From positions 1 through 64,000 of the forward strand of contig JAQWNP010000014.1 in the NCBI GenBank assembly GCA_029268515.1: a stretch of DNA of 64,000 bases, written 5' to 3'. Position numbers and translations under genes: made by a program. Shown here one piece after another: positions 1 through 64,000 of this stretch (position 1 is the stretch's first letter; each line of letters starts with the position of its first letter). The notes beneath the pieces were generated by a model that was given only the letters and a program-made list of their open reading frames with translations, searched no databases and was not told the DNA's origin. The stretch comes from Phycisphaerales bacterium (GTDB taxonomy: Bacteria > Planctomycetota > Phycisphaerae > Phycisphaerales > SM1A02).

Positions 1-38
1 GCGGGTGAGGCGATTCGAACGCCCGACATTCACGTTGG
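1..38 (-). repeat. tRNA-Gly remnant A (3' half)
   Basis: These 38 bases are identical to the 3' half of the intact tRNA-Gly at 3262-3299: acceptor 3' strand, T arm, variable region and the 3' side of the anticodon arm. Identity stops inside the anticodon loop. The following bases no longer pair into an anticodon stem and show no D arm or 5' acceptor strand, so this is not a functional tRNA. It lies exactly at the window edge. Confidence 0.85.
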
Positions 39-238
39 AAATGTCACGGTGGGTAGGTAGGTGTGTCGGAAGTTGATTTAATCCAGCGGGATACGTCTCA
101 AATCTACTATCCACTGTTCATATCGAAATGAGCCGAATAACCCACGGGATTACCATCCAGTTGATGTCTGATGAGTGTGTTCTCCAGGACGGTTGATTCG
201 ATATTCTGTGTGCATCTACTTTGCTGAGGAGCACCACA

Positions 239-817
239 ATGACAACCGACACTCGTATCGAATCACTTGAAACTCAAGTCCGCACACTGAAGCGAATGCT
301 CTTGGGAGTATTTGGATTGGTTGTTGTTGGAGTACTACTAGGTTGGGCAACACCGCGAACGTCCCCAGATGTACTTCGCTCAAAGCGGCTTGAGATTCTC
401 AGTGACAACGGAACACCAGTAGTGGTCCTTGAGGCAAGCCGAGTCTTTGACAGTGTAGATCAAGAGGGCCATTTTGCTGGCAAATTGATTTTGCAAAACG
501 ACGATGGCAAGCAGAACGCAAGTTTGGGGCCAGGTGACTTTGGAGGAGGAAGCCTGAGCATTAACAACAAAGACTCAGTAACTGTGGTGGCACTAGGATC
601 TTCGATCAATAATGGTGGTAGTGCCTTTGTGAACAACAGTACTGGCAAGACTTCTGCCGCCATCAGCTCAAGTCCTACTGGGGCCGGGTGGCTTACTGTC
701 AATAGCAAAGATGGGAATCGAGTTGTCGCACTTGGAGTGCGTCAAGACGGGGGGAATGTCATCACGTGGGCCTTGGATGCAATGACCATCACGTCAAGAC
801 TGCCAGCTCCGAAGTGA
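239..817 (+). CDS. Membrane-anchored repeat protein, function unknown
   Basis: The gene encodes about 192 residues. The ATG at 239 is preferred over an upstream TTG because a GAGGAG Shine-Dalgarno lies 7 bases before it. The protein starts with a short polar, probably coiled-coil segment (MTTDTRIESLETQVRTLKR), then one membrane helix (LLGVFGLVVVGVLLGWA, about residues 22-38). The rest is a series of short Gly/Asn/Ser/Val-rich repeats with the loose pattern L-x-V-N-x-x-x-G, as expected of a stacked beta structure exposed outside the membrane. I recognise the architecture (coiled coil, TM, repeats beginning with a motif like SKRLEILSDNGTPVVVL) as a type seen in planctomycete hypothetical proteins, but no function is assignable. 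It sits alone between two tRNA-Gly remnants. Confidence 0.75.
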   Translation: MTTDTRIESLETQVRTLKRMLLGVFGLVVVGVLLGWATPRTSPDVLRSKRLEILSDNGTPVVVLEASRVFDSVDQEGHFAGKLILQNDDGKQNASLGPGDFGGGSLSINNKDSVTVVALGSSINNGGSAFVNNSTGKTSAAISSSPTGAGWLTVNSKDGNRVVALGVRQDGGNVITWALDAMTITSRLPAPK

Positions 818-820
818 TCA

Positions 821-859
821 CCTTGCCTATGGGCTACGAGGCAAGGACGGGGAACCCCG
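821..859 (+). terminator. Two hairpins after the first cassette gene
   Basis: A perfect 8-bp stem (CCTTGCCT at 821-828 with AGGCAAGG at 839-846, 10-base loop) begins four bases after the stop codon. It is followed by a tight second hairpin, CGGGG-AA-CCCCG. There is no clear run of T, so termination is likely but not proven. Confidence 0.5.
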
Positions 860-964
860 CTGCACATCGAGGGGGGGTGTCTTCTTTCTGAAATAACCAA
901 CAAATGGATGGTCGGTGGTTTCTGCGAAATGTGGATGGTAGAAGTCAGCGCAACACCATCGAAA

Positions 965-994
965 AACCCCCGCCACATCTCGGTGACAGGGGTT
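965..994. terminator. Decayed AACCCC/GGGGTT hairpin
   Basis: AACCCC (965-970) pairs with GGGGTT (989-994), with partly matched CGCC/GG inside. It sits just before tRNA-Gly remnant B, in the same position as the perfect hairpin at 3063-3090 holds relative to remnant D. I read both as terminators that once followed a tRNA-Gly gene on the minus strand. The rest of the 818-1238 gap holds only this hairpin and remnant B. Confidence 0.45.
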
Positions 995-1010
995 CAAGGG
1001 TTAGAAGGCT

Positions 1011-1080
1011 GCTGAGGCGATTCGAGGCTGAATGAAGGTCCCGCGCAGCACACCCCGATATCCAGGTTGGAAACGTCACG
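1011..1080 (-). repeat. tRNA-Gly remnant B (interrupted)
   Basis: Bases 1011-1026 match the tRNA-Gly 3' end (TGAGGCGATTCGA core, 15 of 16 against 3264-3279). After about 24 unrelated bases, the stretch from about 1051 to 1080 resembles the variable/anticodon region, including GTTGGAAACGTCACG. The anticodon stem no longer pairs. It is a degenerate copy of the unit at 3261-3332. Confidence 0.6.
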
Positions 1081-1291
1081 GGTCCTTGACTCGTTGCCCC
1101 GACGATTGCCGGCGCCGCGTCCCGCACCTTCGGTCTCCCCGAGACGAACTTCGGATCCCTCGAGACCGGGCTGACCTCTCGATTAATCGGCTAGGATACG
1201 TCTGAGTAAGACTCGCCACGATCGGCGAACCTGACCGTACATGCATTCCCGACACCGACCGATACCAACCGATACATGGAGACTCAGCGCG

Positions 1292-2845
1292 ATGCAGGAC
1301 CCGAAGAACAGGATCTCGCGGCGGACCGCCCTCAAGGGTGCGGCGGTCAGCGGTGTCGGACTCGTCGTCGGAAGCTTCTTCGCCGAACAATTATCGAAGC
1401 AGGTGGCAGCATCACCGGAGGGCATCTTGGGATCAAACGAAGAGTGGTTCGCGCAACGCGCGTGGAGCGTGAGCGCCAACAAGGTGCTCCCGAAGGCGGA
1501 TGGGGCGACCGGCAACGTCACCACCCTGGCCAGACGGATCGAGTTTCCGGCATCTGCCGAGGAGATCGCCGCCATCGTGACGTCGCTTCCAGCGACCACC
1601 CCGATCGCCTGCGTATGCGGTGGACACGAGTCGTCGGGCGCGGCGCTCGTCGCGGACCGCGATGCGGTGATCCTCGACCTCGGTCGCCTCAAGTCGATCG
1701 ATTTCGAGTCGTCCGACGACGAGACTCTGGTCACGGTGGGGGCCGGAGTGGTCTTTCGCGAACTCGTCGAGGCGGTCAAGGCCCACGGCGGCGCGTTGCC
1801 CGTGGGCACCGGTCCCGGCGTCGGCGTGGCCGGGTACACCCTCAACGGTGGGCTGAGTGGCTACTTCTCCAGGCGGCTCGGTCTGCTCGGCCAGCGTGCC
1901 GTGAAGATGACCGTGGTGACCGCCGAAGGCGAGATCCGCGTGTTGACGCCTGATGACGAACTGTTCACGGCGATGCTCGGTGCGGGAAGTGCGCTCGCCA
2001 TCGTCGTCGACATCACCTTCGAGATGGCCGACGCCAGCGCCGTCAAGGGTGCCGAGCAGCTCGTCTTCGGATATGAGACGCGGGCCCAGGCGGTCGAGTT
2101 CTCGAAGAAGGCGATGCGGTTCATGAAGGAACGGATCATGCCGAACGAGTCGGTCTCGCTCGAGATCGTCGTGACGGGCACCAAGGCGATCGTCGCCACG
2201 ATGGTCTTCTACGACACCTTCGAGGGCAGCACCACCGAGTTCGTCGAGCCGCTCGAGCAGCTGGCATCGGGCATGAAGCTGCCGACGCTCGCGCGGGCGC
2301 ACTGGGCCTCGTGGTACGAGGCCGCTGCCGCGCTGTGGCCGGTGATCGCCGAGCAGAAGGGGAATCCGCTCGCGACCAGCTACCACTGCGCCGGCACGAC
2401 CGGTATTCCCGAAGACGCCGTGCTCGACTTCGTGGGCGACGTCGTGGTCGGCGAAGCGCCGCTCGACGAGGCCGAGATGTCGATCGTCGAGATCCGGACG
2501 CTCGGTGGCCAGGCTCAGCGGGGGCCGCGGATTCCCAGCGGCAACTGCGATCACGCGTTCTTCGTCGATCTCGTCACGCTCTTCGACGCCAGTTCCAAGT
2601 CCCTGGCCCAACGGCAGGAGATCGTGGATCTCACAAACCAGGTCGTCGACAAGTCCCGCGCGGTTGCGGGACTCGACGTCGATTTCAGCGGCACCCATTC
2701 GCAACCGGACGATGTCGACAGATCCGCGATCGCCGCCGAGATCTTCGGATCGGCCGAGATGGCCCGTGCCGTCGAGACTCAGAAGAAGCTGGTGGACCCC
2801 GTCAATCGGTTCAGGTTCAACCCCTTCTCGAAGTTCGTGGGATGA
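1292..2845 (+). CDS. Tat-exported FAD-binding (PCMH/VAO-type) oxidoreductase
   Basis: The product, about 517 residues, is a flavin-dependent oxidoreductase of the vanillyl-alcohol oxidase/berberine-bridge superfamily. The ATG at 1292 has GGAG 10 bases upstream and places a twin-arginine signal (RISRRTALKG followed by a hydrophobic stretch) at the N terminus; an in-frame ATG at 1241 would bury the signal. The FAD-binding PCMH domain follows: CGGHESSGAA in the position of the usual GGH pyrophosphate loop, then GVGVAGYTLNGGLSGYFS resembling the family's G-x-T-L-G-G-G loop. The protein ends with a typical NRFRFNPF berberine-bridge C terminus. Substrate is unknown. Codons end overwhelmingly in G or C, unlike every later gene, and the gene is bracketed by tRNA-Gly remnants, so acquisition by transfer is likely. 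Confidence 0.85.
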   Translation: MQDPKNRISRRTALKGAAVSGVGLVVGSFFAEQLSKQVAASPEGILGSNEEWFAQRAWSVSANKVLPKADGATGNVTTLARRIEFPASAEEIAAIVTSLPATTPIACVCGGHESSGAALVADRDAVILDLGRLKSIDFESSDDETLVTVGAGVVFRELVEAVKAHGGALPVGTGPGVGVAGYTLNGGLSGYFSRRLGLLGQRAVKMTVVTAEGEIRVLTPDDELFTAMLGAGSALAIVVDITFEMADASAVKGAEQLVFGYETRAQAVEFSKKAMRFMKERIMPNESVSLEIVVTGTKAIVATMVFYDTFEGSTTEFVEPLEQLASGMKLPTLARAHWASWYEAAAALWPVIAEQKGNPLATSYHCAGTTGIPEDAVLDFVGDVVVGEAPLDEAEMSIVEIRTLGGQAQRGPRIPSGNCDHAFFVDLVTLFDASSKSLAQRQEIVDLTNQVVDKSRAVAGLDVDFSGTHSQPDDVDRSAIAAEIFGSAEMARAVETQKKLVDPVNRFRFNPFSKFVG

Positions 2846-2875
2846 ACGCCCGACATTCACGTTGGGAACGTGATG
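2844..2875 (-). repeat. tRNA-Gly remnant C
   Basis: GAACGCCCGACATTCACGTTGG matches the T-arm, variable and anticodon 3' region of the intact tRNA-Gly. Here the anticodon stem (TCACG/CGTGA) is still complementary, but the loop reads as a CCC anticodon and both the acceptor and D arm are missing. The stop codon of the FAD oxidoreductase lies right at the junction, as if the copy joined the end of that gene. Confidence 0.7.
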
Positions 2876-2930
2876 GTGTGTAGTTGGAATCAGTGTAAAG
2901 CACAGTTACCTAGGTGATTGTGACGGATTC

Positions 2931-3037
2931 TGACTAGTCACTTTTGTCACAACATATGTTGCGAGATACACGATTGCCTACAGCAAAGTGACTAGTGAAA
3001 GTGACTAGTAGGTGGTTTTGTAACAGAACTGACTAGT
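2931..3037. repeat. Cluster of four TGACTAGT repeats
   Basis: The octamer TGACTAGT occurs at 2931, 2989, 3002 and 3030. The first copy is part of the 10-bp palindrome TGACTAGTCA, and the second and third are in tandem 13 bases apart with shared AAAG before them. A further palindrome, CAACATATGTTG, lies at 2950-2961. The cluster fills an otherwise gene-free stretch. It could be a multi-site operator or a recombination/replication element; nothing in the window identifies the partner. Confidence 0.6.
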
Positions 3038-3062
3038 TTCTCAGAGCGTCACTATATCAATG

Positions 3063-3093
3063 AATAACCCCTGCCGAAGCAGGGGTTATTTTT
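3063..3093 (+). terminator. Perfect 12-bp terminator hairpin
   Basis: AATAACCCCTGC (3063-3074), a CGAA tetraloop, and GCAGGGGTTATT (3079-3090) form a perfect stem followed by three more T, so it works as an intrinsic terminator on the plus strand. It precedes tRNA-Gly remnant D with a spacing like that of the intact tRNA and its own terminator, so it may also have served the minus strand. Confidence 0.75.
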
Positions 3094-3097
3094 GAAA

Positions 3098-3115
3098 GCG
3101 GGTGAGGCGATTCGA
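3098..3115 (-). repeat. tRNA-Gly remnant D (3' end only)
   Basis: Eighteen bases, GCGGGTGAGGCGATTCGA, match the 3' end of the intact tRNA-Gly exactly, including the preceding GAAA. The match then breaks off in the T arm. Confidence 0.8.
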
Positions 3116-3123
3116 CGCCGAGT

Positions 3124-3196
3124 CCGGGCGGTAGCCCGGGCGAGATGCGTAATGACTGCTGCGGCGTAGCCGCAGCGCGGGCCCGCCGTAGGCGGG
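3124..3196. repeat. Row of three GC-rich hairpins with GTA loops
   Basis: Three perfect inverted repeats follow one another: CCGGGC-GGTA-GCCCGG (3124-3139), GCTGCGGC-GTA-GCCGCAGC (3158-3176) and CCCGCC-GTA-GGCGGG (3182-3196). All share a GTA-containing loop though the stems differ. The arrangement resembles REP/BIME-type palindromic units. No transposase is nearby. Confidence 0.6.
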
Positions 3197-3211
3197 GACG
3201 CACAACCGCGA

Positions 3212-3253
3212 AAGAAACAAGGCGTGCCCGCCCGGAGGGTGGATCACGCCTTG
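3212..3253 (-). terminator. Terminator of tRNA-Gly
   Basis: Read on the minus strand, CAAGGCGTG pairs with CACGCCTTG (9 bp, GC-rich loop) and is followed by TTTCTTT. It begins eight bases after the tRNA 3' end, as expected of an intrinsic terminator. Confidence 0.75.
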
Positions 3254-3260
3254 TGGCGAA

Positions 3261-3332
3261 AGCGGGTGAGGCGATTCGAACGCCCGACATTCACGTTGGC
3301 AACGTGACGCTCTACCACTGAGCTACACCCGC
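3261..3332 (-). tRNA. tRNA-Gly (anticodon GCC)
   Basis: The minus strand folds into a complete cloverleaf. The 7-bp acceptor stem is GCGGGTG/CACCCGC, the D arm GCTC-AGTGGTA-GAGC, the anticodon arm TCACG-TTGCCAA-CGTGA, and the T arm has a TTCGAAT loop. The anticodon GCC reads GGC/GGU glycine codons. The discriminator is T and CCA is not encoded. The gene is the intact member of a family whose fragments lie at 1, 1011, 2844 and 3098. Confidence 0.97.
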
Positions 3333-3493
3333 AATCTATGCAATTGTCGGTTCACCACATGGTGAACCAGGAGGCTTTTTCGGGGGGAGGCCCGAATCAG
3401 CCAGGAGGCAGAGTATACCGACTCCACATCTAGCCGGGCAAGCATCTGCTGAAACATCTTTAAGGGGCAAGGATCGAGGCCGCTGAAAGGCCC

Positions 3494-4012
3494 TTAGCTT
3501 TGCCCAATCAAGACACCCGCAAAGAGCACAATGGTGCCACCAATAATGACTTGAATACAAGCCTTCCAGAAGGATGTTTTCATATATCGCTTGCGGATCC
3601 AGGCAATTGAGATCAGCTCAATGATGACCACGATAATGGCCACCACCATGGCGGTATGGAAGTTGGGAATGAGGAAGGGCAGGGTGTGACCAATGCCACC
3701 AAGGAAGGTCATACCACCACAAGTCAAACCTCGAACCACGGGGCGCCCTCGCCCACTGATCTTGCCATCGTCAGAGAGCCCCTCAGCAAAGGCCATCGAG
3801 ATGCCCGCGCCAACAGCAGCGGCAAGACCAACAAGAAAAGCCTTGTTGGTATCTTCGGTCGCATAAGCAGCGGCAAAGATAGGGGCCAAGGTTGAAACTG
3901 AACCATCCATCAAACCAGCTAAGCCTGGTTGAACAACTTCAAGTACGAAGTTCGACTTTGGCTTTGTCGACGTGCCCTTATCAAGTGATTTTGAGCTTGA
4001 TGTATCTGACAT
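3494..4012 (-). CDS. VIT-family iron transporter, MbfA C-terminal type
   Basis: The 172-residue membrane protein belongs to the VIT1/CCC1 family and most resembles the transporter half of MbfA, the bacterial erythrin-VIT iron exporter. Diagnostic segments are VQPGLAGLMDGSVSTLAPIF (residues about 27-46), GAGISMAFAEGLSDDGKISG and GGIGHTLPFLIP, the last two enclosing the family's metal-handling loop. Four or five membrane helices are predictable by eye. The N-terminal ferritin-like domain that MbfA normally carries is absent; instead there is a 25-residue polar tail. It probably moves ferrous iron or manganese out of the cytoplasm. The gene stands alone, with about 160 featureless bases between it and tRNA-Gly. 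Confidence 0.85.
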   Translation of the reverse strand: MSDTSSSKSLDKGTSTKPKSNFVLEVVQPGLAGLMDGSVSTLAPIFAAAYATEDTNKAFLVGLAAAVGAGISMAFAEGLSDDGKISGRGRPVVRGLTCGGMTFLGGIGHTLPFLIPNFHTAMVVAIIVVIIELISIAWIRKRYMKTSFWKACIQVIIGGTIVLFAGVLIGQS

Positions 4013-4075
4013 AGATCAGATCCTTCCTAAGTTGATTTGTGTACTGAAGTCATCGTGACATGACATGCAAAGACA

Positions 4076-4094
4076 CCATCTCCTTTGGAGATGG
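4076..4094. other. 8-bp hairpin between convergent-facing gene ends
   Basis: CCATCTCC-TTT-GGAGATGG is a perfect stem-loop between the start of the VIT-like gene and the end of the tricorn protease gene, both on the minus strand. It could end the protease transcript, although the T run after it is weak (TGTCTTT). Confidence 0.4.
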
Positions 4095-4136
4095 ATCGTC
4101 AATGCATTTTTTGTCATGGCCTCAAAGGCCAAGTGT

Positions 4137-7100
4137 TTATTTATCTTCTTCAGTGATGCCCATGCCACTGCGGTCTGGGGATGCTGGTCGCTGAGGGGGT
4201 GCATAGGCCTCGGTCTCCAGAGACTTGAGCATCTCTTGGACAGCACGTTCGAGTTGAGGGTCGCCACCATCCTTCATCAGCGCAGGATCATCAATCACTT
4301 CAATATCTGGATCAACACCATGGCCTTCAACGCCCCAGGTGCCATCGGCTTCGTAGAAACCGAAGGTCGGTACGGCGGTGTAACCTCCATCGATCAGTCT
4401 GGGATTGCCAGAAATTCCAACCAGGCCACCCCAGGTACGGGTGCCGATGATTGGTCCCAGATTATTGCGGCGGAACAGCCATGGGAACATGTCACCGCCA
4501 GAGCCAGCCATGCCGTTGATGAGCATTGCTTTGGGGCCTTGATGTGAATCTGGCGGCCACTTCCAGTCTTTTGAGTCGCGGCGCGCCCAGTAATTTGTGA
4601 CGGGGCGGTTGAGCATTTCAATAAAGCGCGTGGGAATCTGGCCGCCGCCGTTCCAGCGTTCGTCAATGATCAATGCAGGTTTATGAGCTTGGCCATAGAA
4701 CTGTCTGATCAGATCAGATTGACCATCTTGCCCAGTGTTGGGGACATAGATGTAACCAACTTGACCATCTGAAAGCTCATCAACTTTGGCTCGGTTTGAT
4801 TCGATCCAATCGCGGTAACGCAAACGTCTTTCACTGCCCGTCGGCTTGACCACAATGTCTCTTGCATCATCATCCATGACGGGCTTATCGCTGACGGTCA
4901 AAACCATGGTACGGCCAGAAGTGCCAATAAACGATGACCAAGGATCCCGTGTTGTATCAAGCGGCACACCGTTGACGGCCAATATGAAATCGCCCTGAGA
5001 AAGATCGAGTCCTTGGGCATTGATTGGATTACGAGCATCGACGTCCCAAGAGCCGCCGCCATACACATGAGCAACGCGATAGGCCGGTGGCCATGACTCA
5101 GGGAGATCAGCGAAGAAGTCTCGCGGTTCTTCGTCGGTCGTCTCTTCGCTTTCTTCGTTGTCGGTCTCTTCTGCAGCTTCAGCAGTCGCTTGATCTGTTC
5201 GCGCTTGGGCCCATTCTTGTGGGTCGCGGGAAGCAACCTCCCAATCGACACCCAACATGCCAACGTTGCGTGATGGCTGACTTTCGCCATCGCCGCCCCA
5301 GTAGTAAGCATGGCCAACATTTAATTCGCCGATCATCTCTCCGATGATGTAGCTGACATCTTCACGCGTCATGGCCTGATCGACCATAGGTACGTATTGA
5401 TCTCTTACGGCCTCCCAGTCAACGCCGTGCAAGTTCGGATCGTAGAAGTAGTCACGTTGAATTCGCCAAGCATCGTTTGTGACCTGCCGCCATTCATCAC
5501 GTGGGTTGATGTTTGCCAACATTGGTTCCATGACAACACTATCGCCGCCACTGCCCGCACCAGCAGTGCGTATGCGAGCACCACTGCCGCTGGGCACCAA
5601 AATCTTCTTGCCATCAGCACTCAATGCAAAGGCTCGGCCGGTACCAGCAGAACTTTCGCTGGGATCCTCATCAGAAATGTCGATCACCTTGATGCCACCG
5701 TTGTCACCTTGACGTACGTACATCAGTTGGTTGCGGTCATTGACGCGTAGGTTTGAAAAGTTTCCAGGGCTGACTGGAAGTTTGAAACTACGCGCTTCAA
5801 AACCATCAAGATCAATCTCGACGGGATCGGTATCTTCTTCGTCTTCTGCGTCATCTTCTGCGTTGTCTGCTCCAGGGGCTCTACGGGTGCCGGTGACAGG
5901 CGCCGGATTTTCACCATTGACTGAACCCACGCCATCAAGCTGGCCATCTTTGACCGATCCCTCGACCATCACGATTGTGCCGCCATCCATGGTCACCTGC
6001 ATCTGAAAGTCGCCGCTGGCTGGATCAAAGGTACCGGTTACTTGGGCGTTGAACATGTCACTGGTGAGGGTGCCCGAGAGTGTATTGTCACTGGCCAGCT
6101 GAATTTTTAGAACCATTGAAATTTCACCGACTTGTGGCATGCTCACTGAGAGATCCCAGGTGCCCGAAAACGCATCAGTTTGTTCGTCAACGGGTGTTTG
6201 CTCGTCGGTGTTCTCTTCATCTGCATCATCATCTGCAGCGGGCTCTTCTTCCTCTTCCTCTTCTTCTTCGTCTTCTTCCCATTCCTCTTCGTCACTTTCT
6301 TCAAGCCACGGGTGTTCGACATCATCACGAAGGGGCACGGCGACTAATACGCCAGAATCATCGTAGATCCACGAGAGGTCAATGTCAGAATAGCTCGGTG
6401 AGAATTGTCGCTGAGAAGTGAAGTAAAGATAATCACCAGCGCGATCGAAGGTGGGGGCACTGTCACTGAACATCGAGTCGGTGACGACATTTGTTTCACC
6501 TGATTCGGTGTCATAAAGGTGGATGCGTCCTTGTGGTGAGTTGTCATCACCTGCGGACCATGCAATCCATCTTGAGTCATTTGAAAATGAAGGCGAGGTA
6601 AAAAGGCCCCACTGGTTTTTGCCCATTTTCGTGCGCTCGCCACTTTCAAGATCAATCAAATAAGCCGTTCCGGTCTTGTCGCTATAGAGCAGTGATTCGG
6701 AGTTCGGTAGCCACCAGATATTGTTCTTGTAGGGGCCCATGTCTGTGGTGAGCCGGCGTGGTTCATCTGAGCCATCACTCTTGCGCACATAGACTTCATA
6801 CTCGCCGGGTTCATCTGAAAAGTACGCAATCCATTTTCCATCAGGGCTCCAAGATGGGGTGCGTTCAGCAAACGCTGAAGTACGCGTCAAGTTGCGTGGA
6901 CTGCCTTTCTTTGCAGGCATTGTCCATATATCGCCTCGCGCTTCTGCGACGGCGCGTTTCGCAGTCGGTGAGATCCCCATTTGCTGGATGAAATCTGAAG
7001 TGTCCACCATTTTTGGTCGCAGCGAAGCGGTGGCGCCTGGTACATCAATGTCAATTGGTTTTGTGGTCTTTGTTTGATCGTCGTACACCCAAATGGCGGG

Positions 7101-7931
7101 GCCGCGCTGAAAAACGATCTTTGCCTTGCCGGCATCGTCAGGACCAATCGCGGGCCACTTGACATCGTAATCATTGAAGCGTGTCAGCTGCGTATGCTGA
7201 TCGTTGGATGTGTTGTACTTCCAGAGATTCAAGCGGTGCTCATCACCTGCATCTGAAAGATAAAATAATTCATCGTCATGCCACATGGGAATTGTGTCGG
7301 TGCCTTCCCAATCAGTCACGCGTTTCGATTCACCGGTTTCCATGTTGACCAACCAGATGTCACTGGCCATACCACCGCGATAACGTTTCCATGTTCGATT
7401 GTCGCGCTGGTTTGGTGTATAGGCGAGCCAAGTGCCACTTTTATTCATCACAGGATTAGCGCCGTAAGGCACTGGTAATTGTTTTGGTAAGCCGCCTTCG
7501 CTATTGACTTGGAAGGGGCTTTCGGTCATGGGAAGGGTGCCCATACTGCGAGCACTAAAGAGAAGGTCGCCATCATTGGTCCAGTCACTTAAGACTTCGC
7601 CGCTGGGGTGGTGGGTGATTCTTTGGGGGACGCCACCTCTGACAGGCACGGTGTAAATGTCACGGCCGCCATCGTAGTTGCCAACAAAGGCGACTTGGGA
7701 GCCATCTGGATTGAAGCGGGGCATGAGCTCAACACCAGCAGGCGAAGCAAGTGGCAAAGCTGTGCCGCCATCCAAAGGAACACGCCAGAGATCATTGCCA
7801 TAAACAAAGACAATGTCTTGAGAAGAGATATCTGGATAGCGATACATCGAGGCGCCACCTTGGGCTTGGTCAGCGTCTTGGAAGGCCGGTGCAGTCAAAG
7901 TAAGGGTCAGTGCCAGCATTGGGCTCAGCAT
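4137..7931 (-). CDS. Tricorn-type S41 protease with acidic insert
   Basis: The 1264-residue product is a secreted homologue of tricorn protease, a large serine peptidase that degrades peptides. A signal peptide (MLSPMLALTLTLTAPA) opens it, then an N-terminal TolB-like beta-propeller (for example YPDISSQDIVFVYGNDLWRV and WSPDGKWIAYFSDEPGEYEVYV). The core, PDZ and S41 catalytic domains follow. The likely nucleophile is Ser1144 in NGMAGSGGDMFPW and the likely catalytic His874 in LNVGHAYY. Between propeller and core, about residues 540-710, lies an insert: a run of glutamates and aspartates, a small beta-rich domain (FSGTWDLSV onward), then a second acidic stretch. Archaeal tricorn is cytosolic and lacks this insert; the signal peptide here implies the periplasm. 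GGAG upstream supports the ATG at 7931. Confidence 0.9.
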   Translation of the reverse strand: MLSPMLALTLTLTAPAFQDADQAQGGASMYRYPDISSQDIVFVYGNDLWRVPLDGGTALPLASPAGVELMPRFNPDGSQVAFVGNYDGGRDIYTVPVRGGVPQRITHHPSGEVLSDWTNDGDLLFSARSMGTLPMTESPFQVNSEGGLPKQLPVPYGANPVMNKSGTWLAYTPNQRDNRTWKRYRGGMASDIWLVNMETGESKRVTDWEGTDTIPMWHDDELFYLSDAGDEHRLNLWKYNTSNDQHTQLTRFNDYDVKWPAIGPDDAGKAKIVFQRGPAIWVYDDQTKTTKPIDIDVPGATASLRPKMVDTSDFIQQMGISPTAKRAVAEARGDIWTMPAKKGSPRNLTRTSAFAERTPSWSPDGKWIAYFSDEPGEYEVYVRKSDGSDEPRRLTTDMGPYKNNIWWLPNSESLLYSDKTGTAYLIDLESGERTKMGKNQWGLFTSPSFSNDSRWIAWSAGDDNSPQGRIHLYDTESGETNVVTDSMFSDSAPTFDRAGDYLYFTSQRQFSPSYSDIDLSWIYDDSGVLVAVPLRDDVEHPWLEESDEEEWEEDEEEEEEEEEPAADDDADEENTDEQTPVDEQTDAFSGTWDLSVSMPQVGEISMVLKIQLASDNTLSGTLTSDMFNAQVTGTFDPASGDFQMQVTMDGGTIVMVEGSVKDGQLDGVGSVNGENPAPVTGTRRAPGADNAEDDAEDEEDTDPVEIDLDGFEARSFKLPVSPGNFSNLRVNDRNQLMYVRQGDNGGIKVIDISDEDPSESSAGTGRAFALSADGKKILVPSGSGARIRTAGAGSGGDSVVMEPMLANINPRDEWRQVTNDAWRIQRDYFYDPNLHGVDWEAVRDQYVPMVDQAMTREDVSYIIGEMIGELNVGHAYYWGGDGESQPSRNVGMLGVDWEVASRDPQEWAQARTDQATAEAAEETDNEESEETTDEEPRDFFADLPESWPPAYRVAHVYGGGSWDVDARNPINAQGLDLSQGDFILAVNGVPLDTTRDPWSSFIGTSGRTMVLTVSDKPVMDDDARDIVVKPTGSERRLRYRDWIESNRAKVDELSDGQVGYIYVPNTGQDGQSDLIRQFYGQAHKPALIIDERWNGGGQIPTRFIEMLNRPVTNYWARRDSKDWKWPPDSHQGPKAMLINGMAGSGGDMFPWLFRRNNLGPIIGTRTWGGLVGISGNPRLIDGGYTAVPTFGFYEADGTWGVEGHGVDPDIEVIDDPALMKDGGDPQLERAVQEMLKSLETEAYAPPQRPASPDRSGMGITEEDK

Positions 7932-8038
7932 GATGGGGGCTCCGTTTGGGGCTTCTAGTTGGATTTGGCATCTTAGCTCAAATGACGATCTAGCTCTTCG
8001 TCAATGCAGGCTATGCTCTAGCTCTCTATAAAGGATGG

Positions 8039-9106
8039 ATGGCCCGTGACAGACAAATGGCAAAATCGCCGATGAAGCGTGACCGAGCCCGTCGGCTGAC
8101 ACGTTCGATGAGTTTTTGGTTTAGGGAATCAGCACGCAAGCTGCCGTGGCGACAACGGAGAACGGCGTATCACGCGTTGGTCTCAGAGTTCATGCTGCAA
8201 CAGACCCAGGTCAGCCGTGTCTTGGAATACTTCCCATCCTTTATCAGGCGTTTTCCAACCATGCGGTCATTGGCTGAGGCAGATGAGCAGGAGGTGCTCG
8301 CGGCCTGGCAAGGGCTGGGCTATTACCGTCGGGCTCGGAATCTCCATCGAGCGGCTCGCCAGATCATGGCAGAACATGGCGGGCGTCTTCCTCGGGAGAT
8401 TGACCAACTCATAGATCTGCCAGGAATTGGCCGGTTTACAGCAGGTTCACTGGCTTCAATCTTGTTCGGTCAGGCCCAACCAATCGTGGATGGCAATGTG
8501 TTGCGAGTGCTCAGTCGACTCGAAGGCGAATCTCTGACTGATGAACAGGCCTGGCATTTGGCAGAGATCCTTGTCAATCAGGCTGATGATCCTGCTGTTT
8601 TCAATGAGGCGCTCATGGAAATGGGCGCGATTGTGTGCACGCCATCGGCGCCACGGTGCGGTGCGTGCAAATTAAAACGTCTTTGCCGCGCGCGTCGCCA
8701 GGGTATACAGGAAGAAGTGCCGGTGGCTCGGTCTCGAAAGAAGCCCAAGCAGGTGCATCACTATGTGGTCATTGTGAGATGGGGGAAGAAGCTTCTGTTT
8801 CAAAAGCGGCCACCAGAAGGGCTGTGGTCAAATATGTGGCAACTACCCACCATTGAGTCAGATCAAGTTCGCAAGCTCCAGGATCTGGCCTTTGCGGCGC
8901 CCGTATCGGGGCTTTGTCAGGTCGGTCGCTTTGATCATCAAACCACCCATCGCCGTATCCGATTCCATGTCTTGGAAGGCCAGATCACGCCATCCTCAGC
9001 GGGTGGTCGTAGTGGTACCTGGCGGAGGCCTGGTGATGTTGATGATTTGCCAATGAGTAATGCCCAGCGCAAGGCTCTTGCCATGGCAAGCAGTCAAGCC
9101 AGTTGA
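8039..9106 (+). CDS. mutY: A/G-specific adenine glycosylase MutY
   Basis: MutY removes adenine mispaired with 8-oxoguanine. The catalytic Glu is seen in EFMLQQTQV (residue 50 from this start), the helix-hairpin-helix as LPGIGRFTAGSLASILFG, and the catalytic Asp in VDGNVLRVLSR. The iron-sulphur ligands have the classic spacing C-x6-C-x2-C-x5-C (CTPSAPRC onward). A C-terminal NUDIX-like domain (KLLFQKRPPEGLWSNMWQLP) recognises 8-oxoG. Length 355 is normal. The start is uncertain: ATG 8039 has AAGG very close, while ATG 8060 would trim seven residues outside the domain. Confidence 0.95.
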   Translation: MARDRQMAKSPMKRDRARRLTRSMSFWFRESARKLPWRQRRTAYHALVSEFMLQQTQVSRVLEYFPSFIRRFPTMRSLAEADEQEVLAAWQGLGYYRRARNLHRAARQIMAEHGGRLPREIDQLIDLPGIGRFTAGSLASILFGQAQPIVDGNVLRVLSRLEGESLTDEQAWHLAEILVNQADDPAVFNEALMEMGAIVCTPSAPRCGACKLKRLCRARRQGIQEEVPVARSRKKPKQVHHYVVIVRWGKKLLFQKRPPEGLWSNMWQLPTIESDQVRKLQDLAFAAPVSGLCQVGRFDHQTTHRRIRFHVLEGQITPSSAGGRSGTWRRPGDVDDLPMSNAQRKALAMASSQAS

Positions 9107-9111
9107 GCTAT

Positions 9112-11430
9112 TTACACTGCTGCGGTGGTTGAGAGCTGCACTTCTGATTCGACCGGAACCTGGTCCGGGTAGTTAATGCGGCCGTGGTGAATCGCAGCGA
9201 CACGATGTGTGATGGCCTTTTCAATCGTGGCAAGCTCTCTAAAACTCAGGCCACAATCATCAAACTGACCGTCGAGTAATCTTTTGCGGCTCAGTTCTGA
9301 CACCAAGTGGGCAATGCGAGCAGGGTTGGGATCATGCAAAGCACGTGAGGCAGATTCGACCGCATCAGAGAGCATGAGTATGGCGGCTTCTTTGGTATGT
9401 GGTTTCGGGCCGGGGTAACGGAACTCAAACTCATCGATTGTTTGATCTTCATGCTCGGCTTGGGTCTTTGCCGCATGATAGAAGTACTCCACCAATGTCG
9501 TTCCATGGTGGCTGCCAATAAAGTGTTGCACGGTGCGCGGCAGATTGTATTCGCGGGCGAGTTCAACGCCGTCTTTCACGTGACCAATAATGACAAGTAG
9601 GCTCATGGCAGGGCTCAGCTTGTCGTGTTTGTTTTGGCCGCCGCCTTGGTTTTCGATGAAGTATTCAGGCTTATTGATTTTGCCAATGTCGTGATAGAGC
9701 GCACCAACATAAACCAAGAGGCTATCAGCGCCGATTGAATCAGCAGCGGCTTCGGCAATGTTGGCAACTTGTAATGAGTGGTGATAGGTGCCCGGCGCTT
9801 TTTGTTGCAACTGTCGGAGTAATGGTTGTTTTGGATCACGCAATTCAGCCAGTGTCATGCCTGTCGTAATATCGAATAGTCGTTCAATGCTTGGCAGGAT
9901 GCCGAGTACCACAAAACCAACAGCGAAGGCTGCGAGTCCAGAGAAGACAGCTCGGGCAAGAATTTCATATATGAAGCCGTCGACGGTCGGTGTTAGCACC
10001 AGGCCTAAGAGGATGGCGCCAATAAAGAAGACAATGGCTGACATTGCGGTTGCGCGAATGAGTGTATTTCGCGTTCGAACATCACTCAGCATGCCAATGG
10101 CTGTGCCGCAGCCAGCAAGCAAGAGCACGAAGAAGCCAACGCCCATTTCGATCGCAATGGCTGTCATGGCCACTTGCAGTGCGCAGATTAAGAAGGCAAG
10201 GCGCTGGTCATAGGCAAGCAGCACAATGAGCGTTACAAAGAGAATTGGTGCGATGGCAGCAGGGAGCAGAAAGTTCGGAATCTCGGCCGTAATGAAGACG
10301 GTCACCGCAAGCATCGAAACCATTAGGACACAGAGCGTGGACATGCGCAGTGGGTTCTTCGGAATCTTGGGGTATACAGAGTAAAAGTAGGCGCCCATGA
10401 ACACAGCAAAGATCACCATGAGGCCAATCACGCCCTGGCGCGGTATCCACTTTTGGAAGGCTGAGCTGGTTGCCCAGTACTGTTGGCTCTCTTGAACAAG
10501 TTCGTCGTACTGAAGTGGCGTGAGTTTTTCACCTCGACGGTAGATGACCTCGCCGGCACGGTGTTCGATTCGTGTTGGTTGAACGCTTGCTTCAGCTTGA
10601 TCTGCATCGCTTTGCGTTGCCTCGGGATCGAAGATGATGGTCGGCTGGGCTTCGTCAGCGACGCGCGCAGAAACAAACGGCGCCACGTTGGGTGGGAAGC
10701 CGGCTTCACGCACCAGCTCGTTAACGCGACTGGCCATTGGTGAATCAGCGCCCTCGCTGAGGTCGATTGCTCGGCCAAGGCTGCGACGCCTGACGCCACT
10801 GGAAAGGAGTAGGGCTCGATTAATGGCTGGCGTGGTCGAGTAAATTTGAAATTGCTCGCCCGTCAGTAATGGGTGCTCAGTGAGTTCTTCTGAGATGAGC
10901 GCATTGACCATTCGCTGCCAGGTGCGCGTTGGGGCGCCATCTGTTGACATTTGTTGCAACGCGGCCAAGCCAGCATCGGTAAGCTTGAATTCTTGGATCA
11001 GTTGGTGGTCGATATCTGCAAGTGATGTCTTGCTTGCCACTGCAGTAGGCAAACCGTTCAGCGCTGCCTCAAGGCGATCGAGATAGGAGGTGTTTAGCTG
11101 ATAGATTCGAGGTGAGCTTTTGCGTGCTTCAAGTTTTCTTTCTTGCGTCGCCTTGGCATCCTCAACGGTGTAGTCGAGGCGTTTGACATAGGTGTCCTGC
11201 ATAATTTGTCCATGCAGGACCTTGACCTGATCGCGTGACCAGATCACCAGGGCGCTTGAGACGATTGCAAATGCCAGAAGCGTGACCACGGTGGTCAGCA
11301 AAGCTGGTTGCCGAATGGCATGCCAGAAGCGACTCGAACGGCGCGGCAGAAGCTGTCGTCGAAGTTCTTCGCGACGAGCCTGTGATCGTGTCGGGTTGGC
11401 TTTGGTTGATTTACCCATTTCAGGAAGCAT
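9112..11430 (-). CDS. PgpH/YqfF-type 7TM-HD phosphodiesterase
   Basis: The protein of about 772 residues has the PgpH layout: an N-terminal TM helix, a large extracytoplasmic 7TMR-HDED region (to about residue 330), seven membrane helices, and a cytoplasmic HD domain (GTYHHSLQVANIAEAAADS ... LYHDIGKINKPEYF) with the metal-binding His and HD residues intact. Characterised members hydrolyse cyclic di-AMP. The start at 11430 is chosen because GGAGCAGGG precedes it directly; an in-frame ATG lies 21 bases upstream without a Shine-Dalgarno. It converges with mutY, five bases apart. No c-di-AMP synthase is in the window. Confidence 0.88.
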   Translation of the reverse strand: MLPEMGKSTKANPTRSQARREELRRQLLPRRSSRFWHAIRQPALLTTVVTLLAFAIVSSALVIWSRDQVKVLHGQIMQDTYVKRLDYTVEDAKATQERKLEARKSSPRIYQLNTSYLDRLEAALNGLPTAVASKTSLADIDHQLIQEFKLTDAGLAALQQMSTDGAPTRTWQRMVNALISEELTEHPLLTGEQFQIYSTTPAINRALLLSSGVRRRSLGRAIDLSEGADSPMASRVNELVREAGFPPNVAPFVSARVADEAQPTIIFDPEATQSDADQAEASVQPTRIEHRAGEVIYRRGEKLTPLQYDELVQESQQYWATSSAFQKWIPRQGVIGLMVIFAVFMGAYFYSVYPKIPKNPLRMSTLCVLMVSMLAVTVFITAEIPNFLLPAAIAPILFVTLIVLLAYDQRLAFLICALQVAMTAIAIEMGVGFFVLLLAGCGTAIGMLSDVRTRNTLIRATAMSAIVFFIGAILLGLVLTPTVDGFIYEILARAVFSGLAAFAVGFVVLGILPSIERLFDITTGMTLAELRDPKQPLLRQLQQKAPGTYHHSLQVANIAEAAADSIGADSLLVYVGALYHDIGKINKPEYFIENQGGGQNKHDKLSPAMSLLVIIGHVKDGVELAREYNLPRTVQHFIGSHHGTTLVEYFYHAAKTQAEHEDQTIDEFEFRYPGPKPHTKEAAILMLSDAVESASRALHDPNPARIAHLVSELSRKRLLDGQFDDCGLSFRELATIEKAITHRVAAIHHGRINYPDQVPVESEVQLSTTAAV

Positions 11431-11594
11431 CCCTGCTCCGTGGCTTCGCATTGGCCGTCCGGGGAACTAAGGCGGCCATCGATCACGATGACTGAGGTCT
11501 CGCCCGCCTTTGGCCTTCTCGTCGATAACCTTATCGGCAGATAAGCGTCGGGCAAGCGCCGAGAGTGGTATTATCCAAAGACAATGGATCTAGA

Positions 11595-11610
11595 ACCCCT
11601 CTAGAGGGGT
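11595..11610. promoter_or_regulatory. 16-bp perfect palindrome upstream of lipoprotein gene
   Basis: ACCCCTCTAGAGGGGT lies 18 bases before the start codon of the next gene, in the intergenic region shared with the divergent pgpH-like gene. It is followed by A6. A perfect palindrome at this position suits an operator; as RNA it would form a hairpin near the ribosome-binding site. Confidence 0.45.
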
Positions 11611-11628
11611 AAAAAACAGGGTATCGAC

Positions 11629-12312
11629 ATGATGGTACGTTGGCAGTCAGGCCTGAGTTTGATTTTAAGCGGTTCTTCAATCATGGGTGCCTTCGCACTT
11701 TTTGGGGGGGTTGCCGGATCTGGCTGCGCCAGCTCGCAGGGGGACGAGGTTGATCAATCCAAGCTGGTGTATGAGGCCGATTGGGCTCGTCCCATTCTGG
11801 GCGCCGATGGCACTGATCGATACCGAACCCGTCGGTATTTAAGTGAATCTGATGAGAAGAATGTCGAAGAGATTCTGCGCTCTATTGCGGCTGAATGGCA
11901 TGTTACAGAATTGCCGGTGACATCACCTGGAAAACTCCGCTGGGTTGATATGGATGACGCAGTTCGACTTGCTTGTGATGACAGTGAAGTCGCAACAACA
12001 TCGAAGTCCGTCACTGGTACGGGAATGCAATATGGTTTGTTGAATATTGTTGGGTTGCCTGGAAGCTTGGTCATTACGCGAACAGATGATGATCGTGCCT
12101 ACACAGCGCAGTGTCAGATCGGATTGTTCCCAGGCTTAGTATCCAATCAAGCGAGCGCAGATCTGCTGATTAAGAATGTACGCAAGCAGATGGAATTGAT
12201 CGCAGCCGAACGCCGTCGTTTTTTGACACATGAGCATGCTCAAGCCGAAACGTTCGAGGCGATTGAAAAAAAGGATCAGGAATCAAAGTCGTTAGGGGAT
12301 GGCTCTGGTTAG
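11629..12312 (+). CDS. Putative lipoprotein, function unknown
   Basis: The 227-residue protein starts with a hydrophobic signal ending in VAGSGC-ASS, a plausible if not canonical lipobox, so it is probably membrane-anchored. I see no recognisable domain in the rest: a charged region (YRTRRYLSESDEKNVEEIL), a hydrophobic centre (YGLLNIVGLPGSLVITRTDD) and a charged, helical C terminus. Two adjacent ATG codons (11629, 11632) are equally good starts. The 3' end overlaps the convergent gatA by 21 bp. Confidence 0.65.
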   Translation: MMVRWQSGLSLILSGSSIMGAFALFGGVAGSGCASSQGDEVDQSKLVYEADWARPILGADGTDRYRTRRYLSESDEKNVEEILRSIAAEWHVTELPVTSPGKLRWVDMDDAVRLACDDSEVATTSKSVTGTGMQYGLLNIVGLPGSLVITRTDDDRAYTAQCQIGLFPGLVSNQASADLLIKNVRKQMELIAAERRRFLTHEHAQAETFEAIEKKDQESKSLGDGSG

Positions 12313-13755
12313 CGTGCCGATGGATTTCTCAAGCAGATGTGCGATGCGGAACATGGTTGGTTCTGTGTAAGACTGGCACTGAATTTGAACGCCGATAGGA
12401 AGTTTGTTTCCGTCAATGTCAGTAAAGCCAGCAGGGACCGAGATGCCGCAGATGCCCGCGATATTGGTGTTTGCCGTATAAACATCGCAAAGGTACATGG
12501 AAATCGGATCACTCTTAGCGCCCTTTTTGAACGCCGGCGTTGGTGATGTGGGCCCAATCAATGCATCACACTTTTTGAAGGCCTCATCATACTCCTGCTT
12601 AATCAAACGTCTGACCTGTAATGCCCGTTTGTAGTAGGCGTCGTAATAGCCAGCGCTCAGTACATAGGTTCCAAGCATGATGCGCCGTTGCACTTCAGGC
12701 CCAAACCCCTCGGCGCGGCTGCGCGCGTAAAGTTCAAAAAGAGCTTCTCCTGGTTCAAGCTTTGCTCGATGCCCGAAGCGAATGCCATCGTATCGAGCGA
12801 GATTGCTTGAAGCCTCAGCGGGTGCCAGGACGTAGTAGGTTGAGATGCCATACGCAGTGAGTGGTAACTCAACTTCAATGATCTCACATCCGGCTTGCCG
12901 GTAGACATCGATCGCTGCTTCGATCGCAGCGGTCACGGTTGGATCATTGTCACTGGAAAAATATTGGCGGGGCACACCAATACGCCACGTTTGATCTGGT
13001 TCTTTCAGTGCGGCGCTATAGTCAGGCACCGCCACATTTGCAGAGGTGGAGTCATGTGCGTCAAGGCCAGCAATGATCTGAAGCATCGCAGCTGCGTCTT
13101 CAACGGTATGAGTAAACGGTCCAATCTGGTCAAGACTTGATCCGAATGCAATCAGGCCCCAGCGGCTGACCCGTCCATAACTTGGCTTGCAGCCAACCAC
13201 GCCACACAGTGCAGCTGGTTGTCTGATTGATCCGCCAGTATCTGAGCCAATCGATGCGCAGCACAGACCTGCAGTCACAGCGGCGGCGCTACCACCCGAT
13301 GAGCCGCCTGGTACACGGGATGTGTCCCAGGGGTTGGACGTGGCGCCCCAGGCGCAGTGTTCTGTCGACGAGCCCATGGCAAATTCGTCGCAATTTGTTT
13401 TACCGAGAATGATTGCACCAGCTGCTTCAAGTTTCTCAACCGCAGTTGCGCTGTAAGGGCTATTGAAGTTTTCAAGTATTCTTGAGCCGGCAGTGGTAGA
13501 ACCAAAGTCGGTGACAATGTTGTCTTTGACTGCAATGGGTACACCAGCCAAGGGGCCAGGATCCTCGCCAGCGTCAAGGGCGGCATCAATCGCTTTGGCC
13601 TGTTCAGTTGCTCTTTCCGGATATGTTTCGTGATAAGCATTGATGGTGCCGTCGATCGCATCAATACGCTCAAGGAAATGATGGCAGGTCTCAAGTGCAG
13701 ATGTTTTACGAGACCGTATTTGATTTGCGAGGGATATAAGGCTCTGTGTATGCAT
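12292..13755 (-). CDS. gatA: Glu-tRNA(Gln)/Asp-tRNA(Asn) amidotransferase subunit A
   Basis: GatA releases ammonia from glutamine for transamidation of Glu-tRNA(Gln) or Asp-tRNA(Asn). The amidase signature is complete: catalytic Lys in VAVKDNI, the cis-Ser in GGSSGGSAAAV and the nucleophile Ser in SIGSDTGGSIRQPA. The GatA-type GSSTEHCAWGATSNPW segment separates it from other amidases. Length 487 is standard. gatC lies 18 bp upstream on the same strand; gatB is not in the window. Confidence 0.97.
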   Translation of the reverse strand: MHTQSLISLANQIRSRKTSALETCHHFLERIDAIDGTINAYHETYPERATEQAKAIDAALDAGEDPGPLAGVPIAVKDNIVTDFGSTTAGSRILENFNSPYSATAVEKLEAAGAIILGKTNCDEFAMGSSTEHCAWGATSNPWDTSRVPGGSSGGSAAAVTAGLCCASIGSDTGGSIRQPAALCGVVGCKPSYGRVSRWGLIAFGSSLDQIGPFTHTVEDAAAMLQIIAGLDAHDSTSANVAVPDYSAALKEPDQTWRIGVPRQYFSSDNDPTVTAAIEAAIDVYRQAGCEIIEVELPLTAYGISTYYVLAPAEASSNLARYDGIRFGHRAKLEPGEALFELYARSRAEGFGPEVQRRIMLGTYVLSAGYYDAYYKRALQVRRLIKQEYDEAFKKCDALIGPTSPTPAFKKGAKSDPISMYLCDVYTANTNIAGICGISVPAGFTDIDGNKLPIGVQIQCQSYTEPTMFRIAHLLEKSIGTLTRAIP

Positions 13756-13773
13756 GGCGTTCTTGTCTGGGGC

Positions 13774-14109
13774 TTAGGCCCCGCCTCCATCGCCGAGGAC
13801 CTTTGGAACTGCCAGGAGGGGGCCTTGTTTCTGTGGCGCGTTGGCAAGGAACTGCTCAGCAGTCAGTGAAGGCTGAACTTGATCTTCATCAAGCCGGTTG
13901 ACTGAGGAAGCTTCAGCGCCTGGAGGTGGCGGGGGGTGGTTCATCGGTTCTACCCCAGTCACATCAAGTTCAGTCAGTTTTGCAACATGGTCAAGGACCC
14001 GTGTAAGCTGCTGTTGGTAGCTATCGAGCTGACTGGTATCTAAGTTCAGCCGGGCCAGTTTGGCGACATGGGCGACTGCCGCTTGATCGAGATGTTGGTC
14101 GTTGGACAT
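13774..14109 (-). CDS. gatC: Amidotransferase subunit C
   Basis: The 111-residue protein has the GatC pattern, AAVAHVAKLARLNLDTSQLDSYQQQL and later LDVTGVEPMNHPPPPPG, and stabilises GatA/GatB. I start at the ATG at 14109 because it gives the family N terminus (MSNDQHLDQAAV); an upstream GTG at 14142 adds 11 unrelated residues. It forms an operon with gatA. Confidence 0.92.
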   Translation of the reverse strand: MSNDQHLDQAAVAHVAKLARLNLDTSQLDSYQQQLTRVLDHVAKLTELDVTGVEPMNHPPPPPGAEASSVNRLDEDQVQPSLTAEQFLANAPQKQGPLLAVPKVLGDGGGA

Positions 14110-14284
14110 GAATTGAAGGTACCAAAAAGCATGCTCGCCCACTGGTCCCTATAGTGGCTGCTCGGGGGCGGCCAATCCAAGGAATCCGCTGGAGAAAATC
14201 GAGGCATACTATTGCCAGGTGATGGATCCTGGCTCAGTCAAAAGAGAATGGTCAATCTTGGATCAAATGATACACTGATATATC

Positions 14285-15709
14285 ATGAGTGAAACGAACC
14301 CACAGCACGAAGATCAGGCTCAGCATTCCAGGCAGGATGATGGTGTTGAGTCATCATTGCGGGGCAATGGCCAGCTGGTTTCGTTCATGACACGGATTAC
14401 GGTGGCAGCAGCCATTTTAGTGATCGCTTTCCTAGTCACCTTTTGGTTGGTCACGACCAAGACTTATCCAGCCAAGAATGATGATGGCGATGCCGGGCGT
14501 CGCGTTCAAGTCATGGTCGCTCAGTCGTTGCCAGTGCAGAGGCAATTTAATGGCTACGGTGTTGCTGAAGCGATGGACAGTGCAGATGTGCCTGCCCGCG
14601 TTAGCGCGACTGTCGCAAGTATTCCTAAGACAACGCTTCCGGGTGCCGCGATTGCCGGCGACCAGTTACTTGTTCAGCTCGATGACACTGACTTTTTGAA
14701 CCGGACTGAAGTGATTAGCCAAAACATTAAGAACCACCAAAGTCAGTTAGCAAGCCTTGATCTTGAGCAGCGTACGATCGCCAGTCGTGTTGAACTTCTT
14801 AAACAAGATGTTCAATTAGCCAGAGAAGAGCTCGAACGTGCCACCAATGCATTTGACCAGGGCGTGGCAGTGAAGGCAGAAGTTGATCGTCGAATGCAAA
14901 CACTTCTTGCAAAGCAAGAGTTCTTGTTGCAGGCCGAGGAAGCGATGGTGCAGGTCGATCCGCGCCGAGACCGATTGCAATCAATCCTTGATGCCGAAAG
15001 TGCGCAGCTTCGTCTTGCAAATTTGGATGTCGCCCGATGCAAGATCAAAAGTCCGTTGGATGGCGTCATTCAGTCAGTTGATATCGAGATTGGTGAGAAT
15101 GTTCAACTTGGTTCGCGGGTAGCGCGCGTTATTAATCTGAGACGCATTGAAGTGCCTTTGCGACTTCCGGCCAGTAGCCGAAGTAGTATTACTGTTGGTG
15201 ATCCAGTGCGGTTGAACTCGGCCGGTGCGGGTCGCGGGGTTTGGCATGCTTCTGTTGCACGGATATCTCCAGAAGACGCTTTGGACTCTCGGACGCTGAC
15301 GGTCTATGCGGAGTTAGAACAGGAGCCAGACGCAAAGGACTTGCTCGCACCAGGTAGTTTTTTGGCAGGCACTGTACAGGTGGCCCGTTCAGAAAATCGC
15401 TGGGTGGTGCCGCGTCGGGCTATTCAAGAAGGCCGAATTCAATATGTCAAAGATGATGTTGTGATGAGCCGTCCCGTCGAAGTCGACTATTCGATTAGCG
15501 AAGAGTTTCCTGTCTTTGGTCTTGGCGATGATCAGTGGGCAGTGCTCTTAGAACCGCTCCCGAAAGATATGTTCGTTGTTGTCAATTCGCAGCGAAGTTT
15601 GCTCGACGGTATGCCAGCCACGCCGTGGCAGGCGGGTAGTAATGATGCGGTGGCGACAAGTGCGACGCCTCTCAATGAAAATCAAGAAGTCGAGGATACG
15701 CCCCAGTGA
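14285..15709 (+). CDS. RND efflux periplasmic adaptor (membrane fusion protein)
   Basis: The 474-residue HlyD/AcrA-type adaptor links an RND pump to the outer membrane. After a polar N-terminal tail there is one TM helix (VAAAILVIAFLVTFWLV, about residues 38-54), a first lipoyl half (PARVSATVASIPKTTLPGAAI), a long alpha-hairpin rich in Q, L and E (about residues 135-235), the second lipoyl half (KIKSPLDGVIQSVDIEIGENVQLG) and a beta-barrel. Its stop overlaps the pump gene's GTG start by 4 bp, so translation is coupled. No outer-membrane channel gene is adjacent. Confidence 0.92.
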   Translation: MSETNPQHEDQAQHSRQDDGVESSLRGNGQLVSFMTRITVAAAILVIAFLVTFWLVTTKTYPAKNDDGDAGRRVQVMVAQSLPVQRQFNGYGVAEAMDSADVPARVSATVASIPKTTLPGAAIAGDQLLVQLDDTDFLNRTEVISQNIKNHQSQLASLDLEQRTIASRVELLKQDVQLAREELERATNAFDQGVAVKAEVDRRMQTLLAKQEFLLQAEEAMVQVDPRRDRLQSILDAESAQLRLANLDVARCKIKSPLDGVIQSVDIEIGENVQLGSRVARVINLRRIEVPLRLPASSRSSITVGDPVRLNSAGAGRGVWHASVARISPEDALDSRTLTVYAELEQEPDAKDLLAPGSFLAGTVQVARSENRWVVPRRAIQEGRIQYVKDDVVMSRPVEVDYSISEEFPVFGLGDDQWAVLLEPLPKDMFVVVNSQRSLLDGMPATPWQAGSNDAVATSATPLNENQEVEDTPQ

Positions 15710-18700
15710 GCCTTCCTCGCTTTGGTGTTCGGAACCCGGTTCCAGTTAATCTTCTGATGGCTGCTGCTCTTCTTGCGGGCACGTTCTATGCCTTCTCTTT
15801 ACGCCGCGAGTTTTTTCCAGAGCTGGCTCCATTTGGTGCGCAGGTACTCATGGTTTATCCCGGCGCGGCACCAGAGGAAGTGGAAGAAACAATTGCCATT
15901 AAAGTTGAGGATGCAATCTATGACATTGATGAAGTAGACGAAGTGCACACCACGCTTTCTGAAGGAGGCGGTGGTGTCATGGTTTACTTTCAGGAGGGGA
16001 TCACCGAAGACCAATACAACAAGGCAGTGGATGAGGTTGAGCGGAAAGTTGATTCGATACAAGATCTTCCCAGAGACCTTGAGCGAATGCAGGTTATGGA
16101 AACAGAAAACTCCATGCCTGTGACAATGGTCTCGATTGCAGGTGATGTTCCTGAGGCGACATTAAAGCGAGCGGCGGTCTCTGTTCGCGATGACCTTCGC
16201 AAAATACCCGGAATGGGTGACGTCTTTATCACGGGTACCCGTGATTATGAGATTGGGGTTTCAGTTTCTGAATTCGCGGTCGCTGAGTATGGAATAGGGC
16301 TGCCAGAAGTCGCGGATCGCATTACCGCGTGGATGGCTGATATGCCAGGTGGTTCCTTGGAAGAGGAGACCGGCAGTGTCACGATTCGCACCATGGGCGT
16401 GGATGAGAAAGCAGCGTCTATCGAAGAAATCGTGTTAAGAGCAACGCCAGATGGGCAATCACTCCGGGTTGGTGATATCGCCACTGTGGCGGAAGGGTTT
16501 GTCGATCAGGATTTTTACAATCGATACAACGGAACACCGAATGTGACCTTAATTGTCTTCCGCACAGGGGCGCAGGATATTATCGATATTGCGGAAAACG
16601 TTCGGGCGTATGTCACTGGCCGAATGGGCGAGCCATTTCAGTCAACTGGAATGCGAAAAGCAATCGGAAAGGACAGGCAAGACGCCTGGCAGCTTGGTGC
16701 GAACGCGCCGGCGTTACCGGCGGGTATCTCGCTCGAAATTTTTGCTGAGCTGGCACGCTTTCTTCAAGGGCGTGTCGACCTGTTGACAAAAAACGCCTTC
16801 TACGGCGCTATTCTCGTCTTTATCACATTATTGGTCTTCTTGAATTGGCGAGCCGCATTTTGGGTGGGCATTGGTCTTACGACGGCGCTGGCTGGAACAA
16901 TGGTTTTGATGGGCATCTTTGAGATGACTTTGAATTTTCTGACCATGTTTGGGCTGATCGTCGTGCTCGGTTTGTTAGTTGATGATGCCATTGTTGTCGC
17001 AGAAAATATTCAAGCTAAACATGATCGCGGGGAGCCAGCATTAGGTGCTGCGGTTAAGGGTGGTAATCAAGTGATGTGGCCAGTTGTCGCCACGGTGCTT
17101 ACCAGCATCGTTGCATTTATGCCGCTGACATTTATCAAGGGCAACATAGGAGACATGCTCGGCGCACTGCCGATCGTGGTTTCTTTTGCGCTGGCGATGA
17201 GTTTGATTGAATCTCTATTGATATTGCCAAGTCATATGGGACATAGCCTTCTGGCCCATGATCGCCGAATGTCGAAGCGTAAGGCGAGCTTCATGAATCG
17301 TTTCGAGACATGGCGAGACAAGGCTATCAATGGACGCATTATTCCTGCTTATGGTCGGGCATTAGATGCCGTGATACGCCGTCGTTACATCAGTATTTGT
17401 GTTGGTGTTGGTGTGTTGGTGATCTCGTTTGGAATGGTTGGGGGAGATCGCGTTGGCTACACATTCCTTACCACGAGTGACAGTGAGATGGTCGAGATTG
17501 CGTTGCGTATGCCTATTGGTACCAACATTGAGATGACCGATGAAATTGCAAATCATGTGGAGGAAGCAGCCAGTAACCAATCTGAAGTAACCAGTATTAG
17601 CGCCACGGTGGGCAACTACACCTCAGCAGATGGTACGGAGTCAAGTAGTAGTGGACAGCATCTTGCCCAGTTGTTCATTGAGCTGGCGCCAACCGAGTCT
17701 CGCAATCGAACCAGCAATGAAGTCATTGACTCAATTCGAGACCATATGCAACCTTACTCAGATCAAATTGATAGATTGCAGTTTACGGAGATGAGTGGTG
17801 GGCCTGGCGGTTCGGATATTTCGATTCAGGCAACTGGGAATGACCCAGAGAGGCTTCGAGCGTTGGTGATCAAGATCGAATCAATGCTTTCAAGCTTTGA
17901 GGGGATCTATGAAATTTCAAACGACAATACGTTAGGGCAGCGAGAGTTGCAGATTCAACTTCGTGGAAGTGCCGCGCCGCTCGGATTGAGCGTAAGCGAT
18001 GTTGCGCGACAAGTGCGAGCGAGCGTGTTTGGCCTTGAAGCGCACACCTATGCAGCGGAGGGAGAAGAAATTGATGTGCGGGTTCGCCATGCTGAGGCAG
18101 CGCGCGAGAGTCAAGCAGTGATTGAGAATATGTGGGTGATGACGCCAGGGGGCGTCTCCGTGCCATTGATTGAAGTCGCTCAGCTCAAGGAGGCAACTGG
18201 GTATTCGACCATTCGTCGTGTTGACCGAGAGCGAGCGGTTCGTGTCACCGCTTCAACCGCATCATGGTTAAGTCCAGAAAAAGTCACGAGCTATTTACGC
18301 ACGCCAGGGCCCGATGGTCTTTCTCCATTAGCGTCTTTGCAAGCAGCCTATCCCGACTTCAAAATCTCAACGGTTGGTCGTCAGCAACAAGAAACGGAGG
18401 CATTCGCTTCACTCCCGATCGGTTTCTTGGCGGCAGGTGCCATGATCTACATTATTTTGGCATGTTTATTTGGTAGCTATGTTCAACCGTTTGTCGTGAT
18501 GTTAGCCATACCTTTCGCCTTAATCGGTGTGATTTGGGGTCACTTCTTCCTTGGATATGACATTACTTTCTTAAGTATTATTGGGTTCTTTGCTTTGTCT
18601 GGCATTGTGGTGAATGATTCTCTTATTCTGATCGTCTTCTATAACCAGATGAAAGAGAAGGGGCATTCTGTTCGCGCCGCTCTATTAGAAGCGGGCATGC

Positions 18701-18984
18701 GCCGTTTGCGACCAATCTTTCTAACGACTCTGACAACTGTTCTAGGACTGACGCCACTGATGTTAGAGCAGTCGTTTCAGGCAAGATTCCTGATTCCAAT
18801 GGCGATCGCAATTTCATTTGGTCTCATGTCAGCCACTTTCTTAATTCTGTTCTTATTGCCAGCCATGTTGATGATTGGCGATGACATTCGTCGTGGAATC
18901 TATTACCTCTGGCATGGCCGAAGGCGTTCAGGGCCTCCAGCAGGCGGACAGAAGCCACAAATGGCGCAGAATTCGCTGAGCTAA
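15706..18984 (+). CDS. RND efflux transporter permease
   Basis: The 1092-residue protein is an AcrB/MMPL-like RND permease exporting a substrate with proton uptake. The proton-relay pair is visible in GLLVDDAIVVAENI in the first membrane bundle, and the repeated second bundle includes FFALSGIVVNDSLILIVFYN. Large periplasmic porter domains follow the first and seventh helices, as in the family. Length is typical. Start is the GTG overlapping the adaptor stop (GTGA). The divergent sequence gives no clue to substrate; drugs, lipids or metals are all possible. Confidence 0.93.
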   Translation: MSLPRFGVRNPVPVNLLMAAALLAGTFYAFSLRREFFPELAPFGAQVLMVYPGAAPEEVEETIAIKVEDAIYDIDEVDEVHTTLSEGGGGVMVYFQEGITEDQYNKAVDEVERKVDSIQDLPRDLERMQVMETENSMPVTMVSIAGDVPEATLKRAAVSVRDDLRKIPGMGDVFITGTRDYEIGVSVSEFAVAEYGIGLPEVADRITAWMADMPGGSLEEETGSVTIRTMGVDEKAASIEEIVLRATPDGQSLRVGDIATVAEGFVDQDFYNRYNGTPNVTLIVFRTGAQDIIDIAENVRAYVTGRMGEPFQSTGMRKAIGKDRQDAWQLGANAPALPAGISLEIFAELARFLQGRVDLLTKNAFYGAILVFITLLVFLNWRAAFWVGIGLTTALAGTMVLMGIFEMTLNFLTMFGLIVVLGLLVDDAIVVAENIQAKHDRGEPALGAAVKGGNQVMWPVVATVLTSIVAFMPLTFIKGNIGDMLGALPIVVSFALAMSLIESLLILPSHMGHSLLAHDRRMSKRKASFMNRFETWRDKAINGRIIPAYGRALDAVIRRRYISICVGVGVLVISFGMVGGDRVGYTFLTTSDSEMVEIALRMPIGTNIEMTDEIANHVEEAASNQSEVTSISATVGNYTSADGTESSSSGQHLAQLFIELAPTESRNRTSNEVIDSIRDHMQPYSDQIDRLQFTEMSGGPGGSDISIQATGNDPERLRALVIKIESMLSSFEGIYEISNDNTLGQRELQIQLRGSAAPLGLSVSDVARQVRASVFGLEAHTYAAEGEEIDVRVRHAEAARESQAVIENMWVMTPGGVSVPLIEVAQLKEATGYSTIRRVDRERAVRVTASTASWLSPEKVTSYLRTPGPDGLSPLASLQAAYPDFKISTVGRQQQETEAFASLPIGFLAAGAMIYIILACLFGSYVQPFVVMLAIPFALIGVIWGHFFLGYDITFLSIIGFFALSGIVVNDSLILIVFYNQMKEKGHSVRAALLEAGMRRLRPIFLTTLTTVLGLTPLMLEQSFQARFLIPMAIAISFGLMSATFLILFLLPAMLMIGDDIRRGIYYLWHGRRRSGPPAGGQKPQMAQNSLS

Positions 18985-19071
18985 GATATAATCTGAGTTG
19001 AACTTACGTAGATGGAATGTTTCGCTTCCGGGACCTGGCCGAGTCGGCCCGTCCTTCGTAGTAGCGATGTT

Positions 19072-20832
19072 ATGGAAGTAATCAAAGGAATCCCGGTCGC
19101 TCCCGGTGTCGCCATCGGAAATGCGTTGATCCTCGAAGACATTCGTCATCGGGTCGCGCATCATGTGGTGAGTAGCAATGACGTGGTTCAAGAGCTTGCA
19201 AGCCTTGAAGAGGCTCATGCTCAGGCTCAAGCTGGGCTGCAGCGAGACCGCGATCAGGCCGCGGCAACCCTCGGCGAAGAGCCTGCAAAGATCTTTGAGT
19301 TTCACCTGGGTTTACTCGCAGATGCATCGCTCATTGATCCCATTCGCTTGCGCATTAGTGATGAGCAACTCACGGCAGCGAGTGCTGTGGCTGCGGCCTT
19401 TACCGAATTGGCAGATAAATTCCGCGCCATGGGTAGTGATGTGTTTCGGCAGAAGGCGAATGATATTGTCGATTTAGAGCGTCGACTCTTAGGCCATCTG
19501 GTTGGCCGTACGCTCGATCGTCTTTCTAAAATTGAATCTCCGGTCTTGCTCGTGAGTCACGACATGACACCCACGCAGGTTGCCATGCTGGATACCACAA
19601 AGGTGCTGGGCATCGGTACCGATCTTGGTGGTCGAACAAGCCATGCATCGATCGTTGCTGCAGCAATGGGTGTTCCCGTGGTTGTTGGTACACAGTCAAT
19701 TACTGAACATGTTGACGAAGGTGACTTGACTATTATTGATGGCAAAACAGGTGTTGTCATCATTCGTCCCGATGCAGAGACGCTTGAAAAATATACGCAA
19801 CGGGCAGCTCGTCAAGCTTCGATAAGAGCTGAAGTGCGTGGCCTTGCAGAACTCGAAGCGGTCACACGTTGTGGCGAGCGAATTACGTTGCTTGGTAATG
19901 TTGAGTTTCCTCATGAAATTGCCCGTGTGCTTGAAGAGGGTGGTGAGGGCGTCGGTCTCTTTCGTACGGAATTTCAGTATCTAGCAAGTAAAACAGAGCC
20001 AACTGAAGAAGAGCTGTATGAGACGTACCGAATTTCAGCAGAGACCCTCAATGGTCGCACGCTCACACTTCGTACACTGGATCTTGGTGCTGACAAACAC
20101 ACACAACACCAAGCCGAGGAGCCAGAACGAAATCCATTCTTAGGCTTGCGTTCAATTCGTTACTGTCTTCAAAACTTGCCGATGTTTCGCACTCAACTTC
20201 GCGCCATTTTGAGAGCCTCAGCGCATGGCAACGTTAAGGTGATGTTTCCTTTAGTGACGACCATGCTTGAGCTACGCCAAGCTCGGATGATCCTTGAGGA
20301 TGTCATGGAGGAACTTGCAGAAGACAGCATTGATTTCGATAGAGAGATCCCTGTTGGCATGATGATTGAGGTGCCTTCGGCAGCCCTCATGGCAGCAAGT
20401 TTTGCCCGAGAAGTGTCGTTCTTTTCAATTGGCACCAACGACCTTGTCCAGTACACATTGGCGGTTGATCGTGGAAATGAGCGGGTGGCGAACCTCTACG
20501 CGGCAACAAATCCAGCAGTACTTAAGTTGGTTAAGGCTGTTTTGAGAGCAGGAAAGCGGTTTGAGGTCGAAACGAGCCTTTGTGGTGAGATTGCCGGCGA
20601 TGTGACCTATACAATGCTATTGATCGGTTTGGGATTACGAACGCTCTCGCTCGTTCCCACTCAGATTCCTGACGTCAAGCGTGTGATTCGCTCGGTTGAC
20701 GTCGCACAGTGCGAACGGCTGGCCCGCCGGGTTGGTTCGTTTGATTCCGAGCGGAGAATCATGAGATGTCTTCGCGAAGAGCTACGAGAAGTACTTCCTG
20801 ATCTTGACGGTGGATGGTCCACCGGCGGATAG
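19072..20832 (+). CDS. ptsI: PTS enzyme I (PEP-protein phosphotransferase)
   Basis: Enzyme I passes phosphate from phosphoenolpyruvate to HPr. The N terminus MEVIKGIPVAPGVAIGNAL matches the family and fixes the start at 19072. The phosphorylated His191 sits in GGRTSHASIVAAAMG, and the PEP-binding C-terminal domain shows GVGLFRTEFQYL, TLDLGADKH and FFSIGTNDLVQYTLAVDR. The 586-residue length is standard. No HPr or sugar permease gene is in the window, so the role may be regulatory rather than sugar uptake. Confidence 0.95.
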   Translation: MEVIKGIPVAPGVAIGNALILEDIRHRVAHHVVSSNDVVQELASLEEAHAQAQAGLQRDRDQAAATLGEEPAKIFEFHLGLLADASLIDPIRLRISDEQLTAASAVAAAFTELADKFRAMGSDVFRQKANDIVDLERRLLGHLVGRTLDRLSKIESPVLLVSHDMTPTQVAMLDTTKVLGIGTDLGGRTSHASIVAAAMGVPVVVGTQSITEHVDEGDLTIIDGKTGVVIIRPDAETLEKYTQRAARQASIRAEVRGLAELEAVTRCGERITLLGNVEFPHEIARVLEEGGEGVGLFRTEFQYLASKTEPTEEELYETYRISAETLNGRTLTLRTLDLGADKHTQHQAEEPERNPFLGLRSIRYCLQNLPMFRTQLRAILRASAHGNVKVMFPLVTTMLELRQARMILEDVMEELAEDSIDFDREIPVGMMIEVPSAALMAASFAREVSFFSIGTNDLVQYTLAVDRGNERVANLYAATNPAVLKLVKAVLRAGKRFEVETSLCGEIAGDVTYTMLLIGLGLRTLSLVPTQIPDVKRVIRSVDVAQCERLARRVGSFDSERRIMRCLREELREVLPDLDGGWSTGG

Positions 20833-21179
20833 AGTCAGGAGATAAATAGATATGGGCCGCCATTGAACGCCCCAGTGATCGCAGCAAACTATGCTTTTTA
20901 GTTGGCGCGATTGCACCTCTGGGTGCCAAGGCGAAGATGACGGCCACCGGTAAGTGCGGTGATGCAGCGTGACACGGATGGTCCGCTTCTTTCGAATAGA
21001 CCCATTGGCGACATGCCAGTGTGCGAGGTTTGAGTCTTTCGGTTGCAAATGCAATCAATTGATAAGCCCCACGCACCTGAAGCGGTGGCAACGATGTGGA
21101 CGTTCGCGAAGGATCTTAGGCTGGTTTCTCAATGAAACGAAGCCTGAGGCGAGGCGGCAAGGTTGCACGGTAATCGCAC
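20833..21179 (+). other. Long gene-free leader before RNase E/G gene
   Basis: About 350 bases between ptsI and the RNase gene contain no convincing coding region. Local pairing is possible, for example GCACC-TCTG-GGTGC at about 20918-20931. I looked for hallmarks of RNase P RNA, SRP RNA and tmRNA and did not find them. In proteobacteria rne has a long autoregulatory 5' UTR, so a similar leader is a reasonable reading. Confidence 0.35.
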
Positions 21180-23648
21180 ATGCCGGGTGTTGGAACTTGG
21201 AGAACCACACCCTTGATTGATAAAAATAGTAGTAGTAAAAATAGCGATGTTGCGACTAAGAAGTCCGCGGCTGAAGTGATGGTTGTTAATGACTCGCCGG
21301 GGGTGGAATGTCGCATTGCCATCCTTGATGAGGGGCATCTGGACGAGCTGTATACCGAACACGTCGTGAGTGCGACCAAGGTCGGCAACATCTACAAAGG
21401 GCGCGTCACAAATGTTGAGGCAGCAATTCAAGCTGCTTTCATTGATTATGGGCAGGGGCAAAGTGGCTTTCTGCACATTTCTGACTTACATCCCAGGTAT
21501 TTCCCTGGGAAAGAGCGGACTGAGCATGTTGGTCGCAAAATTGCCCGACGTGAACGTCCACCCATTCAGCAAGCCCTCAAACGAGGCGATGAGATTCTTG
21601 TGCAGGTGCTGAAAGAAGGCATTGGTACGAAGGGGCCAACGCTGACAAGCTACCTGTCAATTCCTGGCAGATTACTTGTGATGATGCCAGACATGGATCG
21701 TGTTGGTGTGTCGCGCCGTGTCGAGGATGAGGAGGAGCGACGTGAGATGCGCAAGATCCTCGATGACCTGGATCTGCCTGAAGACTTTGGTTTCATTCTT
21801 CGAACTGCAGGAGTGGGGCAGAGTAAGACCGAACTCAAGCGAGACGTGGCTTACCTCACTCGGCTCTGGAAGGTCATGGAAAAACGAATTAAGGCAGTCG
21901 GCGCGCCGAGCGAGTTGTATATTGAGTCAGATCTCTTACTTCGCACCATTCGTGATGTATTGCGCCCGTCAATTTCCGCAATTGTGGTTGATTCAGAGTC
22001 CGCTTACGATCGCGTCAGTACCTTCCTTCGTGTGGTGGCGCCTCGTAGTGCTGCCAAGGTTGTTCACTACAAAAGAAACACCCCCATCTTTCACGCCTTT
22101 GACATTGAACGTCAGATTGAGCTGATTCATAGTCGAGAGGTGCCGCTCAAATCTGGCGGTCAGTTGGTGATTGATCAGACTGAGGCACTTGTTGCGATTG
22201 ATGTCAATTCAGGACGGAGTCGCTCAGCGCGTGATAGCGAAACAAATGCGCTCAACACCAACTTAGAGGCGGTAGCAGAGATTTGTCGGCAACTGAGACT
22301 GCGCGATCTTGGTGGCATTATTATCAACGATTTAATTGATATGCGCATCATGCGTAATCGACGTCGTGTTGAAGATAGCATGCGTGATAACCTCAAGCGT
22401 GACAGAGCAAAGACGTTGCCGCTGAAGATTAGTGAGCTTGGCATTCTTGAAATGACCAGGCAACGGATGCGTCCGAGCTTGAAGATGAGCCACTATATGG
22501 CTTGTCCGAATTGTGAAGGCCATGGGGAAATTCGCAGCCCGGACTACGTTGGCGCTGATGCAACTCGACAGATCGGTTATTTGCTTCAATATGATCGCGT
22601 TGCACGAGTCGAAGCCGTTTGCTCTCCAAGAGTCGCATCGGTTTTGCTTTCGAGTAAACGTCGCGATTTAGACCGGCTGGAGGATGAGTCGAATAAGAAA
22701 ATCATCGTGCGGGTCAGTGAGGCAATTGCCACCGACAAGGTGGTCTTCTATGCCTACGATGTGCGTAACGCAGATATCGATATCAGGAATTTGCCAATCC
22801 CAGAGCCTCCAACGGTGGACGAGTTGGACAAAGAGGCAAAGGGCAGTCCGGCCACTGAGACCAAGAAAAAACGTTCGCGTTCCCGTTCACGTGGGCGGCG
22901 TACACCGCAGCCTGCTGATGCAGCAGCAATTGCATTAATGGACCCACTGCCTGATGACAATCCAGAAACTTCAACTGAGGATCCACCGAAGCGGAGTCGC
23001 CGCCGCCGGTCCCGTAAAAAGGTAGGGAGTCGAACCGCTGCAACTGATATGAAAGCCAGCGTTGATTCAGAGGCGCCGTCAGAAACGCCTCCAGAAAAAT
23101 CGTCGGATGCGAACAAAGGCAGTGAGACACCCAGTAAGAAGGCAGGGCGCCGTCGTGGGCGTGGGCGTAGTAAAGAGAATGAGGGGAGCTCGCTGCGTAT
23201 TCATCAACTGGCATCAGAGCTTGGTATTACATCTCGCACCATTCTTGAGCGATGTAGAACTGAGGGTGGTATTGCTGTCAAAAACCACATGTCAGCGGTG
23301 ACAGCTGAACAGGTTGCACAGATCAAAGAGTGGTTCTCAAAGGCAGAGCAGGGCGATCAAGAAACACCTGAGCCAGCCAAACGCCGCCGTCGTGGCAAGC
23401 GCGGGGGGCGAAGAAGGCGGCGTGGTGGGCAGAAAGCGGAGTCCCAAGAGGGTGCAGAGAACGCCTCAAACAACGGCGACCAAAAAGAGGCAGAGGCGAG
23501 GAATCAGAAGCCGGCTGCAGAGCCCGCTTCGGTAGAAGTTTCGAAGGCCACAGAAGAGCCAAGTGCAGACAAAAAACGACGTACACTCTACCGCAGTCAT
23601 CGCAGGGTGACAGCATCTGAGGCAGCGGCACTACAGGATGAGGAGTAG
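21180..23648 (+). CDS. Ribonuclease E/G with C-terminal IF2_N-like domain
   Basis: This 822-residue endoribonuclease processes and decays RNA. The S1 domain is in NIYKGRVTNVEAAIQAAFID. Catalytic metal ligand Asp341 is in DVNSGRSRS, and the zinc-link cysteines are C442 and C445 in CPNCEGHG. The C-terminal half is unlike E. coli: basic Arg/Ser/Lys patches alternate with acidic linkers, and residues about 670-720 (LRIHQLASELGITSRTILE ... VKNHMSAVT) look like the N-terminal IF2_N module of initiation factor 2. The start is uncertain: ATG 21180 has no Shine-Dalgarno, and the conserved family N terminus begins at MVVNDSPG, ATG 21279. Confidence 0.93.
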   Translation: MPGVGTWRTTPLIDKNSSSKNSDVATKKSAAEVMVVNDSPGVECRIAILDEGHLDELYTEHVVSATKVGNIYKGRVTNVEAAIQAAFIDYGQGQSGFLHISDLHPRYFPGKERTEHVGRKIARRERPPIQQALKRGDEILVQVLKEGIGTKGPTLTSYLSIPGRLLVMMPDMDRVGVSRRVEDEEERREMRKILDDLDLPEDFGFILRTAGVGQSKTELKRDVAYLTRLWKVMEKRIKAVGAPSELYIESDLLLRTIRDVLRPSISAIVVDSESAYDRVSTFLRVVAPRSAAKVVHYKRNTPIFHAFDIERQIELIHSREVPLKSGGQLVIDQTEALVAIDVNSGRSRSARDSETNALNTNLEAVAEICRQLRLRDLGGIIINDLIDMRIMRNRRRVEDSMRDNLKRDRAKTLPLKISELGILEMTRQRMRPSLKMSHYMACPNCEGHGEIRSPDYVGADATRQIGYLLQYDRVARVEAVCSPRVASVLLSSKRRDLDRLEDESNKKIIVRVSEAIATDKVVFYAYDVRNADIDIRNLPIPEPPTVDELDKEAKGSPATETKKKRSRSRSRGRRTPQPADAAAIALMDPLPDDNPETSTEDPPKRSRRRRSRKKVGSRTAATDMKASVDSEAPSETPPEKSSDANKGSETPSKKAGRRRGRGRSKENEGSSLRIHQLASELGITSRTILERCRTEGGIAVKNHMSAVTAEQVAQIKEWFSKAEQGDQETPEPAKRRRRGKRGGRRRRRGGQKAESQEGAENASNNGDQKEAEARNQKPAAEPASVEVSKATEEPSADKKRRTLYRSHRRVTASEAAALQDEE

Positions 23649-23651
23649 GCG

Positions 23652-24839
23652 GTGAAGGGGCTTGTAAAAAGAAGACTGATTGTGCTTGGCTCAACTGGTT
23701 CAATTGGTACCAACACACTTGATGTTGTGTCACATCTGCGCCGCGAGGGTCTTTTTGAATTCGATGTGGTGGGGCTGGCCGCAGGTCGCAATGGCGCTCT
23801 CGTTGCCGAGCAGGCCAGCGCCTTCTCAGTCAGCCATGTGGCATTGGCAGATAGCCAGCAGGCGGCAGCACTTCCAAAATCATGCAAAGTCTATACAGGT
23901 CCCGATGCACCACAAGCGTTGATTGAAGCGGTGGCCGAACCGGGAGATCTCGTCGTTGGTGCCATTGTGGGATCAGCAGGCCTTCCAGCAACCATGGCCG
24001 CTATTAATCGTGGATGCGATGTGGCCCTTGCAAACAAAGAGACCCTGGTCGCAGCAGGCTCTTTAGTGATGCCTCTTGTTCGAGAAAAGCAGGTGCAACT
24101 GCTTCCTATTGATTCTGAACATAGTGCTCTTTTTCAGTGTGTCCAAGCAGGACGCTCTTTGGACGAGGTGAAGCGACTTATCATTACAGCTTCGGGTGGT
24201 CCTTTTCGTCAGGCGACGCGTGAGCAAACAGATTCAGCAACGGTTGAGCAGGCACTTGATCATCCAACCTGGAAAATGGGTCGGAAGGTCACCATCGATT
24301 CAGCAACGCTTATGAATAAGGCCCTCGAGATCATTGAGGCGCACTGGCTATTTGATATGCCCGCAGACAAGATTGAGGCCGTGATCCATCCCCAGTCAAT
24401 GATTCACAGCTTTGTTGAGTTCATCGACAATTCTGTCATTGCTCAATTGGGGCCACCTGATATGCGCACGCCAATTCAATACACATTGACTTATCCGAAT
24501 CGTCTTTTGGGTAATTCTCGGGCGATGGACTGGGCAACAATTGGCCAAATGGATTTTGAGCAGATCGACCGAGAACGCTTTGGATCGATCAATCTTGCCT
24601 ACGATGTCATTCGTCAAGGTGGTTCATCTGGTGCAGTTTTCAACGCGGCCAATGAGGTTGCCGTTGAAGCATTTCTGAGTGGGCGAATTCGTTTCGGCCA
24701 GATCACACAGCTTGTGGCAGATGCGATGCAGCAGCTTCCAGTCAAGCCTATTGAGGATCTAGCCGATTGTCTCAAAGCGGATCAAGAAGCTCGAGATGTG
24801 GTTAATCAACATTTGGAGGTTGCTGCAGCCACTCACTAG
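23652..24839 (+). CDS. dxr: 1-deoxy-D-xylulose-5-phosphate reductoisomerase
   Basis: Dxr (IspC) makes 2-C-methyl-D-erythritol 4-phosphate in the non-mevalonate isoprenoid pathway. NADPH binding is seen in LGSTGSIGTNTLDVV, with family motifs ALANKETLVAAG, PIDSEHSALFQC and the catalytic-loop region ASGGPFR. Length 395 is normal. Start is GTG, with GAGGAG (overlapping the previous stop) 6 bases before it, so it is probably co-transcribed with the RNase gene. Confidence 0.96.
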   Translation: MKGLVKRRLIVLGSTGSIGTNTLDVVSHLRREGLFEFDVVGLAAGRNGALVAEQASAFSVSHVALADSQQAAALPKSCKVYTGPDAPQALIEAVAEPGDLVVGAIVGSAGLPATMAAINRGCDVALANKETLVAAGSLVMPLVREKQVQLLPIDSEHSALFQCVQAGRSLDEVKRLIITASGGPFRQATREQTDSATVEQALDHPTWKMGRKVTIDSATLMNKALEIIEAHWLFDMPADKIEAVIHPQSMIHSFVEFIDNSVIAQLGPPDMRTPIQYTLTYPNRLLGNSRAMDWATIGQMDFEQIDRERFGSINLAYDVIRQGGSSGAVFNAANEVAVEAFLSGRIRFGQITQLVADAMQQLPVKPIEDLADCLKADQEARDVVNQHLEVAAATH

Positions 24840-24881
24840 ATGAGAGGTTGTGTTGACTTTTGGTAGGAGAGGTTTGAAAAA

Positions 24882-27002
24882 GTGGAATACCTGACCAGTG
24901 GCTTTAACATCGTGCTTCTGATTGCAGGTTTTGGCCTGTTAATTTTAGTGCATGAACTCGGTCATTTTCTAGCAGCAAAGTGGGCAGGTATTCGCACCGA
25001 GGGCTTCGCGGTTGGTATGGGGCCAATCATGATTGCCTGGCGCAAGGGCATTGGTTTTAAGGCGAGTTCTACAGCGCCAGATATCTTAGAACGCACCAAG
25101 AAAGCGCCCGCAGCACTGACTGATGATGAGCTGGCTCATTATGGACTTGGAGAGACGGAATATTCGTTGCGATGGTTGCCCATCGGTGGTTTTGTCAAGA
25201 TGCTTGGCCAGGATGACACGGATCCGTCTTACCGATCAGATGATCCACGCAGTTACAATCGTTGTCCGGTCTGGAAACGCCTGGTTGTGGTTTCCGCCGG
25301 TGTGGTGATGAATCTAATCTTGGCTGGAATACTCTTCCTCATTGCATTTATGATTGGCGTGCGTTTCGAAGCGCCCGTGATTGGAACGGTCGCTCAGGGT
25401 TTTCCTGCCGCCACTGCGGTTGCAGAGAACGCAGAAGCGCAGAACATCACTGCAATTGGTCTTCAGCCTGGTGATCGTGTCACTGCAATTGATGGCAGTG
25501 ATGTGGTGACGTTTGCTGACGTACAGATTGCTGCAGCCATGAGCAAGCCTGGTACGCCATTGCGAATCACTGTAGAAAGAGAAGAGGCATCAGCGCCTTT
25601 GAGATTCGTGTTGACGCCAAAGAAAGATGAGGCGGGTAGTGGGCTCCTGACGATTGGTGTTGCACCCGCAGCATCGACACAGTTGTTTCAAGATGATGAT
25701 GAGGGGCTCGTCACACGCGTCCTAGCAAGCAATGGTCTTGGTGAGCAGGGGCTTAAACCTGGCATGCTCATGACACAAGCTGCTGGGCGTCCGATCGAGA
25801 CTTTTCAGCAATACCAAAAGTTGGTGGCGCAAAGCGATGGTGCAGCAATTGCAACGGTCTGGGTAGATCCTCGCAATACGAACACATCAATTGATGTGGA
25901 TACGTCGCCAGTGCTTGGGCAGCAGCTTTTATATGAAGGTGATTCTGGCGAGAACACCATGCCAGAGATGGGCATGCTTGGACTGACGCCACTTGTAGAG
26001 CTGGTTGGTGTTCCAAGTACCTCACATAACAGTGATGTACTTGAAGTAGGTGACGTCATTCTGCATGCGGGCACTGGAAGTGCCCCTAGGATGGGACAGT
26101 TTTTGAAATTGGTGAAATCCAACGCCGGGCAGTCCCTGCCAATGACGATTTTGCGAGACGGCAAGCAGATTGCAGTGATCGGTGTCGTCAATCAAAATGG
26201 AATGCTGAATGTCAATCCCGGCTATGCCACGGACCTGCCTTTGATCGCGAATCCGATGAAGCAACTTCGATCCGGTCCTCAGGAAGATGCTGTTATTGTT
26301 GATTCACCATTTGTCAAACTGGATCTCTTTGGTGGTACAGAAATTGAGGAGATCGAGTCCACGCCGGTGAGTAATTGGAACGACATTTTGGTTGCGGTCA
26401 GGCTTGCGACCAAAAAGGCAAGTGGGTTGGGGCAGGGTGCTGAGTTAACGATCAAGACAAAAAACCCTATTGATGCACAAGCTCATACCGACAAAGTTGC
26501 TTTATCAGCAGGTCAAGTCGAAGCGTTACATCAGCTGACCTGGCGCAGTGAATTACCGACGGGTCTCTTTGAGCCCGTATTTGTAGTTCGATCTGCATCC
26601 GGAAATCCAATCACGGCAATCGGTATGGGTGTCGAAGAAACACACAAGCTTATTTTGTTGACGTATCTGACGATTGACCGTTTGTTCCGCCGTAGTATCG
26701 GAATTGATCAGCTTCATGGCCCAGTTGGCATCGTGCACCTAGGCACGAAGGTTGCCGACCGTGGTTATACATTTCTGATCTTTTTCTTGGCAATGATTAG
26801 CGTCAACTTGGCAGTCATTAATTTTCTGCCATTGCCAATTCTTGATGGTGGGCTCTTTCTCTTTCTGATCTATGAAAAGTTCAAAGGCCGGCCGCCATCA
26901 GTTGGGTTCCAGAATATCGCAACACTTGTTGGTCTTGCGTTGATACTGACGGTATTCGTGGTCACCTTCTACAACGATATGGCAAGATTGCTGGGCACCT
27001 GA
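24882..27002 (+). CDS. rseP: RIP zinc metalloprotease (RseP/S2P), extended
   Basis: A site-2 protease cleaves membrane-embedded regulators. The zinc motif HELGH is at residues 24-28 in the first TM helix, LPIGGFVKMLGQD follows, and the third ligand Asp655 lies in NFLPLPILDGG. At 706 residues it is well beyond the usual 430-450. The extra length is periplasmic, with at least two PDZ-like units (for example GLQPGDRVTAIDGSDVVTF and LKPGMLMTQAAGRPIETF) and a short insert after the first helix (residues about 50-80). A GTG start with GGAGAGG upstream follows dxr by 42 bases, the common dxr-rseP order. Confidence 0.93.
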   Translation: MEYLTSGFNIVLLIAGFGLLILVHELGHFLAAKWAGIRTEGFAVGMGPIMIAWRKGIGFKASSTAPDILERTKKAPAALTDDELAHYGLGETEYSLRWLPIGGFVKMLGQDDTDPSYRSDDPRSYNRCPVWKRLVVVSAGVVMNLILAGILFLIAFMIGVRFEAPVIGTVAQGFPAATAVAENAEAQNITAIGLQPGDRVTAIDGSDVVTFADVQIAAAMSKPGTPLRITVEREEASAPLRFVLTPKKDEAGSGLLTIGVAPAASTQLFQDDDEGLVTRVLASNGLGEQGLKPGMLMTQAAGRPIETFQQYQKLVAQSDGAAIATVWVDPRNTNTSIDVDTSPVLGQQLLYEGDSGENTMPEMGMLGLTPLVELVGVPSTSHNSDVLEVGDVILHAGTGSAPRMGQFLKLVKSNAGQSLPMTILRDGKQIAVIGVVNQNGMLNVNPGYATDLPLIANPMKQLRSGPQEDAVIVDSPFVKLDLFGGTEIEEIESTPVSNWNDILVAVRLATKKASGLGQGAELTIKTKNPIDAQAHTDKVALSAGQVEALHQLTWRSELPTGLFEPVFVVRSASGNPITAIGMGVEETHKLILLTYLTIDRLFRRSIGIDQLHGPVGIVHLGTKVADRGYTFLIFFLAMISVNLAVINFLPLPILDGGLFLFLIYEKFKGRPPSVGFQNIATLVGLALILTVFVVTFYNDMARLLGT

Positions 27003-27132
27003 CCGATTGGCCGCAAATCGGTGCCTGAAATCGGAGCGGTTTGGTGGCCTTCGGCTGATGAAAGCAAGTACTCAAGACGCGGGTTTTTGGCCTCGGGTGC
27101 GTTTTCAATGCCTGGGCTGCCTGAGGTCCGAG

Positions 27133-27237
27133 AAGTGGGTGCATAGGTCCACCAAATGGATCAAAAGACGCATTTGGGACGCAAAGCTCATATCTCGCTG
27201 AGCATCGTTTGTCTTGGCATCGCAGCCATCCGACAGT
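27133..27237 (+). promoter_or_regulatory. Candidate c-di-GMP-I (GEMM) riboswitch
   Basis: The most conserved GEMM block, GACGCAAAGC (27178-27187), directly follows a perfect 7-bp stem CCAAATG/CATTTGG (27152-27158 and 27171-27177), as in known members. Upstream GCATAGGTCCACC resembles the family's GCACAGGGCAAACC; downstream are a GCTCA/TGAGC hairpin and GCAGCCATCCG, resembling the 3' GCAGCC-GG-CCG region. The closing P1 helix is not obvious to me, so this is a partial match. Context supports it: the next gene, 87 bases on, encodes a GGDEF protein. The rest of the 27003-27323 gap shows nothing else. Confidence 0.6.
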
Positions 27238-27323
27238 TTGACAAGGGACTCTCTATGGATTCCAGCAAGTCGCTGGTCAGTGAGTCTGGTTGTGATCTGA
27301 TTCGTTGGAGGCGGTGATTGGGT

Positions 27324-28508
27324 ATGTCAAGCTCAATGATACAAACTTGTTGGCGACTGCTTGTCATTGAACCTGATGAGCAAATGGCCGCACGTTTAGG
27401 TGACGCCATTGAGCAACTGCATTTGCCGGATTGCAAGCAGATTGAACCAGGCGATATCCATGCCGCTCAATTCAATAAAGTCCCGCAGAAAATGAAGCCC
27501 GAATACAAAGTGATCTCTTCGTTAGAGCAGCTTCATAATATTGAACTAGAACATTATGACGTCGTACTTTGTGCATCATGTTTGCCTGATGCTCATTGTC
27601 TTGATGCACTTGCATTTATCAAGGGCATGGCCCCGGATCTGCCCGTCATTATTACTGGAAATGATCAGCAAAGCTCGCTTGCGATTGAATCAATTCGTGC
27701 AGGCGCGGTTGACTACCTTGTTCTAAACAAGGTGACGCTATCGATGTTGGCATTGAACATTGCAAAGTGTTTTGCCCATCGTGCCGTGCGTGTCGAAAAC
27801 CGTAAGCTGCATGAAAACCTGAGTCGCTCATTATCTGAATTAGCAGTTGCGAATCGTCAGTTTCAGAAGGTTATTGAGCGCTTAGAACGGATGAGTCGAA
27901 CAGATGAGCTCACTGGACTCGCGAATCGTCGTTGGCTGAATCTGATGTTGGATGATCGTTGGGCAGAGGCCGCTCGTAATGATGTTCCCTTGGCATGCTT
28001 GATGATTGATCTCGATCAGTTCAAGAGGCTCAATGATGACCGTGGTCACCATGTGGGCGATGCGATGCTTCGCACGGCGGGGCAGGTGATCAGTGCCAAC
28101 TGTCGCCATGTCGATATTGCGGCTCGCTATGGAGGCGATGAATTTTGCATATTGATGCCTCATACTGATCCCGAGGAAGCCATGATTGTCGGTGATCGCA
28201 TATTGATGGCATTCCAGCAGATGGTCGAGCAGTTGGACGAGAAGGACTGTGTGGTTGGAATGTCAATGGGTCTGTCACATTCTGCACTCTCTCTGCCGGT
28301 ATCTGGGATCGAGTTGGTTCGGCATGCTGACGAGGCAATGTATGTGGCCAAGTCCAATGGAAAGTTCGGTGGCGCCAAGCGCGTCATGGTCCGCTATCGG
28401 CATCTTGAGAGTGAAATGTGTGTCTTGCCGTACACAGGCAGTGCTATTGTCACCAAAACAAATGAGCCATTAGTCGAAAAAGATAACGAGCTCCGTAAGG
28501 CGGGGTGA
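27324..28508 (+). CDS. GGDEF diguanylate cyclase with degenerate receiver
   Basis: The 394-residue protein joins an N-terminal receiver-like domain to a GGDEF domain that makes cyclic di-GMP. The active motif is intact (ARYGGDEFCILMP) and so is the product-inhibition site RxxD (CRHVD, five residues before RYGGDEF). The receiver fold is recognisable (LLVIEPDE, DLPVIITGND, AGAVDYLVLNK), but the usual phospho-acceptor Asp is replaced: DVVLCASCLPD has Ala where DVVLLD is expected. There is also a roughly 25-residue insert after the first helix. ATG 27324 with GGAGG upstream is chosen over a TTG six bases earlier. A GEMM candidate precedes it. Confidence 0.92.
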   Translation: MSSSMIQTCWRLLVIEPDEQMAARLGDAIEQLHLPDCKQIEPGDIHAAQFNKVPQKMKPEYKVISSLEQLHNIELEHYDVVLCASCLPDAHCLDALAFIKGMAPDLPVIITGNDQQSSLAIESIRAGAVDYLVLNKVTLSMLALNIAKCFAHRAVRVENRKLHENLSRSLSELAVANRQFQKVIERLERMSRTDELTGLANRRWLNLMLDDRWAEAARNDVPLACLMIDLDQFKRLNDDRGHHVGDAMLRTAGQVISANCRHVDIAARYGGDEFCILMPHTDPEEAMIVGDRILMAFQQMVEQLDEKDCVVGMSMGLSHSALSLPVSGIELVRHADEAMYVAKSNGKFGGAKRVMVRYRHLESEMCVLPYTGSAIVTKTNEPLVEKDNELRKAG

Positions 28509-28515
28509 GCGAGCT

Positions 28516-29004
28516 TTAGTTGAATTTCTTAGAACGGCTGAGTGCTCTTTCGATGTCTCGTTGGGCTTCACGTTTATCAATTTTGTGTCGCTTGTCACCA
28601 CGACGAATGCCCTCACCAAGCCCAATCAGCAGTTTGGCTCGCCCTCTGACAAAGTAGAGTTTAAGTGGCACCAGGGTGAAACCTTTTTGCTGTGTTTTTG
28701 CGAAGAGCTTTTTTATCTCGCGGCGATGAGCGAGAAGTGAGCGAGCTCGTGTTGGTTCATGTTGGCGATGAGGTCCAGCCGGGGGATACTCGGCGATGTG
28801 GACGCCGTGTAGTTTCAGTACGCAAGGATTCTCAGAGGCTCGCACATAGCCTTCGGCCAGACTGATCTGGCCATCCCGGATTGACTTGATTTCAGTGCCC
28901 GTGAGTCTGATTCCACACTCCAAAGTCTCGTGAATAGAATATTCGTGCCGAGCTTTGCGGTTAAGGACTTCACGTTCATTGGATTTGGTTGTGCGAGGTG
29001 GCAT
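28516..29004 (-). CDS. smpB: SsrA-binding protein
   Basis: SmpB delivers tmRNA to stalled ribosomes. The 162-residue sequence has all hallmarks: NRKARHEYSIHETLECGIRL, GTEIKSIRDGQISLAEGYV, the KGFTLVPLKLYFVRGRAKL strand region and a basic tail (GDKRHKIDKREAQRDIERAL). It converges with the GGDEF gene, seven bases apart. The tmRNA gene itself was not found. Confidence 0.97.
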   Translation of the reverse strand: MPPRTTKSNEREVLNRKARHEYSIHETLECGIRLTGTEIKSIRDGQISLAEGYVRASENPCVLKLHGVHIAEYPPAGPHRQHEPTRARSLLAHRREIKKLFAKTQQKGFTLVPLKLYFVRGRAKLLIGLGEGIRRGDKRHKIDKREAQRDIERALSRSKKFN

Positions 29005-29087
29005 CTTTGCTTGTCAGAGTCGAGGGAACGTTGCCCTGGGCCACATACGGAGGGGTATCTGGCCAGACTTCTTATGTTGCGTATCAA

Positions 29088-29173
29088 TGCCCAGGAGAGG
29101 ACTCGAACCTCCACGGGATGTAAATCCCACCAGCACCTCAAGCTGGCGCGTCTGCCAATTCCGCCACCTGGGC
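29088..29173 (-). tRNA. tRNA-Leu (anticodon GAG)
   Basis: The minus strand gives a class II tRNA of 86 bases: acceptor GCCCAGG/CCTGGGC, anticodon arm CCAGC-TTGAGGT-GCTGG, a long variable arm (GGGATTTACATCCC) and a T loop TTCGAGT. The anticodon GAG reads CUC/CUU. The discriminator is A, as leucine tRNAs require; CCA is not encoded. Confidence 0.97.
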
Positions 29174-29260
29174 TTCATGCATGGAGGGGCCATGAAGAGC
29201 ACACTCCATCAAGGCGGGGAGTATAACGTGCCTGAGCAGGCAAGTGGGGCAGGTGGGTCT

Positions 29261-29947
29261 TTAGACGCCACGGGTCTGTGGATCCCAGATCAGCTTGTGT
29301 AGTTGGGTCTGAAGCCGCACCGGCAACCCATCTTCAAGTATCCAGGAAACGAGCAAATCCAGTGGCAACCCCTGGCAGCCGGCAATGTGTTCATTGGCGG
29401 CCTGTTCGTAGACAGGTGACATCAAAATGCATCCGCATTTGTTGGCTAAATCGTGTTCTTGAATCATGTCTCGAGACCACAGGTAGTCGCTGTGGTCTGT
29501 AATGACAAATTTGACTTCATCTTGTTTTGTGAGGTACTGAAAGTTATCCAACAGATTCCGTTGAGCTTCACCACTCCCTGGCGTTTTGAGATCGAGGATT
29601 CGGATGACGCGTGGGTCACACTTGGAGATATCACAGGCTCCAGAGGTTTCAATCAGGACCGTCTTTCCAGCATTGGCCAGGCGCTCCATCAGCGTATGTA
29701 CGCCCGGTTGTAGCAGCGGCTCGCCGCCAGTGATCTCGACCAAATTGCAGGGGTATGCCAGTGTCTCTGAAACGATTTCGTCAACAAGTCGATGCTCACC
29801 CTCTGTGAAGCTGTATGCAGTATCGCAATAGGTGCATCGCAGGTGGCAACCGGTGAGTCGAATAAAGACACAAGGGAGGCCCATGTGGCTGGATTCACCT
29901 TGGATCGAAAAAAACGTCTCGCAGATTCGAAGTTTATCGCGGCTCAT
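29261..29947 (-). CDS. queE: 7-carboxy-7-deazaguanine synthase
   Basis: QueE is the radical-SAM enzyme that forms 7-carboxy-7-deazaguanine on the way to preQ0 and queuosine. The cluster ligands are in CHLRCTYCDTAYSF (C-x3-C-x2-C), preceded by ETFFSIQGESSHMGLPCVFIRL, with the SAM-binding EITGGEPLLQP after. The start at 29947 gives the family N terminus MSRDKLRICETFFSIQGE; the longer frame adds 19 unrelated residues. It is divergent from queD. Confidence 0.95.
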   Translation of the reverse strand: MSRDKLRICETFFSIQGESSHMGLPCVFIRLTGCHLRCTYCDTAYSFTEGEHRLVDEIVSETLAYPCNLVEITGGEPLLQPGVHTLMERLANAGKTVLIETSGACDISKCDPRVIRILDLKTPGSGEAQRNLLDNFQYLTKQDEVKFVITDHSDYLWSRDMIQEHDLANKCGCILMSPVYEQAANEHIAGCQGLPLDLLVSWILEDGLPVRLQTQLHKLIWDPQTRGV

Positions 29948-30006
29948 GTGTAGTAGATCGTAGCAGGCTACTGGACTTACTTGTCGCCTGAGAATCTTCA
30001 ACATGT

Positions 30007-30037
30007 CCTGATGGCCAATGTTTGGGCCACGATCAGG
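30007..30037. promoter_or_regulatory. Inverted repeat between queE and queD
   Basis: CCTGAT (30007) pairs with ATCAGG (30032), and inner GGCC pairs with GGCC, giving a two-part hairpin in the divergent intergenic region. It could be an operator shared by both genes. I found no preQ1 riboswitch signature here. Confidence 0.35.
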
Positions 30038-30084
30038 CCGAAGGCATGCACTGTTCTTCTCAAGTCCGGTATGATGTCCGCCTT

Positions 30085-30453
30085 ATGTTTGTGAAACTGA
30101 CTATCTCGTTTGGATTTGAAGCGGCCCATTTTCTGCCTAATTTTCCTGAGGGGCATAAATGTCGCCGTATGCATGGTCACTCCTTTAAAGTCGAGGTGAC
30201 GGTTGCTGGAGATATTCCTGAGGGGCAGGGGCACCTTTTGGATTTTGGTGAGGTCAAGCAGGCTATTGCGCCTATTGAGGAAAGACTCGATCATCACTTA
30301 CTCAATGAGATTGAAGGCTTAGAAGATCCAACCAGTGAGCAACTCGCAGGTTGGATCTGGGATCGCTTGGCTCCGAATTTACCCTTATTGAACGAAGTGG
30401 TCGTACGCGAGACTTGTCGCTCGATGTGCACCTATCTTGGGCCACAGATGTGA
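30085..30453 (+). CDS. queD: 6-carboxy-5,6,7,8-tetrahydropterin synthase
   Basis: QueD supplies the substrate for QueE in queuosine synthesis. The start at 30085 (MFVKLTISFGFEAAHFLP) matches the PTPS family; upstream codons in frame are not conserved. Zinc ligands are His in FEAAHFL and in CRRMHGHSF, where the Cys is the catalytic residue; DHHLLNE and ETCRSM complete the active site. At 122 residues it is a normal QueD. Its stop overlaps the next gene's GTG by 4 bp. Confidence 0.94.
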   Translation: MFVKLTISFGFEAAHFLPNFPEGHKCRRMHGHSFKVEVTVAGDIPEGQGHLLDFGEVKQAIAPIEERLDHHLLNEIEGLEDPTSEQLAGWIWDRLAPNLPLLNEVVVRETCRSMCTYLGPQM

Positions 30454-31121
30454 GTATTCAATTGAATCTCTTTCTTGAGCAGTGTGTGACAGCCGAAGCT
30501 CAAAGTGGTTTGAGTGACACGATTACGCCACTGAAAAATACCACTTGTACTTGGGCAGTCCGTGCGAAACAGCCATTGCTGTCGCCGAATTGGACTTGGC
30601 CCCAGCATGAGGGGCTGGTGCTTGCTCGGTCAGGAAGTCTTGCAAGTGACAATGAAATGGCCCCTTGGCAAGTATGGTCAAACGCTGGTCATGAGGCTTT
30701 TGGCCAATCACTCCAAAACGCCTTGGATCAAAAACACACCAATCAAAAGCTATGCCTGTTGCCGAACACTTCAGATGTCATCAGTGACTTGCCCGGCGCA
30801 CTCGGGATTGCGATGAGTGGGCGTGAAGACCTTTCAGTTGCTCTGGCGCCAAGTCAGATGCTGACTGTCACCATGCTGGCATCTATCAATGACCATCTTC
30901 TTCGAATGTTCGAAGTGTTGGGGCAGCGATGTGGGCTCGTTTACCTGACGGACTGCCGCCAGGTTGATGAGGTGCTCGTGCCATGTCCTCTGGGGCAAGG
31001 GGTGCTGTGTAAAGATCTCGTCAGAGACCTTTTGCGGGACTGGATTTCTCCAAAATGTCCTGTTGTAATCCCGTCTGAGGATGTCTCAAATCAGTTGGCT
31101 TGGCTGGGGCAGGAAATCTGA
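30450..31121 (+). CDS. Unknown protein translationally coupled to queD
   Basis: The frame is open from 30351, but the GTG at 30450 that overlaps the queD stop (GTGA) is the natural start, giving 223 residues. I recognise no domain. The sequence mixes alpha and beta patterns with several Cys and Trp residues (TCTWAVRAKQPLLSPNWTW, QRCGLVYLTDCRQVDEVLVPCPLGQG). No signal peptide or membrane helix is seen, so it is likely cytoplasmic. Coupling to queD hints at, but does not prove, a role in deazapurine or pterin metabolism. Confidence 0.6.
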   Translation: MSIQLNLFLEQCVTAEAQSGLSDTITPLKNTTCTWAVRAKQPLLSPNWTWPQHEGLVLARSGSLASDNEMAPWQVWSNAGHEAFGQSLQNALDQKHTNQKLCLLPNTSDVISDLPGALGIAMSGREDLSVALAPSQMLTVTMLASINDHLLRMFEVLGQRCGLVYLTDCRQVDEVLVPCPLGQGVLCKDLVRDLLRDWISPKCPVVIPSEDVSNQLAWLGQEI

Positions 31122-31192
31122 TGCTTGGTCGCTTGCATCTCACCCCATGATCGGCTGCAATACATGTCAAAGGTCTTTGAAAGGCATCGGCA

Positions 31193-31771
31193 ATGATAGA
31201 TGAGCAATCGGTTTCTGGAGAAAGTGCGGGGCATGATCACCCTGTACTGATGGCCGTAAAAGAGGCCTTTCCAGATGTAAGGCTACAAGCCACCATCTTC
31301 CGTAACCAAACAACACTCCTGCTTTCTAGAGAAGCACTGCATCCAGTCATGCGGTTTTTGCGTGATGACTCACGCTGTGCTCTGAACTTCCTGAGTGATG
31401 TGACCGCAGTTGATTACCTGGGATATCCAGCGAAGCAGCCGGGCCGATTTGCAGTGGTCTATCTATTGGCAAGTGTCAGCTTAAAGACTCGGCTCACAGT
31501 CAAGACTTATCTTGACCCTTCAATTGATACCTTGGGAAATGAAGACGATCCTGAGTTGATCGTCGACACCGTCACTGATATCTGGCCTGGCGCCGAGTGG
31601 CGTGAGCGAGAAGTCTATGACATGTTTGGGATCCGCTTCCGTGGGCACCCAGATATGAGACGTATTTTGCTCTGGAAAGATTTTCCAGCATTCCCATTAC
31701 GCAAGGACTATCCATTGCGAGGACGCGGTGAGCGTGAGCGATACCGCATTCTGGAGCGTGAAACAAGCTAG
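31193..31771 (+). CDS. nuoC: NADH-quinone oxidoreductase subunit C
   Basis: NuoC is a 30-kDa-type peripheral-arm subunit of complex I. The signature is clear: DIWPGAEWREREVYDMFGIRF, then GHPDMRRILLWKDFPAFPLRKDYPLRGRGE. The 192-residue length is usual. It is isolated here, whereas nuoB is 12 kb away on the same strand, so the complex I genes are not in one operon. Confidence 0.95.
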   Translation: MIDEQSVSGESAGHDHPVLMAVKEAFPDVRLQATIFRNQTTLLLSREALHPVMRFLRDDSRCALNFLSDVTAVDYLGYPAKQPGRFAVVYLLASVSLKTRLTVKTYLDPSIDTLGNEDDPELIVDTVTDIWPGAEWREREVYDMFGIRFRGHPDMRRILLWKDFPAFPLRKDYPLRGRGERERYRILERETS

Positions 31772-31793
31772 CTTGTGGTTGAACTGACCCGGC

Positions 31794-34700
31794 CTACTGG
31801 CCGCCAGAGCCTTGGTAGACAGTGATTCGTTCGTTGCTGGGGTCCATGTTCCAGATCAGCTTTTGATATTTAATCGGCACTGGATTGCCTGCAGTCACAA
31901 TTGACACGCGCCGCCCAGGTAGTGCCGAAACAACTGCCATATTGGTGCGCATGTTGTAGTCGAACGCATGGCAGTCAACTTCACGATTGGGTGTGACAAT
32001 AAATACGCTGCCGCTTGCGGCCAGCCGCTGGGCCTCCATGTCGCCGCCAAGATTGAGTAAGTCGCCGTCAGCCTTATCTGGCGTACGCGCGTTGCTTCGC
32101 TCGACCTCAAGCTCGACCAGATCAGCAGTCATGGTGGACACTTCTCCATCGGGTGCAACATGTCCAACTTGAACATCCCCGGTGATACCAATATTCCAGA
32201 GCTGGTTTGGAAGTCGCGTCATCTTAAGGTGCTGTGACCACTTGATACCTGTTTCACCTTTGCGCCCAAATGGGGCATCCTCTGAGATCGATCCAGTGTC
32301 GATCTCAGTGAGATCTCGCATATAGAGTTGGCCATCACCAATCACCTCTGCTTCTAAACTCCGGTCGTCATAGGTGATGTGTTGCCCGGCAATGAAGTAT
32401 CGCCGGGGGTTGTCGCTCTGATCTGGTTGCTGCCAGATCCAGTTTTCGATGCGTGCATTGCCTTTGGCAATAAACCTAGCCAGACGCCGATCAGATTGTC
32501 CAAAGAGGTCGCCACCGAGGCTGGTGTTGGCCGCTTCATCGGTCGCGGGTTGAGTCGTCTTGGCTTCTGTTTCACTCTGGTCGTTTTCAAACTCCATCGT
32601 GAGCGCATCGCCCGTCATAGTATTGAGTTCGATTTCTGTTGGGCGTGAACGAATGCGTACGTCACCAGTGACATAGAGTGAGCCAGCGCCGTCTGCGAAG
32701 GTGCTGTCGTACATCATGGATTCATTCCAGCGGGTGCGTAGCGTCGTATCAGGCGTTTCATCGACATCGTTGATCGCTGGTGGATCGATGCGTTTATCAG
32801 CCTTTGTATCAAGTGCATTGGTCAACATGCGTGCTTGCCCTGGTCCCTTCCAACGCGCAGTGCCAGCATCACGATCAAGTTCGACATGCGTGCCACGGTC
32901 GATCAGCAGTTTGTCACTGGCAATGATCACTTGCGGACCTGTTAGTACCACGCGTTCTTGGCGTGCATCTCCATCAAGGCGTTCTGCAAAGGCTCGGGCG
33001 CCGTCAGACATCAATACTTGTACGTTTCCGTCAGCTTGCAGCCGATCGACTTGGGCATCCTGCCCGAGAATGCTCTCGGGTTGGTTATCGTCGATCTCTT
33101 TTTTCGGAGCAATGACTTGCTCATCTTTGGGAACAAAAGTAACGCGAACAGAATCTGCCCAGAGGGTTTGTTCTTGATTCTTGGCTTTGACGTCTTGTGA
33201 AGCGATCATCTGTTCAGGGGTTGACTCACCTGATGCATCAACATTGAACTTGAGCTCCAATCGTCCACAGTCGAGTGTGCCATCTTGGCTTCGAACAGCG
33301 ACTTCGCCATCAAAAGTAGCGGCTCTCAAAGCGCCGTTGGTTTGTTCATCTGCGTCGCTTTCAACAAAGTTGATTTCTGCGCCGCCTGTCCATGTCAGTT
33401 GCATCTCTGTGCGTGTAACGATGGCATCGTCAGGATTTCCATCTGAGGTGAGTGTGATCGCAGAGGGCAGTGGTTCATCGGGCACATGAGCTACGCGTTT
33501 AATTGAACGCGCCCATCCTTGGCCCACAATGCCAGCTTGCGAGCTTTCTCGATCAAGCCAGAGTTGTTGCCCACCAGCCTCAAGATCAGCAGTGGCCAGG
33601 TACACCTCTGATGCGCCAGGTCCAGCCAGCAGGTCGGCGCGGTTGCTTGGTGCGGTGAAACGCATCGTTGCGCAAGTGGCCCGTGCACCTTCAATGTCGT
33701 CAGTCATTGTTACAGGTGTGCCAATAAGCTCAATAATGGTTTCATCAGATGATTGAGGCGCCCGTGATAAATCTTGCAAGGGAACCATGATGAGGGGGCC
33801 TTCGCATGTGATAATGGTGTCATCTTGGCTGGGTGGAGTCACGATCGTCCGCACTCGAGAAGATTGGTGCCCGAAGAGGGAGGTGACGAGAGACGCCGCA
33901 ATGCCTCGGTGAGACAGGGGTATCAGGCCTGAGCCGGCATCGCGTTTTTGCTGGGTTGGCAAGGTGGCAACGCTGTCGCCCAGTAGGCCAGACCCCATCG
34001 CGAAGATCATATCTAGCCGATTCCCATGGGCGCTGCGCTGCGGCGCCCGCCGTTTCTCAACGATGTTGACGTTGTCATTGAGCGTGGCAATGTAATAAAC
34101 CTCGTCGCTTTCATCTACTGGCTTTTTTGCTGGTGATGAATCGTCGATGGCTTTGTCGTTCTTCTTGTTCTTATTGTTTTTCTCGTTCTTCTCGTTCTTT
34201 TTGTTCTTCTTGCTCTTCTCCGTCCTATCGGGGCTTTTTTCTTTCTTTGGTTTATCTGGTTTGGCGACTTTGGGCTTTTCTTCCTTGTTCTGTTTGGAAT
34301 CGCCCATTAGCGCGTCCACAGCAGCAAGTCTGATGTAGTCAAGTTCATCGATACGCATATCTTGGATGCGGTCGTCGACATCGTTCATATGCATTGTGAG
34401 GCGACGTCCAACCATCTCTTCACTTAAGGTCTGAAGATGGATGTCTCCGTCGCAACGAAGTTCACCGAGAAAGTTATCAAAGCTTGCATCTGGTGTCATC
34501 ACCAGCATCGAAGGTCTATCTTCCGAGAGCAGTGTTTGGGATTGATACATGGCAATGACAACATCACCCTGTATGGAGCCGCTCTCTAATGCTCGATTGG
34601 GCGCATTGGCAATGAGTTCATTACCAGTAATGGTTACAATTCGGCCACGACCAAGCATGATCTGTATCTCGGGCTGATCCATGGCCATCCATCCCATTGG

Positions 34701-35141
34701 CAGTCCTTTGGGATTTGGATTCAAATGCGCCGTTCGATATTGCTGGCTCAGCCGCCCCTTCTTGTCGGCAATTTGAATCCACCCACCACTGGGTAGGTCA
34801 ACGGACATCTGCTGCATTAACTCTTCATTGGAATGAACAAGTTCAGATGCAGTGAGTTGGCTCGGTGCCTTAATCTCGATGGTTGGAACGGCATCATCTT
34901 CATTGGCCATCTGTTCTGGCGGTGAATCAAGAAGAACGACGATGAGCCCAAGTACCACAGCAATGGTGACGCCCAGGACGAGGAGCCGACGTGAGTTGAA
35001 AAGGATTGATTGTTTGGCTGGACGGTTTGAGCGCGCTGGTGGAGGTTCATCAAGCAATGAATTGCGAACAGCATGACTCTGAGATTGTTGCGCAGCTGCC
35101 TTGGTATCTTCTGGATTGGGTGGGGGGGTGTGTTCCGTCAT
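31794..35141 (-). CDS. Giant LptC/LptA (OstA)-like periplasmic protein
   Basis: The 1115-residue protein has a 50-residue cytoplasmic tail, one TM helix (LLVLGVTIAVVLGLIVVLL, about residues 52-71) and a very long periplasmic part with repeated OstA-like beta units such as QADGNVQVLMSDGARAFAER, VTGDVRIRSRPTEIELN and LAASGSVFIVTPNREVDC. These are the building blocks of the LPS bridge. Around residues 280-345 is a lysine/asparagine tract (KSKKNKKNEKNEKNNKNKKN). Its start overlaps the kdsC stop by 4 bp, matching the kdsC-lptC-lptA order of proteobacteria. I infer one polypeptide replacing LptC and LptA. LptB is absent. Confidence 0.72.
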   Translation of the reverse strand: MTEHTPPPNPEDTKAAAQQSQSHAVRNSLLDEPPPARSNRPAKQSILFNSRRLLVLGVTIAVVLGLIVVLLDSPPEQMANEDDAVPTIEIKAPSQLTASELVHSNEELMQQMSVDLPSGGWIQIADKKGRLSQQYRTAHLNPNPKGLPMGWMAMDQPEIQIMLGRGRIVTITGNELIANAPNRALESGSIQGDVVIAMYQSQTLLSEDRPSMLVMTPDASFDNFLGELRCDGDIHLQTLSEEMVGRRLTMHMNDVDDRIQDMRIDELDYIRLAAVDALMGDSKQNKEEKPKVAKPDKPKKEKSPDRTEKSKKNKKNEKNEKNNKNKKNDKAIDDSSPAKKPVDESDEVYYIATLNDNVNIVEKRRAPQRSAHGNRLDMIFAMGSGLLGDSVATLPTQQKRDAGSGLIPLSHRGIAASLVTSLFGHQSSRVRTIVTPPSQDDTIITCEGPLIMVPLQDLSRAPQSSDETIIELIGTPVTMTDDIEGARATCATMRFTAPSNRADLLAGPGASEVYLATADLEAGGQQLWLDRESSQAGIVGQGWARSIKRVAHVPDEPLPSAITLTSDGNPDDAIVTRTEMQLTWTGGAEINFVESDADEQTNGALRAATFDGEVAVRSQDGTLDCGRLELKFNVDASGESTPEQMIASQDVKAKNQEQTLWADSVRVTFVPKDEQVIAPKKEIDDNQPESILGQDAQVDRLQADGNVQVLMSDGARAFAERLDGDARQERVVLTGPQVIIASDKLLIDRGTHVELDRDAGTARWKGPGQARMLTNALDTKADKRIDPPAINDVDETPDTTLRTRWNESMMYDSTFADGAGSLYVTGDVRIRSRPTEIELNTMTGDALTMEFENDQSETEAKTTQPATDEAANTSLGGDLFGQSDRRLARFIAKGNARIENWIWQQPDQSDNPRRYFIAGQHITYDDRSLEAEVIGDGQLYMRDLTEIDTGSISEDAPFGRKGETGIKWSQHLKMTRLPNQLWNIGITGDVQVGHVAPDGEVSTMTADLVELEVERSNARTPDKADGDLLNLGGDMEAQRLAASGSVFIVTPNREVDCHAFDYNMRTNMAVVSALPGRRVSIVTAGNPVPIKYQKLIWNMDPSNERITVYQGSGGQ

Positions 35142-35677
35142 TGCGCTTTTGGGACCTCCATGTCTGCGCAGCCTGCGGTGGCCAAGGCTTCATCCCAGCG
35201 TCTCATCGACTTAAGCAGATGCTCGATCGCTTCGCGGGCAGCGCCAAATCCGCCGGGTGTTGCCGTGGTGTACTGAGCCAATTCGCGAAGCTCAGTACAG
35301 GCATCGGCGACGGCCATAGGATATCCAACCATTCGAGCAAGTGGTATATCAGGAAGATCATCGCCCAGCATCGCCACTTCATGTGGTTCTGCACCGATCT
35401 CACGGAGCATTTCCAGGAGGACGGCCGGTTTATCGTCGACACCGCCCTGGACGTGCTTCATCCCTAAATGGGTGAGGCGTTGTTCAGCGCTTTTTAGTGG
35501 CCTGCCTGAAATCGCAATCGCATCCAGGCCAAGATTGAGCCAAAGACGGATGCCTTGGCCGTCTCGAATATGGAAGGTGCGGAGTTCAGTGCCTTCCTGA
35601 TCGAGCCAGAGTCGACCATCGGTAAGCACGCCATCAATGTCGAGACAAAGAACTTTGATATCGCTTGGAGTGGACAT
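35138..35677 (-). CDS. kdsC: KDO-8-phosphate phosphatase (HAD family)
   Basis: KdsC removes phosphate from KDO-8-P. HAD motif I is LCLDIDGVLTDG, motif II ISGRPL, and motifs III/IV KPAVL and GDDLPDIPL. Length 179 fits the tetrameric KdsC family. The ATG at 35677 removes 33 N-terminal residues that have no homology pattern. It lies 52 bases after the HslV-like gene and overlaps the LptA-like gene. Confidence 0.92.
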   Translation of the reverse strand: MSTPSDIKVLCLDIDGVLTDGRLWLDQEGTELRTFHIRDGQGIRLWLNLGLDAIAISGRPLKSAEQRLTHLGMKHVQGGVDDKPAVLLEMLREIGAEPHEVAMLGDDLPDIPLARMVGYPMAVADACTELRELAQYTTATPGGFGAAREAIEHLLKSMRRWDEALATAGCADMEVPKAQ

Positions 35678-35729
35678 GCTTTTTCTCGTTGTCTTGGGCA
35701 GTGTTATCTGTTTGTGTGAGAGCGGTGCT

Positions 35730-36296
35730 TTACTCCACCGCGAGAATATCACATGTTCCGCCACTATTGAGATCAAAGGTCATTGCTGTTTCAACGGCCT
35801 GCCGAACCAGGTTCTCAAGCGACCCAGGTTGAGACCTGAGCACATGCAATGCCCCCAATGCAAATTCAGCGCCTGAACCAATCGCATAGTAATGATTGAA
35901 CCGGGTGATACCCATATCTGACGAAATCTTGAAGATGCCGCCTTTATTTGCAATGAGAAAGGAGGAGTCCAGATCGGCAAATGGAGCATCACGATTTGCG
36001 GCCTGTTCATTGACAAGGGTATAGCGTTCGCGAAGTGCTCGCCAAAAGTCCATGAAGAATGCAAATATTGCCGCATTTGTAGTGAGATCGGGGTCTGGCT
36101 TATCGGCGAGATAGTCAATGAGAATGTCATCATAGAGTGCCCAGCCCGTACCACCGAATACGGAGTTGCCAAGTCTGAAGCACTTGATTGAGGAGTTGTT
36201 TTCCGCAGGTACGCACTCACTGTCTCCAAAAACAGTTAAGGTGTCTGCGCCCATGACGGTTCGTCCGTCTCTATGCATGGCGACAACGATGGACAT
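35730..36296 (-). CDS. HslV/proteasome-like Ntn peptidase with N-terminal Ser
   Basis: The 188-residue protein has the HslV/20S beta fold. After Met removal residue 1 is Ser (SIVVAMHRDGRTVMGAD); Asp17 is conserved, IKCFRLG corresponds to the HslV lysine motif (Lys37 here, four later than usual), and the C-terminal AIGSGAEFALGAL matches the HslV signature. A Ser nucleophile is known in some ClpQ/HslV proteins; most have Thr. The HslU ATPase is not adjacent. It sits inside the KDO gene run, 29 bases after kdsD. AAAGGA nine bases before the ATG supports the start. It may be a true HslV, an Anbu-like relative or a repurposed member. Confidence 0.75.
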   Translation of the reverse strand: MSIVVAMHRDGRTVMGADTLTVFGDSECVPAENNSSIKCFRLGNSVFGGTGWALYDDILIDYLADKPDPDLTTNAAIFAFFMDFWRALRERYTLVNEQAANRDAPFADLDSSFLIANKGGIFKISSDMGITRFNHYYAIGSGAEFALGALHVLRSQPGSLENLVRQAVETAMTFDLNSGGTCDILAVE

Positions 36297-36325
36297 ATGG
36301 TGATTCCTTTACAACGTGAACGCCA

Positions 36326-37414
36326 TTACTCATTCACAACTTTCAAAGAGATAAGGTCCTGGACATCAACAAGGCCGACTGGCCGACCATCAGTGTCAAG
36401 AACCGGGATTTCATCAAGACGTCTTTCACGAATGAGTTGGACGGCATCACGAACCAGATCTGTGACCACAAGGTGGGCGGGGGCATGGGTCATGACATCT
36501 CGGATGGGGCCTTCTAAAGCAGCTGGTGAATCGATAACGAGCCGACGAAGATCACCATCGGTGAAAATGCCCGTCAATTTGCCTGATGCCTCTACTAAGA
36601 GCAGGGCACCAGAGCGACGTCCTTTGACAGGGTTTGAGCTTGCTGTTTGGGATTCAGGACGAGCCTGAATCAATGCCTCGTTGACGGTCATATCGTCACG
36701 AATAACGGGCAGATTCTCGCCGACTTTAAAGCGTATCGCATCAACGATTGGTCGTAGTCCAACGCCGAGCATGCCACCCGGGTGATGTTTGTGGAAATCA
36801 TCTTCATTAAAGTTGAGCCTTCTTGAGGCAGCCAAGGCCAGGGCGTCACCAACGGCCAACATAGCGGTTGTTGAGGCGGTTGGGGCTAGGTTCAGCGGGC
36901 AGGCTTCAATAATATCGCCAAGCGGTAGGTGGGCACTACAGAGCTTCGCCAGTTTGGTGTTGCTGTTTGCTGAGATACCTATTCTGGGAATATCGTCGCT
37001 GCGTAAGATGGCAGCCAGATTGACGACTTCTTCAGTGCTTCCTGAGTAGCTCAGGAGGATGGCCAGATCGTCGCGGCGAAGCCTCCCCAGATCACCATGG
37101 ACCGCTTCTGCAGCATGCAGGACATGGGAGGGTAATCCAAGGCTTGCAAAGGTGGCAGAAATCTTGGCGCCGATCAGCCCAGATTTTCCCATCCCAGAAA
37201 TGACAACGCGACCCTTGCATTGGTCGATCAAGTCAATAGCAGTGGTCCACTGCTGACGGATGGTATCGGAAGATTTTGGGTTTTCAGGATCGAGGCTCGC
37301 GGCAACTTGAAGCACTGCTTCAGCCTCCGCGCGCATGACTTCAGCAAGGAAACTGCTTTCAGTGACGTGGCAGTCTGAAGTTGTGGTCTTGGTTGGGCGA
37401 GTGGAATCGGTCAT
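36326..37414 (-). CDS. kdsD: D-arabinose 5-phosphate isomerase
   Basis: KdsD converts ribulose-5-phosphate to arabinose-5-phosphate, the first step to KDO. The SIS domain reads GKSGLIGAKISATFASLGLP and HGDLGRL, with LLSYSGSTEEV, and two CBS domains follow (from about residue 225, ending in LDTDGRPVGLVDVQDLISLK). The active-site histidine region AEAVHGDLG is present. Length 362 is slightly long because of a 40-residue N-terminal tail. It heads the KDO/LPS run. Confidence 0.93.
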   Translation of the reverse strand: MTDSTRPTKTTTSDCHVTESSFLAEVMRAEAEAVLQVAASLDPENPKSSDTIRQQWTTAIDLIDQCKGRVVISGMGKSGLIGAKISATFASLGLPSHVLHAAEAVHGDLGRLRRDDLAILLSYSGSTEEVVNLAAILRSDDIPRIGISANSNTKLAKLCSAHLPLGDIIEACPLNLAPTASTTAMLAVGDALALAASRRLNFNEDDFHKHHPGGMLGVGLRPIVDAIRFKVGENLPVIRDDMTVNEALIQARPESQTASSNPVKGRRSGALLLVEASGKLTGIFTDGDLRRLVIDSPAALEGPIRDVMTHAPAHLVVTDLVRDAVQLIRERRLDEIPVLDTDGRPVGLVDVQDLISLKVVNE

Positions 37415-37529
37415 GGTGAGTTATGATGGAATCGTATGAGCGTTCTTGGTTTGTTGAGAGATATCCAAGGTAATGTGGATCTGAACACCTCATTGTAGCC
37501 CCTATCGTTCTGGGGGCGTTTCAGGCAGC

Positions 37530-37547
37530 GAGGCCTCAAGAGGCCTC
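37530..37547. repeat. Tandem GAGGCCTC palindromes
   Basis: Two copies of the 8-bp palindrome GAGGCCTC lie two bases apart in the 188-base divergent region between kdsD and scpA, followed by a G-rich stretch. They may form a hairpin or paired binding sites. Confidence 0.35.
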
Positions 37548-37602
37548 TCAGGGGGTTTCAGGGGCGGTTTTTTCGGTCGTTCTGGGTTAGGAGAGCTAGT
37601 CA

Positions 37603-38445
37603 ATGGTCGCAGATGGATATCGTTTTGAGCTTGAGGCATTCAATGGCCCCCTTGATTTGCTCTTGGAGTTGATTCGCCGGGCCGAGGTGGACATCGTTGA
37701 AATCCCGATTGCACAAATTGCGGACCAGTACATAGAGATTATCTCGCATGCCGAGGCCATTGATATGGATCAGGCGGGCGATTTCTTAGTCATGGCTGCG
37801 ACGCTCATGGAGATCAAGAGTCGCACGATTGCGCCGATCGCTGCAGCAGACGATCTTGACGGTTCTGGTACAGGGCAAAGTGGTGATTCCAGTAGCAGCG
37901 GTATCACCCTCGATCCGCGTGTGGCATTGGTTCAGCAGCTATTGGACTACCAGCGTTTTCGAAGTGCGGCTGAACAGCTCGTTCAGCAGCGGGATGCATT
38001 TGGTAAGCAGGCATCCGTGCGATGCTTGTCGAATCGGTCAGGTGCTCAGGAAGAAGAAGAAGATGAGTTAAATGTTGAACTTGATGACGTTCATCTACTG
38101 AGTCTCTCAGAACCCTATCAACGGATTATCTCATCGATCGACTTTGATCGACTCGGTGACCATCGCATCGAAATTGATGACACGCCTATTGAGATCTTCG
38201 AAGCCGACATCATGGATCACTTGAGTGAGGCAAATACTTCGATTGAACTTGACCATGTCTTCCAGGGGAGGGCGGTGCAAGAGCGCATTGGGCTGTTTCT
38301 TGCAACGCTTGAGCTGGTCCGTACACGCCGGGTTCATATTGACCAAGAGGAACCTTTTGGGACCATTGTGCTGAGTGTGCTTGAGGACGTCTCTCGTGAT
38401 GAGCAAACACAAGTAAGCATCGAGCCGCCAGTGATTGGACAGTAG
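37603..38445 (+). CDS. scpA: Segregation and condensation protein A
   Basis: ScpA is the kleisin that bridges SMC heads for chromosome segregation. The N-terminal helix domain is clear: FELEAFNGPLDLLLELIRRAEVDI, then EIPIAQIADQYIEII. Characteristic DFLVMAATLMEIKSR follows, and a C-terminal winged helix (VHIDQEEPFGTIVL). The middle is acidic. GGAG precedes the ATG. scpB is not next to it, although rluB, often its neighbour, is. Confidence 0.93.
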   Translation: MVADGYRFELEAFNGPLDLLLELIRRAEVDIVEIPIAQIADQYIEIISHAEAIDMDQAGDFLVMAATLMEIKSRTIAPIAAADDLDGSGTGQSGDSSSSGITLDPRVALVQQLLDYQRFRSAAEQLVQQRDAFGKQASVRCLSNRSGAQEEEEDELNVELDDVHLLSLSEPYQRIISSIDFDRLGDHRIEIDDTPIEIFEADIMDHLSEANTSIELDHVFQGRAVQERIGLFLATLELVRTRRVHIDQEEPFGTIVLSVLEDVSRDEQTQVSIEPPVIGQ

Positions 38446-38481
38446 ATTTTTCGCTCGTTGAGATCGACTTTTAAGCCGTCT

Positions 38482-39492
38482 CTATCGATCTCCGTAGAGA
38501 TCCAGGCTTGCAGAGCGGTGCAGCTGTTCAATTTCTCTTGGTTCGAGTTCACGCCATTGGCCGGGACGTAAGTCACGTAGGTTGAGCGGGCCGATTTTTG
38601 TGCGTTTGAGGCGTTGCACAGGATGTCCAAGCTGAGCGAGTACCCGGCGGATCTGCCTGTTCTTGCCCTCACGAAGCTGTATTCGAAGTGCTGCCCGATC
38701 ACGAGACTGCTTGATGAACTTGATCAGGGCAGGCTTTGTTTTCTTGGCATCAATACGCTTTGATTGTGATGGAGAGTCGCTGTTTCTCGATCTTCGTGAC
38801 TTCGTTGATCGATGAGAAGTCAGGAAAACACCTTTGCGAATTTTGTCCATCGCTTTTTCATCAAGTGTGCCGCGTACAACAACCTCATAGGTTTTACTGA
38901 CACCATGCCGTGGGTGCGTCAGTCTGGCGGCAAGCAGGCCATCATTTGTGAGCAAAAGCAAACCACTGGATTCTCTATCAAGTCGGCCGACCGGATACAG
39001 TCGCGTCTTATGACGGACAAGATCTGTAACACATCGGCGTCCTTCGTCATCGTTTGTTGTTGAGACGATGCCGCGTGGTTTATACAACATGATGTATACA
39101 GGTGATTGTGGTGTGTTAATGCGACGTCCATTAACAGCAACATGGTCTCGGTGAGGATGTACCCAGATTGGCAGGGTCTTCATGATATGTCCGTTTACGG
39201 AAACATCACCTGCTGTAATAAGTTCTTCACAATGGCGACGTGAGCCGACACCCGCTTGCGCCATGACTTTTTGAAGACGTATTCCATCTTCGCTTGATTG
39301 GTTGGGGCCGGGCCTGTGGGTCGGCCCCTGATCTGACGCCCACTTCTTTTCTGAAGCGATCGCATCTGCGTCAGGCTTCTTTTTTTCACGCCAGTTGGAT
39401 GGCACTGAAGGTGGTCCATCAGTGTGTTTGCCAGAGGGCCCAGGTATCGGCCCTCGTTGATTGGAATGGCTGTCTTTATCTGACCTGGTCAT
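38482..39492 (-). CDS. 23S rRNA pseudouridine synthase RluB/RsuA family
   Basis: The 336-residue enzyme has an S4 RNA-binding domain (LQKVMAQAGVGSRRHCEELI) after a 70-residue Pro/Lys-rich tail, then the RsuA catalytic core: GRLDRESSGLLLLTNDG carries the catalytic Asp, with LYKPRGIVST before and EGKNRQIRRVLAQLGHPV after. A basic loop (residues about 225-250) interrupts the core. RluB is more likely than RsuA by arrangement with scpA, but substrate cannot be fixed from sequence. Confidence 0.9.
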   Translation of the reverse strand: MTRSDKDSHSNQRGPIPGPSGKHTDGPPSVPSNWREKKKPDADAIASEKKWASDQGPTHRPGPNQSSEDGIRLQKVMAQAGVGSRRHCEELITAGDVSVNGHIMKTLPIWVHPHRDHVAVNGRRINTPQSPVYIMLYKPRGIVSTTNDDEGRRCVTDLVRHKTRLYPVGRLDRESSGLLLLTNDGLLAARLTHPRHGVSKTYEVVVRGTLDEKAMDKIRKGVFLTSHRSTKSRRSRNSDSPSQSKRIDAKKTKPALIKFIKQSRDRAALRIQLREGKNRQIRRVLAQLGHPVQRLKRTKIGPLNLRDLRPGQWRELEPREIEQLHRSASLDLYGDR

Positions 39493-39634
39493 TGAGGTAG
39501 TCCGGATGAGCGATTAGGGGTGCTGAAGTGCCGACGAACACCTTACGATAGCGTGCTTCGTGAAAACCTGACAGGGGCTGCAGGCCATCCCTTGGAGGAA
39601 GTTGATACTTGGTCTGAAACCAGGGAACGGATTT

Positions 39635-40978
39635 ATGCTGAAAGACCAGTTCCACATCGTATCGAGTTGGTTGCGTCGTGTGCTGACGCGCCCTCAAGAC
39701 GAATTGACGCTCTGGCAGACGCGTACGCGTATGGGCTATAACATTGCTCGATTCGGTACGCGGCAGCTCCGGCAGGATCGCGCGGGGCAAATGGCTGCTG
39801 CATTGTCTTTCCGCACGCTTTTTGGGTTGCTGCCTGTCCTGGTGGTCACCACGCTTCTGATTCGGGCGGTGGCAGGAAAAGATAGCTTTTTGCAGTATGC
39901 CCAGAAACTGGTGGAGGGTTTGAACCTCGACGATGTTTCTATTTCGAGCGCGGCATCTGCCGAAGGGGGCCAACCCCAGCAGGACTTAGGTTCATGGTTG
40001 TTTGGGATGATTCAGTCTGCATTGGATTTAAATCTCACTGCACTGACATGGGTCGGCATTGTTGTGGTCATCTACGCAGCGCTTTCGCTCATGGTGACAA
40101 TTGAGAAGAGCTTTAATCAGATTTGCCGGGCGCCAGGTGGCCGGTCTTGGACGCGTCGAATACCGGCCTATTGGTTAGTGCTCACACTCAGTCCGGTGCT
40201 TCTTGTTTCCACGCTGTATTTAGAGGGGCAGCTTGGCGTCGCATTGACCTCGACCACCTCTGATTCTCCCGGGTGGATCCAGTTGAGCCGTTTTGTCTGG
40301 GACTTCTTTATCAACTCGTTGGTTATATTTTTAGCATTTAAGCTCATTCCCAATACACATATGCGGGTCAGGGCGACCATTATTGGGGCGATGGTGACCT
40401 CATTTCTCATTCTGGCGCTGAAAGCCACCTTGAGCGTCTATCTCTCGAACGCGGTCTCATTCCAGCAGGTCTATGGCTCGCTGGGATTAATTCCATTGTT
40501 CATGTTCTGGATCTATGTGATGTGGTTGGTGATCTTGTTTGGTCTTCAGGTGACCACGACCATCCAGCGGATTCAGGGGCATGACCTGGCAGCGATTCAG
40601 CCTTTTGAGGAGGGGACCGCCATTATCGATCCCGCGTCAATTCTGCTGATCATGGGAATGATTGCAGAAGAATTTGAGGAGGGCTCTCCGGTATTTGTGG
40701 ATCAGGTTTCACGGCAGACAGGTCTTCCGGTTAAGCCCGTGCACCAAATACTGGATCGATTGGCGATGAAGGGCCATCTGCTCCGAGTGAAGGGCAAAGA
40801 TGCCTGCTTCTCGCTGGCACGGCCACCAGAGCAGATTGCAATCAAGGATCTCATGGATATCGGCTTTGAAATGGTCGATGGGGGCCGTGAAACAGCACCG
40901 GTGCTTCAGAAGTTCCGGGAAGCACAGCTCGTCATTGGTGCTCATTTATCTCTGAGGCAGACCATGGGTAATGCCTGA
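39635..40978 (+). CDS. YihY/BrkB family membrane protein
   Basis: The 447-residue protein has six TM helices of the YihY fold, with DRAGQMAAALSFRTLFGLLP at the first and YGSLGLIPLFMFWIYVMWLVILFG near the last. Its C terminus adds a winged-helix-like region (about residues 350-420, VDQVSRQTGLPVKPVHQIL). Function of the family is not settled; it was once called RNase BN. ATG 39635 with AGGGA upstream is preferred over an earlier TTG. Confidence 0.85.
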   Translation: MLKDQFHIVSSWLRRVLTRPQDELTLWQTRTRMGYNIARFGTRQLRQDRAGQMAAALSFRTLFGLLPVLVVTTLLIRAVAGKDSFLQYAQKLVEGLNLDDVSISSAASAEGGQPQQDLGSWLFGMIQSALDLNLTALTWVGIVVVIYAALSLMVTIEKSFNQICRAPGGRSWTRRIPAYWLVLTLSPVLLVSTLYLEGQLGVALTSTTSDSPGWIQLSRFVWDFFINSLVIFLAFKLIPNTHMRVRATIIGAMVTSFLILALKATLSVYLSNAVSFQQVYGSLGLIPLFMFWIYVMWLVILFGLQVTTTIQRIQGHDLAAIQPFEEGTAIIDPASILLIMGMIAEEFEEGSPVFVDQVSRQTGLPVKPVHQILDRLAMKGHLLRVKGKDACFSLARPPEQIAIKDLMDIGFEMVDGGRETAPVLQKFREAQLVIGAHLSLRQTMGNA

Positions 40979-41139
40979 TGAGACAGCTGGATGCAAAGGT
41001 AGACGCGAGAGATCTCGCCTGACTTGGCGCAAGAATTGACCATCCGGGGGCCAAGTGGCCGATAATCTTGATGGTTCGGGAAGTGCTCGCGAAGGGCTCC
41101 CATCTCAATCTTGACCATATCGTCTACTTAGGTGCCAAG

Positions 41140-42336
41140 ATGTCCATACCTGTGAGCAAGTCTGTGTCTGTCAATGAACCTGTGACGCGCCCTTCGATCA
41201 GCCATCTCAATGATGCAAATCCAGTGGTGGTGAGCGTGTCTCCTGCGGGTTCTCTGAGGCCTGACATATCACCAAGTGAGGGGCAGATGCATGTGGACAT
41301 TGATACGCAAGCGCCAGTGATGATGACGCCTCGGGTGTTAGACCAGCAGGCATTTACTGAGCTCAGCGATACGCTCACAGATCAAATTGAACAAGCCACT
41401 TCTGCCCGGTCGTCTCTGGGTGAATTACTTAGGGATATTCGTCAGGAAAAGGCTGAAGTATTAGAGGCAACTGGGCGTCTGCAGGATCGCTTGCAAGTCG
41501 GGGCTCGGCTGCTCAAGGCATTGAGCGAACAGTCTGCAATTATTCGTCGCAGTGGGGCCGATGCGCAGGAGGCAGAACGATCTTTGAGCCAAACAGCTCA
41601 GCAAGTCACGGTTTCACTGTCTCAAGTTCAGAAAGAAGTTGAAGCAGGCCTCGAGCAGGCTTCGTCCGCCGCCGCTGGTGCGCTGACTGAGACCACACAT
41701 CTCGCAATCGAGCAATTGGATGATGCAATTGAACGGCACTGTCAAGATGCCGCTGGCAAGCAGTCGCAACTTCAAGAATTGGCGACGCGTTGCAATGGAC
41801 TCGAAGAACTTATGGACTCGTTGGAGCGAACGATTGCTTCGCTCTCATTCCGAACGGTTGAGACCACGCTGATGGCTCGGGAAGAATCAGCAAGAGCATT
41901 GACAACGGTTGCGGCTTGTGAGCAAGCAAAGCAGTCTTTGGTGTCTGAGTCTGATGCAACCTTGAATCGTTTGCAAAAGCTTGAGGCTCGGGCTCAGCAT
42001 GCAGGCCAGTCCTTAGTGAATTTGACAGCTGAACAGCAGAGTCATCAGCAGCTGATGGCTGAGCAGTTAGATCAGGGTGAAGCGCTTGTGGGGTCACTTG
42101 CGGGAGCCATCGAGGTCAATAGTCAGATGCGAGGTGACTTGCAGGAGCTTCGTGAAGCATTACGCCCCTGGGAATCCTGGTGTGATCAAACAAACCGAGA
42201 TTCCAATGACATACCAGAACCAGTGCAGGCTTTGGTGACGCATCTCAAGCGAGAGCTCTCATCCGATGTGGCCCGCGTCTCGATGGTTTTGAGAGAAGTT
42301 TCTGGGCGGCTCGAGCAGTCCATCACAAAGCCCTAG
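41140..42336 (+). CDS. Long coiled-coil protein, function unknown
   Basis: After about 80 variable residues, roughly 300 residues are rich in Glu, Gln, Ala and Leu with heptad-like spacing (LSDTLTDQIEQATSARSSL onward) and no Pro until the end, so a long coiled coil is likely. No signal peptide or membrane helix is visible. Start 41140 has AGG eight bases before it; the frame continues upstream to 41068 without a Shine-Dalgarno. It could be structural or linked to cell division, but I cannot assign it. Confidence 0.6.
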   Translation: MSIPVSKSVSVNEPVTRPSISHLNDANPVVVSVSPAGSLRPDISPSEGQMHVDIDTQAPVMMTPRVLDQQAFTELSDTLTDQIEQATSARSSLGELLRDIRQEKAEVLEATGRLQDRLQVGARLLKALSEQSAIIRRSGADAQEAERSLSQTAQQVTVSLSQVQKEVEAGLEQASSAAAGALTETTHLAIEQLDDAIERHCQDAAGKQSQLQELATRCNGLEELMDSLERTIASLSFRTVETTLMAREESARALTTVAACEQAKQSLVSESDATLNRLQKLEARAQHAGQSLVNLTAEQQSHQQLMAEQLDQGEALVGSLAGAIEVNSQMRGDLQELREALRPWESWCDQTNRDSNDIPEPVQALVTHLKRELSSDVARVSMVLREVSGRLEQSITKP

Positions 42337-42343
42337 AAGGCCC

Positions 42344-43546
42344 TCAATGGCTTGTCGTGGAAGAGGCGGTCGGTCCATTGGCAGCGAGCCGTGCATGCTC
42401 ATAGCGAAGCCAACGTGCTTCGAGTTTATCTGGGTCGCCAAAGCATTGAATAAAAATGGAACGCTGTTGACCTGATCCCAAGTGGATTGGTGCGTTGATA
42501 CGCATTGACTCGAGATAGTGGCGTAGCTCTGGTCGATGGAAGCGAGACAGATAAGCAATCAGTCCATAGCTCTGCGCATAGATTGTACGCATGGTTTTTT
42601 CTTCATTCGGCGGGTGTACTTCAAGCTCGATGAGTTTGGACAAAGAAATGAGCTCTTGATTTCGCAGTACTTCTTCGAATTGTTCATGCCGAAGTGGTGA
42701 ATCAAACTGTGGGCCAAAGGCCTGATTTGGTGTCGTCGTTTCGAAATTCATTGCCAGGCCTTCTGAGATCCATAGGGGATAGACACGCAGTGGCGATTGA
42801 ATTCGTGTATGAAACATCAGCTGGTGCACACCTTCATGAATGGTGGTGGCCGTACTTGTCTCGGTGGCAAATACATTGACACGCAACTGTTGTTTTTTGA
42901 GATGATCTCGATACAACGCGACACGCTCATTGAGCCCAGTAAGATCAGCGGAGTTGTTTGCAGCAGCATCTTTGGCTTTGGCTTCTAAGCGACGCAGCTC
43001 GGTATTCATTCGGCTTAATTGTTCGCGGGCTGCTGACAGGCTGGGACTTGCTTCGATGTGGTAAAATGCAGTCCAGTCATGCTTTGGTGAGAAATAGCCG
43101 GCAATCCATGGAGCGGAGATGCCATCATGGGTTGCAGCGAATCGCTGGTATGAAGCACGGTTCTGGAAGAGAATGCACACTAATTTGTGCTGAAGTGGTA
43201 GCGGCTGGAGCTCGAGCCACTTTGTGAATCGATGGAACTGGTGGTAAGTGCGTTCAAGGTAGCGGCCCTGTTGGCGCGTCCAGTCAGGATCTGCATCGGA
43301 CAGCAGGATGTATCGATCGGTGTCATATCGACGAAACGTTTCTCCCAGAAGTTGCCTTGCCTTCAGGTAGCTTTGTGACTTCGATTCGAGCGTACGATGC
43401 AGGGGCGCCGCATTGCCCTTGGGCTGTACGTCTTGGCTTGCAGTGGCTGAATAGGCCTGGGTGATGCTCTGGCTGAGAATCAGCGTCGCCAGCATCAGGG
43501 CCAGTAGGAGCAGCTTGCGGGAAGGATTTTCAAGTAGTTGCCTCAC
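42344..43546 (-). CDS. DUF1570-like exported zinc metalloprotein
   Basis: The 400-residue protein starts with a signal sequence (LLLLALMLATLILSQSITQAYSA). It carries a zinc-peptidase-like HEGVHQL (HExxH) and a downstream WISEGLA, the likely Glu ligand, typical of DUF1570 proteins that are abundant in planctomycetes. Between signal and motif is a charged coiled-coil segment (LSRMNTELRRLEAKAKDAA). It probably acts in the periplasm; peptidase activity is inferred only. Confidence 0.8.
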   Translation of the reverse strand: MRQLLENPSRKLLLLALMLATLILSQSITQAYSATASQDVQPKGNAAPLHRTLESKSQSYLKARQLLGETFRRYDTDRYILLSDADPDWTRQQGRYLERTYHQFHRFTKWLELQPLPLQHKLVCILFQNRASYQRFAATHDGISAPWIAGYFSPKHDWTAFYHIEASPSLSAAREQLSRMNTELRRLEAKAKDAAANNSADLTGLNERVALYRDHLKKQQLRVNVFATETSTATTIHEGVHQLMFHTRIQSPLRVYPLWISEGLAMNFETTTPNQAFGPQFDSPLRHEQFEEVLRNQELISLSKLIELEVHPPNEEKTMRTIYAQSYGLIAYLSRFHRPELRHYLESMRINAPIHLGSGQQRSIFIQCFGDPDKLEARWLRYEHARLAANGPTASSTTSH

Positions 43547-43721
43547 TCCAGGACCATCGGGAAGGTTCTGGGCCGGGTTAAGCCGGCTTCTAAAGTGCGG
43601 GTGTTGTCAGATGGATAAATAGGCCGATGATTTGGATTATGCGGGCTGGATGGTTACCGGAACCGGCTCAGGTGCCTACTATGTGCAATGGAAAGGGGCG
43701 TCGCTCCTTGTCGGCGGCATA

Positions 43722-44324
43722 ATGGCCTCTTCTCATACTGGATGGAACTTCTCAATGGGTCTCGAAGCAGCACTACCGGTCGATGGATTGCTTACCACAC
43801 AATTGAATCGGGTTATTAATTGGTCACGACGATCCAGCGTGTGGCCAATGCCGTTTGCCACAGCATGCTGTGGCATCGAGTTGATGGCCACCGCATCAAG
43901 TCGGTTTGACCTCGCTCGTTTTGGTGCTGAAGTCTTTCGCTTTAGTCCCCGCCAAGCAGATCTGATGATCGTTGCTGGTCGGGTTGCAGTAAAGATGCTC
44001 CCCGTATTGCAACGTATCTATGTGCAGATGTGTGAGCCAAAGTGGGTCATTTCAATGGGCGCTTGCGCCTCAACGGGTGGCGTGTTTGATACCTATGCGG
44101 TGGTGCAAGGCGTCGATCAGTTCTTCCCAGTTGATGTGTATGTGCCCGGTTGTCCGCCGCGACCGGAAATGCTGATCGAGGGTGTCATGGCCATTCAGCG
44201 AATTATTGATCAAGACAACATTCCCTACGATGGCGATGGTCGCCGGCTGCCGTTGTCATTGGCTTTAGAACCAAACTACAAGCCGTCGGCTCAGCCACTG
44301 GATGTCACGATCGGTGCCAGCTAG
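43722..44324 (+). CDS. nuoB: NADH-quinone oxidoreductase subunit B
   Basis: NuoB holds cluster N2 at the quinone site of complex I. The four ligands are in [20 protein letters not shown] and [10 protein letters not shown]. The family start ([15 protein letters not shown]) suggests ATG 43755, while ATG 43722 has a G-rich stretch before it; the longer frame to 43632 starts with TTG and is unlikely. It stands apart from nuoC and no other nuo gene is near. Confidence 0.94.
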
Positions 44325-44344
44325 GCGTATTGGCGTTCGCTGTC

Positions 44345-44977
44345 TTAGTCGTTGAGTTCCACATTCCAATAAGCATCATTCAAGAAGGCACGCCAGCTTC
44401 GGTAGGTGCGAGGAGCAACGCGCAACGATTGTGCTGTTGGGCGACTTGGTTCTCTTGGTGTTTTGACGAGCCGCATCCTAGCTTGTTGGGGCGTTCGGCC
44501 ACCTTTGCGTCGGTTGCAGTCAACGCACGCGCAGACCAGATTTTCCCATGAATGAACCCCGCCTTGAACGCGAGGCACCACATGGTCAAGTGTGAGTTCA
44601 CGGGTCGTAAACCGGATGCCGCAGTATTGGCAGAGATTGTGATCACGCGCATAAATATTGCGGCGATTGAGTGTCGGGCGAATAGACGGAAACTTGTCGT
44701 ACCGATAAAGCCGGACAATATTCGGAATTGCAATCGACAAGCGAGGCGTGCGGATCCAAGAGTGTTGCTCTGGCTCTAAGAGTTGCTGTAATTCTGAAAG
44801 CTCTGTCCATGTCGCGAAGTCGTAGTTAATGTAGCGGTCACCTTCAAGCGCAATGATCTCAGCGGCATGTTTCGCTAAAAGTGTGAATGCCCGGCGAGCG
44901 CTGACTACGCGAATTGCAGCGTAGGCCTTATTCAGAACCAGAACTTGTTGATTGAGGCCGACTGGGAGGCTTGTCAA
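44345..44977 (-). CDS. HNH endonuclease
   Basis: The 210-residue protein shows a C-terminal HNH domain: CQYCGIRFTTRELTLDHVVPRVQGG, then NLVCACVDCNRRKGG, with two CxxC pairs for zinc and the DH catalytic motif. The N terminus (QQVLVLNKAYAAIRVVSARRA) is the conserved start seen in free-standing bacterial HNH proteins. TTG 44977 is chosen because AAGGAGGG lies six bases upstream; a TTG at 45001 would put that site inside the gene. No intron or restriction partner is nearby, so it is likely a housekeeping nuclease. Confidence 0.85.
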   Translation of the reverse strand: MTSLPVGLNQQVLVLNKAYAAIRVVSARRAFTLLAKHAAEIIALEGDRYINYDFATWTELSELQQLLEPEQHSWIRTPRLSIAIPNIVRLYRYDKFPSIRPTLNRRNIYARDHNLCQYCGIRFTTRELTLDHVVPRVQGGVHSWENLVCACVDCNRRKGGRTPQQARMRLVKTPREPSRPTAQSLRVAPRTYRSWRAFLNDAYWNVELND

Positions 44978-45106
44978 GCGTTGCCCTCCTTCGCACAGCA
45001 ATTTGTTGCTGAACTACACCTATCGTACAAGCAAGGTTGCGCAAGACGAAACATTAGATTGTGGGTTTTGTGTGAGAATCGTTTTTTTCGGGTGAGTAAT
45101 CCGACC

Positions 45107-46693
45107 TTAATGCCGGAAATGCCGCACACCAGTCATCAGCAAGGTGATGCCTGCTTTTTCGCACAAGGCAATTGTCTCATCGTCGCGGCGTGAACCGCCT
45201 GGTTGAATAATGCACTTGATGCCTGCATCGATCAGAATCTTTGGACCATCGGCGAAGGGAAAGAAAGCATCTGATGCTGCAACCGGTGCAGCGGCGCTCT
45301 TGAGTGTGTCGCCAGCTTTAGAGATGGCTAAGTGGCACGCTGAAACGCGATCGACTTGGCCTGGTCCGGCACCCAAGAGGGCGCCGCTATGGGCAATGGC
45401 GATGGCATTTGATTTGAGATGCTTGGTCACAATCATCGCAATTTCCGCATCACCGACCATCTGTTTGGTTGGCTCTGGGCCTGCGGCTAATTGCCAGTTT
45501 TCAGCCCGTGGCGTTTTGGTGTCATGTTCCTGTACGAGGAGGCCACCCGGAATAGACCGGCAATTGAGTTGACGGCGACCGTGGTAACTCATGTTTCCGA
45601 CCGAAAGCAGTCGTACATTACTCCATCGGTCTGCAAGAATCTTGAAGCCATCTTCAGTGAATTCTGGTGCAACAATGACTTCAAAGAATTTGTTTCCAGC
45701 AGCCATAGCTGTCGCGATTTCTTGGTCGACAACAGTGTCAATTGCAACAATGCCACCGAAGGCAGCAAGTGAATCACAGTTATAGGCCATCTCGATGGCT
45801 GTGGGGCCATCGCTTGCAATTGCGGCGCCACATGGGTTGGTATGTTTGACCACTGTCGCTGATGCTGTGTTTTCATTGAGACTGTTAAGGTCACGAACCA
45901 CTTCAAGAGCAGCTGAAGCATCAAGCATGTTGTTGTAACTCAGTGGCTTGCCATGTCGACTTTTGGCAGAGACAACACCCGGTTCCGGGGCAGAAGAATC
46001 GATGTAGAGAGCGGCTTTTTGGTGTGGGTTCTCACCGTACCGGAGGGTTTGCTCAAGCGTATAGGCAAGACGCAGTGTGTCAGGCATTGGCTTGGGAGAA
46101 ATTTCACTCATCCAGCCACTGATGGCAGTGTCGTACTGTGCTGTTCTGGTGAACGCCGCCGCTGCTAACTTTCGCCGTAACTCCAGTGTGGTTTGTCCAT
46201 CATTCGTGGTGAGCTCATTGACAACAAAGTCATACTGCTCGGGACTGGTCAGAACAGCCACGGAATCAAAGTTCTTTGCAGCTGAGCGAACAATGGTGGG
46301 CCCGCCAATATCAATTTGTTCAATGGCGTCAGAAGGTAAAATGTCATCCTTCATAATGGTCTGTTCAAAGGGATAGAGGTTGACGCAGACGAGGTCAATG
46401 GGTTGCCCGCCCAGCTCACTCAATGCCGCCATATGACTCGGTTCATCGCGTCTTGCAAGCAAAGCGCCATGGATGACGGGGTGAAGTGTTTTGACCCGTC
46501 CATCCATCATCTCTGGAAGACCGGTGACTTCTTCAATTGGCACAACTGCAATACCAGCTTCTTTGAGCGCCTTGGCCGTGCCTCCAGTTGAAATAATCTG
46601 TGTGCCCATTTCTTCTAATGCGCGTGCAAAAGGAATGAGGTCTCGTTTGTCACTGACAGAGATAAGGGCGCGTTTAATGGAGACGAGGTTCAT
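45107..46693 (-). CDS. purH: Bifunctional AICAR formyltransferase/IMP cyclohydrolase
   Basis: PurH performs the last two steps of IMP synthesis. The N-terminal MGS-like cyclohydrolase domain begins MNLVSIKRALISVSDKRDLI and STGGTAKALKEAG; the formyltransferase domain has the catalytic Lys-His pair in VVKHTNPCGAA and a C-terminal QPGGSRRDDETIALCEK. Length 528 is standard. It is not in an operon with other pur genes. Confidence 0.97.
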   Translation of the reverse strand: MNLVSIKRALISVSDKRDLIPFARALEEMGTQIISTGGTAKALKEAGIAVVPIEEVTGLPEMMDGRVKTLHPVIHGALLARRDEPSHMAALSELGGQPIDLVCVNLYPFEQTIMKDDILPSDAIEQIDIGGPTIVRSAAKNFDSVAVLTSPEQYDFVVNELTTNDGQTTLELRRKLAAAAFTRTAQYDTAISGWMSEISPKPMPDTLRLAYTLEQTLRYGENPHQKAALYIDSSAPEPGVVSAKSRHGKPLSYNNMLDASAALEVVRDLNSLNENTASATVVKHTNPCGAAIASDGPTAIEMAYNCDSLAAFGGIVAIDTVVDQEIATAMAAGNKFFEVIVAPEFTEDGFKILADRWSNVRLLSVGNMSYHGRRQLNCRSIPGGLLVQEHDTKTPRAENWQLAAGPEPTKQMVGDAEIAMIVTKHLKSNAIAIAHSGALLGAGPGQVDRVSACHLAISKAGDTLKSAAAPVAASDAFFPFADGPKILIDAGIKCIIQPGGSRRDDETIALCEKAGITLLMTGVRHFRH

Positions 46694-46809
46694 GAGTGTC
46701 CTGTAGATTGCTAATCATTTGTTGCTGTTTGGGATGAGAGCACGATCGCTACTCAGTGGCCTTAGATTTGAAGCCGAGCGTGAAGAGATTTTCCTGCAGA
46801 CAGAAAATA

Positions 46810-48015
46810 TTATTCGGATCGCGGTGAAAGCCGGATCACGGCACCCTCGCGATTGGTCGCATAGATCGTGCCATTGACCAGTTCATCCATCATCAGTTTT
46901 GTAATATTAGGGAGCTCAAATTTGTCAATGACGGTGCCATGGGCACGCTCGACGAGTGTGAGGACACGGGCTTGGTCATCCCAGACCAAGGCATTTCCGC
47001 CTCGTTGGCCAATCACGTTTCCAGATACGTCCTTGGAATTCCAAAGTTCTTTGCCCACACCTTTGCCGACTGGCTGGGCGTCGTAACTCACTAAACCGAG
47101 CCCAGGAATCGTGATGAATAGTTGTCCTTCAATGACGATTGGTGGATTTCGTAAAGGTGTCTCGAAGATCTTGGACCAAAGCACGGAACCGTTTTGGAGG
47201 TCAAAGGCACGGAGATGTTGATCAAGACTTGCCGCAAAGATCGTGGTGTCTGTAACTGCTGGGGGAACAGCAATCTCATCGAGCATTTTGACCGACCACA
47301 GTTGAATTGCTTTTGCTGCATCTAAGCACATCAGCACGCCGCCGGAACCAACCGCGACGACTTTGCCCTTATGCAGTTGTGGTTTCAGATGCATATGTGA
47401 AGAGACTCGGTAGCTCTTCCAGATGTATCCAACTTTAGCTCCGTACCACACCAACCTGCCGCTTCGGGCACCGTAGAGAAGGAATGGGCCTGCCGTTGTT
47501 CCAGGTGTTGCTGCAATAGCAACGAGCTCATCACGCCTCAGGACACCTCCGGTGCCAGCATTAAGGACATAGATGTCACCTTGGGTCATGACATGGACAA
47601 ATCCAAGGGATGGTACGTAGTTCAGTCCCAATACCCGCGTGGCTGGTTCAAGGACTTCCTTTTGCCATAGTCTTTGGCCCGTCTTACGGTTGATCCGGGT
47701 TAAGTAGTTCTTATCATCCAAAAGGAAGATTGCATCATTGTCAGGTCTGATCTGTTGTAGCTCATGTCCATCGCCGGGCATTTGCCACATGATGCGATAG
47801 CCGAGCTCACGTGCGGTGGTCGGACTGATCAAAGCAATGCGTTCAAGCTTGGAGAGGCCTGTGGACTGGGTCCCAAGCCTCTGGCTGTCTTTTGTTCGCC
47901 CTTGGCATGCGATTGTCGGCAGCAATAGGGCACTGATGCTGAGCATGGCCAGGATCAGTGCCGTGGATGGTTTATGGGTACGGAGGAGGGATAGGGGGGT
48001 CATCATATGGGTCAC
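46810..48015 (-). CDS. PQQ-like beta-propeller lipoprotein
   Basis: The 401-residue protein carries a signal ending in the lipobox LPTIAC and then WD/PQQ-like repeats (TRINRKTGQRLWQKEVLEP, DLQNGSVLWSKIFETPL, THAANRE-type edges). The fold resembles BamB, the outer-membrane assembly lipoprotein, but nothing else of the BAM complex is near, so it may simply be a periplasmic scaffold. Start could be any of three Met in the first five residues. Confidence 0.75.
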   Translation of the reverse strand: MTHMMTPLSLLRTHKPSTALILAMLSISALLLPTIACQGRTKDSQRLGTQSTGLSKLERIALISPTTARELGYRIMWQMPGDGHELQQIRPDNDAIFLLDDKNYLTRINRKTGQRLWQKEVLEPATRVLGLNYVPSLGFVHVMTQGDIYVLNAGTGGVLRRDELVAIAATPGTTAGPFLLYGARSGRLVWYGAKVGYIWKSYRVSSHMHLKPQLHKGKVVAVGSGGVLMCLDAAKAIQLWSVKMLDEIAVPPAVTDTTIFAASLDQHLRAFDLQNGSVLWSKIFETPLRNPPIVIEGQLFITIPGLGLVSYDAQPVGKGVGKELWNSKDVSGNVIGQRGGNALVWDDQARVLTLVERAHGTVIDKFELPNITKLMMDELVNGTIYATNREGAVIRLSPRSE

Positions 48016-48182
48016 GCTTCTTACTGCCCTCTCCTGGTATTAATAAGTAACTCTTGTTTGAATGATCCAGTATCGGCTTGCTAAAAAGGTCCGTCAAGAT
48101 CAGCTACTGTAGATCAGGCACTTTCGCGTTCTCAGGCACCCTATTGGCCTGCTAGATTCCTTCCAGATTGGAGAACCAGGGC

Positions 48183-48800
48183 ATGTTTACTGGGCTGGTC
48201 CAGCATATCGGTGAAATAACCGCCATCCAAGATACTGATGATGGTCGCCATCTCGTGATCGATTCTTCTGGCTGGGATCATGTGCCAGGGGTGGGTGATT
48301 CCATCGCCATTAACGGATGTTGCCTGACCGTGACCCAGTCGGTGGATGGGTCTGGGCAGTTGCACTTCGATCTGACCCAGCAGACTGCCGCCTTCACCAC
48401 CTTTGGGGGTGCGATCGCAGGTGGGTTGGTCAATCTGGAAGCAGCGGTTCGGGCTGGTGATCATCTTGGAGGGCACTTGGTCCAGGGCCATGTTGATGGG
48501 GTTGGTGAAGTTGTCAACATCACAGAGGATCCGGCACGATATGCCATTGAGATTAAGTTGGCCGATCAGTGGTCTGATCTGTGCAGATCAGCATTGGTCC
48601 CGTTTGGTTCAATCACGATAGACGGTGTTTCTTTGACACTGACCAGCGTCCATGAGGATGGTTGCGAGGTGGTACTCATACCTATCACTCGCAAGGTAAC
48701 AACCCTCGGTCAGCTAAACGTTGGCCAAAGTGTTAACGTTGAGATAGACAGTGTTGCAAAGACTGTTGCCCAAGTGGTCAAGAATATGAAATTGAGCTAA
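48183..48800 (+). CDS. ribE: Riboflavin synthase alpha subunit
   Basis: The enzyme dismutates two 6,7-dimethyl-8-ribityllumazine into riboflavin. The diagnostic MFTGLVQHIGEI starts it, and the two lumazine-binding halves are visible (SIAINGCCLTV and GSITIDGVSLTL, with GGHLVQGHVDGVG between). Length 205 is normal. GGAG before 48183 fixes the start. The upstream gap shows no FMN riboswitch core, so regulation is open. Confidence 0.95.
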   Translation: MFTGLVQHIGEITAIQDTDDGRHLVIDSSGWDHVPGVGDSIAINGCCLTVTQSVDGSGQLHFDLTQQTAAFTTFGGAIAGGLVNLEAAVRAGDHLGGHLVQGHVDGVGEVVNITEDPARYAIEIKLADQWSDLCRSALVPFGSITIDGVSLTLTSVHEDGCEVVLIPITRKVTTLGQLNVGQSVNVEIDSVAKTVAQVVKNMKLS

Positions 48801-48808
48801 CTGCCGAT

Positions 48809-50020
48809 TCAGGCAGCTTTGTGCAAAGGGAGCCGCGGTTGATTGTTCTGAACCTGGCTCTTTGGTCTGACCTTCAAACAAAGCAGCGTAATGTCATCAT
48901 GGCAATGTGCTGCAGGATTCGGTTTATCCATCAGTTTCTGCGCGGTCATGATGGTCGACATTGCATCCTGCAATGGTAGTAATCCAGACCAATCTGTTCC
49001 CTGAGCTGTGTTCAGTGCAGATTCGACACCATCAGAATAAATGAGGAGGCGATCATTGATTTTCATCGCAATGGTGCGCTCTTGGAAAGTCTCCTGATCA
49101 AAGACGCCTAGCAAGCCACCTGAGGTTTCGATCATCTCCATTTGGCCATCGCTGGAGAGGTGAAGAGGGGGTGGGTGGCCTGCGGAAGCAATACAAATGA
49201 CGTTGGTTCGTACGTCCAAGACGCCATACACCGCAGTTGCAAACCGATGTTCAGCACTGCATCGCTCAAGTAATTTCTGGTTGAGATGAGCGAGCACCTG
49301 CCCAGGCGAGAGTATCTTGCGTGTCTCTGGGCAATGCGTGATCAGACTGCGAGAAATGGTCATGGCAAGAATTGCTGCAGGGACACCGTGTCCGATGGCA
49401 TCGGCAAGCAAAAGGCCCACGTGGTTTTTATCAAGCTGACGGACGTCATAGACATCGCCAGAGACAAATTCAGCTGGGCGCCAAAGGACATCAAACTCAG
49501 TGCCGTCCACTGTTGGTAGCTGGTGTGGCATGAGTTCATGTTGCACGGTGGCAGCTAATGCCAGCTCGTCATGAAGCCTTTGTATCTCGCCCGTGAGTCC
49601 CATTTGAACGTTTCTGGAGTCATTCAGTGCGCCAGCAATCCAATCATTTTGTTTCGCCACATGAAGTAAGGCATTGATCACACCGCTCAGAACTTCGGCA
49701 GTGGTTGATTGGTTGAGTATCAGCGGATTCCAGTGTCGGAGTTCATTTTCCACTGTGTCAGCGATCACAATTGTTGGTCGAAGATCGCTTTGGCAATGCA
49801 TCAAGAGGCTTGCCGCTGTCTGGTGCTGGCTGTCGATGCCAAAGACAATGGCCACTGACACCGAATCAAAGGTCAATTTGCTTACTGGTTTGGACTGAGC
49901 CTGCAATCGGAACTGAGGCACTTGCATGCCAGGCCATGCAGCTCGTAGTGCATGGACCATCGCCTTCGCCTCTATCTTCAGGCGATCAGCGTAATTAATC
50001 AGAATGACTGGCGTCCCCAT
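48809..50020 (-). CDS. PP2C/SpoIIE-type serine phosphatase (RsbU-like)
   Basis: The protein of about 403 residues has a receiver-like N terminus (VILINYADRLKIEAKAMVHAL) without a clear acceptor, a linking helix, and a C-terminal PP2C-type phosphatase: EFVSGDVYDVRQL, ADAIGHGVPAAILAM, SAGHPPPLHL, IYSDGVESAL and HDDITLLCL supply metal-binding Asp residues. Such proteins control anti-sigma or partner-switch pathways. The start among several Met near 50020-50065 is uncertain; 50020 has GGGG seven bases upstream. Confidence 0.85.
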   Translation of the reverse strand: MGTPVILINYADRLKIEAKAMVHALRAAWPGMQVPQFRLQAQSKPVSKLTFDSVSVAIVFGIDSQHQTAASLLMHCQSDLRPTIVIADTVENELRHWNPLILNQSTTAEVLSGVINALLHVAKQNDWIAGALNDSRNVQMGLTGEIQRLHDELALAATVQHELMPHQLPTVDGTEFDVLWRPAEFVSGDVYDVRQLDKNHVGLLLADAIGHGVPAAILAMTISRSLITHCPETRKILSPGQVLAHLNQKLLERCSAEHRFATAVYGVLDVRTNVICIASAGHPPPLHLSSDGQMEMIETSGGLLGVFDQETFQERTIAMKINDRLLIYSDGVESALNTAQGTDWSGLLPLQDAMSTIMTAQKLMDKPNPAAHCHDDITLLCLKVRPKSQVQNNQPRLPLHKAA

Positions 50021-50101
50021 CCGTAGGCCCCGCATGCATGCCATTGTCATTGTGGCACGTCTCAAGTGAGCTTAGACCACTAAGCCACAGGAGTCATCGG
50101 T

Positions 50102-50602
50102 CTAACGGACCCGGCTCTTAAGGTGATCTAAGTCGATATCTAGGCGATCATTGAAAGTAAGCCCTAATTCGGCCGCTCTACCAGGGGCGAGTTCAATGGC
50201 AAACTGTGCTGGAAACCGGCTCGAATAGGTTCCAAGTCGGTTCCGATATTGGCTATCGGACTCATGATCAAATTTTGGGTCTTGTGCCTTCATGGTATGA
50301 ATTGCGGTGACACGGCCACGTCCATCCAGAAAGACAATGTCCATATCCGTAATACAGTGACCCATCCAGAAGTTGCGGATCTCAATATCTGGGAAAATGA
50401 AGATCATGCCACCATTTCGTTCTATTTCTTGGACGCCCATCAATCCCTGATTTCGTTCAAAGAAATCATCAGCAACAGCGAGGTCAAAGATTTCACCGGC
50501 GAGGACAATGCGCTCTTGGTCAGGATCGGCGACTTGATTGCTGCAGGTCAGTTGCATGACAGTGAGTGAAATCAAGAAGGTAAAGAATCGGCAAGCAACC
50601 AT
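50102..50602 (-). CDS. DUF192 family exported protein
   Basis: The 166-residue protein has an N-terminal hydrophobic signal followed by Cys (VMQLTCSN), so may be secreted or lipid-anchored. The DUF192 pattern is clear: RNQGLMGVQEIERNGGMIFIFPDIEIRNFWM, then DMDIVFLDGRGRVTAI and an ELAPGRAAELGL motif. Function of the family is unknown. Its start overlaps the end of gluQ-RS by 31 bases, on the same strand. Confidence 0.85.
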   Translation of the reverse strand: MVACRFFTFLISLTVMQLTCSNQVADPDQERIVLAGEIFDLAVADDFFERNQGLMGVQEIERNGGMIFIFPDIEIRNFWMGHCITDMDIVFLDGRGRVTAIHTMKAQDPKFDHESDSQYRNRLGTYSSRFPAQFAIELAPGRAAELGLTFNDRLDIDLDHLKSRVR

Positions 50603-51537
50603 CGGTGACTCTCCTCGGTAAATGTAACCTGTTGAGTAGGAAGTCTATCGAATGAAAAAGTGCGTGTGAATTCTTCCAGGCACATCGGCACCGGATCTGG
50701 GCAGATGCCACTATATGACGCAATGAGACCGATGATTCGTTCTGGGCAGACGCCTGCCCTGCGATAGGTGATCAGTCGAGAGTCACCATGCCTTTTTGCG
50801 AGCCGTCTTCCATCGGGGCCAACCACAAGTGGTACGTGCCACCATTTTGGAGGCGGTGCGTCCAGTGCCTGATAGATCAGGGTCTGTCGAGCGACTGACG
50901 ACAGGAGGTCATCGCCGCGAACCACATCTGTAACACCCTGTCTAATGTCATCAACAACCACAGCGAGCTGGTAGGCGGGTTGTTGGCGTTGTGTCCAAAC
51001 AACGAAGTCGCCCACATCAGCAGCGGTATTGATTTTCTGGGGGCCGTGAATTTGATCATGAAACTTGATTGGTTTTTCATTTGTCACAAATCTGTAGTTT
51101 GATCGGCAGTCAGGATCGAATTGGTACGCAGCAGGATCAGTCGGCCGTAGGCTGGGGGGAAAACGATTCTCGCACTGTCCAGTGATCTCACCTTCTTGAG
51201 GCGCTGATGCGGCCATTTCGATTTCACGTCGCGTCAGATCGCAACGGAAGATGAGCCGTTGGTCTGCAAGCGTCCTCATGGCGGTTTGATAGGGTTCCAG
51301 CTGTGCCGATTGGACGATTGGTGGCTCAAGGCCCGTCATACCCAACCAATGAAGCATATCGATGGCTTGCTGGTCAGCACCGAGTTTGGTGCGAGGCGTA
51401 TCAAGATCTTCAACTCGCAGTGCAACCGTCCAGTTCCTTTGCTTGGCCAATGCCCAATTAATCAAGAAAGTGCGGGCATTTCCCAAATGGAGTGCGCCGG
51501 TGGGTGAGGGAGCTAATCTGGTGCGGGGTTTTGTCAT
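50572..51537 (-). CDS. gluQ: Glutamyl-Q tRNA(Asp) synthetase
   Basis: GluQ-RS adds glutamate to queuosine in the anticodon of tRNA(Asp). It is a truncated GluRS: LAPSPTGALHLGNARTFLINW carries HIGH-type HLGN, with the GluRS catalytic domain and the KMSKS-equivalent LAKRHGD, but lacks the anticodon-binding domain. The 321-residue length is normal. Together with queE and queD in this window, queuosine synthesis and glutamylation are both indicated. Confidence 0.92.
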   Translation of the reverse strand: MTKPRTRLAPSPTGALHLGNARTFLINWALAKQRNWTVALRVEDLDTPRTKLGADQQAIDMLHWLGMTGLEPPIVQSAQLEPYQTAMRTLADQRLIFRCDLTRREIEMAASAPQEGEITGQCENRFPPSLRPTDPAAYQFDPDCRSNYRFVTNEKPIKFHDQIHGPQKINTAADVGDFVVWTQRQQPAYQLAVVVDDIRQGVTDVVRGDDLLSSVARQTLIYQALDAPPPKWWHVPLVVGPDGRRLAKRHGDSRLITYRRAGVCPERIIGLIASYSGICPDPVPMCLEEFTRTFSFDRLPTQQVTFTEESHRWLLADSLPS

Positions 51538-51644
51538 TTTGGAGCTGCTCGATATAGTCTAGCCCGTCAAAGCGAAGGCTTAGAGATGAGTTCAGCAAAG
51601 TTTCATAAGAGGCTCTTGAGAGATGCTCAGGCGGAGATAGTGTG

Positions 51645-51932
51645 ATGGATCGAATCGACCCCGAAAAAGTGCAAGCTCAGGTTGAGGTCATGACAGAATG
51701 GGCCCTCAATGGCGAAGCACTTCAGCGAACTTTGTCATTTGCCGACTTTCAACTGGCAATGGACTTTGTGAAGAAGGTGGCTGCGCTTGCCGAGCAACAA
51801 CAGCATCATCCAGACATCATGATCCGATACAACAAAGTAACACTGACAGTGACGACGCATGATGCTGGTGGTCTGACAGACCGTGATTTTCGACTCGCGA
51901 AATCCGTCGACGAAATCACACTTCAATCATAA
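51645..51932 (+). CDS. phhB: Pterin-4a-carbinolamine dehydratase
   Basis: The 95-residue enzyme recycles tetrahydropterin cofactors. The active-site block is typical: QQHHPDIMIRYNKVTLTVTTHDAGGLTDRDFRLA, where HHPD and the later THDAGG supply the catalytic His pair. ATG 51645 with GGCGGAG upstream is used. No aromatic amino-acid hydroxylase is in the window, as is frequent for this family. Confidence 0.92.
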   Translation: MDRIDPEKVQAQVEVMTEWALNGEALQRTLSFADFQLAMDFVKKVAALAEQQQHHPDIMIRYNKVTLTVTTHDAGGLTDRDFRLAKSVDEITLQS

Positions 51933-51943
51933 GAAAATTCTGG

Positions 51944-52999
51944 CTACTTCTCATCCGCTCTCAGTGCCTGTCGGACGATCGTGGCTCGTCGCGCTCGAAG
52001 TTTCTCCGTTCCGACCGTCTCATCTTCAGGTGAGAGGTGTCCAGGCTGTAGCAAAAGAAACAGTTTATTAATCAGGGCGGGATCAATATCGGTGATGCGT
52101 TCGAGGAAAATCCCCAGTCTGACACGACTGAGGTACTTCATTGCTTCGTCAACACCGAGGAGGTGTGCGGAACGCAAGATATTCAAGGCTCGATGGACGC
52201 GGTCATCAAGAAGAAGGGGATTCTTCTTCAAAAGCATTTGTCGAGCTTGTCGTTCATAGTCAATGATCCGAGGAATAACACGCTGTTGGAATTCAGCCAT
52301 CAGTTCATCTTCCGATTGGCCAAGCGTAATCTGATTACTGATCTGGAAAAGATCGCCTGTTGACTCTGATCCTTCTCCGTAATGGCCACGGACTGCCAAG
52401 TGCAGATCCTTCGCAGATCGCTTGACTCGTTCAATCTCACGTGTAATCAAGAGTCCTGGCAAATGCATCATGACAGAAAAGCGAGCGCCAGTACCCACAT
52501 TGGTTGGGCATGCCGTGAGGTAGCCCCAGCGTGGCGAGAAAGCATATTCCAGTGACGACTCGAGGCCTTGTTCTACCTGGCATATGCGATCAAAGGCTTG
52601 ATCAAATTGAAGTCCTGCTGTGAGTACTTGTAAACGAAGATGATCTTCTTCGTTGACCATGAGGCTCATGGATTCGTCGCGTGCAACAGCAACCGCTTTG
52701 CTCGCTCGTGTTTCTGCATGGTGGCGGGAAATGAGGTGGCGTTCGACCAGAAGCATTCGCTCACGGTCTGAGGCCTGATTAAGATCAACCCAAATCATTT
52801 CATTGGTTGGCTGATTGCCGAGGTCACATTCGGCGAGTGCTTGTCGCGTGAGTGCAACAATTTCTTGGCACTGTCCTTGTGTGGCCCGGTTGACAAATGG
52901 GAAGCAGGCCATATTGCGTGCTATCCGTACGCGGCTACTGACGACGACATCACTGTCTGGGCCAACATCAAGCCATGCTCCAAGATCATCGAACGCCAT
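51944..52999 (-). CDS. mcsB: Protein-arginine kinase McsB
   Basis: McsB phosphorylates arginine residues and marks proteins for Clp proteolysis. The phosphagen-kinase fold is visible in SSRVRIARNMACFPF and VNEEDHLRLQ, and the active-site Cys164 is in LTACPTNVGTGAR. The C terminus ERLRARRATI-like segment occupies the position of the pArg-binding RDxxRA motif but is only partly matched. Length 351 is standard. It starts one base after mcsA ends. Confidence 0.95.
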   Translation of the reverse strand: MAFDDLGAWLDVGPDSDVVVSSRVRIARNMACFPFVNRATQGQCQEIVALTRQALAECDLGNQPTNEMIWVDLNQASDRERMLLVERHLISRHHAETRASKAVAVARDESMSLMVNEEDHLRLQVLTAGLQFDQAFDRICQVEQGLESSLEYAFSPRWGYLTACPTNVGTGARFSVMMHLPGLLITREIERVKRSAKDLHLAVRGHYGEGSESTGDLFQISNQITLGQSEDELMAEFQQRVIPRIIDYERQARQMLLKKNPLLLDDRVHRALNILRSAHLLGVDEAMKYLSRVRLGIFLERITDIDPALINKLFLLLQPGHLSPEDETVGTEKLRARRATIVRQALRADEK

Positions 53000-53000
53000 T

Positions 53001-53504
53001 TCAGTCCTCTTTATCTGGGCCGTGTAGCTTCATATGGTCTAGTTGATCTCGTAATTCAGCGGCACGCTCATATTGCTCTGCTGCGACAGCAGAGTCGAGT
53101 TCATCTGCCAGTCTGCGAATACTCAGTTGACGATCAATACTCGCGCCAGCTTGACTGGGAATACTTCCAGTGTGGTGGCAGGCACCATTTTGTGCACGCA
53201 TAATCAGTGGCTCTAATTGATCAACAAAGATCTCGTAGCAATCTGGACAACCAAGAATGCCACGTTTTCGGAATTCTTTGAAAGGGAGTCCACAGCCATC
53301 ACATGAAAGTTGTTCACTGGGATGCTTTGAGTCAGACTTAGAGGTCACAAATTTTGTAAGAAGTTGATCGATGGGCTGCTGTTGGGGCATCGCAATACCC
53401 TCTTTCATGGCATGGTCAGCGCAGAGATGGAGCTCTCTTTTTTCGCCCCCGCGAATGACGACTTCGTGGACCACGGCTGGTTTGTCGCATTTGTCGCACT
53501 TCAT
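53001..53504 (-). CDS. mcsA: McsA, activator of McsB
   Basis: McsA activates McsB. The 167-residue protein has zinc-binding CxxC pairs (CDKCDKPAVVHE, CDGCGLPF and CPDCYEIF) and a C-terminal UVR motif (LADELDSAVAAEQYERAAELRDQL). The order mcsA-mcsB is as in Firmicutes, but ctsR and clpC, their usual neighbours, are not here. Confidence 0.94.
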   Translation of the reverse strand: MKCDKCDKPAVVHEVVIRGGEKRELHLCADHAMKEGIAMPQQQPIDQLLTKFVTSKSDSKHPSEQLSCDGCGLPFKEFRKRGILGCPDCYEIFVDQLEPLIMRAQNGACHHTGSIPSQAGASIDRQLSIRRLADELDSAVAAEQYERAAELRDQLDHMKLHGPDKED

Positions 53505-53596
53505 AGGCGTTCTATCTTAGGCATCTCATGAGGTTGTAGGAAGATGTCTTTATGGATGTTCCCATCATCAGCTCATCAGGCATGCCTCAGCTCCAT

Positions 53597-54427
53597 TTAG
53601 CAGGGGGTTGATTCCAGTGCCGATCGAATCGCCACGGCGCTCGCGAGGAGCTCGGGCATTGCCGCCATCGGCTGCATCGTGTCTGCGTCTGAGATTGCCT
53701 CTTTCGGTCTGGGGTGGCATTCAATAAACAGTGCATGGACGCCAGCGGCCACAGCCGCTCTCATCAGCAGTGCCGCCCGATCAGGTCGTCCGGCAGTTTG
53801 ATTATTGCCGCCCCCGGGGAGCTGGGTGGAGTGCGTGACGTCGAAGCAGACGGGCACCTCCAAATCCATAAGATCGCCAACACCAATAAAGTCATTGACG
53901 AGCCGGTGGTAACCGAAGAACGTGCCTCGTTCAGTCAACATGATGTTGCGAGCGCCGGCGCGATCAAGTTTATCTCTGACGTTTTTCATCTCTGCGGGGG
54001 AAAGGAACTGGCCTTTTTTAACATTGATCGCGGCATTTGTTTCCGCGGCCGCATTTAAAAGATCCGTTTGGCGACAGAGGAATGCAGGAATCTGCAAAAG
54101 ATCGGCGACTTCTGCGGCAGCCTGAGCTTGGTCGGGATGATGAATATCAGTGCAAATAGGCACGCCTGCTTCTTGCTTGATTCTTGCGAGTTCTTTGAGG
54201 CCATCATTGAAGCCAACACCGCGAGGTGAGCGATCACTTGTGCGGTTGGCTTTATCGAAGCTGGCCTTAAAAACATACCCCAGGCCGAGTGAGTCGCACA
54301 GATCTCTGAGACTTGTTGCAATACTGAGATTAAGTTCGGGAGCTTCAAGGCTACATGGCCCAGCAATGATCAGCAGGGGCTTTGCGTCGCCGACGAAGTG
54401 AGGGCCGAGTTGAAATGAACTGTTCAT
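53597..54427 (-). CDS. kdsA: KDO-8-phosphate synthase
   Basis: KdsA condenses PEP with arabinose-5-phosphate. The 276-residue protein shows IIAGPCSLEAPEL, YVFKASFDKANRTS, the phosphate-binding GVGFNDGLKEL region and QLPGGGNNQTAGR. ATG 54427 is the start (an in-frame TTG precedes it). It completes KDO synthesis with kdsD and kdsC, though separately located. A second, decayed copy of its first 60 or so bases lies at 56788. Confidence 0.96.
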   Translation of the reverse strand: MNSSFQLGPHFVGDAKPLLIIAGPCSLEAPELNLSIATSLRDLCDSLGLGYVFKASFDKANRTSDRSPRGVGFNDGLKELARIKQEAGVPICTDIHHPDQAQAAAEVADLLQIPAFLCRQTDLLNAAAETNAAINVKKGQFLSPAEMKNVRDKLDRAGARNIMLTERGTFFGYHRLVNDFIGVGDLMDLEVPVCFDVTHSTQLPGGGNNQTAGRPDRAALLMRAAVAAGVHALFIECHPRPKEAISDADTMQPMAAMPELLASAVAIRSALESTPC

Positions 54428-54466
54428 CAAGATCAGCCTATCAATTTGGAGGGCCGCATGTCAGAA
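54400..54466. repeat. kdsA 5' region repeat, copy 1
   Basis: This stretch covers the first codons of kdsA (MNSSFQLGPH) and about 40 bases upstream. It is closely similar over its length to 56788-56854, including the block AAATGAACTGTTCATC and CTATCAATTTGG/GTATCAATTTGG. Confidence 0.75.
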
Positions 54467-54532
54467 GATCATGCCAGGTTTCAGAATGCTGCTCGCTGAG
54501 CCTATCGGCTTTATCAAGTGAAATCTGTGGAC

Positions 54533-55438
54533 TTAAGGATCGGTGCTGTAGCCCTGAGAAGCGAGATCCTTGCCGAGCATGGCAGAAAGCAGGCGATTAC
54601 TGTCGTTGAAATGACCTGAGAAAAGCGCACTGGCTTCATCCTCTGGGCGTGGATCTTCACATGGCCGGAGTTTGGAAATGAGACGGCTCAATCGCTGTAG
54701 CGGTTCAGCTGGTTCTAGCTGTGGTGGTCGAATGGTCGTCGGATCGGACCGATATCGATTCGTGCGTCTCAATGATGCAAGGCTGCTGCTCGGTTCTGCT
54801 GGGTTATGCACGCTGGACGGATCAAAGTGCTCAGGCATCGGGCTTTCAAGCAGTTCTGAAAGTGACTGGAAGTACGAGTCTGGATCCAAGGCGAGATCTT
54901 CGACGAGGCTGACATGGACGTGATCATTGCCAAGAAGATCTTGGTAGTGCTTGATCAGGTGGTGGTACTCATACTTTGAATGATTAAAACCAGGTACGCG
55001 GTAATCTCTCATAGGCATTGTGTATTGCCTGAACGTCATGGTTCCGCCGATCCGTAGGTACTGCTTGTAGATCGAACTGATGAGTGCGAGCTGTTCTCGA
55101 ATGCTGATGAGAACGTGCGCTCCTGGCAACACATTGGCAATGCGTTGGGCGATGAGTGTGTCGTCATAGTGACCCGAGTGGGGGTTTCCTGACAGTCGCT
55201 CATGCGAGATTACGAGCGTGTTTCCTGAGGATGCAGCTTGCTCGGCTTGTTGCGTAAAAAAATCAGCAGCAGCAGTTTGGTCATAGTCGAAGGCATTGGG
55301 CGCAGTCAGAAGTTTGAATGCAACACCTCGATCGACATGGTGCACAGAAGGGCAGGCGCTAAAGAACGCTTGAAGCGTGCTGCTTGCTGCCTTGGCATAC
55401 CCGATATGTACGATCGTCTTTGGTATTGACATGGCCAT
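54533..55438 (-). CDS. Sulfotransferase-like protein
   Basis: The 301-residue protein resembles PAPS-dependent sulfotransferases: an N-terminal nucleotide-loop-like segment (IGYAKAASSTLQAFF), and later ISIREQLALISSIYKQYL, the equivalent of the 3'-phosphate-binding motif (R..L..S.Y). No signal peptide is visible, so a cytosolic or Golgi-independent role on glycans or lipids is inferred. It follows the second sulfotransferase by 35 bases and is probably co-transcribed with it. Confidence 0.72.
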   Translation of the reverse strand: MAMSIPKTIVHIGYAKAASSTLQAFFSACPSVHHVDRGVAFKLLTAPNAFDYDQTAAADFFTQQAEQAASSGNTLVISHERLSGNPHSGHYDDTLIAQRIANVLPGAHVLISIREQLALISSIYKQYLRIGGTMTFRQYTMPMRDYRVPGFNHSKYEYHHLIKHYQDLLGNDHVHVSLVEDLALDPDSYFQSLSELLESPMPEHFDPSSVHNPAEPSSSLASLRRTNRYRSDPTTIRPPQLEPAEPLQRLSRLISKLRPCEDPRPEDEASALFSGHFNDSNRLLSAMLGKDLASQGYSTDP

Positions 55439-55473
55439 TACGAATCACCCATAGCCTGGAGCGGCGGATCGAA

Positions 55474-56598
55474 TCATTTCAGCATTCTCTTGGCAGCATT
55501 GGTGAAGAGGAACCTGTTGGCAGTCCAGGTTCGGATGTCTTCTGCTCGGTCGAATCGCCGCCATTTGGAGACCTTTGGATTGCTGATCTTGAATTCGTAT
55601 TCATCGAGAATATCTCTAAATTGCATGGTGACCAGTCTCATCACTCCTGGAGCGAGTTGTTGCTTCCAGGCGGTCAGGGGCTCCGTTGACAGTTTTCCAG
55701 CTTCATGTGATCCGGAGACTGACCAGCCATCTCGTTTCATCGGTGTCCCATGGTTTTCCGTGACTTCAAGGAGGCAAGGGTGATATTCAATCCCAAGCCA
55801 TTCTGATAGCGATCGCATTTCCGTTTCCGGATCACAGAGCAGCCGATCATAGATCACCGTTCTAAAGTTCTCCGGGTAGAGTCTGGACCACTTTTTCATG
55901 AAGTAGTAGCTGTTGCGCATCTCAAGAAGCCTTTGGCCCAGAAATGGGTAGCCATGCTTCTTGTCTAGTTTGCGATGGTCATTGGCGATCCGAACCCGCT
56001 CTTTGATTTCTACTTTGCCATGCCGCATGTTGTTGATGGCCGAGTTCAACTGTCCATAGGGATTACGAAGAACATAAATGAACTTGAGGTTGGGAAACCA
56101 TGACAGTAGTTCTGGTAGGAACTCTGCTTGGTGGACGCCTTTGACCACTACGCGCATCTCGTTGAGAGGTTGTCCCTGATAGTAGGAAGTCGACTCGACG
56201 ACTGAGGCAATCAATGACTCGAACAAGCCCTTGTCGTTTTGTATCAGTCCTTGATTGAGTCTCGCGCAGATTCGTTCTTTAAAAACCTTGCTATCCAAGG
56301 CTATCTCTCGGCCACGCGGAGACGTACTCTGAAACCACTGGTCATTGCAGATCGACTCAATCCGTTTTTCCATCGGACCGATCTCAGGTTTTCTATTACT
56401 TGTAAGTGGTTTTATATCCGTGTATCGAAAGAAGTGGAACTCGTTGGTTGGATAGGTGAATAATTCTGGATGCCCATCAAACAGGAGCCGGGTCATCGAA
56501 GTTCCAGACTTGCGAAGGCCAGATACGAAGATTGGTGCAGCAATCATTTCGGAACACGGCGATTGTTCAGCTTGTTGCCCATCAATTTGGGTATTCAT
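55474..56598 (-). CDS. PAPS-dependent sulfotransferase
   Basis: The 374-residue protein has a clear 5'-PSB loop, FVSGLRKSGTSMTRLLFDGHP (residues about 24-44), and the 3'-PB motif YVLRNPYGQLNSAINNMR, with NYFMKKW-like helices after. It transfers sulfate from PAPS to a carbohydrate or other acceptor that cannot be read from the sequence. It heads the pair of sulfotransferase genes lying between the two kdsA 5' repeats. Confidence 0.85.
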   Translation of the reverse strand: MNTQIDGQQAEQSPCSEMIAAPIFVSGLRKSGTSMTRLLFDGHPELFTYPTNEFHFFRYTDIKPLTSNRKPEIGPMEKRIESICNDQWFQSTSPRGREIALDSKVFKERICARLNQGLIQNDKGLFESLIASVVESTSYYQGQPLNEMRVVVKGVHQAEFLPELLSWFPNLKFIYVLRNPYGQLNSAINNMRHGKVEIKERVRIANDHRKLDKKHGYPFLGQRLLEMRNSYYFMKKWSRLYPENFRTVIYDRLLCDPETEMRSLSEWLGIEYHPCLLEVTENHGTPMKRDGWSVSGSHEAGKLSTEPLTAWKQQLAPGVMRLVTMQFRDILDEYEFKISNPKVSKWRRFDRAEDIRTWTANRFLFTNAAKRMLK

Positions 56599-56787
56599 AA
56601 AAGGCTCTTTCCTTGGAATACGAATGTTGTGATGTTATATCGGATGATGGGCGTTCTTTGTTGGCGAGCATGTGGTCGGTTCGTGGCTCAGGATGGCTGT
56701 TGAGAGATTCGCACCTTCTCAAGGCGATGAAGCCACGCTGGCCTGTGTATAGAAGCATGCCAGCGGCGATGCGAAACTGATGGAGTG

Positions 56788-56854
56788 GGGGTCGATTTCA
56801 AATGAACTGTTCATCCAAATCAGCGTATCAATTTGGATAACCTGTTGTCAGAAA
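56788..56854 (-). pseudogene. Remnant of kdsA 5' end, copy 2
   Basis: The minus strand still reads ATG then MNSSFEIDPHSIS, against MNSSFQLGPHFVG in kdsA, and the leader before the ATG also matches copy 1 at 54400-54466. Homology fades after about 20 codons. It is in the 390-base gap upstream of the sulfotransferases, which otherwise holds only an AT-rich hairpin (GATTTTAA-GCTT-TTAAAATC at 56887-56906). Confidence 0.7.
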
Positions 56855-56989
56855 GGCCTTCAGTGCTACGGAATGCCAATAAATGAGATTTTAAGCTTTT
56901 AAAATCGGTCAGTAGGTGATTTTTATTCGATTCAAGGGTATTCCTAGACGACAGTCCTAGTAGGCAGTAACTGGCCAAGGGGAACAAGT

Positions 56990-57784
56990 ATGACCCATAT
57001 GCCGCGAGAACCAGAGGCCTTTGGAGAACAAGTGGCGCGGATTCTGCATCGTCAGTATCCCGATAGATCTGTAGAGATTGCTGGTCCAATGGACCTCATA
57101 CTCAATGGTCGCCATCTGTCACTTAGTAATCTCTATCGAATGGTCCACAGCGATCCCACCCGTGGGGTGGATATTGTTGAGAACTATCTAGAGAAGCTCA
57201 TTGAAGGTGATACGCTTGGGTCGCTCCCATTGCCTCTTTCTGTGGCAAAGCCGCGCATCATGCCGCGTATTCAACCAACGACTATCTTTGAACACCTTGA
57301 TCGCGAGCAGGTTGCACATGTTCCGTTTGTGAACGACACATGCATCGTGTTTGTGATCGATATGCCGCAAATGACGGTTAGTCTGACCATCGAGCAGTTG
57401 ATGCGTTGGAACCTAACACCAGAAGAGGTTGACCTTATTGCAAGGCAAAATCTTGATACCTATACACCACGCGTGAGCCTTAAGTTGTTTACAACAGCTG
57501 ATGGTGGTCGTGCTGCGACCATGACGGTGCAAGATGGCTATGACGCAGCGCGTTTGTTGCTCAATGGTCTACATGAAAAACTGGCGCCTGAACTGTCCGG
57601 TGACTTTTATGCCGCGGCACCTGCCAGAGACATGTTGGTGGCATTTTCAGCTGGTCCGCCCGAGTTTCATAATTTGCTCCAATCTCGCATTGAGCGTGAC
57701 TTCCGCCGGCTGCCTTATCCAATCACAACAGACTTCTTCTTCGTGACGCGCGATGGTGTAGCGGGCACAAAACGGGCGGCATAA
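56990..57784 (+). CDS. DUF1444-like protein
   Basis: The 264-residue protein fits the DUF1444 (UPF0354, YtpQ) layout: LSLSNLYRMVHSDPTRGVDIV, then PRIMPRIQP, VIDMPQMTVSLTIEQLMRWNLTPEEVDLIARQNL. AAGGGG eight bases before the ATG supports the start. Function of the family is unknown; it is cytoplasmic by sequence. Confidence 0.7.
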   Translation: MTHMPREPEAFGEQVARILHRQYPDRSVEIAGPMDLILNGRHLSLSNLYRMVHSDPTRGVDIVENYLEKLIEGDTLGSLPLPLSVAKPRIMPRIQPTTIFEHLDREQVAHVPFVNDTCIVFVIDMPQMTVSLTIEQLMRWNLTPEEVDLIARQNLDTYTPRVSLKLFTTADGGRAATMTVQDGYDAARLLLNGLHEKLAPELSGDFYAAAPARDMLVAFSAGPPEFHNLLQSRIERDFRRLPYPITTDFFFVTRDGVAGTKRAA

Positions 57785-57874
57785 GCTGATGCTCATGCTG
57801 GTTTACTGAGTGGCCATATGCGATTCTGGGCGACTGAGCGAAGATGCCAGTAAGTGGCTACGATTTAGGCCTTC

Positions 57875-58510
57875 ATGCTGCTGATTATCGATAACTATGA
57901 TTCGTTTACGTACAACCTAGTCCAGCGCCTCGGCGAATTGGATCAGGGGTTAGAAATCGTCGTGTACCGCAACGACAAAATTTCAGTTGCGCAAGCGAAA
58001 GATCTACAGCCGACACATCTCGTGATATCGCCAGGGCCATGTACACCAGCAGATACGGGCGTATGTCCTCAAATGATTGCGGAATTCAGAGGGAAGATTC
58101 CAATTCTGGGTGTTTGTCTTGGTCATCAGACCATCGCTGCAGAACATGGCATGCGGGTTGATCGGCATGACGTTCTGATGCATGGCAAGACTTCATTGGT
58201 TCATCATGATGGTAAGGGGTTGTATCGCGGATTAAGTAATCCTTTTGAGGCGACCCGATATCATTCTTTGATTGTGGATCCACAGACACTGACAGGCCCA
58301 TTCGAGCGCAGTGCTTGGACTGAAACAGGCGAGATCATGGGGTTACGCTGGACGGGATCAGGTCACGAATTGGCACCGATGGATGGCGTTCAGTTTCATC
58401 CAGAGAGCTTTTTGACCGTTGAGGGGCCTCAGTTGCTGGGCAACTTTATAGGTATGACTGAATCTGTAGAGCCATCTAGTGACAGAAAGATGTCCCCCCC
58501 TGCGACTTAA
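57875..58510 (+). CDS. Anthranilate/aminodeoxychorismate synthase glutaminase
   Basis: The 211-residue class I glutamine amidotransferase provides ammonia for anthranilate or 4-amino-4-deoxychorismate. MLLIIDNYDSFTYNLVQRL opens it; the catalytic Cys is in GVCLGHQTIAAEHG and the His/Glu pair in VQFHPESFLT. TrpG and PabA cannot be told apart by sequence, and neither trpE nor pabB is adjacent. Confidence 0.92.
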   Translation: MLLIIDNYDSFTYNLVQRLGELDQGLEIVVYRNDKISVAQAKDLQPTHLVISPGPCTPADTGVCPQMIAEFRGKIPILGVCLGHQTIAAEHGMRVDRHDVLMHGKTSLVHHDGKGLYRGLSNPFEATRYHSLIVDPQTLTGPFERSAWTETGEIMGLRWTGSGHELAPMDGVQFHPESFLTVEGPQLLGNFIGMTESVEPSSDRKMSPPAT

Positions 58511-58570
58511 AGACACAATGGGTATAAGTCAGCGCGTTCTGGCGCAATATTCACCAGAGGAGTTCATGCC

Positions 58571-59659
58571 ATGAATAAGTGCAAGACGCAGGTGATTCTG
58601 GGCTTGTCTGTCCTGCTGATCAGTGGGTTCGCGTTTGGGCAAACGACACAGCCTGAAATGCCACCAGGGCCAGCTGCTGAGCCTGAGACAACTCAGCCGC
58701 CTCCAAGTCGCGAGGCGCGCGATGAGCGCCGCCAGCGGCGATCCCAGGCATCAAATGCATCTGGCAATTCAGGTGTTGAGATGGTGCGTGATGTCGTCTA
58801 CGGAGAAGCGAAAAGTCGAGATGGTGTAACCGTTCAATTACTCATGGACGTGGCCGTGCCGCAGCGCAGTAGTGAAAAGCTCCTGCCCGCAGTCATTTAT
58901 GTTCATGGAGGGGGATTTCGAAGCGGGAGTAAAGAGCAAGGTGGGCGCTTCATTGAGTCTCTTGCGCGAGCCGGGTACTTGGCAGCGAGTATCAACTACC
59001 GTTTGCTCGGGGTGGCGCCCTATCCAGCGGCGGTGCTCGATGTGAAAGAGTCGGTGCGTTTTCTTCGAAAGAATGCCCAATCACTTGGTATTGATCCAAA
59101 TCGTATTGGGATTATTGGTGTTTCTGCGGGTGCTCATCTGGCGTCCATGATTGGCGCTAGTAGTGATGCAGCGATCTTTGAGTCGAACCAAGAACATTCG
59201 TCTGCAGTGGCCTGCGTTGTAGCAATTGCAGGGACAACTGACTTAGTCAAGTTTATGGCGAAGAAGCCTCCGCAACGTTCTGGGAATCGGTGGATAGAGG
59301 CAGCACCGGAAAACCTTGACCATGTGCTACGTGAAGCCAGCCCATTGAGCTATGTGTCAGCCGATGACCCTCCCTATCTTTTTCTGCATGGGACGGCGGA
59401 CAAGGTGGTGCCAGTTGAACAGTCAAGAGACATGGCACATGCACTTGAATCAGAGAACGTTGAAGTCGTACTGGTGACGCTCGAAGGCGTTGGACACGGT
59501 TTCAAGGCTGATTCCATGCTCATGCCATTGGCCGAATTCTTGGATGCTCAATTGAATGGCCAGCTTTTGACTGTTGCTAAACAACGGTCTGCGATGCCTG
59601 CTGAGGAATCAAGAGAGCGGCGAAATCGCGATCAGCCACGCCGTGAACGGTCCAACTAA
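58571..59659 (+). CDS. Exported alpha/beta-hydrolase (BD-FAE-type esterase)
   Basis: The 362-residue protein has a signal peptide (LGLSVLLISGFAFG) and a Pro/Arg-rich linker, then the hydrolase fold. The oxyanion region is YVHGGGF, the nucleophile Ser185 in GVSAGAHLA, Asp277 in GTADKVVP and His309 in GVGHGF, a complete triad. The C terminus is a charged tail (EESRERRNRDQPRR). It likely cleaves esters outside the cytoplasm. Confidence 0.88.
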   Translation: MNKCKTQVILGLSVLLISGFAFGQTTQPEMPPGPAAEPETTQPPPSREARDERRQRRSQASNASGNSGVEMVRDVVYGEAKSRDGVTVQLLMDVAVPQRSSEKLLPAVIYVHGGGFRSGSKEQGGRFIESLARAGYLAASINYRLLGVAPYPAAVLDVKESVRFLRKNAQSLGIDPNRIGIIGVSAGAHLASMIGASSDAAIFESNQEHSSAVACVVAIAGTTDLVKFMAKKPPQRSGNRWIEAAPENLDHVLREASPLSYVSADDPPYLFLHGTADKVVPVEQSRDMAHALESENVEVVLVTLEGVGHGFKADSMLMPLAEFLDAQLNGQLLTVAKQRSAMPAEESRERRNRDQPRRERSN

Positions 59660-59769
59660 GAAGCGTGGGTTGACTATTTGAACGAGCGTCGTGTCATCGT
59701 CGGGGCAGGCGTTATCATCTAAGGCAGAACGATTGAGAATGAACAGGGTGCATAAGAGGAGCAGCATCG

Positions 59770-60222
59770 GTGTCAACATTTGCCGAACAGAACCCGGTTG
59801 AACAGGAACATGCTGGTGAAGATTTGGCCCGTGGCCGAGTTCTAGCAGTGCATGATTCGATATGCTCACTTCAGCCCACTGGTACCGATTACCGTATTGA
59901 CTTGGTGATCAAGGAACAGTCTAGTGCGCCTATGCCGGAAGTTGGTAAGCGAGCGAAAGGGCGCATTACCGCCCAAGCACTTCGCCTCCACCCAGCCACA
60001 GCTGGTGGATGTTTTATTGAGCCTCTTGATGGGCCGCCTCGAATCGTTGCCGGACGAATTCGTAGAGTTGATAGACAATCAAGACGCCTGCTTGTCGAGG
60101 CTGTCTTGCCATTCTGGATCCAACTCCATAGCAGCGATGATCCTGGCCAATGGGAAGCCGGTCAGATGATCAATTGTTATGTAGAGAGTGGTACTTCATT
60201 TGCGATTGACACAAGCAAGTAG
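59770..60222 (+). CDS. Small protein of unknown function
   Basis: The GTG at 59770 has GAGGAG upstream and opens a 150-residue frame. I see no recognisable domain. The sequence is mostly beta-like with basic stretches (RGRVLAVHDSICSL, AGRIRRVDRQSRRLLVEAVLPFW) and no signal peptide or membrane helix. An RNA-binding or OB-like role could be guessed but is not supported. Confidence 0.55.
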   Translation: MSTFAEQNPVEQEHAGEDLARGRVLAVHDSICSLQPTGTDYRIDLVIKEQSSAPMPEVGKRAKGRITAQALRLHPATAGGCFIEPLDGPPRIVAGRIRRVDRQSRRLLVEAVLPFWIQLHSSDDPGQWEAGQMINCYVESGTSFAIDTSK

Positions 60223-60243
60223 TCTCGGCAACCAAAAGCAGTC

Positions 60244-61083
60244 TTAGTTCGTCGTATTCGAAATGGAACTGTTGGAAGGCACCAGTGCTAGATTTTGTAT
60301 CAGCCAACGGTATTGCGCAGCGGCGCTTGAAACTGCTTTCTTCGGGCCCAAGAGTCTTATGAACTCCGTACCAGAAGGTGTCTTGGTAATTGCCACAAGC
60401 ATCATCTGCTGAGGCTTCGCGGTGCTAGAGCCCATCCCCGTGTAGCTTCCTTCCAGAGAGACGATTGTGCTATCTAATCCACCAGTCGTTTTAATCGTAA
60501 GGCGACTTGGCTCAGCGGGTGCGCCTTCCTGCGTTCGGAATTGTGAACGCCAACGTCTAATGTTGGCTTCCACTGTATTGCCCGCGGCTTCTGGGAAGCT
60601 AAAGACTGAAAGTCGGGCTGGAATGCCGCCATCCGGAGCCAGTATGTTAAATGCGATTTTTTCCATGCCAGAACTTGTTTGGCTCACTTGCTGCCAACCA
60701 ACAGGCACGGGGCCTGTCACCATATCTAGTCGCGTCATTGAGGTCGCCCAGGTGGCATTCTCAATTGGGCCAGGGAGGCCTGGGATGAGGGTGGCTAGTT
60801 CACTGTGAGAGTTACTTGCTGTGTGACTGCTTGTTGCCACGGCACCATTAGGGGGACCAGCAGGCGTGACTGCCAGGCCAGGTTGTGCTGGAATGTTCTG
60901 TGCCGATGGTGTCGTTGTGTTTGGTGGGGCCTGGGTCAACGCTGGTGTCGTTGTTTGATTGGGGGCATCACTCCGTGGCGTACTAGCCAGTGGGTGCTCA
61001 CTGGGTTCCTTTGAGCATGCGGTCGTGAATAAGAGGGCAAAAGCCGGAACAATCAAAAAGAATGGACGTGAGGGCAGGCGCAT
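60244..61083 (-). CDS. Proline/threonine-rich lipoprotein
   Basis: The 279-residue protein has a signal ending in lipobox LFTTAC and then a long Ser/Thr/Pro-rich linker (about residues 25-90). The C-terminal 170 residues form a predicted folded domain (ATSMTRLDMVTGPVPVGWQQV onward) I do not recognise. ATG 61083 with GGAGAG upstream is chosen over an earlier in-frame codon that lies before the signal. It faces the preceding gene, 21 bases away. Confidence 0.75.
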   Translation of the reverse strand: MRLPSRPFFLIVPAFALLFTTACSKEPSEHPLASTPRSDAPNQTTTPALTQAPPNTTTPSAQNIPAQPGLAVTPAGPPNGAVATSSHTASNSHSELATLIPGLPGPIENATWATSMTRLDMVTGPVPVGWQQVSQTSSGMEKIAFNILAPDGGIPARLSVFSFPEAAGNTVEANIRRWRSQFRTQEGAPAEPSRLTIKTTGGLDSTIVSLEGSYTGMGSSTAKPQQMMLVAITKTPSGTEFIRLLGPKKAVSSAAAQYRWLIQNLALVPSNSSISNTTN

Positions 61084-61186
61084 GGCATCTCTCCAGGTTA
61101 CAGATGTATACCAACACCTTAGCATGCATCATTGAGCGGCGGCCATTCTGCGGGAAAGGTGGTTCTCAGGGAGTCAATATTGCCTC

Positions 61187-62716
61187 ATGCCTGAATTGAA
61201 AAATGTATTTCTGACAGAGCCTGGTATGCCAGCTGAGCGTAGGTCTCTCATTATTGACAGCGGCGTCATTCGCTCCAGTAGCAGCTCTTGTCAGGATGGT
61301 CAGCAAATAGATGGTGCCGGTGGTTTTGCGGTTCCGGGGATGATTGATAGCCATCTACACCTTGTGTACGGCGCCGAGTCCCAGCGGCAGCTTGATCTAA
61401 GTCGTGTGCGAAATCGAGAAGAATTCGAGCAAGCTGTTTTTGAGCGCCATCAGTTATTGCCTGACGAACAGTGGCTCATCGCAACAGGCTGGAATGAAAC
61501 CCAGTGGGATCAGCAGGTCCTACCCAATGCATCCTGGTTACGTGTTGCAGGGAATCGACCTGTGGTATGCCACCGAGCTGATTTACATGCCATGGTGGTC
61601 AATCAGGCCGTACTTGAGCGAGCTGGCATTGATGATCAGCGTTCTGATCCAGATGGTGGTCAGATTGTGCGATGGACAACTGGCCCCCAACAAGGTTCGG
61701 CAACGGGCTTGCTACTGGAAGCTGCTGCTTGGCAATTCGTCAATCCAATCATTCCACCACTGACGGTACAAGAGCGCCGGGAAGCGCTACGCGTTGCACA
61801 GCGCCAGCTGAATGCCCAGGGTCTGACTGGCGTACGGAGCATGGAATACCAACGGGAAGTAGAAGAGGTGCTGCTGCCGATGCGCGATGATCTGACCTTG
61901 CGTACGCGCGTGGTCTTACTCGATCGTGACTGGCCTTTGGATACAACTTTTGCTGAAGCGTTTAAAGATGACGATATGCTTGCAATGGCAGGGCACAAAG
62001 CCTTTGTCGATGGCACCATGGGTTCAGGAACTGCCAGATTGCATGCTCCATATACTGACGCGCCCAGTGCTTTGGGGCAGTGGGTTGAGATGGCGACCGA
62101 CAACACTTTTGAAGCGTGGGGGGCCTTCTTGGCCGAGCAAGGGTATACCCCAGTTATGCATGTCATTGGTGATGCGGCGCTGACGCGAGCAATTGATATG
62201 GTTGAATCGCATCAGTGGCGTACGCCACCAACATTTGAGCATGCTCAGCAGATTGCCTGTGATGATATGGCTCGACTGTCAGGCAGATTCGTATCAATGC
62301 AACCTGAGCACCGACGTGTCGATGCAGCCGCACTGGTTCACAAGCTCGGTGCCACACGTATGCAGCAGAGTTTTCCATTTCGTTCACTCGTCGATCACGG
62401 TGCCGTCTTAGCATTTGGTTCGGACTGGCCAGTCGTGACCAGTGATCCCTGGCAAGGCATGGCCGCAGCCATGATCTGTCCGAGTTTGGATGGATTTGAT
62501 CGCACGCAGCAACTCACCGTTGAAGAGAGTTGGCGTGCTTATACGCATGATGCAGCAAGGATCTGTGGTTTTGATCGATCTGGAGCACTCAAGCTGGGGC
62601 ACTTTGGCGACATTACGGTCATCGATCAAGATCCACGCGAGCTGGACTGGACATGCCAGCGGCCCAAGATTCTTTTGACGATCGTGGGTGGTAAAGTGGT
62701 ATACGATGGACGTTGA
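61187..62716 (+). CDS. Amidohydrolase (YtcJ-like)
   Basis: The 509-residue metal-dependent hydrolase has the N-terminal PGMIDSHLHLVYG zinc motif, AFVDGTMGSGTARL with the lysine region, later MHVIGDAALTRAIDMVE and FEHAQQIACDD, and the C-terminal LAFGSDWPVVTSDPW Asp. This is the YtcJ/imidazolonepropionase-like branch; substrate unknown. Only six bases separate it from moaC, so they may share a transcript. Confidence 0.88.
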   Translation: MPELKNVFLTEPGMPAERRSLIIDSGVIRSSSSSCQDGQQIDGAGGFAVPGMIDSHLHLVYGAESQRQLDLSRVRNREEFEQAVFERHQLLPDEQWLIATGWNETQWDQQVLPNASWLRVAGNRPVVCHRADLHAMVVNQAVLERAGIDDQRSDPDGGQIVRWTTGPQQGSATGLLLEAAAWQFVNPIIPPLTVQERREALRVAQRQLNAQGLTGVRSMEYQREVEEVLLPMRDDLTLRTRVVLLDRDWPLDTTFAEAFKDDDMLAMAGHKAFVDGTMGSGTARLHAPYTDAPSALGQWVEMATDNTFEAWGAFLAEQGYTPVMHVIGDAALTRAIDMVESHQWRTPPTFEHAQQIACDDMARLSGRFVSMQPEHRRVDAAALVHKLGATRMQQSFPFRSLVDHGAVLAFGSDWPVVTSDPWQGMAAAMICPSLDGFDRTQQLTVEESWRAYTHDAARICGFDRSGALKLGHFGDITVIDQDPRELDWTCQRPKILLTIVGGKVVYDGR

Positions 62717-62722
62717 GCAGAT

Positions 62723-63181
62723 ATGAATGACGAACTCACACATCTTGATCAAGCAGGTCGAGCCCAGATGGTGGATGTCTCGAAGAAGCCACCAATGCAC
62801 CGTCGCGCCCAGGCAGAAGGATTCTTTTGTTGCCAAGCTTCCACACTGGATCGCGTGATGGAGGGCGATCTGCCCAAGGGTGAAGTTCTGGCGGTGGCTC
62901 GCATTGCAGGTATCAATGCTGCGAAACAGTGTGACAGTCTCATTCCGCTGGCCCATTCACTGCGCCTTGATCAGGTAGCGGTGTACTTTGAGCGTGCTGG
63001 CGATGACCGTTTGCGCGTGCGGGCTGAGGCGGTCGCAACTGGCCCCACTGGTGTGGAGATGGAGGCGTTAACGGCTGTAAGTGTCGCATGTCTCACGCTC
63101 TACGACATGACGAAAGGTGTCGATCGCCAGCTGCATCTCCAGGACATTCGTCTGGTGAGCAAAGAGAAGACGCCAATCTAG
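62723..63181 (+). CDS. moaC: Cyclic pyranopterin monophosphate synthase
   Basis: MoaC forms cyclic pyranopterin in molybdenum cofactor synthesis. The 152-residue sequence shows MVDVSKKPPMHRRAQAEG, NAAKQCDSLIPLAHSLRL and GVEMEALTAVSVACLTLYDMTKGVDR, with the active-site Lys-Gly near the end. It overlaps the convergent trpF by 4 bp. moaA is not in the window. Confidence 0.96.
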   Translation: MNDELTHLDQAGRAQMVDVSKKPPMHRRAQAEGFFCCQASTLDRVMEGDLPKGEVLAVARIAGINAAKQCDSLIPLAHSLRLDQVAVYFERAGDDRLRVRAEAVATGPTGVEMEALTAVSVACLTLYDMTKGVDRQLHLQDIRLVSKEKTPI

Positions 63182-63855
63182 TCGTGGCTGCGAATTCGAT
63201 CGGCGGCCCGTACGGCTTGGCAGAATGCTCGGATGGCGCCGTGGTCCTTGACGCCAGGTGCTGATTCAACACCACTGCTGATGTCGACGGCCCATGGCCG
63301 CAAGAGTGTGATGACATCGCCGACATTGTCGGGCGTTAAGCCACCGGCCAGGATCAATGGACTGGTGAGCGTGTGGCGTATATCAACCAGGGGCTGATAA
63401 TTGAAACTGGCGCCACCGCCAGCTGAGGCACCATCAACCAAGACGGCATGAATCCCGGGGTGCTCTTGCCAGCGGTTGAGATGTGAACGACTAAAAGGAA
63501 AGCCGCGGATGACAATTGTTTTGGGCATCTGAGCAGATAGAGACGCAATGACTGATTCACTTTCTTGCCCATGCAGCTGAATTGCATCGACTGGTAATTT
63601 GGCGATCTCTTCGCTGGGTGCGTCAACATAAACGGCAACCGAAGTCAAAGTTGAAGGCGTCTGTGCCAGCAACGCCTTGGAAGTCTCCAAATCAACATAT
63701 CTTGGTGAGTTCTTGGCTCGGACAAAGCCAATACCATTGGCACCTTCTTGAGCAGCCACCTCAATGGCCTCTGGAGTGGATACGCCACAAATTTTTATCA
63801 GTGTGACGCGCGGTTGACCGTCAGCGATTGTTTTTGGAGGAAGTGTGAGTGTCAT
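63178..63855 (-). CDS. trpF: Phosphoribosylanthranilate isomerase
   Basis: TrpF acts in tryptophan synthesis. The TIM-barrel protein of 225 residues has the catalytic Cys in IKICGVSTPEAIEVA, the Asp in SVAVYVDAP and C-terminal GGLTPDNVGDVI and VDISSGVESAPGVKD. A 17-residue N-terminal tail (MTLTLPPKTIADGQPRV) precedes the usual start. It begins inside the stop codon of the upstream gene (TAATG), so is translationally coupled to it. Confidence 0.95.
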   Translation of the reverse strand: MTLTLPPKTIADGQPRVTLIKICGVSTPEAIEVAAQEGANGIGFVRAKNSPRYVDLETSKALLAQTPSTLTSVAVYVDAPSEEIAKLPVDAIQLHGQESESVIASLSAQMPKTIVIRGFPFSRSHLNRWQEHPGIHAVLVDGASAGGGASFNYQPLVDIRHTLTSPLILAGGLTPDNVGDVITLLRPWAVDISSGVESAPGVKDHGAIRAFCQAVRAADRIRSHD

Positions 63856-64000
63856 TAATCGCCGATTTCTTGAGTGAGATCATCAGCCAGCTTCTGCTGG
63901 GAAGATTGACGGAGTTTGCCGCGGAGCTCCTTGAGCAGAACCCGGGCTCGCTCGGGCCGTTGTAATCGTCTGAGGTAAAGTACCGCGAGCATGAGTTTGA
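63855..64000 (-). CDS. Partial CDS, 3' end, TPR-like
   Basis: The last 48 codons of a minus-strand gene run off the window. They read KLMLAVLYLRRLQRPERAR then VLLKELRGKLRQ and end EIGD. The spacing of A, L and R resembles a TPR or helical repeat. The stop overlaps the trpF start (TAATG). The rest of the gene cannot be seen, so no function is assigned. Confidence 0.7.
   Translation of the reverse strand, partial: KLMLAVLYLRRLQRPERARVLLKELRGKLRQSSQQKLADDLTQEIGD

Follow-up and report, generated by a model that had tools for sequence, protein, structure and literature searches.

The window analysed here, a stretch of 64 kb that forms the start of contig C14 in a 3.2-Mb draft genome of a Phycisphaerales bacterium (G000), contains an intact tRNA-Gly(GCC) gene and several partial copies of the same gene, with single genes between them. 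The locus raises the question of how these copies and genes came to lie next to one another. The initial annotation proposed that cassettes had been gained, either by integration at the tRNA gene or by recombination between tRNA-Gly units. Our comparisons support such a gain, and integration is the better supported of the two processes, because the copies end sharply at the anticodon loop, which is the outcome of a tyrosine-recombinase crossover. We consider it likely (probability of about 0.75) that small cassettes devoid of integrase were integrated serially and site-specifically into one tRNA gene, by a recombinase supplied in trans.

The tRNA-Gly gene and its partial copies in the window

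The features of the locus are collected in Table 1. The intact gene is where it had been annotated, and an Rfam scan of the window returned only two tRNAs and no other RNA family. Four partial copies in one orientation had also been noted. All of them are colinear with the intact gene, and their scores were compared with those of 400 dinucleotide-preserving shuffles of positions 49-3261, the highest of which is 16: copies A (42), C (28), D (19) and the right piece of copy B (17) score above every shuffle, while the left piece of copy B taken alone (14) is equalled in 4% of the shuffles. Copy A runs to position 48, not 38, and copy B consists of two pieces. Between 3333 and 64000, there is no match comparable to copies A-D (best score 13); searching the whole genome with tRNA-Gly also returned full-length tRNA-Gly genes, located on contigs C8 and C12, whereas the matches on other contigs are short and weaker.

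Table 1. Features of the tRNA-Gly locus (positions in the window)
Feature	Position	Strand	Remarks
Intact tRNA-Gly(GCC), integration site	3261-3332	-	ARAGORN and Rfam
Copy A, partial tRNA-Gly 3' half	1-48	-	94% identity; at contig end
Copy B, decayed partial tRNA-Gly 3' half	1008-1025 and ~1050-1080	-	two pieces; 89% identity for 1008-1025
Copy C, partial tRNA-Gly 3' half	2844-2873	-	97% identity over 30 nt
Copy D, partial tRNA-Gly 3' end	3098-3119	-	96% identity
Terminator hairpin of intact tRNA-Gly	3217-3254	-	
Terminator hairpin of copy D	3063-3090	-	cassette end common to G100, G224, G003
Terminator hairpin of copy B	~965-994	-	cassette end 853-1025 common to G100, G224, G327
Youngest interval, ~140 bp, gene-less	3120-3260		brings the present tRNA trailer, unlike that of sister species G001
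Gene-less mini-cassette	2874-3097		matches at its two ends to a 560-bp cassette of G100
FAD_binding_4 oxidase, 517 aa, cargo of cassette 2	1292-2845	+	weak twin-arginine signal match
192-aa protein, cargo of cassette 1	239-817	+	hydrophobic, membrane-like segment at the N-terminus; no Pfam family

The hairpins described on the minus strand, 3' of copies B and D and of the intact gene, are all present. In copy C, the outer part of the half and the terminator were lost through a deletion between GAAC repeats (2844-2847), and it is because of this deletion that the stop codon of the FAD oxidase gene runs directly into the middle of the tRNA half. The unlike composition of the intervals was confirmed as well: the GC content is about 0.49 at 1-750, 0.65-0.68 at 1251-2750 and about 0.52 beyond 3500. 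The gene-less part of the locus matches a piece of G100 (L130) at 2844-2996, 3006-3071 and 3054-3119. From copy D to the terminator of the intact gene (3120-3216), the sequence is filled with short GC-rich hairpins, such as GCTGCGGCGTAGCCGCAGC. The 192-aa protein has about nine more weak matches elsewhere in G000, on contigs C12, C5, C20 and C4. Positions 78-98 and 1183-1203 share a motif that could have been an attachment arm; this reading was dropped, since the motif recurs upstream of homologues of the FAD oxidase gene and may be a promoter.

The first base of the window is a contig end, and coincides with the first base of copy A. The intact tRNA-Gly genes of G100 (contig C38) and G328 (contig C4) likewise lie at most 50 bp from a contig start; tRNA-Gly arrays seem to break assemblies.

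Crossover point and cassettes common to several genera

The initial annotation suggested looking at close relatives, and these have like fragments with different gene content at the same tRNA-Gly gene. Across 40 relatives, many tRNA-Gly matches are confined to the 3' half of the gene. Two halves and an intact tRNA-Gly gene are found within 3.5 kb in G003, four halves in 9 kb in G036, arrays on two contigs in G014, and at least eight halves on two contigs in G100, where both contigs start with ends of the FAD oxidase gene and a third contig starts with an intact tRNA-Gly gene. For the sole control tRNA, tRNA-Leu(GAG), a search of these 41 genomes gave no copy of the 3' half. In the sister species of the same genus (G001), 98% identity extends through tRNA-Gly and the match ends 4 nt past the 3' end of the tRNA. 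It should be kept in mind that most of the compared genomes are draft MAGs, in which the arrays are often located at contig ends. An exact pattern of the 3' half, searched over GTDB contigs, gave ten records, nine of which are named as Phycisphaerae or lower taxa thereof; the tenth, "Planctomycetales bacterium" (ZRK34), is classified in the order of the window. Applied to 301 genomes, the exact pattern also catches apparent intact tRNA-Gly(CCC) genes, and it was therefore excluded from the estimates of frequency.

The position of the crossover was examined by comparing 26 halves, each with the tRNA-Gly of its own genome or of its type. The identity is 0.96 at positions 1-37 and 1.00 at positions 40-41, then falls to 0.69 at position 42, 0.50 at position 43 and 0.28 over positions 45-71, so that it is at background level beyond position 42. 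The wobble base (position 39) is variable (0.77), and some of the loops would fit tRNA-Gly(UCC) or (CCC). The shared part ends in the anticodon loop or just beyond it, which places the crossover in or beside this loop. In the intact gene of the window, this loop (TTGGCAA, 3296-3302 on the plus strand) lies inside an inverted repeat, CACG..CGTG. Tyrosine-recombinase cores located in tRNA genes usually look like this.

Several halves, as in copies A and C (positions 39 and 2866), have TTGGAAA or TTGGGAA loops, which would fit the anticodons of tRNA-Gly(UCC) or (CCC). One cassette of the 192-aa family, that of G240, is located at tRNA-Gly(CCC). Isoacceptors of tRNA-Gly may be alternative targets.

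The unit is a cassette that consists of a gene, a terminator and a tRNA 3' half. A cassette encoding a 427-aa protein is 89% identical over 1,471 bp between G003 (L031:8345-9813) and G100 (L131:5636-4168), and the match stops at tRNA position 44, 3 nt beyond the anticodon loop. The idea that gene junctions coincide with the ends of the tRNA fragments is borne out for this one cassette compared between genera, in which the end of the homology is that of the fragment within 3 nt. This cassette adjoins the intact tRNA-Gly gene in G003, and is internal, with a half only, in G100. Its gene-proximal 107-116 bp differ between the two genomes, and the second boundary is therefore imprecise. In a third genus (G007), the same gene is beside an intact tRNA-Gly gene, with 90% identity over the last 42 aa, the rest being cut off by a contig end. 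Among 181 genomes of the family of the window, copies with about 90% identity are found only in G100, G003 and G007, all of them at tRNA-Gly or at halves; four copies with 54-57% identity have no tRNA-Gly gene or half in the stretches that were read.

The cargo of the window is also found in relatives. Those of the FAD oxidase are patchily distributed (18 of 151 genomes), the FAD oxidase cassette being absent from the sister species G001, and behind the relative in G100 (94% amino acid match) there is a terminator and then a tRNA half. Homologues of the 192-aa protein adjoin tRNA-Gly or its fragments in G240, G230, G327 and G328. The cassette ends, up to about 170 bp that extend through the terminator into the half, form families across G000, G100, G224, G327, G003 and G001. 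A separate family is that of the cassette starts, which is found in G014, G230 and G327, and in a weaker form in G008.

The cassettes had initially been described as single-gene units. This holds for the window and for many relatives, where many intervals consist of one gene (several coding for apparently exported proteins, some with weak dockerin matches), but some intervals contain several genes, so that the description fits much of the cassette family, not all of it. The interval at 586-6032 of contig C6 of G100 contains about five genes, including those of a GNAT acetyltransferase, a photolyase-related protein and an alpha/beta hydrolase. In G123 (contig C34; L136 2867-11845), a 9-kb interval without integrase extends from an intact tRNA-Gly gene to a half and contains what reads by eye as a phosphate-uptake and regulation operon.

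We propose the following mechanism. A circular cassette would carry one or more genes, or none, a terminator, and the 3' half of tRNA-Gly up to the anticodon loop. The anticodon loops of the cassette and of the chromosomal tRNA-Gly gene would be joined by a tyrosine recombinase, which we infer to be provided in trans by a visiting element. The incoming 3' half and terminator would then take over as those of the working tRNA, and the old half, with its terminator, would be displaced outward and mark the previous cassette. Repetition would produce a polar array, with the youngest cassette next to the tRNA and older junctions decaying. In the genomes compared, one per species, neither circular cassettes nor a filled and an empty site of one species were seen. 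We are highly confident that the locus is an array with this polarity, and there is good support for serial integration at tRNA-Gly.

The search for a recombinase and the alternatives

The absence of integrase from the window, already noted in the initial annotation, holds: the three Phage_integrase genes of G000 are located on contigs C6 (two) and C11 (one), while C14 is free of them, as are the contigs with arrays in G100, G003, G014 and G331. Two Phage_integrase genes each are found in G100, G014, G230, G331, G328 and G240; in G100, G014, G230 and G000, the best matches of such a pair are XerC and XerD, with scores slightly under the curated equivalog cut-offs. The third integrase of G000 (398 aa; L150 = G000:C11:76000-79742, 2246-3568) adjoins tRNA-Val(TAC) at a contig end and belongs to a separate integrated element; it was rejected as the enzyme of the array, its neighbour being tRNA-Val(TAC), not tRNA-Gly. 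G003 has two further Phage_integrase genes, with equal scores, and the stretches read around them contain no tRNA gene. Serine recombinases of the resolvase type are absent from nine of the ten genomes tested, and the viral contigs of IMG/VR contain, by the patterns used, no tRNA-Gly half, no tRNA-Gly integrase and no 427-aa cassette protein.

Large islands with integrases at tRNA-Gly(GCC) are found in G032 and G048. Their integrases are 83-88% identical to one another and have homologues elsewhere in the order, but no integrase of this type was detected in G000, G014, G100, G019, G007 or G008. Five relatives of this island integrase, two of which have internal stops, are spread over 450 kb of contig C1 in the 7.4-Mb genome of G054. 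In sum, the array genomes examined in the family of the window yielded no dedicated recombinase for the tRNA-Gly site; since most of the genomes are draft MAGs, with arrays often at contig ends, the absent integrase could sit in an assembly gap.

The islands of G032 and G048 make it conceivable that the locus is what remains of ordinary integrase-bearing tRNA-Gly islands whose integrase and most of whose cargo were later deleted, and copy C indeed shows deletion at work. We regard this as unlikely, since three genera share the 427-aa cassette at about 90% identity, its two complete copies are small and integrase-free, and the cognate integrase was not detected in the six genomes listed above. 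We are about as sceptical of the idea of a cassette system in its own right, circulating among genera of Phycisphaerae, in which tRNA-Gly would play the role of attI, the two ends would be a variable start and the terminator with its half, and the enzyme would be neither an integron integrase nor that of a resident island, possibly XerC/XerD or an unrecognised one. It is somewhat less probable still that homologous recombination alone reshuffled arrays among relatives, using the conserved tRNA and the cassette ends. The array genomes examined have no dedicated recombinase, the cassette ends are similar enough for exchange over short homology, and the cassette shared by G003 and G100 has differing starts, all of which would agree with such exchange; it leaves unexplained, however, why, in one genome after another, the anticodon loop is where the fragments stop, and how new cargo first gained its terminator and half.

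That XerC and XerD of the host move the cassettes is very improbable in our opinion, even if no other tyrosine recombinase was found in G100, G014 and G230: the core CACG-TTGGCAA-CGTG is unlike the dif site described in the literature, and Xer proteins are present in nearly all bacteria, which are not known to form arrays of this kind. An assembly artefact or a chance similarity might be suspected, as the window starts at a contig end inside a copy and the composition changes sharply between intervals, but this deserves hardly any credence, given that the copies exceed all shuffles (except the left piece of B alone) and that the same units occur in independent genomes of many genera. An RNA-mediated origin, in which a tRNA half and its terminator would have been copied, was discarded because the homology reaches past the terminator into the cassette. 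Serial integration, with a recombinase supplied in trans, is the reading that we retain.

Comparison with known systems

Integrons resemble this locus in being polar arrays of mostly single-gene units at one site. No integron integrase was found, however, only XerC and XerD, plus the tRNA-Val integrase in G000, and the folding of six junctions hardly exceeds that of shuffles, if at all (z from -0.2 to -1.8), without an attC-like fold. The junctions are mostly GTTGGCA, GTTGGAA or GTTGGGA and do not fit the integron consensus GTTRRRY. The integron reading was rejected on the grounds of the missing integrase and fold.

The classical tRNA islands or ICEs of the same order, in G032 and G048, use the same tRNA and have the same half repeat; unlike the array, they are tens of kilobases long and encode a tyrosine integrase of 490-500 aa, whereas the elements of the array do not contain an integrase of their own. 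Tycheposons are tRNA-associated cargo elements of aquatic bacteria, 4-200 kb in size, with a tyrosine recombinase (PMC10872708); such an enzyme with large cargo next to the tRNA is not found in the array.

Additive flexible genomic islands are closer, since they too grow by small cassettes added at a tRNA gene and marked by part-tRNA repeats, and variable cassettes at a tRNA gene are what we observe. In "Candidatus Actinomarinales", direct repeats of part of a tRNA lie at the cassette ends and cassettes are transferred across genera, with no recognisable mobile elements (PMC7771536). In the fGI-2 island of Methylophilaceae, it is the last 20 nt of tRNA-Lys that are repeated, and a unit contains 1-63 genes, with sizes from 330 bp upward (PMC10872708); these repeats are only 20 nt long, unlike the halves described here. 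What sets the present locus apart from additive islands is that the crossover is placed at the anticodon loop, that each cassette has its own terminator, that the end families extend across genera, and that the recombinase content was checked.

The ssrA islands of Dehalococcoides, which arise by tandem accretion, also have many tandem repeats of the 3' end of a single RNA gene; 15 of them are without an integration module and 16 have a module with a serine recombinase, and the insertion point is the T-loop of the tmRNA (PMC3146451). Attachment sites kept without an integrase of their own, as in cis-mobilizable elements, are also what the array genomes examined contain. Unlike in Dehalococcoides, no integrase was found near the arrays of the family of the window, and many units consist of one gene.

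The nearest known kinds are therefore additive flexible genomic islands and the tandem accretion of cis-mobilizable elements, and the locus belongs with them. Compared with the open-access literature on these systems, our analysis adds a mapped crossover, the terminator and half as the moving end, and a check of the recombinases. Additive tRNA islands were already known in aquatic bacteria; here, the same cassettes are found in several genera without a dedicated recombinase having been found, which makes the question of the enzyme that builds the arrays directly testable, and the array offers a simple way of reading in which order genes were gained beside a tRNA.
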